Virus record (IMG/VR): IMGVR_UViG_3300033149_000098
Span: 1 to 26,174 of that record
Origin: a virus
Strand: one strand, 5' to 3'
Length of the DNA: 26,174 nt
Shown: positions 1-26,174 of the stretch, piece after piece
Numbering within the stretch: the stretch's first letter is position 1
Layout: each line of letters begins with the position of its first letter
The notes under the pieces: model-generated
Databases searched by the model: none
What the model saw: only the letters and a program-made list of their open reading frames with translations
What the model was told of the DNA's origin: nothing
Program-made: the position numbers and the translations under genes

Positions 1-3000
1 TCTGAAAATAATTTAAGATTTAAATCAGCAGGTGCAGCATATATAGACCATAATACAGTTGGTCAAAGTTTCATATTTAGAACAAGTGCGTCAAGTAGTT
101 TAGATACAACAGCTTTAACAATAGCAAGTGATGCTGATGCAACTTTTGCAGGAACAATAGCTTCTGGCAATATATCTGTTACAGGTGGTGGTGGTGGTAA
201 TGGTCAAATAGATGTTTTAAGAACAAGTGGTGCAAATGTAAGAATACAATCTCAAAGTGCTACTGGTGTTTTAGGTGTAACCACAAATCACCCTTTGCAG
301 CTAAAAACAAATACAAATCACCCTTTGCAGCTAAAAACAAATGATACTACTAGATTAACAATATCCGCTGGTGGTGATGCAACTTTTGCAGGTAATGTAG
401 AATTAGCTTCTGGAACCACTTTATTTGGTATGGATACTATAAGATTAGTTAATGGCTCTAATGCAAGAAATTTATCTTGTAATGGTGCAGGTAATCTTTT
501 AATTAGTAATGCAGCAAACAGTGCATCTATCTTCCATTTACAAGATGGTGCTTTAACATTAGGCTCAAGTATTGGTACAGGAACTTTAGCTTTATATGCA
601 GGTGCTGCAACTTTTGCAGGAGCAGTAACTATTACACAAAATAGTGGTAGTTTACAATTTTCAAATACTGGTTCAGGACACGGTTCTATTACTACAGGTT
701 TGTCAAAAGATTTAAATATAGGAGCAGCGAGTGGAAATGTTTATATAAATAATAACACAACTTTTGCAGGTAATATTCAAGCAAACGGTACTATTATCGA
801 GCTTGATAGTCCATCAGATGCTTTACTAATTATTGATAGAGGGTCAACAAGTGATGTTGCTAGATTAAGTTGGAGAAACGCAGGTAGCGAGTTTTTTAAA
901 GCAGGAATAGAGACTACAAGTAACGATTTATGGTCTTTACTTCATACTTGTGGAAATGGTTTATATTTTGAGGGTGCTGCGATGAATTTAAGTTTTGGTA
1001 ATTCTTCAGTAGCTTTTCCTTCAGGCTCAGGATTCCAAGTTTATAGTGCTTCTAATCCAAGAATCAAACTTGCAAATAGTACCACAGGTGTTGGTGCAAG
1101 TGATGGTACACAAATCTATATGGATAGTGCTGATGTTATTTATGACCAAAAAGATTCAGGTAACCAGAGATGGTATACAGGTGGTGCAGAAAGAATGCGT
1201 CTTGATAATGGAGGAAGTATTATAATTGGTGCTGGTGCTACAAGTGGAACACCAGCCTCAGATTATCGTTCTTTAGAAATAGGTAGACAAGGTAATACTA
1301 TTACAGGTGCGCCTTGGAAATCAAATTTATATTTAACTTGTAATGCTACAATAACTGGAGGTAGTACTGCTTTTACTTATAGATACGCAAGTGAAGCTCC
1401 TGCTCGAATGGATTTAGAAGATGGTAATATTGTGTTTTATAATGCACCAGCAGGAACAGTAGGAAATACTATTTCTTGGACTGAAAGATTGCGTGTAGAT
1501 GCTAATGGTGCTGTTTATAATCCTAATTCAGGCGGTAATACTTGGTATGGTAGTAATAGTGCAGGAAATCCCGCTAATGTAACGGGGTCACATAATTCAT
1601 CTTTTGGTTATGGAGCAGGGCGAGCAATAACATCTAGTAGTTATAATGTATCTATTGGTTCATTTTCTTTTGATGTAGCAACTACGGGAGAAAGAAATAC
1701 TTCTGTTGGTACTTATTCAAATTCAAGTGTAACAACGGGTAGTTATAATGTTGCATCAGGATATGGAGCAGCAGGAAGTTTAACAACAGCAAATAATTGT
1801 ACAGCTATTGGTTATGTGGCTATGAATACTGCTTCAACTGGTAGTCAAAATACAGCTATTGGTGCTTATGCTATGGCTAATGGTAATTTAACTGTTGGAG
1901 ATAATACAGCAGTTGGATATTATGCAGGTGCTTCATTAGCTAATGGTTATGACAATGTTTTAGTAGGTTCAAGAGCAGGAGATGCTTTAACTTCTGGACA
2001 CTCTAATTCAACTTTAGGCGTACAAGCTTTAACAGGTGCAACATCAGCCAATTATAATATTGCAGTAGGTCTAAATTCATTACAAGGTTTAACTACTGGT
2101 ACACAGCATGTTTGTATTGGTATTGAATCAGGGCGAAGTTTGGTTACAGGTGATTATACTGTGTTAATTGGTGCAAATGCAGGTTATTCTTTTACAGGTA
2201 CAGGTCTGACTGCAGTTGGTTTTAATGCAGGTTATGGTCGACAAAACGCAAATTATGATACTTATGTAGGTTTTCAAGCAGGATATGGTACAGGTTCAGG
2301 AGCAGCAAATGCAGGTCTTGGATTTAGAGCTTTATTTAGTATTACAAGTGGAGATAGTAATACAGCGATTGGTTATGAATCAGGTTATAATATCACTACA
2401 GGAGCAGCTAATACATTTTTAGGTAGAGACACAGGTAAGAATGTTACAACAACAAGTAGAAACACAATACTTGGTGCGTATGCAGGAAATGCAACAAGCT
2501 ATACAGGAACTTCTAATACTTTAGTGGGCGCATCAGCAGGTGATTCACTAACATCTGGAAGTTATAATGTTTGTATAGGAGATGGTGCAGGTGGAGGATT
2601 AACAGGACAAAGTGAAAATGTTTTAATTGGTCACGAAACAGGTGTAAGTTTAACAGGTAATTACAATTCTTGTGTAGGTTTTAAAAATTTAAATGCAGCA
2701 GCAGCAGGTCAATTTAATACCTCAATGGGTTTTGCTGCTTTAAATAGATATGAAGGAGATGAGAATACTGCAATAGGTGCATACGCTGCTCATTATGCTA
2801 CAACTGCGACAAGGACAACAGCGATTGGTATGCAAGCAGGCTTTAATATATCTACTGGAGATGAAAACACAGCTGTAGGTTATAAAGCAGGAATTAACAT
2901 TAATACTGGAGAATATAATGTTTCAGTCGGCTCATTAGCTACGTTGGCAATGACAACAGGAGATTTCAATGTAGCATTAGGTAGAACAGCACTTTATCAA

Positions 3001-4098
3001 TTAACAACAGGAACAAACAATATAGGTATTGGTTATGATGCATTTCAAGCGCTTACAGTAACCTCTTTTAATACAGGGGTAGGTGGTTCAGTTGGTACTT
3101 TCCAAACAGGAAACTATAATACATCAATGGGTTATTTTTCTAATTATGGTGTATCAGGAAGTTCAACTGGAGATTATAACGCAACATTTGGATATTATGC
3201 AGGAGCTTATAATAGGGGAGAAAACAATACATTTTTAGGTGCATTAGCAGGTAGGTTTAATAGCACAGGTGAAAGAAATACTGTTGTTGGCTCACAAGCA
3301 GCGGATAATGCAACGATTACTGGTAGTGATAATACTATTATGGGCTTTTCAGCAGGTCAGAATTTAACAAGTGGTTATGAAAATGTTTTTATAGGAGAGT
3401 CAGCAGGTCAACACATAACAGGGGGTAATGCAAATATAGGTATAGGTATTGATGCTCTTGAATATGCCTACAACAGTACTGGTAATATTGGTATTGGATA
3501 TGCAGCACTTGGCTCAACATCAGGTGTAAGTGGAGATAGAAATGTAGCTATTGGAGATGCTGCAGGTTATAGTATAACATCTGGTACAAGAAATATATTA
3601 TTAGGAAAAGATGCAGGTCGTAGTAATTCTCCATCAGGTACTATTACAACAAGCTCTCATATAATTTGTTTAGGTAATAATGATATTACTGATTTATATT
3701 GTGCTGATACAACAATTTCATCTTCTGACGCAAGAGATAAAACCGATATAGAGGACTTTCATATAGGATTAGATTTTATTACACAACTACAACCTAAAAC
3801 TTATAAATGGGATAAAAGGTCTTGGTATATTAACCCAGATAATGAAGATGAAGATTTATTAGATGTTGTGCCAGATGGAAGTAAAAAAGCTGAAAGAGTA
3901 AATGTAGGTATGTTGGCTCAAGATGTATTAGAGTTAGAAAAACAATATGGATATGGAAATGACAGAAATGATATGTTATTTGTTGGTCAAACTCCAGATG
4001 AAAAAAGTTATGGTCTAAAATATGAAAGATTAGTGCCAGTATTAATTAACGCAATAAAAGAATTAAAACAAGAAATAGAAATATTAAAATCTAAATAA
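1..4098 (+). CDS. Giant tail fibre with S74 chaperone domain (5' partial)
   Basis: Frame 1 is open from base 1, so the true start lies outside the window; a TTG at 295 is only an internal codon. At least 1365 residues are encoded (residue n starts at base 3n-2). The N-terminal 520 residues are beta-rich stalk modules in which an ATFAG-type motif recurs near residues 47, 127, 203 and 253. Residues 529-1208 are about 40 copies of a 17-residue YadA-like repeat (G-x-x-N-T-x-I-G-x-x-A-G-x-x-L-T-T). The C-terminal domain carries the S74 peptidase signature Ser1242-Asp-Ala-Arg-Asp-Lys1247, then GMLAQD (1303-1308) and a helical end LVPVLINAIKEL. Known for the family: this domain trimerises the fibre, then cuts itself off just before the Ser. 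Inferred role: host-receptor binding. The window's only other tail genes lie more than 12 kb downstream. Confidence 0.9.
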   Translation, partial: SENNLRFKSAGAAYIDHNTVGQSFIFRTSASSSLDTTALTIASDADATFAGTIASGNISVTGGGGGNGQIDVLRTSGANVRIQSQSATGVLGVTTNHPLQLKTNTNHPLQLKTNDTTRLTISAGGDATFAGNVELASGTTLFGMDTIRLVNGSNARNLSCNGAGNLLISNAANSASIFHLQDGALTLGSSIGTGTLALYAGAATFAGAVTITQNSGSLQFSNTGSGHGSITTGLSKDLNIGAASGNVYINNNTTFAGNIQANGTIIELDSPSDALLIIDRGSTSDVARLSWRNAGSEFFKAGIETTSNDLWSLLHTCGNGLYFEGAAMNLSFGNSSVAFPSGSGFQVYSASNPRIKLANSTTGVGASDGTQIYMDSADVIYDQKDSGNQRWYTGGAERMRLDNGGSIIIGAGATSGTPASDYRSLEIGRQGNTITGAPWKSNLYLTCNATITGGSTAFTYRYASEAPARMDLEDGNIVFYNAPAGTVGNTISWTERLRVDANGAVYNPNSGGNTWYGSNSAGNPANVTGSHNSSFGYGAGRAITSSSYNVSIGSFSFDVATTGERNTSVGTYSNSSVTTGSYNVASGYGAAGSLTTANNCTAIGYVAMNTASTGSQNTAIGAYAMANGNLTVGDNTAVGYYAGASLANGYDNVLVGSRAGDALTSGHSNSTLGVQALTGATSANYNIAVGLNSLQGLTTGTQHVCIGIESGRSLVTGDYTVLIGANAGYSFTGTGLTAVGFNAGYGRQNANYDTYVGFQAGYGTGSGAANAGLGFRALFSITSGDSNTAIGYESGYNITTGAANTFLGRDTGKNVTTTSRNTILGAYAGNATSYTGTSNTLVGASAGDSLTSGSYNVCIGDGAGGGLTGQSENVLIGHETGVSLTGNYNSCVGFKNLNAAAAGQFNTSMGFAALNRYEGDENTAIGAYAAHYATTATRTTAIGMQAGFNISTGDENTAVGYKAGININTGEYNVSVGSLATLAMTTGDFNVALGRTALYQLTTGTNNIGIGYDAFQALTVTSFNTGVGGSVGTFQTGNYNTSMGYFSNYGVSGSSTGDYNATFGYYAGAYNRGENNTFLGALAGRFNSTGERNTVVGSQAADNATITGSDNTIMGFSAGQNLTSGYENVFIGESAGQHITGGNANIGIGIDALEYAYNSTGNIGIGYAALGSTSGVSGDRNVAIGDAAGYSITSGTRNILLGKDAGRSNSPSGTITTSSHIICLGNNDITDLYCADTTISSSDARDKTDIEDFHIGLDFITQLQPKTYKWDKRSWYINPDNEDEDLLDVVPDGSKKAERVNVGMLAQDVLELEKQYGYGNDRNDMLFVGQTPDEKSYGLKYERLVPVLINAIKELKQEIEILKSK
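283..342 (+). repeat. Perfect 30-bp tandem duplication inside the tail fibre
   Basis: Bases 283-312 and 313-342 are identical. The unit is in frame and encodes TNHPLQLKTN twice in a row (residues 95-104 and 105-114). The identity, including silent positions, points to a recent duplication or to slippage; the flanking copies of other stalk motifs are clearly diverged. Confidence 0.95.
1585..3624 (+). repeat. About 40 degenerate 51-bp units encoding 17-residue YadA-like repeats
   Basis: By eye I split this stretch into 40 units averaging 17 residues (2040 bp / 40 = 51 bp). The consensus is G-x-x-N-[TV]-x-[IVLM]-G-x-x-[AS]-G-x-x-[LI]-T-[TS]. The Asn and the Gly of the I-G pair are the best conserved positions. 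Units are diverged at DNA level, so this is an old protein repeat, not a recent satellite. The pattern resembles the left-handed beta-roll repeats of YadA-type trimeric adhesins, so a long trimeric rod is the likely shape. Confidence 0.85.
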
Positions 4099-4100
4099 TT

Positions 4101-4325
4101 ATGGAAATAACATATACATCAGAAGAAGTACAACAACACATAACTAACTGCTTTCACAGTTGGGATATTTGCGAGGAGCTATCAGCTAAAGAATCTTTAA
4201 ACGAAGAAGAACAAGGTAGCTTTGATAGAAACAAAGAGCATATACAAATTATGCTAGGACACGAATGGTTTGTTGAAGGTTGTACTGAAGAGCAAATGGA
4301 AAAACTTGAAAAATATAATATTTAA
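4101..4325 (+). CDS. Small acidic hypothetical protein downstream of tail fibre
   Basis: A 74-residue protein rich in Glu, with no signal peptide or membrane segment. It starts at an ATG 2 bases after the fibre stop codon, in an A/T-rich leader without a Shine-Dalgarno sequence. The C-terminal half looks helical (EEEQGSFDRNKEHIQIM, then EEQMEKLEKY). Its position directly behind the fibre gene would suit a fibre assembly helper, but I recognise no family and the S74 domain already supplies a chaperone. Function unknown. Confidence 0.7.
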   Translation: MEITYTSEEVQQHITNCFHSWDICEELSAKESLNEEEQGSFDRNKEHIQIMLGHEWFVEGCTEEQMEKLEKYNI

Positions 4326-4333
4326 AAATATCT

Positions 4334-4341
4334 TATTTTTG
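4334..4341 (+). promoter_or_regulatory. Bacteroidetes-type -7 promoter box (TATTTTTG)
   Basis: The box fits TAnnTTTG, the known Bacteroidetes -7 consensus, and sits between the tail-fibre unit and the small-gene/lysis cluster. No convincing -33 TTG lies at the usual spacing; the nearest TTG is at 4306-4308. Transcription starting 5-7 bases downstream would begin at or right next to the ATG at 4348. Confidence 0.55.
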
Positions 4342-4347
4342 TAGTAT

Positions 4348-4425
4348 ATGTTTGACAAAGAAAATCAAACTACTTCTATTGAGGATATTGAGGTGGTTTA
4401 TGAATATGTAAATCCAAATGGCTAG
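4348..4425 (+). CDS. Possible 25-residue acidic leader peptide
   Basis: ATG to TAG encodes 25 residues, rich in Glu and Asp (MFDKENQTTSIEDIEVVYEY...). It directly follows the -7 box at 4334, and its stop codon overlaps the next gene: the ATG at 4418 lies 5 bases before the TAG. The stop/start overlap fits translational coupling to the basic 44-residue protein. It is short enough to be chance, and I recognise no family. Confidence 0.4.
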   Translation: MFDKENQTTSIEDIEVVYEYVNPNG

Positions 4426-4552
4426 AGGCGTTAGTTTTGTATATAGATATAAAACCAAAAAGCGTAGACCAGGAGTTCATGCTAAAACTAAAACCAGTAA
4501 ATGCAAGGGGAGTAAAAATTATAAAAAAATTTATATAGGACAAGGACGGTAA
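4418..4552 (+). CDS. Small highly basic phage protein
   Basis: A 44-residue protein with 15 Lys/Arg and no Asp or Glu. The core reads KKRRPGVHAKTKTSK (residues 14-28), followed by SKNYKK and a GQGR end. It overlaps the ORF upstream by 8 bases and the membrane protein downstream by one base (TAATG). From memory, small proteins with an RPGVHAK-type core occur in other marine phage structural and lysis regions, but I cannot name a characterised function. The charge suggests nucleic-acid or capsid-interior binding, which is inference. The absence of stops in this frame, the overlaps on both sides and the biased composition support a real gene. Confidence 0.7.
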   Translation: MARGVSFVYRYKTKKRRPGVHAKTKTSKCKGSKNYKKIYIGQGR

Positions 4553-4707
4553 TGCAAGATTTAAAATTATATATAATAAATTCAGTTGCATTAGCTTTTT
4601 CTTTTGCGGACTATGTAGTAGATATATTAAGAATAATTTTATTAGTAGCAACAATAGTTTATACAATTAAAAAAACACAAGAACTCAATGGCAACAAAAA
4701 TAGGTGA
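4552..4707 (+). CDS. Small membrane protein, possible holin or antiholin
   Basis: A 51-residue protein. Residues about 7-39 are almost continuously hydrophobic apart from D20, D24 and R27, enough for one or two short membrane helices, and the end is basic (KKTQELNGNKNR). It starts in a TAATG overlap with the basic protein and runs 20 bases into the next gene. Size and position just upstream of the endolysin would suit a small holin or a holin regulator; a larger holin candidate lies at 6174-6638. No family assignment is possible by eye. Confidence 0.6.
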   Translation: MQDLKLYIINSVALAFSFADYVVDILRIILLVATIVYTIKKTQELNGNKNR

Positions 4708-4996
4708 AGACACAAACGTACAACTAGATTTAAAGACAATTGGAATCATAATAGCTGGTACTATTTCTTTGGCTAGTATGTGGTTTACTTTACAAGGCGA
4801 TATTCAAGATTTAAATAATCAGATTGATAGTTTTAGTGGAGATGAGTTTGTACAAAAAGTAGAATTTCAGCTAAAAGATGAATTGGTTCGAAGCACTATA
4901 ATGCAAATAGATAAATCCACAGATGGATTAAAAGAGGATATTTTAGATAATAAGGAAAGAATAAAGGAGTTGGAAGATAAAGTTTATAAAAGATGA
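4688..4996 (+). CDS. Membrane-anchored coiled-coil protein, i-spanin candidate
   Basis: 102 residues: a short hydrophilic N-terminus, one membrane helix at about residues 18-36 (IGIIIAGTISLASMWFTL), then an extended charged helical region to the C-terminus (about 38-100; for example EDILDNKERIKELEDKV). An N-in, C-out topology with a periplasmic coiled coil is the layout of inner-membrane spanins such as lambda Rz. It sits in the lysis cassette, and its stop overlaps the next start (ATGA). A candidate outer-membrane lipoprotein partner lies at 5810-6190. The spanin assignment is inference from architecture; a membrane-anchored structural role is the alternative. Confidence 0.6.
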   Translation: MATKIGEDTNVQLDLKTIGIIIAGTISLASMWFTLQGDIQDLNNQIDSFSGDEFVQKVEFQLKDELVRSTIMQIDKSTDGLKEDILDNKERIKELEDKVYKR

Positions 4997-5346
4997 AACA
5001 TTTAATGTATGTAATATTTGTTTTGTTTGTTAGTTATGTAACTAATGCTCAAGATATGACTTTATTACATATTAATTCAAAATGGAACTCAGATAATGAT
5101 TACCCATATTTATCACAACTCAAAGGTGTTAAAGTATTAAAAGTTAAATTAGAAAACCAGCCAGCAAATATTAAAAATCAAATCAAATCGGTACCCACAA
5201 TTATTTTGTATGATAGTAAAACACAAAGACCTAAAGGTCAATGGGCAGCTGATTTGTCATTTAAATTAAATGTTGAGCCTGATGAAATTCAAGAATACAT
5301 CAACAGGTATAAAATGCAAGCCACAAGACGGGCAACATCAAATTAA
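4993..5346 (+). CDS. Exported thioredoxin-fold protein without cysteines
   Basis: 117 residues. A signal peptide is visible: KH, a hydrophobic core at residues 4-16, and probable cleavage after Ala19 (TNA-QD). The mature part follows a thioredoxin layout: strand LLHIN, then Trp31 where the WCxxC motif would start, a middle strand VKVLKVKL, and the cis-proline motif VPTIILYD with Pro68. No cysteine occurs anywhere; Asn32 and Asn35 stand where the two catalytic Cys would be. It is therefore unlikely to do redox chemistry and more likely acts as a binding or folding module in the periplasm. It lies between the coiled-coil membrane protein (4-base overlap) and the endolysin, so a lysis-related role is plausible but unproven. 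Confidence 0.65.
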   Translation: MKHLMYVIFVLFVSYVTNAQDMTLLHINSKWNSDNDYPYLSQLKGVKVLKVKLENQPANIKNQIKSVPTIILYDSKTQRPKGQWAADLSFKLNVEPDEIQEYINRYKMQATRRATSN

Positions 5347-5352
5347 TAAATT

Positions 5353-5817
5353 ATGATTAGCGAACATATATCAGAAAAGGAAGCTGTTAAATCCATTACA
5401 GCTCTCCGTTTAGGAATCGACAACACTCCAGACGCAGACTCTTTAAATAATATGAAAATAATTGCAGAGAAAGTTTTTGAACCTCTTAGAAAATGGGTAG
5501 GAGGTCCTATAAAAATTAACTCGTTCTTCAGGTCGAGTGCACTCAATCAAGCGATTGGGGGCAGTAGTCGCTCACAGCATTGCCAGGGAAGAGCTTTAGA
5601 TGTGGATGATGTGTATGGACACAAAACTAACAAAGAGATGTTTGATTGGATTAAGGAAAACTTAGACTTCGACCAGCTTATATACGAGTTCGGCTCGAGT
5701 GATAATCCCGATTGGGTTCATGTATCGTATGTCAGTGAAGATAAAAACAGAAATAGAGTTTTAAAAGCTGTAAGAGACGATGGTAAAACAAAATATATTG
5801 ACATAACAAATGCGTAA
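5353..5817 (+). CDS. Endolysin, M15-family peptidoglycan peptidase
   Basis: 154 residues matching zinc-dependent M15 peptidases, which cut peptide bonds in peptidoglycan stems. The two diagnostic motifs are present: S-x-H-x-x-G-x-A-x-D as SQHCQGRALD, with probable zinc ligands His76 and Asp83, and WVHVSY with His123 as third ligand. Asp120 or Glu112 could supply the catalytic acid. No signal peptide is visible, so release should depend on the holin. The length fits a single catalytic domain without a cell-wall-binding domain. The ATG at 5353 follows the upstream stop by 6 bases. The gene uses more G/C-rich codons (TCG, GAC, CTC, CGC) than its neighbours, which may reflect recent transfer. Confidence 0.85.
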   Translation: MISEHISEKEAVKSITALRLGIDNTPDADSLNNMKIIAEKVFEPLRKWVGGPIKINSFFRSSALNQAIGGSSRSQHCQGRALDVDDVYGHKTNKEMFDWIKENLDFDQLIYEFGSSDNPDWVHVSYVSEDKNRNRVLKAVRDDGKTKYIDITNA

Positions 5818-6190
5818 ATTAGTTTTAATATTATTGTTAATAGCAGGATGTAGTATCCAACCCAAGCCTAAAATTCAAATTACTCATGTTTTAGCTATTG
5901 ATGAAAAAGGAGATACTTTAAGAATACCTATTGATTTAATTAGACCGATAAATTATAGAATAATAAATTATAGCGGTTATAGTGGTTGGGGTTATAATTA
6001 TGGATGGCATAACCCTTATTATTATCACAAAGAATATGATTATAGTCAAGGGTCTTCAGGAAGGTCAAGCAATAATAGTAATAACAATACTAACAACAAT
6101 ACTAATTCTAAAGTACCAGCAAGAGCAAATAATAAACCTACACCTCCCCCAGGTGTAACAAACAAGATTGGAAATGAGCAAAGACCGTAA
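5810..6190 (+). CDS. Tyr/Asn-rich lipoprotein, o-spanin candidate
   Basis: 126 residues. The N-terminus is a lipoprotein signal, MRKLVLILLLIAGC, with lipobox IAGC and Cys14 as lipidation site. After a short strand region (ITHVLAIDEKGDTLRIPI) comes an aromatic segment rich in Tyr, Trp and Gly (about 52-80), then Ser/Asn low complexity (about 82-100) and a Pro-rich end. It overlaps the endolysin by 8 bases and the holin by 17 bases. Outer-membrane lipoproteins nested among endolysin and holin genes are typically o-spanins (Rz1-like), and Pro-rich tails are common in them. The size is larger than lambda Rz1, so a different surface lipoprotein remains possible. Confidence 0.65.
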   Translation: MRKLVLILLLIAGCSIQPKPKIQITHVLAIDEKGDTLRIPIDLIRPINYRIINYSGYSGWGYNYGWHNPYYYHKEYDYSQGSSGRSSNNSNNNTNNNTNSKVPARANNKPTPPPGVTNKIGNEQRP

Positions 6191-6638
6191 AAAATTTAAA
6201 GATACTACTGTAGGCAAATTATTATTTGGTGCAGCAACTGTTATTAACCCTACACTTGGCAGTGTGTTAAATGGTGTAACTTCACCAAAAGATGCAATAG
6301 CTGAGATAACCAAAGCAGACATTCCTAATGAGGAAAAAATAAAACTTCAACAATTAATTTATGAACAACAAAATAAAGAAATGGAAGAGATTAGCAACAG
6401 ATGGAAAGCTGATGCCAGCAGTGATAGTTGGCTTTCTAAAAATGTTCGCCCTCTTGTTCTTGTGTGGTGCATCATTGTATTTAGTTTTGCAGGTATATTG
6501 GATTCTGTTGATTCTATACCTTTTCACATAAACACCACTTGGAATGATACATTTGAGAAAGTAATGATGGCTGTAGTATTAGCATACTTTGGTGGAAGAA
6601 CTACTGAAAAAGCAAGTAGCATTATTAAAGGAAAATAA
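6174..6638 (+). CDS. Holin, resembling the 3-TM gene-transfer-agent holin family
   Basis: 154 residues from the ATG at 6174; a TTG two codons upstream is less likely. The central motif ISNRWKADASSDSWLSKNVRPL followed by hydrophobic VLVWCIIVFSFAGIL is the pattern I associate with the GTA_holin_3TM family. A second hydrophobic helix, VMMAVVLAYFGG, lies near the C-terminus; the N-terminal region (GKLLFGAATVINPTLGSVL) is amphipathic and could be the third. Holins form lesions in the inner membrane that let the endolysin reach peptidoglycan. The gene closes the lysis cassette and starts inside the lipoprotein gene, so the two are probably translationally coupled. Confidence 0.7.
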   Translation: MSKDRKKFKDTTVGKLLFGAATVINPTLGSVLNGVTSPKDAIAEITKADIPNEEKIKLQQLIYEQQNKEMEEISNRWKADASSDSWLSKNVRPLVLVWCIIVFSFAGILDSVDSIPFHINTTWNDTFEKVMMAVVLAYFGGRTTEKASSIIKGK

Positions 6639-6653
6639 ATAAAAAATAATTCA

Positions 6654-6661
6654 TAACTTTG
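6654..6661 (+). promoter_or_regulatory. Bacteroidetes-type -7 promoter box (TAACTTTG)
   Basis: A TAnnTTTG box lies in the 44-base gap between the holin and the packaging cluster, 21 bases before the ATG at 6683. The same 8 bases recur at 12692-12699. No clear -33 TTTG is present. It would drive the terminase-portal unit. Confidence 0.6.
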
Positions 6662-6682
6662 TCCAAATTAAATTAAATAATC

Positions 6683-6943
6683 ATGGCAGAAAAAGAACCA
6701 TTAAAATTAGAAAAAGAAGAATTAGAAATTCTACAAAAACTTAACAAAGATTTCCAAACAATTAAAGTACAGCTAGGAGACTTAGCAATTCAAAAGAATA
6801 ATGTTCTTAAAAACTTAGACGTAATTCAAAATATGTTTAAAAATGAAGAAAAGAAACTTGTTGAAAAGTATGGAGAAAAAGCTGTAATTAATATAGAGAC
6901 AGGCGAAATCAAAGAAGCAGAAGAAGAAGAAAATAAAGAGTAA
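6683..6943 (+). CDS. Small coiled-coil protein of unknown function
   Basis: 86 residues, strongly charged and predicted helical almost throughout (LKLEKEELEILQKLNKDF, then IQKNNVLKNLDVIQNMF), ending in KYGEKAVINIETGEIKEAEEE. The two-helix pattern resembles prefoldin-like or scaffold-like small phage proteins, but I recognise no characterised family. It is the first gene behind the promoter at 6654, and its stop shares a base with the next start (TAATG). Confidence 0.75.
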   Translation: MAEKEPLKLEKEELEILQKLNKDFQTIKVQLGDLAIQKNNVLKNLDVIQNMFKNEEKKLVEKYGEKAVINIETGEIKEAEEEENKE

Positions 6944-7167
6944 TGGATATTAGAAAAATATCTGTTGGTCCTGACTATAAATCAGGTGCTATGCACTATA
7001 TAGTAGGTCAAAAGGTATTGAATGATTCTCATACTATACATTTGATTAAGTATGATTCTGAAAAACAGTCTTTTAAAATTTATATTCAAGACAAAGAGGT
7101 TATAGTATTATGGAAAGAATTTACTTCTTCAGTACCTGTTTCTATTGAATATAATATAAATTTTTAA
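6943..7167 (+). CDS. Small hypothetical protein in packaging operon
   Basis: 74 residues, mixed alpha/beta (MDIRKISVGPDYKSGAMHY, then IHLIKYD, FKIYIQDKEVIVLWKEF, and a beta end SIEYNINF). No signal, membrane segment or recognisable catalytic motif. It overlaps both neighbours by one base (TAATG at each side), so it is co-translated with the coiled-coil protein and the GroES-like protein. Function unknown. Confidence 0.7.
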   Translation: MDIRKISVGPDYKSGAMHYIVGQKVLNDSHTIHLIKYDSEKQSFKIYIQDKEVIVLWKEFTSSVPVSIEYNINF

Positions 7168-7730
7168 TGAAGTCTCCATTTCAGTTTATTGTAAAGCCTG
7201 TAAAAGGTAAAAGATACGATAACACAAAAGAAATAGGAGGAATAGATTTTATTATAAGCACTTCACAAGAAGACCATAAATTTTCAAATCGGTATGCAGA
7301 AGTAGTTTCAACTCCTATTGATTATTCAGGTCCCATACAGACAGGCGATATTTTATTGGTACATCATAATGTATTTAAATTTTATTATGATATGCAAGGT
7401 CAAGAAAAAAGCGGTAAAAGCTTTTTTAAAGACGATTTATTTTTTATTGACTATGACCAGTTTTTTATGTATCAACATAATAATAAGTGGTATGCTCACG
7501 ATAAATATTGTTTTGTAAAACCTGTTTCTACTGAAGAGTCTTATATATTTAAACCCTTTTCAGAAGAGCCTTTAGTAGGCATTATGAAATATCCAAATAA
7601 TTATCTTAAATTAAAGGGAATAAAAGAAGGTGATAAAATATCTTTTCAACCAGAAAGTGAATATGAGTTTATAGTAGATGGAGAAAAGCTATATAGAATG
7701 TTTGACCATCAAATTGCTTTAGTATTATGA
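7167..7730 (+). CDS. GroES-like phage co-chaperonin
   Basis: 187 residues. The N-terminal part follows GroES order: strand FIVKPVKG, then a loop with Gly24-Gly25-Ile26 (GGIDF) where GroES has its mobile-loop GGIVL, then RYAEVV, and IQTGDILLVHHN. The C-terminal end (IKEGDKISFQ, then EFIVDGEKLYRM) repeats the closing strands of a GroES barrel. Bacterial GroES is about 97 residues, so this protein is nearly double length, with an inserted segment of about 90 residues. Phage examples such as T4 gp31 replace GroES on GroEL to fold the capsid protein; by analogy this one may help fold the major capsid protein at 13851. It overlaps both neighbours (TAATG and ATGA). No enzyme motif is seen. Confidence 0.65.
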   Translation: MKSPFQFIVKPVKGKRYDNTKEIGGIDFIISTSQEDHKFSNRYAEVVSTPIDYSGPIQTGDILLVHHNVFKFYYDMQGQEKSGKSFFKDDLFFIDYDQFFMYQHNNKWYAHDKYCFVKPVSTEESYIFKPFSEEPLVGIMKYPNNYLKLKGIKEGDKISFQPESEYEFIVDGEKLYRMFDHQIALVL

Positions 7731-8008
7731 GCAACAAAGAAATAAAACTAGAAATCATAAAAGCTGGAGAAAGAGCGGTCAAAGAATTAATTGATGTAGC
7801 CAAAGAAAAAATAATTAAACCTGACCCTGAAGATGAGTTAGCAGCAGATAGATTAAAAAATGCAGCCGCTACCAAGAAGCTTGCCATATTTGATGCGTTT
7901 GAAATATTAAATCGTATCGAGCAAGAAAAAGAAGCTTTGGCAGGGAATGAAACAACGAATGTTAAAGTAGAAACAAAAAGAGGTTTTGCAGAAAGAAGGT
8001 CAAAATAG
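7727..8008 (+). CDS. Probable small terminase subunit
   Basis: 93 residues, helical and charged (KLEIIKAGERAVKELIDVAKE, then DELAADRLKNAAATKKLAIF, DAFEILNRIEQEKEAL). It sits immediately before the large terminase and overlaps it by 23 bases, the usual place of TerS, which recognises phage DNA and regulates the packaging motor. I see no clear helix-turn-helix, and the protein is shorter than many TerS proteins, so the call rests mostly on position. The start overlaps the GroES-like stop (ATGA). Confidence 0.5.
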   Translation: MSNKEIKLEIIKAGERAVKELIDVAKEKIIKPDPEDELAADRLKNAAATKKLAIFDAFEILNRIEQEKEALAGNETTNVKVETKRGFAERRSK

Positions 8009-10232
8009 TTTATACACTGTAGTTAAAAACTACATTCCTAAATCGGTAGTTTCTAATAAAAATAGAAACAAAAGTTGGCTTTATGGATATAATCCTAAAT
8101 ATGATGTTGTTGTAATTTCTAAATCTGGTGAGATTGGAGACATATATAATATCAGTGGTCTTCATATTGCTTTACCAAAAACACCTAAAGAATGTTTTGA
8201 AAGACATAAAAAAAAGGAAAATCAATATTGGGAACGGCATGAACTTCCAAAGGTTTTATTACGCATACAGTCTATATTTCAATGGAATGATATGCCTAGT
8301 GAGTTTAAAAATCAATGGGTAGATTATATTGAAGGAGAGTTTGATAATAGAGAACAAGGGTATTGGTTTAAAAACAATGGTGTTACTACTTACATTACTG
8401 GAGCTCATTATATGTATTTACAATGGACCAGTATTGATGTAGGTTATCCAGATTATAGAGAAGCAAATCGAATATTTTTTATTTATTGGGAAGCTTGTAA
8501 AGCAGACAAAAGAAGTTTTGGCATGATATATTTAAAAATTAGACGGTCTGGATTTTCGTTTATGGGTTCCTCTGAATGTGTAAACACCGCTACATTAGCA
8601 AGAGATTCACGAGTAGGTATACTTTCTAAAACAGGTTCTGATGCAAAAAAAATGTTTACAGACAAAGTAGTGCCTATATCAAACAGACTGCCGTTTTTTT
8701 TCAAACCAATACAAGACGGTATGGATAAACCAAAGACCGAGCTCGCATATAGAGTTCCAGCATCTAAGATTACAAAAAAGAATATGTATGAAGTAGATGA
8801 GGACGAAATGGATGGCTTAGATACTACAATAGACTGGAAGAATACAGATGACAACTCTTATGATGGAGAAAAACTATTATTATTAGTACATGATGAAAGT
8901 GGTAAATGGATTAAACCAAATAATATTTTAAACAACTGGAGAGTAACTAAAACTTGTTTGCGATTAGGTAGTAAAATTATTGGTAAGTGTATGATGGGTT
9001 CAACATCTAATGCATTAGATAAAGGAGGAGATAATTTTAAAAAACTCTATGATGATTCAAATCCAATATTAAGAAATTCAAACGGACAAACTAAAAGTGG
9101 ATTGTATAGTTTGTTTATTCCTATGGAATGGAATATGGAAGGATTTATTGACAAACATGGAATGCCTGTTTTTACTAATCCTGAACATTCTTTGATGGGA
9201 GTAGATGGAGAAGATATTTATAAAGGAGCTGTTAATTATTGGGAGGGGGAAGTAGAGTCTTTAAAAAATGATGCGGATGCATTAAATGAATTTTATAGAC
9301 AATTTCCTAGAACTGAGTCTCATGCGTTCAGAGATGAAAGCAAATCTTCTTTGTTTAATTTAACTAAAATATATCAACAGATTGATTATAATGATTCTAT
9401 GATAAAAGAACACTATTTAACTAAAGGTTCTTTTCATTGGAAAGACGGAATAAAAGATAGTAAAGTAATATGGACTCCCGATAGTCGAGGTAGATTTTTA
9501 GTTTCATGGACACCTAATAAAGGATTACAAAATAAAATTGTAAGCAGGAATGGAATCAAATATCCTGGCAATGAGCATTTAGGAGCTTTTGGTTGTGATA
9601 GCTATGACATATCAGGAACCGTAGGAGGAAGAGGTTCTAATGGTGCATTACATGGGTTGACTAAATTTAATATGGATGAAGCTCCAAGTAATGAATTTTT
9701 TTTAGAATATATAGCAAGACCGCAGACAGCAGAAATATTTTTTGAAGAAGTTTTAATGGCTTGTATATTTTATGGTATGCCTATCTTAGTAGAAAACAAT
9801 AAGCCTCGATTATTGTATCATTTTAAAAACAGAGGATATAGAGGATTTAGTATGAATAGACCTGATAAATTATATAACAAACTTTCAAAATCAGAAAGAG
9901 AGTTGGGTGGTATTCCTAATAGTAGTGAAGATGTAAAACAAGCTCACGCATCTGCTGTAGAATCGTATATAGAAAAGCACGTTGGAATAGATTTAAACGG
10001 TGTTTTTAGAGAAACAGATGATATGGGAAGTATGCCTTTTACCAGAACATTAGAAGACTGGGCTAGGTTTGATATTACTAAAAGAACTAAATATGATGCA
10101 ACAATTAGTTCAGGGCTTGCAATAATGGCTTGTCAGAAGCATTTATACCAGCCTGAAAAAAAAGAATCAAAAATAAAAGTTAACTTTGCAAGGTATACTA
10201 ATACAGGCAATATAAGTCAGATTATCAGATGA
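7986..10232 (+). CDS. terL: Terminase large subunit (packaging ATPase and nuclease)
   Basis: 748 residues from a TTG start. The ATPase domain has a deviant P-loop KIRRSGFS (Lys184, Gly189, Ser191), Walker B LLLLVHDE (Asp303, Glu304) and a coupling motif GSTSN (338-342). The RNase H-like nuclease follows, with candidate metal-binding acids Asp538 (FGCDSYD), Glu603 (LVEN) and Asp704 (KYDATISSGLAIMA). TerL docks on the portal, pumps DNA into the procapsid and cuts it; the portal gene follows with an ATGA overlap. The frame opens only after a TAG at 7968 and has no ATG before about codon 103, which lies well inside the conserved region, so TTG at 7986 or a shift from the upstream gene must supply the start. 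Confidence 0.88.
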   Translation: MQKEGQNSLYTVVKNYIPKSVVSNKNRNKSWLYGYNPKYDVVVISKSGEIGDIYNISGLHIALPKTPKECFERHKKKENQYWERHELPKVLLRIQSIFQWNDMPSEFKNQWVDYIEGEFDNREQGYWFKNNGVTTYITGAHYMYLQWTSIDVGYPDYREANRIFFIYWEACKADKRSFGMIYLKIRRSGFSFMGSSECVNTATLARDSRVGILSKTGSDAKKMFTDKVVPISNRLPFFFKPIQDGMDKPKTELAYRVPASKITKKNMYEVDEDEMDGLDTTIDWKNTDDNSYDGEKLLLLVHDESGKWIKPNNILNNWRVTKTCLRLGSKIIGKCMMGSTSNALDKGGDNFKKLYDDSNPILRNSNGQTKSGLYSLFIPMEWNMEGFIDKHGMPVFTNPEHSLMGVDGEDIYKGAVNYWEGEVESLKNDADALNEFYRQFPRTESHAFRDESKSSLFNLTKIYQQIDYNDSMIKEHYLTKGSFHWKDGIKDSKVIWTPDSRGRFLVSWTPNKGLQNKIVSRNGIKYPGNEHLGAFGCDSYDISGTVGGRGSNGALHGLTKFNMDEAPSNEFFLEYIARPQTAEIFFEEVLMACIFYGMPILVENNKPRLLYHFKNRGYRGFSMNRPDKLYNKLSKSERELGGIPNSSEDVKQAHASAVESYIEKHVGIDLNGVFRETDDMGSMPFTRTLEDWARFDITKRTKYDATISSGLAIMACQKHLYQPEKKESKIKVNFARYTNTGNISQIIR

Positions 10233-12664
10233 AAGATGTAAAAATAAAAATTTCATCTGTAGGGTTTCCTAGCCAATTTGTATCCGATGCTGAAAAAGCT
10301 ACGATGGAATTTGGTTTACAAATCGGTCAAGCCATACAATATGAATGGTTTAAAAAAGATGGAAATCAGTGCAGATACTATAATCAATGGAGAGACTTTC
10401 ACAAACTTCGTTTATACGCAAGAGGAGAGCAGTCAATTAAAAAGTACAAAGATGAATTAGCAATTGATGGTGATTTATCTTATCTAAATTTAGATTGGAC
10501 TCCTGTTCCCGTTATTCCAAAGTTTGTAGACATTGTAGTTAATGGAATGTCCGATAGACTCTTCAAGGTAAAAGCTTATGCTCAAGACGCATTGTCTCAA
10601 TCAAAAAGAAGCAAGTATCAAGATTTAGTAAAAGGAGAAATGCTTGCAAAACCCACACTAGAAATTATACAAAAAGAATCAGGTGTAAATCCTTTTGTTT
10701 TACCACAAGAAGATTTACCAAACAGTGATGAAGAACTTTCATTATATATGCAGTTAAACTATAAACCTGCAATTGAAATTGCGGAGGAAGAAGCTATAAA
10801 TACTATTCTTGAAGAAAACCATTATTCAGATGTACGAAAAAGATTAGATTATGATTTAACAGTATTGGGTATATCTGTAGCTAAACATGAGTTTTTACCA
10901 GGAGCTGGAGTTGAAATATCTTATGTAGACCCAGCTAATGTAGTATATAGTTACACTGAAGACCCTCATTTTAAAGATTGTTTTTATTGGGGTGAAATTA
11001 AAACTCTACCAATTACTGAACTGATAAAAATAGACCCAACATTAACTAGAGAACAACTTGAAGAAATTAGCAAATACAGTCAAAGTTGGTATGATTATTA
11101 CAATACAGCTCAGTTTTATGAAAATGATATATTTTATAGAGACACTTGTACTTTAATGTATTTTAATTATAAGACCACTAAAAAGATGGTTTATAAGAAA
11201 AAATTATTAGAGAGTGGAGGTAGTAAAGTAATAGAAAAAGATGACCAATTTAATCCACCAGAAGAAATGATGGAGGAAGGAAGATTTGAAAAAATTGAAA
11301 AGACTATTGATGTTTGGTATAATGGTGTAATGGTTATGGGGACTAACATTATTTTAAAATGGGAGTTAGCTCAAAATATGGTTAGACCAAAGTCTGCAAG
11401 TCAGCACGCTTTACCTAATTATGTAGCCGTAGCTCCAAGAATGTATAAAGGAGTTATTGAATCTTTAGTAAGAAGGATGATTCCTTTTACTGATTTAATA
11501 CAAATGACACATTTAAAACTACAACAAGTTATTTCAAGAGTAGTTCCAGATGGTGTCTATATTGATGCAGACGGATTAAATGAAGTAGATTTAGGAACAG
11601 GAAATGCATACAACCCTGAAGATGCGTTAAGATTATACTTTCAAACAGGTTCTGTTATTGGAAGGTCATATACGCAAGAAGGAGAGTTTAATAATGCACG
11701 AGTTCCTATACAGCAATTAACTGCTAACTCAGGAGCATCTAAAACACAGATGCTAATTACTAATTATAATCATTATCTTAATATGATTAGAACGGTAACA
11801 GGTTTAAATGAAGCAAGAGACGCTTCTACACCTGATGCTAATGCTTTAGTTGGTTTACAGAAACTAGCAGCATTAAATTCAAACACGGCTACTCGACATA
11901 TCTTAGACGGTAGTCTTTATATTTATAGAAGTATATCTGAAGCATTAACGTATAGAGTGGCTGATATATTAGAATATGCAGATTTTAAAGATGATTTTGT
12001 AAATAAAATCGGAAAGTATAATGTAAGTATTCTAAATGACATATCAGATTTATATGTATATGACTTTGGTATTTTCATTGAAGTAGCTCCAGATGAAGAA
12101 GAAAAAGCTAAACTAGAGCAAAATATTCAGATGGCACTTTCTAAACAAGATATTAATTTAGAAGATGCTATAGATATAAGAGAAATTAAAAATATCAAAC
12201 TTGCCAACCAATTATTAAAATTAAAGAGAAAGCAAAAACAAGAAAAGCAGCAACAACAAGAAATGCAAAAGCAAGCAATGGTTGCTCAACAACAACTTAA
12301 ATCTCAACAACTAGCTTCACAAGTAGCTATGCAAAAACAACAAGCAGAGATTCAAGGAAAAATTCAATTGAAACAAGCAGAGATTGCATTTGAAATTGAA
12401 AAGCAAAAAAATGAAGCATTGTTAAAAAGCCAGTTGATGGAACAAGAATTTAATTACAATCAACAGCTTAGAGATATTTCAGAGAACGCTTTAGCAGATA
12501 GAGAAAAGTCAAGAGAAAAAGCTAAGTCTGATAGAATAAGTCAACAAAATTCTGAGCAATCTCAATTAATTACCCAACGAAAAAATAATTTACCACCACA
12601 AAGGTTTGAATCTAATGAAGACTCATTAGATGGATTTGACTTAGCAGAATTTGAACCTAAATAG
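10229..12664 (+). CDS. Portal protein
   Basis: 811 residues starting in the TerL stop codon (ATGA). The position between terminase and scaffold, the length, and the order of features fit a P22-like portal: a mixed alpha/beta body (for example VPVIPKFVDIVVNGMSDRLF, and VSYVDPANVVYSY), then a long Gln/Lys-rich helical tail from about residue 665 to 790. In P22 the C-terminal portal helices form a long barrel into the capsid. The portal forms the dodecameric ring at one vertex through which DNA enters and leaves, and to which TerL and then the ring proteins bind. No transposon or frameshift is visible. The acidic last segment (DSLDGFDLAEFEPK) may contact scaffold or DNA; that is inference. Confidence 0.82.
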   Translation: MKDVKIKISSVGFPSQFVSDAEKATMEFGLQIGQAIQYEWFKKDGNQCRYYNQWRDFHKLRLYARGEQSIKKYKDELAIDGDLSYLNLDWTPVPVIPKFVDIVVNGMSDRLFKVKAYAQDALSQSKRSKYQDLVKGEMLAKPTLEIIQKESGVNPFVLPQEDLPNSDEELSLYMQLNYKPAIEIAEEEAINTILEENHYSDVRKRLDYDLTVLGISVAKHEFLPGAGVEISYVDPANVVYSYTEDPHFKDCFYWGEIKTLPITELIKIDPTLTREQLEEISKYSQSWYDYYNTAQFYENDIFYRDTCTLMYFNYKTTKKMVYKKKLLESGGSKVIEKDDQFNPPEEMMEEGRFEKIEKTIDVWYNGVMVMGTNIILKWELAQNMVRPKSASQHALPNYVAVAPRMYKGVIESLVRRMIPFTDLIQMTHLKLQQVISRVVPDGVYIDADGLNEVDLGTGNAYNPEDALRLYFQTGSVIGRSYTQEGEFNNARVPIQQLTANSGASKTQMLITNYNHYLNMIRTVTGLNEARDASTPDANALVGLQKLAALNSNTATRHILDGSLYIYRSISEALTYRVADILEYADFKDDFVNKIGKYNVSILNDISDLYVYDFGIFIEVAPDEEEKAKLEQNIQMALSKQDINLEDAIDIREIKNIKLANQLLKLKRKQKQEKQQQQEMQKQAMVAQQQLKSQQLASQVAMQKQQAEIQGKIQLKQAEIAFEIEKQKNEALLKSQLMEQEFNYNQQLRDISENALADREKSREKAKSDRISQQNSEQSQLITQRKNNLPPQRFESNEDSLDGFDLAEFEPK

Positions 12665-12691
12665 GTGGAAAATTTAAACGATATTTATTAT

Positions 12692-12699
12692 TAACTTTG
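12692..12699 (+). promoter_or_regulatory. Bacteroidetes-type -7 promoter box (TAACTTTG)
   Basis: TAnnTTTG box in the 53-base gap between portal and scaffold, 19 bases before the ATG at 12718. The leader ends in ATTAAATCAAATG, which matches the leader of the gene at 15370. It would give the scaffold and capsid genes their own strong transcript. Confidence 0.6.
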
Positions 12700-12717
12700 T
12701 AACTAAAATTAAATCAA

Positions 12718-13824
12718 ATGGAATTAAAAGTAAGAGCCTTAGATGGCGCAGAAGAAAAGTCTGTTCAAGAAGTTGAACAACAACTACTTGATAAAGCAGA
12801 AGATAAAACGCAGGAGGAAACTCCAGCAGAAGAAATAAAAGAGCCAGTGGCAGAACAAGTTCAAGAAACTGTTGAGCCAGAGGTTCCAGCTCCGACCTCA
12901 GAGTTAAGTGAGGATGACGTTCTTTCATATATTAAAAAAAGATACGATAAGCAGATAGATTCTGTAGAACAACTATTTGATGTTAAAGAAAATAATCAAG
13001 AGTTGCCTGAAGATGTCGCTGCTTATTTAGAGTATAAAGAAAAAACAGGTCGTGGAATTAATGATTATGTTAAATTAAACAGAGACTTTAATTCTATGAA
13101 TGATGAATCTTTGCTAAAAGAATATTATTTAGCTACTGAAGAAGCTTTAGACGAGGAAGATGTAGACCTTTTCCTTAGCGAGTTTGATTATGACGATGAG
13201 GTAGATGAAGAAAAAGAAGTTAAAAAGATAAAGTTAGCAAAGAAGAAAGCGATTGCAAAAGCTAAAAAGTTTTTCAATGAACAAAAAGAGATGTACAAAC
13301 AGCCACTTGAGTCAAGTACGGTTGGGATTTCTAAGGAGGACAAAGAAGCACTGGAGGCATATCAGCAATATATAAATCAGTCTAAGACCTATGAGGAAGA
13401 GACTAGCAAAAAACGTGATTGGTTTTTAACCAAAACGAAAGAAGTTTTTAATGATTTCAAAGGTTTTGATTTCAAAATAAATGAAGACAAAGTTGTTAGT
13501 TACAAACCTACAAACGTAGACGAGTTAAAAGAATCTAATTCAGATGTAAATAAATTTTTTACAAAATTCATGAATAAAGATGGTTTACTTGAAGACGCAA
13601 AAGGGTTTCATAGGGCATTGACTATAGCACAAAATCCTGAAAGATTTGCAAAGTTTTTTTATGAGCAAGGTCTTTCAGATGCAACAGAGGATGTTACTCG
13701 TAAAATTAAAAATGTAAATATGAGTGATAGAAAAACACCAGAAATTGCTAAAAAGGATGGAGTGCAAATTAGAGCGTTAAATCAAGACTCAGGTCGAGGT
13801 TTGCGTATAAAAAGTAAAAAATAA
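12718..13824 (+). CDS. Capsid scaffolding protein
   Basis: 368 residues with typical scaffold architecture: an acidic Glu/Pro-rich N-terminus (about 10-65), a helical and coiled-coil middle (about 150-240, with a Lys-rich stretch KKIKLAKKKAIAKAKKFF), and a basic C-terminus (RALNQDSGRGLRIKSKK). It lies between portal and major capsid protein, the standard place. Scaffolds organise capsid subunits into a procapsid through their basic C-terminal helix and then leave. No protease gene is visible nearby, so exit without cleavage as in P22 is possible. The reverse strand here encodes a Leu-rich open frame, which is only a shadow of the Glu codons. Confidence 0.75.
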   Translation: MELKVRALDGAEEKSVQEVEQQLLDKAEDKTQEETPAEEIKEPVAEQVQETVEPEVPAPTSELSEDDVLSYIKKRYDKQIDSVEQLFDVKENNQELPEDVAAYLEYKEKTGRGINDYVKLNRDFNSMNDESLLKEYYLATEEALDEEDVDLFLSEFDYDDEVDEEKEVKKIKLAKKKAIAKAKKFFNEQKEMYKQPLESSTVGISKEDKEALEAYQQYINQSKTYEEETSKKRDWFLTKTKEVFNDFKGFDFKINEDKVVSYKPTNVDELKESNSDVNKFFTKFMNKDGLLEDAKGFHRALTIAQNPERFAKFFYEQGLSDATEDVTRKIKNVNMSDRKTPEIAKKDGVQIRALNQDSGRGLRIKSKK

Positions 13825-13850
13825 TATTAATAGATTAAAAATTTAAAATT

Positions 13851-15299
13851 ATGGCAGGTTCAGTTCAAGCAACTCCAGGATATGATTTACAGCCGTCATC
13901 ACAACAGGTGCCATTGGCTACAAATTATATTACGAACTTTGACTTCTTAAATCAGTATCTACCTGATACTTATGAAAAGGAGTTTGAGAGATATGGAAAC
14001 AGAACGATTAGTTCGTTTCTAAGATTAGTAGGTGCGGAGCTTCCTTCAAATTCTGACTTAGTAAAATGGGCAGAGCAAGGTAGACTTCACACTAAATATG
14101 TAGATGTAGGTACAGCAGCGGCACAAGCAGCTGACTCAGCTACATTTCAAGTAAATGACACAGGTGTTCCAGCATTCAGTGCAAGTAATGGTATCGCATT
14201 AAGACCAGGACAAACTATTGTTATTGTTCAAAATGGTGGTACAGGTGTAAACAAAGGTATTGTTACAGCAGTAGATGTTACTAACAATCAGTTTACAGCA
14301 GCTTTCTATGAAGCAGGTGGTTTAGTAACTGCTGGTACAGGTGTAGGTAATGCTGACGTTACAGTATTTATTTATGGTTCTGAGTTTAAAAAAGGTACAG
14401 TCGGAATGTCTGGTTCACTAGAAGCAGATGACGTAATTTTTGATAACTCACCAATTATCATAAAAGATAAATACTCAGTAAGTGGTTCAGACATGGCTCA
14501 AATTGGATGGGTAGAAGTAACTACAGAAAATGGTGCTACAGGATACTTATGGTATTTAAAATCAGAGCATGAAACAAGATTAAGATTTGACGATTATCTT
14601 GAAACTTCAATGATTGAAGCAGTTCCAGCTGAGGCTAACTCAGGTGTAGTTGACGCAGCAGCTAACCCAACATTCGGTAACAAAGGTTCCGATGGTATTT
14701 TCTATGTTGTACAAAACAGAGGAAATGTATGGGGAGGTGGAAATCCATCTACAATTGCAGAGTTTGATACAGTTATCTCAAGATTAGACAAGCAAGGTGC
14801 TATTGAAGAAAATGTAATTTTCCTAAACAGAGACTTTAGCTTTGACATTGATGATATGTTAGCTGCTCAAAACTCTTATGGTGCAGGTGGTACTTCTTAT
14901 GGTTTATTTGACAACGACTCAGAAATGGCTCTTAACTTAGGATTCACTGGATTCAGAAGAGGGTATGATTTCTATAAGTCTGACTGGAAATATTTAAATG
15001 ACCCAACAATGAGAGGTGGTTTACCTACAGGTGCAAATTCAGGTACAATCAATGGACTACTAGTTCCAGCAGGTTCTACTTCTGTTTATGACCAAATCTT
15101 AGGTAAGAATGCTAAAAGACCATTCTTGCACGTTAGATATAGAGCGTCAGAAACTGAAGACAGAAAATACAAAACTTGGATTACAGGTTCTGCGGGTGGA
15201 GCTATGAATAGCGACTTAGACGCTATGGAGGTTCACTTCTTATCTGAAAGATGTGTATGTACTATGGGTGCAAACAATTTCTTCATTTTTGAAGACTAA
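13851..15299 (+). CDS. Major capsid protein
   Basis: 482 residues right after the scaffold. An N-terminal helical region (TNYITNFDFLNQYLPDTYEKEFERYG; TISSFLRLVGAELPS) precedes a Gly/Val/Thr-rich beta segment at about residues 96-178 that looks like an inserted domain. The rest (for example LRFDDYLETSMIEAVPAEANSG, GGAMNSDLDAMEVHFLSERC) fits a large alpha/beta HK97-type fold. The identification rests on gene order, length, strong A-rich start context and codon use richer in C-ending codons (AAC, TTC, GAC), as expected for the most abundant protein. A hairpin terminator follows directly. I cannot verify the fold from sequence alone. Confidence 0.82.
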   Translation: MAGSVQATPGYDLQPSSQQVPLATNYITNFDFLNQYLPDTYEKEFERYGNRTISSFLRLVGAELPSNSDLVKWAEQGRLHTKYVDVGTAAAQAADSATFQVNDTGVPAFSASNGIALRPGQTIVIVQNGGTGVNKGIVTAVDVTNNQFTAAFYEAGGLVTAGTGVGNADVTVFIYGSEFKKGTVGMSGSLEADDVIFDNSPIIIKDKYSVSGSDMAQIGWVEVTTENGATGYLWYLKSEHETRLRFDDYLETSMIEAVPAEANSGVVDAAANPTFGNKGSDGIFYVVQNRGNVWGGGNPSTIAEFDTVISRLDKQGAIEENVIFLNRDFSFDIDDMLAAQNSYGAGGTSYGLFDNDSEMALNLGFTGFRRGYDFYKSDWKYLNDPTMRGGLPTGANSGTINGLLVPAGSTSVYDQILGKNAKRPFLHVRYRASETEDRKYKTWITGSAGGAMNSDLDAMEVHFLSERCVCTMGANNFFIFED

Positions 15300-15307
15300 T
15301 ATTTAAT

Positions 15308-15345
15308 AAAAGAAGGGGTGTCTTTAAAGACACCTCCTCTTTTTA
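15308..15345 (+). terminator. Intrinsic terminator after the major capsid gene
   Basis: An 18-base perfect inverted repeat, GGTGTCTTTAAAGACACC, lies at 15317-15334. Partial extension by flanking AGAAGG and CCTCTT gives a longer stem, and CTTTTT follows. It lies 8-18 bases after the capsid stop and would lower readthrough into the gene at 15370, for which no separate TAnnTTTG box is seen. Confidence 0.85.
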
Positions 15346-15369
15346 ATTTTTAAAATTTAATTAAATCAA

Positions 15370-16116
15370 ATGAAAAAAAAAGACATATATGTAGATAAAG
15401 TCTACAGACTCACAAAAGACGCAGCACCACTTTCTTTTATGCTGCCAACAAGAAACTCACAAAGATTCCCTTTATTATGGTTTGACGAACAAAAAGGAGA
15501 AAACAGAGCATTACGATATGCTAGAAACCAAAGGTCTCCGTTTGAAGATGAACAAGATGGCAATGCTATTGTAGAGCCTATAATTTTTGAAGACGGATTT
15601 TTAAGAGTTCCTAGAACAAATCAAGCTTTACAAAAATTTTTACATTATCATCCTTATAATGGCAAAAGGTTTATAGAAGTAAATGAAGCCAAAACAGCAG
15701 AAGTTGAAATAGAAACTTTGAATTTAGAAGTTGATGCATTAATTGAGGCAAAAGAATTAACTATAGAGCAATCAGAAACTTTATACAGAGTTCTTTTTGG
15801 ACAAGACCCAACTATGATTTCATCGTCTGAATTAAAAAGAGACTTATTGATTTACGCTAAAAAACAACCTAAAATATTTTTAGATGCTATTAGCGACCCA
15901 ATGTTAAAACTTCAATCAACTGTGCAAAGTTTTTTTGATAATAAACTTTTAGCTTTTAGAAACAACAAAAGAGATGTTTATTTTAACTTAGAGTCTAATA
16001 AGAAAAAACTTCTTACTGTACCTTATGGTGAAGAGCCAATTGATATATTATGTAGTTATTTTCAATCAGATGAAGGAGTAGAAATTTTAAAGTTTTTAGA
16101 AAAAAAATCTAAATAG
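15370..16116 (+). CDS. Conserved-looking head-region protein of unknown function
   Basis: 248 residues, no signal peptide or membrane segment. The N-terminal half has mixed strands and a distinctive stretch LRYARNQRSPFEDEQDGNAIVEP; the C-terminal half is helical (LNLEVDALIEAKELTIEQSETLYRVLF, then SSELKRDLLIYAKKQPKIFL) and ends in a basic LEKKSK. It sits between the capsid terminator (15345) and the next terminator (16209), so it depends on readthrough past the capsid gene. The position suggests a head accessory or completion protein made at lower level than the capsid. I recognise no characterised family. Confidence 0.75.
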   Translation: MKKKDIYVDKVYRLTKDAAPLSFMLPTRNSQRFPLLWFDEQKGENRALRYARNQRSPFEDEQDGNAIVEPIIFEDGFLRVPRTNQALQKFLHYHPYNGKRFIEVNEAKTAEVEIETLNLEVDALIEAKELTIEQSETLYRVLFGQDPTMISSSELKRDLLIYAKKQPKIFLDAISDPMLKLQSTVQSFFDNKLLAFRNNKRDVYFNLESNKKKLLTVPYGEEPIDILCSYFQSDEGVEILKFLEKKSK

Positions 16117-16208
16117 AAATATTTTTTTGTATATTTAACAATAGAATAAGTGTATTATTCATTTTAAAATTTAGGTATTTACGAATAATTTTATTAGTTG
16201 TAAGAAGG

Positions 16209-16238
16209 AAAGGTTCTGTTTCAGAGCCTTTTTTTTTG
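16209..16238 (+). terminator. Intrinsic terminator ending the head operon
   Basis: Stem AAGGTTCTG (16210-16218) pairs with CAGAGCCTT (16222-16230) with one G-T wobble and a TTT loop. A run of T follows (16229-16237). It separates the capsid-side genes from the tail operon, whose promoter lies 18 bases further on. Confidence 0.85.
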
Positions 16239-16255
16239 CCTCTTTTTTTTTTAGT

Positions 16256-16263
16256 TATCTTTG
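16256..16263 (+). promoter_or_regulatory. Bacteroidetes-type promoter (TATCTTTG, with TTTG at 16235)
   Basis: TAnnTTTG at 16256-16263, with a TTTG at 16235-16238 as a possible -33 element (17-base spacer). This is the only box in the window with a plausible upstream element. It lies 17 bases before the ATG at 16281 and drives the tail operon. Confidence 0.65.
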
Positions 16264-16280
16264 TAAAAAGAATTTTTAAT

Positions 16281-17222
16281 ATGATAAATTCAGTAAGAAA
16301 TACTGTACTAGCAATACTAAACAAAAATAACTATGGATATATTTCGCCCTCTGATTTTAACTTGTTTGCTAAACAAGCTCAATTAGATATTTTTGAAGAT
16401 TATTTTTATCAGTATAATTATCAATTAAGTAAAGAAAATGCTCGTCAATCTGGAACAGGATATGCTGATATAACTAAAGGTTATGAAGAAGTTATAGACA
16501 TATTTTCTGTTACTAATTTTTTAATTCACGATAGTGCAAATAATTTTTTTACTCCAAGTCCTATAACTACAGGAGATGATTTTTATCTTTTAAATAAAAT
16601 ATTATGTTATACTAGATTGTTAGCTAGTGGAAGCAATACAGCTGTAGTGGCTAATCAATTGCAAGATGCGGGAGCTACATTTAGTAGTGCGGGAGTACAA
16701 ATAGGAGATATAGTATCAAATACAACAACCAATAAAACAGCAACAGTTACTAGTGTTACTAATACTAATTTAGGATTATCGGCAGATATATTTACAGCAA
16801 CACCAGAAACATATGTGGTATATGATGATGCAGTAGTTAATGAAGCAGAAAAAGTTACGCATAGCAAAATAACTATGTTGAACAATTCAATGCTTACAGC
16901 ACCAAGTGATTTATTTCCAGCTTATACCCAAGAGTCTAATAAGCTAGCTATTTTTCCTGCAACTATTAACAACATGGGAGCAGTAGTGTGTCAATATATA
17001 AGATACCCCAAAGCTCCAAAATGGACTTATGTATCTTTGTCTGGTGGCGAGCCAGCGTTTGATGATACAGCATCAGACTATCAAGACTTTGAATTGACTA
17101 AAGACGATGAACCAACATTAGTTATGAAAATATTACAGTTTGCTGGAATGTCTATTAGAGAAATACAGGCAGTTCAATTTGGACAAGCGCAAGAGCAAAT
17201 AGAAAATCAAAATGAAAAATAA
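16281..17222 (+). CDS. Virion structural protein, probable head-tail connector
   Basis: 313 residues from the ATG at 16281. An upstream in-frame ATG at 16236 would place the start inside the terminator T-tract and before the promoter, so it is rejected. The N-terminus is helical (SVRNTVLAILNKNNYGYIS, FNLFAKQAQLDIFEDYF). Residues about 122-183 form a Thr/Val-rich beta module (DAGATFSSAGVQIGDIVSN, then TATVTSVTNTNLGLSADIF) of a kind often inserted in phage structural proteins. The C-terminus returns to helix (MKILQFAGMSIREIQAVQF). As first gene of the tail operon, ahead of a second connector-like protein, it may be a ring or adaptor bound under the portal. Family not certain. Confidence 0.72.
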   Translation: MINSVRNTVLAILNKNNYGYISPSDFNLFAKQAQLDIFEDYFYQYNYQLSKENARQSGTGYADITKGYEEVIDIFSVTNFLIHDSANNFFTPSPITTGDDFYLLNKILCYTRLLASGSNTAVVANQLQDAGATFSSAGVQIGDIVSNTTTNKTATVTSVTNTNLGLSADIFTATPETYVVYDDAVVNEAEKVTHSKITMLNNSMLTAPSDLFPAYTQESNKLAIFPATINNMGAVVCQYIRYPKAPKWTYVSLSGGEPAFDDTASDYQDFELTKDDEPTLVMKILQFAGMSIREIQAVQFGQAQEQIENQNEK

Positions 17223-17228
17223 TAAATT

Positions 17229-18152
17229 ATGGCATATATAAGTCAATATCAATATTATGAAAACGGAGGGTTGTCTCCTGAAAGCGCAAACTGGGGCTCA
17301 TATCAGTATGTAAGCCTATATGATATTGTAAACAATTTTATGTTAATGTATGCAGGCAATCATAGTCTGGTAAACAATGAAGAGAGGTTTAAGGTTTTGT
17401 TTCATGCAAAACGAGCAATACAAGAGCTTAACTATGATGCGTTTAAAGAAATTAAAATATTAGAATTACAAGTCTCTGATACTTTAAAATATGTTTTACC
17501 ACCAGATTATGTAAACTGGGTAAGAGTTTCTTTATATGAAAATGGTATTTTAAGACCTTTGACTGAAAATATTCAAACAAATTATTCAGACGCTTATTTA
17601 CAGGACAATACTTATAGAATATTATTTGACGAAGACGGAAGTGTTTTAAATCCAGAAAGTTCTAAAATTGATTATGAAAGAATAACAGGTGTTAAAAAAA
17701 GTATTTACTTAAACGAAAACAGTCCTTTTGATAACACAGAAGGATATTATTACGATGGCTTATGGTATTTTGATTATACCATTGGTTCACAATTTGGCTT
17801 GAATACTGAAACAGCTAATTTTAATGCTACGTTTAAAATTGATAGTAAAAACGGAGTTATTAATTTTAGTTCTGATATGTCAGACAAGTTTTGTATTGTT
17901 GAATATGTTTCTGATGGAATGGAAAATGGAGACAACAGCAAAATAACTGTAAACAAAATGTTTGAAGAATATGTATATGCATATATTGAGTTTGCTATTT
18001 TAAATTCTAAACTAGGTGTTCAAGAATATATAATAACAAGAGCACGAAGAAGAAAGCAAGCTCTTTTAAGAAATGCTAAAATCAGAATCAGTAATATTCA
18101 CCCTGGAAGATTATTAATGAATCTAAGGGGACAGGCAAAATGGATAAAGTAA
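17229..18152 (+). CDS. Probable ring/adaptor (tail tubular A-like) protein
   Basis: 307 residues. The N-terminal helices (VSLYDIVNNFMLMYAG; RFKVLFHAKRAIQELNYDAFK) are followed by strands around VLPPDYVNWVRVSLYENG, and the C-terminus is strongly basic and helical (ITRARRRKQALLRNAKIRI). This arrangement resembles podovirus adaptor proteins of the T7 gp11 or P22 gp4 type, which sit between portal and tail nozzle. It starts 6 bases after its upstream neighbour and stops 1 base before the giant tail gene, so the three are tightly linked. The assignment is from architecture and gene order, not from a recognised signature. Confidence 0.65.
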   Translation: MAYISQYQYYENGGLSPESANWGSYQYVSLYDIVNNFMLMYAGNHSLVNNEERFKVLFHAKRAIQELNYDAFKEIKILELQVSDTLKYVLPPDYVNWVRVSLYENGILRPLTENIQTNYSDAYLQDNTYRILFDEDGSVLNPESSKIDYERITGVKKSIYLNENSPFDNTEGYYYDGLWYFDYTIGSQFGLNTETANFNATFKIDSKNGVINFSSDMSDKFCIVEYVSDGMENGDNSKITVNKMFEEYVYAYIEFAILNSKLGVQEYIITRARRRKQALLRNAKIRISNIHPGRLLMNLRGQAKWIK

Positions 18153-18153
18153 T

Positions 18154-21100
18154 ATGGCTAATACTCAAAGAAATTTTATTGCAGGACGAATGAATAAAGG
18201 CGTTGATGAACGCTTAGTCCCTAATGGAGAATACATAGACGCTTTAAATGTTAGATTAGGTTCAACCGAAGAAACTGAAATAGGTTCAGTAGAAAACTCA
18301 AAAGGAAACGAACAACTCACACAACTTCAATTTAATGGCACGGCATTAAGCAGTAATGCTAAGTGTATTGGAGCTTATGAAGATGGTGCTAATGAAACTA
18401 TATATTGGTTCATACATGATTCCTCATTTAGTGTGGGAGCTACAGGAAAATTAGATTTAATTGTTTCTTATAAAACAGATACAAGTACCCTTACCTATCA
18501 TGTAATAAGTATAGATGATGGTAATGGGGCTAATACTACTTTAAACTTTAACCCTTCATATTTAATGAATGGAATAAACTTAGTAGATGATTTATTATTG
18601 TTTACGGATAATAATAATGCTCCTAGGTTTATTAATATTACAAGAAATTATGCTAATCCATCTTCAAACATAGACCAGTTTAGCGCAGAAAGTTTATTGG
18701 TTATAAAAAAACCACCAATTACTTCTCCAACAGTTCAAACTGTATCTACTAATTCCCAAGAGAATTTATTAGAAGATAAGTTTTTATCGTTCGCATACAG
18801 ATATAAATATGAAGACAATGAATATTCAGCTACTTCACAGTTTAGTGCTCCAGCTTTTATTCCTAAGCCTTTTAATTTTACTACAGAATCTTATACAAAT
18901 GATGGCTTTGAAAATTTAGTAAACCAAGCAAATATTACATTTAATTCAGGTGGTCCTTTGGTAAAAGAGATAGAGCTTTTATACAAAGACATGAATAGTA
19001 ATATTATAAAATCTATAGAAAAACTAAATAAAGAAGACTTAGGATATGCAGACAACACAGATTATGTATATAATTTTGCTTCAAATAAAATATTTACTTT
19101 ACTACCTGAAAGCGAAATACTAAGACTTTATGACAATGTTCCATTAAAAGCAAAAGCTCAAACCTTAATGGGTAATAGATTAATTTATGGAAACTATATA
19201 GAAGGATATGATTTAGTAGATGCTAATAATCAACCCGTAAAATTTGAATATGAAACTAGTTTAGTTACGAATGAAATTGCAGAAGAAACTATTACGGATA
19301 CAACCAGTAATGGAAGTTATAGTTATGATGGCTCAGTAACCGTTACTAATTCTATAGTAAGTTTTGATTTATCAGGATTAGATTTAGTACAAGGAGCTTC
19401 ATTAAATTTTACTATTAGATTTGAACATTCTCAATTTACAGGAGGTGCAACTCCTACAGACCAAACTGGTTCAACTAGTATTGAGTTTAATTATATTTTA
19501 CCACAAGCTTTTTCTTCAGTATATGAGCTGGCTAGCAGTGCAGATTTTCAAGAAAAAATTGGTACAGCATCTAACATACTTCCAGTATATCATGCTTCTA
19601 ATCCAACTTCTTGTAGCGGAGAAACTTTTACAGATGAATTTAATTGTGCTATACCAGGGACATTAAATACTTATAATAAGTTTGATAGTGGTATTACAGG
19701 AGGGGGACAACCTTTAAGTATTATTACTTCTACTTCAAGCGACAGTATTGGTATTCAGCTATTAGCTGTAAGGTTTGTAGATAATGTAACCACACCTACA
19801 GTAAATGTTTACGAGTATTATCAAATTACATTTGCAGAAGGAGGGTATTCTAAAATAGCTAACTCAACTAGTTTACACAGTGATAGAGATTATGAAGTTG
19901 GTATTGTCTATATGGATGATTATAATAGAGCTACTACAGCTTTAGTAAGTGAAAATAATTCTATTCACGTTCCGTGTTCAAATTCAATTACACAAAATAT
20001 TGCAAGAGTAACTATTCCAAGTCAACAAATAGCACCCTATTGGGCAACGAGATATAAGTTTGTTTTGAAGCCAGATAGAGAAGATTATGAAACAATTTAT
20101 AGTAATATATTTTTTTACTCAACTCAAGAGAATGCTACATATTTTTTATTAGAAGGAGAAAATCAAAGTAAGGTTGAAATAGGAGATAGATATAAAGTAA
20201 AGTCCGATACTATAGGACCTGTACTTGGATGTACTTATACAACAGTATTAGATAAAAAAGCATTAGACAGTACGTCTAAAGAATTTGACCCTGCGCCTAC
20301 AGATAGTGCAGGAAATGATATTACAGTTCCTACAGGAACCTATATGAAAATAAGAGCCAATAATTTTACAGCTGAAAGAGACGATAATCAGTCTGTAAGT
20401 TTTTGGGGTAAAGCTCAACAAGATAATGGCGACCAGTTTGTTATTTTAAAATATTTAGAAGTAAGAGACTTAAATACCACTACTAATTTATACGAAGACA
20501 TAAGTATTCCCGCAGGCTCTATTATTGTTTTAAACTTAACTTTTGATAGACCAGGGAGAAATGGACCTTTTGCGTGTCCAGAAATAAAATATAAAATAGA
20601 TGATTTATCTTTAATTGCATCTCAAGATTACTCAAGTTTTCAAGAGTGGTTTGAAGGAGATAATGTTATTGCTTCTATTAATAATGCTGGAGTAGAAACT
20701 TTAGAAACAACTTGTACGCCAGATGGTTTAAACAGTGTGTTAGAACCAGGCAATGCAACTTCACATACAGATATTTCTACGGCTCTTTGTACAATGTATT
20801 ATAAATTTTACGACCCAGGACACGCTAGTAATGTTCAATATTTATTAATATCAGGAACGAGGTCTTGTGAAGGTTCAAGAACATTTAGAAAAAACAGAGC
20901 AACGATTAGTGCTTCTTATGATATAACTAGAGCAACTCAGCTTTGTGTTTTTGAAACAGTTCCATCTTCAGAATCTTTAGATTTATGGTACGAGTCTTCT
21001 ACCTCTTATTCTATAGATGCTAATGGAAATCATTCTGGAAATGTACAGAATCAAAACATTAGCACAGGACAATCAATAAGAGATTCTTTAATTGGACAAC

Positions 21101-22530
21101 CTTTGAAGATGGGTAACAGAGTTACAACTGTTTCCAATGTAGATTATAAAGAAGCTCACAGATTTGCAGATTTAACATATAGTGGTGTATTTAATGATGA
21201 AACGAATTTAAATAAGCTCAATGAATTTAATTTAGGGTTATCTAATTTTAAACCACTTGAAGATACTTTTGGACAGATACAATTAATAGACGGTAGAGAA
21301 ACAGATATACTAACTTTACAAGAAGATAAAATATCATATGTATTATCTGGTAAAAATTTACTTTCTGATGCAGCGGCTGGTGGAGCAATAACATCCATAC
21401 CAGAAGTATTGGGTACTCAAATTGCAAGATTAGAAAAATACGGCATCAGCTTTAATCCAGAAAGTTATGTAAAATGGGGTTATGATAAATACTTTACAGA
21501 TTCTAAAAGAGGAGCTGTTATACAATTAAAAGGAGGCTCTTTTAAAAACGAACAACTAACAGTGATTTCAGAAAGAGGAATGAGGTCATGGTTTAGAGAT
21601 TTGTTTATTGATTCTTTTGATACTCAAAAATTAGGTGGTTATGACCCTTATATGAATGAATTTGTTTTAAGTTCTAATCAAACTAAAATACCTGTTGTTA
21701 GCGAAGCTATAGGCTGTGGTATAACAAAAACATATTTAGTAAGAGCAGGAACAACTACAGAATTTAATGTAGATGTTGGTGCTTATGTAGGAGATTGTAC
21801 GGTGGCTTATAATATTGTAAGTGTGGATGGAACAATTAATATTAGCAATGTTTATAATTCTACTACTACAACTTCAGGAAACGTAAATGTATCAGGGTCT
21901 TATACTTTTAATAAAAATTCAGTAAGTGAACAATTATCTGAATTTGATGTAACGACTTCAACAGGAACAGCTACAGTAGAAATTACAGTAAGTTGTCCAG
22001 ATGCAGACATTATAACAATATTCCAAGTTTGTGTTTCTAATAATAGTGATGCAAGCCAATTTATACACAACCAATATAGATGGGTTGACGGAACATTTGT
22101 TTCTCCATTACATAGCAATCAAATTGAGTTTGCTACAGGAACAACTAATCCTTTAGTCTCTCAATATGAATCGGTGGTAGGAGGTCAAGGAGCTGGTGTG
22201 ATACCAGCAAATGGTGCAACCGTAAGTATTATATCTAATAAAATAGCACCAACAGATGATTTTGTGTTTGATAATACAGTAGATGAGTTTAGATATTTAA
22301 GAACAAACACATTGTATAACAACACTGAAGCTGATATAACTAGTTTAATTGCAGCTTCATCATTAGCAACTCCAATAACAGGAGGACCTAATTCGTATCA
22401 GGCATCGTTTACTATGCCGAATACTAGTGAACAATACTTATATTTGATATATGATTATAGAAATGGAACATCAGCAACACTATGCTACTCAACAGTAGAT
22501 GAAACAGATGCGTGTTGTAATTGTCCTTAA
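18154..22530 (+). CDS. Giant beta-rich tail protein, probable nozzle/stabilisation protein
   Basis: 1458 residues, almost entirely beta-rich. The N-terminus (NFIAGRMNKGVDERLVPNG, EYIDALNVRLGSTEETEIGS) has the pattern typical of podovirus tail nozzle proteins related to T7 gp12, where a Gly/Asp-rich start and an N-V strand precede a propeller-like body. About residues 1190-1290 look like an Ig-like domain ending in VEITVSCP, and the last 60 residues end in a Cys cluster, DACCNCP. No coiled coil or long hydrophobic helix is present, so it is not a tape measure. It is expected to form the tail tube tip through which DNA leaves. A receptor-binding role for the Ig-like C-terminal part is inference. 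Confidence 0.72.
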   Translation: MANTQRNFIAGRMNKGVDERLVPNGEYIDALNVRLGSTEETEIGSVENSKGNEQLTQLQFNGTALSSNAKCIGAYEDGANETIYWFIHDSSFSVGATGKLDLIVSYKTDTSTLTYHVISIDDGNGANTTLNFNPSYLMNGINLVDDLLLFTDNNNAPRFINITRNYANPSSNIDQFSAESLLVIKKPPITSPTVQTVSTNSQENLLEDKFLSFAYRYKYEDNEYSATSQFSAPAFIPKPFNFTTESYTNDGFENLVNQANITFNSGGPLVKEIELLYKDMNSNIIKSIEKLNKEDLGYADNTDYVYNFASNKIFTLLPESEILRLYDNVPLKAKAQTLMGNRLIYGNYIEGYDLVDANNQPVKFEYETSLVTNEIAEETITDTTSNGSYSYDGSVTVTNSIVSFDLSGLDLVQGASLNFTIRFEHSQFTGGATPTDQTGSTSIEFNYILPQAFSSVYELASSADFQEKIGTASNILPVYHASNPTSCSGETFTDEFNCAIPGTLNTYNKFDSGITGGGQPLSIITSTSSDSIGIQLLAVRFVDNVTTPTVNVYEYYQITFAEGGYSKIANSTSLHSDRDYEVGIVYMDDYNRATTALVSENNSIHVPCSNSITQNIARVTIPSQQIAPYWATRYKFVLKPDREDYETIYSNIFFYSTQENATYFLLEGENQSKVEIGDRYKVKSDTIGPVLGCTYTTVLDKKALDSTSKEFDPAPTDSAGNDITVPTGTYMKIRANNFTAERDDNQSVSFWGKAQQDNGDQFVILKYLEVRDLNTTTNLYEDISIPAGSIIVLNLTFDRPGRNGPFACPEIKYKIDDLSLIASQDYSSFQEWFEGDNVIASINNAGVETLETTCTPDGLNSVLEPGNATSHTDISTALCTMYYKFYDPGHASNVQYLLISGTRSCEGSRTFRKNRATISASYDITRATQLCVFETVPSSESLDLWYESSTSYSIDANGNHSGNVQNQNISTGQSIRDSLIGQPLKMGNRVTTVSNVDYKEAHRFADLTYSGVFNDETNLNKLNEFNLGLSNFKPLEDTFGQIQLIDGRETDILTLQEDKISYVLSGKNLLSDAAAGGAITSIPEVLGTQIARLEKYGISFNPESYVKWGYDKYFTDSKRGAVIQLKGGSFKNEQLTVISERGMRSWFRDLFIDSFDTQKLGGYDPYMNEFVLSSNQTKIPVVSEAIGCGITKTYLVRAGTTTEFNVDVGAYVGDCTVAYNIVSVDGTINISNVYNSTTTTSGNVNVSGSYTFNKNSVSEQLSEFDVTTSTGTATVEITVSCPDADIITIFQVCVSNNSDASQFIHNQYRWVDGTFVSPLHSNQIEFATGTTNPLVSQYESVVGGQGAGVIPANGATVSIISNKIAPTDDFVFDNTVDEFRYLRTNTLYNNTEADITSLIAASSLATPITGGPNSYQASFTMPNTSEQYLYLIYDYRNGTSATLCYSTVDETDACCNCP

Positions 22531-22541
22531 AATAAAATAGA

Positions 22542-23459
22542 ATGGCAACATCAGGAACATATTATTTAGACGGACCTTCTTTAGCGAGTGCAACAGCTGT
22601 GTATACAGATGCTGCGTTAACTACTAAAGCAAGCGATGGATTTTATTCTAATTCTACAATAGTTAGAGAACAATCTTCTGGGTTATTATTGCCTCAGAAT
22701 GCTTGTCCTAGTTGTGGTATTGCTTGTGGAAGTTTAGTAAATCCACCTACAGGAGGACAAGGATTGTATCAATTACAATTTGAAGCAGGTTCAACAGCTT
22801 CGGATGTAGGAGCGATTGTTATTTATTTTAATCCACAGAGTGTGCCAGACGGAATTAGAGTTTTATATAATAGTGTTTACTATAATGCACTAGCGAGTCC
22901 AACAGACGGCTACAGAAAAACCTCGAGTGGTGTATCAGATGCGTTTACTATATTAGGTGCGCCATCTAATACTTGTGTGCCTACACTTCCTGATACTTCA
23001 TCATATACATTCTATAATGGTTTTACAGGGTCAAGTTGGGATGTAGGAAGTCCAAGTCCGCAGAATATTACTATAAACTCAGGAGATGATGTACGAGGTG
23101 GAACAAATGAATTTAGCACTATTGTTATACCAAAGATAGCAGCTACACCTTCAACAGTTACAGTACAGGTTTTAGGACCATGTTCGGGAACTGCATGGGA
23201 TGTGGAAGTTGCTTGTCCTACAGCCTTGCCTTCTTTTCAAGGAAAAAGTATAGTTGGCACAGGATGTACTACGGCAGATACAACTTATTATTTTGCAGTA
23301 AACAGAGGAGGAACGAATACTTATCCGATTGTAAACAACTGGGTATTCTCAGATGTAAACGGACAAAATGTATTAGCTAATGGAAATTATTTCATGGATA
23401 ATAACACAGTAATAACAGTTGCAAGTGGCGTTGTTACAACAGTAGTAGCTTGTACTTAA
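22542..23459 (+). CDS. Tail protein with duplicated terminal module and Cys cluster
   Basis: 305 residues, Ser/Thr/Gly-rich and beta-rich. The start (SGTYYLDGPSLASATAVYTD, ASDGFYSNSTIVREQSSG) leads to a cysteine cluster at Cys55, Cys58 and Cys62 (CPSCGIAC). The C-terminal 60 residues repeat the same scheme (TTYYFAV, VFSD, LANGNYF, ASGVVTTVVAC). Between them is an Ig-like segment ending DVEVACP. Eight cysteines in total is high for this phage. It starts 12 bases after the giant tail gene and shares its Ig-like and Cys-rich style, so they may assemble together. Probably a surface-exposed tail or receptor-binding component; no known family is certain. Confidence 0.7.
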   Translation: MATSGTYYLDGPSLASATAVYTDAALTTKASDGFYSNSTIVREQSSGLLLPQNACPSCGIACGSLVNPPTGGQGLYQLQFEAGSTASDVGAIVIYFNPQSVPDGIRVLYNSVYYNALASPTDGYRKTSSGVSDAFTILGAPSNTCVPTLPDTSSYTFYNGFTGSSWDVGSPSPQNITINSGDDVRGGTNEFSTIVIPKIAATPSTVTVQVLGPCSGTAWDVEVACPTALPSFQGKSIVGTGCTTADTTYYFAVNRGGTNTYPIVNNWVFSDVNGQNVLANGNYFMDNNTVITVASGVVTTVVACT

Positions 23460-23470
23460 AATAAAATAAT

Positions 23471-24283
23471 ATGTCAACAAATTATACATTATCATATAGC
23501 GAAGGAGTAAAAGGATTTCCTTCTTTTTATTCTTATATACCTGATTTTATGATTGGAATGAATCAATATTTTTATTCATTTAAAGGTGGTAATTTATGGA
23601 GACATAATACCAATAATACTAGAAACAATTATTATGGAGTACAATACAATTCTAAAATTACTAGTGTATTTAATCCTAACCCTTTAGCCAATAAATTATT
23701 TAAAACTTTAAACTTAGAAAGCGATGACTCTTGGCAAGCAACTTTAACTACAGATATACAATTAACTGGTTTTATTGACAGTTCATATTTTGAAAAAAAG
23801 GAGGCATCTTGGTTTGCTTTTATAAGAAACAATGGAGCTACAGGAGCTAGTACGACTGAAGCTGAATGGGAGTTAAGGTCTTTAAATGGTATTGGTAAAA
23901 GCATTAGCACTTCAGGTACTGCTGCTTCTTATGAAATAGGTTTTGCTTTAACCTCTGATATTGGAAGTATTGTAAGTGTAGGAGACTTTTTATATTATAG
24001 TCTTCCTCCTTCTTATAGTGCACCTGTGTTTGCAGGAGTGGTTACTAGTATAAATGTAGATTTACCCAATAGTATAAACAAATTGGTTATTGATTCTACA
24101 ACACAACCAGGGACAACTAATCCTATCCCTATTCAAGATGCATTTATATTATACATTAAAAACCCTATAGCAGAATCTCACGGAGTATTAGGTCATTATT
24201 GCATATTTGAATTAGAAAACGCCTCTACAACCGCTACAGAACTATTTGCTGTAGAATCGGATATAATGAAAAGTTATCCTTAA
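23471..24283 (+). CDS. Tail structural protein
   Basis: 270 residues. A distinctive N-terminal motif, FPSFYSYIPDFMIGMNQYF, then FKGGNLWRHNTNNTRNNYYG, and WFAFIRNNG further on, suggest a beta-propeller or beta-sandwich structural protein. From memory, similar stretches occur in marine phage virion proteins of unassigned role. No signal or membrane segment. It starts 12 bases after its neighbour and is the last gene before the next promoter at 24292. Its role, whether hub, plug or fibre attachment, cannot be chosen from sequence. Confidence 0.68.
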   Translation: MSTNYTLSYSEGVKGFPSFYSYIPDFMIGMNQYFYSFKGGNLWRHNTNNTRNNYYGVQYNSKITSVFNPNPLANKLFKTLNLESDDSWQATLTTDIQLTGFIDSSYFEKKEASWFAFIRNNGATGASTTEAEWELRSLNGIGKSISTSGTAASYEIGFALTSDIGSIVSVGDFLYYSLPPSYSAPVFAGVVTSINVDLPNSINKLVIDSTTQPGTTNPIPIQDAFILYIKNPIAESHGVLGHYCIFELENASTTATELFAVESDIMKSYP

Positions 24284-24291
24284 AAAATTAG

Positions 24292-24299
24292 TATCTTTG
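24292..24299 (+). promoter_or_regulatory. Bacteroidetes-type -7 promoter box (TATCTTTG)
   Basis: A TAnnTTTG box followed by C, identical over 8 bases to the box at 16256. It lies 50 bases before the ATG at 24349, the longest leader of the five boxes. It would drive the ejection-protein genes. Confidence 0.6.
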
Positions 24300-24321
24300 C
24301 AATAAGGTGTATACTGTGTAC

Positions 24322-24339
24322 ATTTTTAATTATAAAAAT
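24322..24339 (+). promoter_or_regulatory. AT-only hairpin in the 5' leader of the ejection operon
   Basis: ATTTTTA (24322-24328) and TAAAAAT (24333-24339) form a 7-bp stem with a 4-base loop, ending 9 bases before the ATG at 24349. With only A-T pairs it is weak; it may modulate ribosome access or be chance in AT-rich DNA. Confidence 0.3.
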
Positions 24340-24348
24340 TATTTATAA

Positions 24349-25332
24349 ATGATTGATATTATTACAGGTTTAGTAGGAATGGGATTATCTCTAGACCAAG
24401 CAGCAAAAGCTAAAGATGAGCAAAGGAAGGCAGAGTATGAAGCTGAAAAAAGCTTAAAAGAAGCAAAAATGCTTTTAGAGAAAAACTTCTATGAAGGCAT
24501 AGCTATTCCAAAAGAAACTTACGATAGACAAGTAGATATTTTAAAAACCGCTGGAGAGCAAGCTATATCAGCTGCTCAAGAATCTGGTGTCAGGGCTGCC
24601 AGCGTGGCTCCTGGTAGAGTATTAGCTGGGTTAGTAGAAAGCGGTGGAAAACTAAGAGGAGACATGGCGAGTGAATTATTAGATTTAGAAAAAGCTAAAG
24701 CAAGAGAAGCTTCAAGATTAAGAGATTCGGGTGTAACTTTAAGAGGTGATATTGCAACAGGCGCAGGACTTGCTGCGGCACAAGCGGATATGGCTCAAGC
24801 ACAAGCTCTTGAACAAGCAGCACTAGGAGCTCAAGTTTTAGGTGAAGAAATATTTGAAGCAACTCCATTATATGGAAAAGGTCAAAAAGGAAGAATGCTT
24901 ACAAGAGCACAGCGTAAAGCAGGAGGTTTTGATGAATTTAAAGATGCTATTGTAAACCAGTTTGGAGATATCGACCTTGGTATTAAAGACCCTGTAAGCG
25001 GAGAAATGCTAAAAATTTCTCAAGCTCGAGACCCAAAAGAATTGTTGAATTTTTTACAAGGACAGTCTATAGAAGATATAGAAAAATTAGGAGGAACTTC
25101 AGCAGTAAGACAATTTATTGATAATTTAGGACAAACAGTAGGAGATGTTCCAGAAGATATTTTAAAAGCTATTGGTGGTATACCTCAATTTTTTGGCAAT
25201 AATCCTTTTTTTGGAACAGGAGATTATAAAGACCAAGGCTTAGGGGCATTCTTTAAAACTACATTTGGTAGAAAAGAAGGAGGTAGTCAACTAGGTAATT
25301 TGTTTAGAAACATCTTCGGAGGAAAAAAATAA
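24349..25332 (+). CDS. Ejection/internal virion-type protein
   Basis: 327 residues. The first 20 residues are hydrophobic-amphipathic (MIDIITGLVGMGLSLDQAA). A long Ala/Glu/Lys helical region follows (about 20-165, with AAAQADMAQAQALEQAALGAQ), and then a Gly/Phe-rich C-terminus (IPQFFGNNPFFGTG, GNLFRNIFGGKK). Ala-rich helical proteins with this build, placed behind the tail genes, are typical podovirus internal virion proteins (T7 gp14 or P22 ejection-protein style), which are injected and help DNA cross the envelope. It has its own promoter, and the next gene starts 5 bases after its stop. The functional call is inference from composition and position. Confidence 0.65.
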   Translation: MIDIITGLVGMGLSLDQAAKAKDEQRKAEYEAEKSLKEAKMLLEKNFYEGIAIPKETYDRQVDILKTAGEQAISAAQESGVRAASVAPGRVLAGLVESGGKLRGDMASELLDLEKAKAREASRLRDSGVTLRGDIATGAGLAAAQADMAQAQALEQAALGAQVLGEEIFEATPLYGKGQKGRMLTRAQRKAGGFDEFKDAIVNQFGDIDLGIKDPVSGEMLKISQARDPKELLNFLQGQSIEDIEKLGGTSAVRQFIDNLGQTVGDVPEDILKAIGGIPQFFGNNPFFGTGDYKDQGLGAFFKTTFGRKEGGSQLGNLFRNIFGGKK

Positions 25333-25337
25333 AATTT

Positions 25338-26174
25338 ATGAGTTATTATAAATATGCGGAGCGTGAAGCTAGCACTCAAGTAAATTGGGGCAAGATTTCA
25401 CGAGACATGACCGATATGCTTGATACAGCTAAAGAGCTTAGGCAAGCTAAAAAAGATGCTATTGATAAAGCATCAAGAGAATATGCTCAAAAATTGACGG
25501 ATGCTCCTATGGGGGATTCGGAATTAATAAACAATTTTACTACTAATTATGCCAACGATGCTAGACAATATCATTTAATGATTGACAATCTATTAAAGTC
25601 TGGTAATCTTGACCCTAGAGAATATACCTTGATGATGCAAAACCTTCAAACAGGTACACAAAATCTTTTTAATTTATCTAAAGAATATAGCGAGCAGTAT
25701 GCTACAGCTATGGAAAGACTCAAAAGTGAAGACCCTAATGCTAAATCTCAAAAACTAGAACAAACTTTATTAGCTTCGTTAGAAGGCTATGCAAAACTTG
25801 GAAATCATAAAGGATATATAAATCCTACAGACGGAAGTTTATCACTCGGTAAAGTAGTTAAAGGAGAAGATGGTGTTGATGTAATGGGGTCTCCAGTAAG
25901 TGTTTCAGAGTTAAGAAATAGAATAAAATCTCAATACGATTATTACAATTACAGAGAAACTATAGACAAAAGAGTAAATAGTTTACCAGCTAAAATTAAA
26001 TTTAAAGAATTTGAAAGTAAGTACGGAAAACAAATGTATGGAGAAGTTGAAGATTTTACTCAGTTTAAAGAGTATAATGATTGGTTGAATCTACAAACAG
26101 ACAGTATGATGGAAAACCAATTTAATATATCATCTATATTAACTGATGATATTATTGAAACATCTGATGGTAAA
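25338..26174 (+). CDS. Large helical virion protein, probable ejection protein (3' partial)
   Basis: An ATG at 25338 opens a frame that stays open for 279 codons to the window edge, so the C-terminus is missing. The start context AATAAAATTTATG matches other genes here. The visible part is charged and mostly helical (MSYYKYAEREASTQVNWGK, DMLDTAKELRQAKKDAIDK, LEQTLLASLEGYAKLG). No enzymatic motif is seen in the part present. Its place right after the first ejection-type protein suggests a larger internal virion protein of the T7 gp15/gp16 kind, possibly with a lytic transglycosylase or peptidase domain beyond the edge; that cannot be judged here. Confidence 0.75.
   Translation, partial: MSYYKYAEREASTQVNWGKISRDMTDMLDTAKELRQAKKDAIDKASREYAQKLTDAPMGDSELINNFTTNYANDARQYHLMIDNLLKSGNLDPREYTLMMQNLQTGTQNLFNLSKEYSEQYATAMERLKSEDPNAKSQKLEQTLLASLEGYAKLGNHKGYINPTDGSLSLGKVVKGEDGVDVMGSPVSVSELRNRIKSQYDYYNYRETIDKRVNSLPAKIKFKEFESKYGKQMYGEVEDFTQFKEYNDWLNLQTDSMMENQFNISSILTDDIIETSDGK

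Follow-up and report, generated by a model that had tools for sequence, protein, structure and literature searches.

The stretch of marine phage DNA analyzed here (the window; 26,174 nucleotides of IMG/VR record IMGVR_UViG_3300033149_000098) encodes, in this order, a tail fibre, a small membrane protein with one TM and a coiled tail (TM-coil), a thioredoxin-fold protein (WN-Trx), an M15 endolysin, a lipoprotein, a 3TM holin, several small gene products, a terminase, and a portal protein. The tail fibre, terminase, and portal genes were assigned by eye. The features of the lysis region are collected in Table 1. Between the lysis and terminase genes, an ORF of 187 aa (7167-7730) matches a PHROG annotated as co-chaperonin GroES (1.2e-21).

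Table 1. Features of the TM-coil/WN-Trx module and its downstream neighbors, in window coordinates.
Feature	Position	Strand	Basis or comment
TM-coil, 102 aa, one TM at ~residues 17-35, then helical/coiled-coil tail	4688..4996	+	Hydropathy; coil by eye
WN-Trx, clade A thioredoxin-fold protein with signal-peptide-like start	4993..5346	+	ORF, AF2 model, fold searches, family scans
Signal-peptide-like segment of WN-Trx, residues 1-19	4993..5049	+	Hydrophobic N-terminus; likely cleavage A19/Q20 by eye
W31-N32-S33-D34-N35, site of thioredoxin WCGPC	5083..5097	+	Codons TGG AAC TCA GAT AAT; family tallies
P68, equivalent of the thioredoxin cis-Pro	5194..5196	+	Codon CCC; alignment with TrxA
QWAADLSFKL, strand 5 and following loop, family signature	5239..5268	+	33-member alignment
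M15 peptidase endolysin	5353..5817	+	Pfam PF08291, 1.2e-15; phrog_894 endolysin, 2.3e-28
Lipoprotein-like ORF, lipobox LIAGC by eye, Asn/Pro-rich tail	5810..6190	+	Outer-membrane partner candidate
3TM holin	6174..6638	+	phrog_3427 holin, 2.5e-20; PF11351, 3e-5

WN-Trx is read from an ATG start as a protein of 117 aa with no Cys in the window translation, and it gave no Pfam or PHROGs match at an E value of ≤1. The original prediction described it as a secreted thioredoxin fold without Cys that retains a signal peptide, Trp31, and the cis-Pro at position 68; each of these sequence features is present, and the fold itself is supported by modeling. The N-terminus resembles a signal peptide (MKHLMYVIFVLFVSYVTNA, followed by QD after a cleavage site read by eye), and a hydrophobic N-terminus is shared by all proteins measured in the family described below (129 from clade A and 65 from clade B), with lowest 11-residue hydropathy values of 1.8 and 2.3, respectively. 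From the hydropathy and the apparent cleavage site, WN-Trx is probably exported by this signal peptide. An AF2 model based on a 33-member alignment had a pLDDT of 82.5, a pTM of 0.67, and the element order b-a-b-a-b-b-a; a first model, based on close relatives only, was poor (pLDDT, 47) and was set aside. Searching the PDB with Foldseek gave 834 matches at E ≤10, the best having an E value of 1.1e-3 and a prob of 1.00, and zero matches at E ≤0.001. Among the 50 Foldseek matches listed, most were thioredoxins or thioredoxin-domain chains, together with a few designed proteins or large complexes. With VIA, the best match was thioredoxin 6mos (Z, 10.3; rmsd, 2.3 over 82 residues), and Z was 8 or more in 119 of 1,000 aligned chains. 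A fold search of a viral library returned an unnamed protein as its top match (38% identity; E, 1.2e-10) and several annotated thioredoxins among the lower-ranked matches, and a profile of close relatives compared with PDB sequences gave six matches at E values up to 10, all of them thioredoxins (best E, 0.014).

Scans of IMG/VR found 20 and then 23 relatives and then 90 stretches carrying the strand 5 signature, which is weaker in divergent family members. The family ORF is held by 116 fetched loci (the window record included and some contigs represented twice), with 67 unique full sequences and 3 partial loci; locus L073 was left out as an unrelated frame. Two clades were distinguished on uncultivated viral contigs, clade A (that of the window) and clade B, with a median A-B identity of 23%. 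Clade B was first met at locus L198, which was reached via the upstream gene and encodes a longer thioredoxin; two scans for this clade confirmed 152 and then 295 relatives, from each of which the best 80 were taken. Since loci from the collection scans are the best matches, at most 80 per scan, distant forms are under-sampled. In a cultured-phage collection, tblastn found no match for the window protein at E ≤0.1 or for the forms from L023, L116, L057, and L044 at E ≤1; the L198 protein gave 10 weak records (E, 0.06 to 1), six annotated as thioredoxin, two as hypothetical, and two without annotation. Two pattern-limited scans of bacterial genomes produced 94 and 17 pattern matches, none of which was confirmed, a result that does not prove absence. 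In searches of the open-access PMC literature, we met no paper on a thioredoxin without Cys among the lysis genes of a phage. Judged from signal-peptide style and low GC content (33%) only, the host probably belongs to the Bacteroidota.

Clade B connects the family with classical thioredoxins. The Pfam Thioredoxin profile (PF00085) matched all 15 clade B proteins scanned at E ≤0.01, with L198 scoring 29.7 bits against a gathering score of 23.5; it matched 1 of 33 clade A members (E, 0.076), and the window protein fell short of the gathering score. In hhalign comparisons, clade B aligned with Escherichia coli TrxA at a prob of 95.7 and clade A with clade B at a prob of 96.7 (E, 4e-10). Because clade A on its own aligned poorly with TrxA (prob, 8.1), the thioredoxin ancestry of WN-Trx rests on the fold together with the bridge through clade B. 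By alignment, Pro occupies the cis-Pro position in 129/129 clade A (motif-filtered set) and 65/65 clade B proteins.

In this family, Asn takes the place of the nucleophilic Cys (C32). It was found in every intact copy examined from both clades, with the exception of one divergent second copy (on three contigs), and no copy examined had Cys at the first CxxC position. In an unfiltered tally of clade A, WN..N or WN..H was present in 131 of 135 unique sequences; the other four comprised two cut by a contig end (L079 and L101), the frame-shifted copy in L032, where WN..N is readable in the adjacent frame, and the divergent second copy. One tally row printed as V..Q passes the stricter motif and was taken as a regex mis-hit. 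All 65 unique clade B sequences have N..N. One of the six peptide patterns used for clade B contained N32; a later scan with N32-free patterns again gave N..N in all 78 newly fetched loci, which are largely the same contigs. The prediction that Asn replaces both catalytic Cys residues stands firmly for the first position, and for the second (C35) it hinges on an ungapped alignment, under which the residue is Asn or His. In clade B, the residue that follows the second position is a lone Cys (FWAKFNEANCF in L198 versus FWAEWCGPCKM in TrxA), and hhalign pairs this Cys with C35 by way of a one-residue gap. There is good reason to infer that clade A proteins are redox dead; clade B keeps one Cys.

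After the signal peptide, the residues invariant in the 33-member alignment are N28, W31, N32, E54, Q56, P68, Q83, W84, A86, D87, L88, F90, and K91, and fewer of these stay fixed in the wider set. In an alignment of 194 unique proteins (129 from clade A and 65 from clade B), only N32 and P68 are at least 97% identical after residue 21; the 129 clade A sequences were filtered on the motif, and in the unfiltered tally the divergent second copy is the one intact sequence that departs from it. Since a site that had merely lost its function would be expected to vary, N32 appears to be under selection rather than in decay.

Directly upstream of WN-Trx is the TM-coil gene. Its stop codon overlaps the WN-Trx start by 4 nt (ATGA, 4993-4996). 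TM-coil family proteins are ~90 to 107 aa long, with a single TM near the N-terminus followed by a helical tail, and hydropathy indicated a second TM in 0 of 170 proteins. Of the 199 distinct thioredoxin-like genes preceded by 300 nt or more of sequence, 198 come directly after TM-coil (266 of 267 loci if repeats of the same contig are included), the only miss being a contig with adapter-chimera-like upstream DNA. In an earlier set with at least 250 nt upstream, a TM-coil ORF was present in 100 of 103 loci, 67 of them with the 4-nt overlap; when read, the three misses were a frameshifted copy (L022 and L069, one contig) and a chimera-like locus that retains the gene end (L110). The first 300 positions of L110, a public viral contig, appear to be an assembly chimera in which adapter-like sequence, presumably a sequencing adapter, lies upstream of the module. 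The association also holds in the reverse direction. A scan with the TM-coil family alone confirmed at least 586 stretches; of the best 80 loci, 78 had room, and in these TM-coil was followed by WN-Trx (77 loci) or the clade B form (1 locus) and in none of the 78 by a CxxC thioredoxin. Residue covariation between TM-coil and WN-Trx (128 pairs; effective number, 46) gave scattered top couplings, several of them pairing TM with thioredoxin residues; it was uninformative as evidence for contact at this effective number and was set aside.

Against the phage collection, tblastn gave no match for the window and L083 forms of TM-coil. Sixteen low-scoring TM-coil matches without an adjacent thioredoxin proved to be a paralogue located just upstream of clade B modules, which carries the motif EFRIKWPRGEMGALPDDAKQDLRI (L204:4403-4714 and similar places in clade B loci). 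For this paralogue, tblastn found four records (E, 1e-5 to 3e-2), three of them Pelagibacter phages: HTVC027P (E, 1e-5) and HTVC121P and HTVC041P (E, 0.02 to 0.03). There, the relative is followed by a different protein of 70 to 74 aa, and in HTVC027P it is next but one to an M15 gene. Three contigs carry a second thioredoxin-like ORF that has no Cys, is very divergent (FSAEFVKDN), and, read by eye, has Val in place of Asn32 (L056:180-512, L061:4693-5025, and L100:5218-5550). Because this second copy is preceded by its own TM-coil gene (full in L061 and L100 and cut in L056), the two-gene module has been duplicated in these contigs.

The placement of WN-Trx in a lysis neighborhood, with linkage of its homologues to M15 endolysins, was borne out across the family. 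Of 202 distinct modules, 156 have an M15 gene no more than 2.6 kb away (147 downstream and 9 upstream); 28 modules with full room have no M15 match, and 18 are cut. The downstream M15 gene is at most 150 nt away in 99 of the 147 cases, and M15 density was 0.33 per kb in the 2.6 kb downstream versus 0.0035 per kb farther than 2.6 kb away in either direction. The window endolysin served as the seed of the M15 profile, and the 202 modules were told apart by exact gene sequence rather than by how closely their genomes are related. Other clusters among them were a 3TM holin (78 modules), a two-TM protein with a coil (19 modules), and an amidase-like protein (9 modules), with cluster names given by eye except for those whose window member had been scanned. 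No M15 match was found in six loci selected through an amidase motif, all of which keep the TM-coil/WN-Trx pair. An ORF of 45 to 47 aa (YYP...ELNIYLFxxQLQFR-like) recurs between the endolysin and holin genes in L031, L033, L003, and L092. Since TM-coil is missing from 1 of 199 genes, while 28 full-room modules lack an M15 match, the constant partner of WN-Trx is TM-coil rather than the endolysin. TM-coil need not itself be the holin, because a separate holin is found near many modules.

The constant pairing and frequent gene overlap suggest that TM-coil and WN-Trx are translated together and, by extension, that the two proteins quite probably form a physical complex. WN-Trx would be exported to the periplasm by means of its signal peptide. 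There, the groove that once formed the active site (W31-N32..N35, Pro68, and strand 5 with its loop) would offer no thiol site and would instead present a strongly selected surface with Asn in place of the nucleophile. In known thioredoxins, the substrate groove binds extended peptides. Because the conserved surface corresponds to this groove (as placed by alignment and not measured on the model), we propose that WN-Trx most likely acts as a clamp on the tail that TM-coil, in the inner membrane, would extend into the periplasm. The setting makes a role of the pair in lysis reasonably likely. Beside the endolysin and holin, the pair may control the timing or manner of inner membrane or wall opening, as T and RI do in phage T4; the choice of such holin/antiholin-type control over other lysis roles is drawn by analogy and is tentative. 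To the explanation as a whole, in which a formerly redox-active thioredoxin serves as the periplasmic binding partner of TM-coil and acts in lysis, we give even chances.

A spanin-like complex would assign the same genes differently, with TM-coil as the inner-membrane half and WN-Trx, either alone or together with the nearby lipoprotein, as the outer half of a device that disrupts the outer membrane. TM-coil does have an i-spanin-like topology, with one N-terminal TM and then helices, and the lipoprotein-like ORF of the window lies 0.8 kb downstream; for phage B40-8, Kongari et al. describe a predicted i/o-spanin pair ~1 kb apart (PMC6139136). However, the lipobox of an o-spanin is missing from WN-Trx (lipobox-like sequence was seen in 1/129 clade A and 0/65 clade B proteins), and the lack of a lipid anchor weakens this reading. 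ORFs of the window lipoprotein type occur in 27 of 202 modules, so that most of the family does without them. When a strict lipobox was required, 9 of the 166 modules with room were followed by a lipoprotein within 2 kb (0/166 in the antisense control). This test misses some, since the window-type ORF alone reaches 27 of 202, but the modules with a lipoprotein are a minority either way. Moreover, a TM-coil tail of ~60 residues would be short to span the periplasm, and a 2025 survey reports that Bacteroidetes phages use only unimolecular spanins (PMC12596118), which applies here to the extent that our probable host assignment is right. Taken together, these points make a spanin-like complex unlikely.

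An envelope-directed role unrelated to lysis but encoded near the lysis genes, for example in superinfection exclusion or in disturbing a periplasmic factor of the host, is improbable in view of the strong and repeated closeness to endolysin genes. In its favor, exclusion systems employ small secreted plus membrane proteins, and the next gene looks structural by eye in some loci (such as L035 and L098). The original prediction had considered that WN-Trx might hold the endolysin. As a main role, holding or activating the M15 enzyme appears improbable as well: the M15 gene is often the very next gene, but the full-room modules without an M15 match and the amidase-motif loci that keep the pair weaken this reading, and the endolysin, in which no signal peptide is seen by eye, would come into contact with WN-Trx only once the holin has opened. 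Least probable is a cryptic enzyme in which Asn32, with Asn/His35 or the clade B Cys, takes part in chemistry or metal binding, for although this Asn is as conserved across clades as Pro68 and Nu-class glutathione transferases use Asn/Thr without an active-site Cys, position 35 is Asn or His, its neighbors vary, and a conserved metal-binding set is not apparent by eye.

Our preferred reading remains that WN-Trx is a binding partner of TM-coil in lysis. The near-invariant Asn and the near-constant pairing with TM-coil beside lysis genes suggest that an old redox enzyme has been converted into a putative binding component of the lysis machinery. The family would then be a clear natural example of an enzyme fold that became a probable binding protein and acquired an equally strict new active-site signature, Asn for Cys. 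It is possible, if doubtful, that this pair is a two-component lysis complex of a new class that is common among uncultivated marine phages, probably those of Bacteroidota, and in which TM-coil and a secreted thioredoxin, made a permanent peptide clamp by the exchange of its nucleophilic Cys for Asn, replace antiholins or lipoprotein spanins. A near-constant two-gene unit beside endolysins, with TM-coil in at least 586 stretches and a thioredoxin-like half that in the window escapes Pfam and PHROGs, is of interest since, in our assessment, lysis timing and outer-membrane breach in marine Bacteroidota phages are poorly known. A flavophage survey names endolysins, TM proteins near endolysins, and two possible unimolecular spanins (PMC8776804).

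Compared with TrxA and PF00085, to which clade B still matches, the family shares the fold, the cis-Pro position, and, in clade A, the Trp before the active-site position. It differs in lacking CxxC, with Asn at C32 in both clades and Asn/His at position 35 if the alignment is ungapped, and in having a signal-peptide-like start and a TM-coil partner; moreover, clade A has mostly Gln/His at the place of TrxA Asp26 and mostly Asn at that of Trp28, two residues with known roles in TrxA. The DNA polymerase of phage T7 uses host thioredoxin as a stable binding partner without redox chemistry and is thus a precedent for thioredoxin as a non-redox partner, although that processivity factor is cytoplasmic and catalytically intact and acts in replication. 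Two-component spanins of the Rz/Rz1 type resemble the pair in the i-spanin-like topology of TM-coil and in adjacent genes near an endolysin, but WN-Trx is not a lipoprotein. The closest topology, also in a lysis context, is that of T4 T and RI. In the pertinent part of PMC11413866, holin T is a small protein with a short segment in the cytoplasm, one TM, and a tail in the periplasm, and RI is a small periplasmic partner with a cleavable signal peptide, not described there as a thioredoxin. Our family differs from T and RI in that its genes are adjacent and often overlap, and it is likened to them by topology: by hydropathy, it combines one TM with a signal-peptide-like partner, and with the presumed membrane orientation and secretion, it would likewise pair a single-TM protein bearing a periplasmic tail with a small secreted partner.
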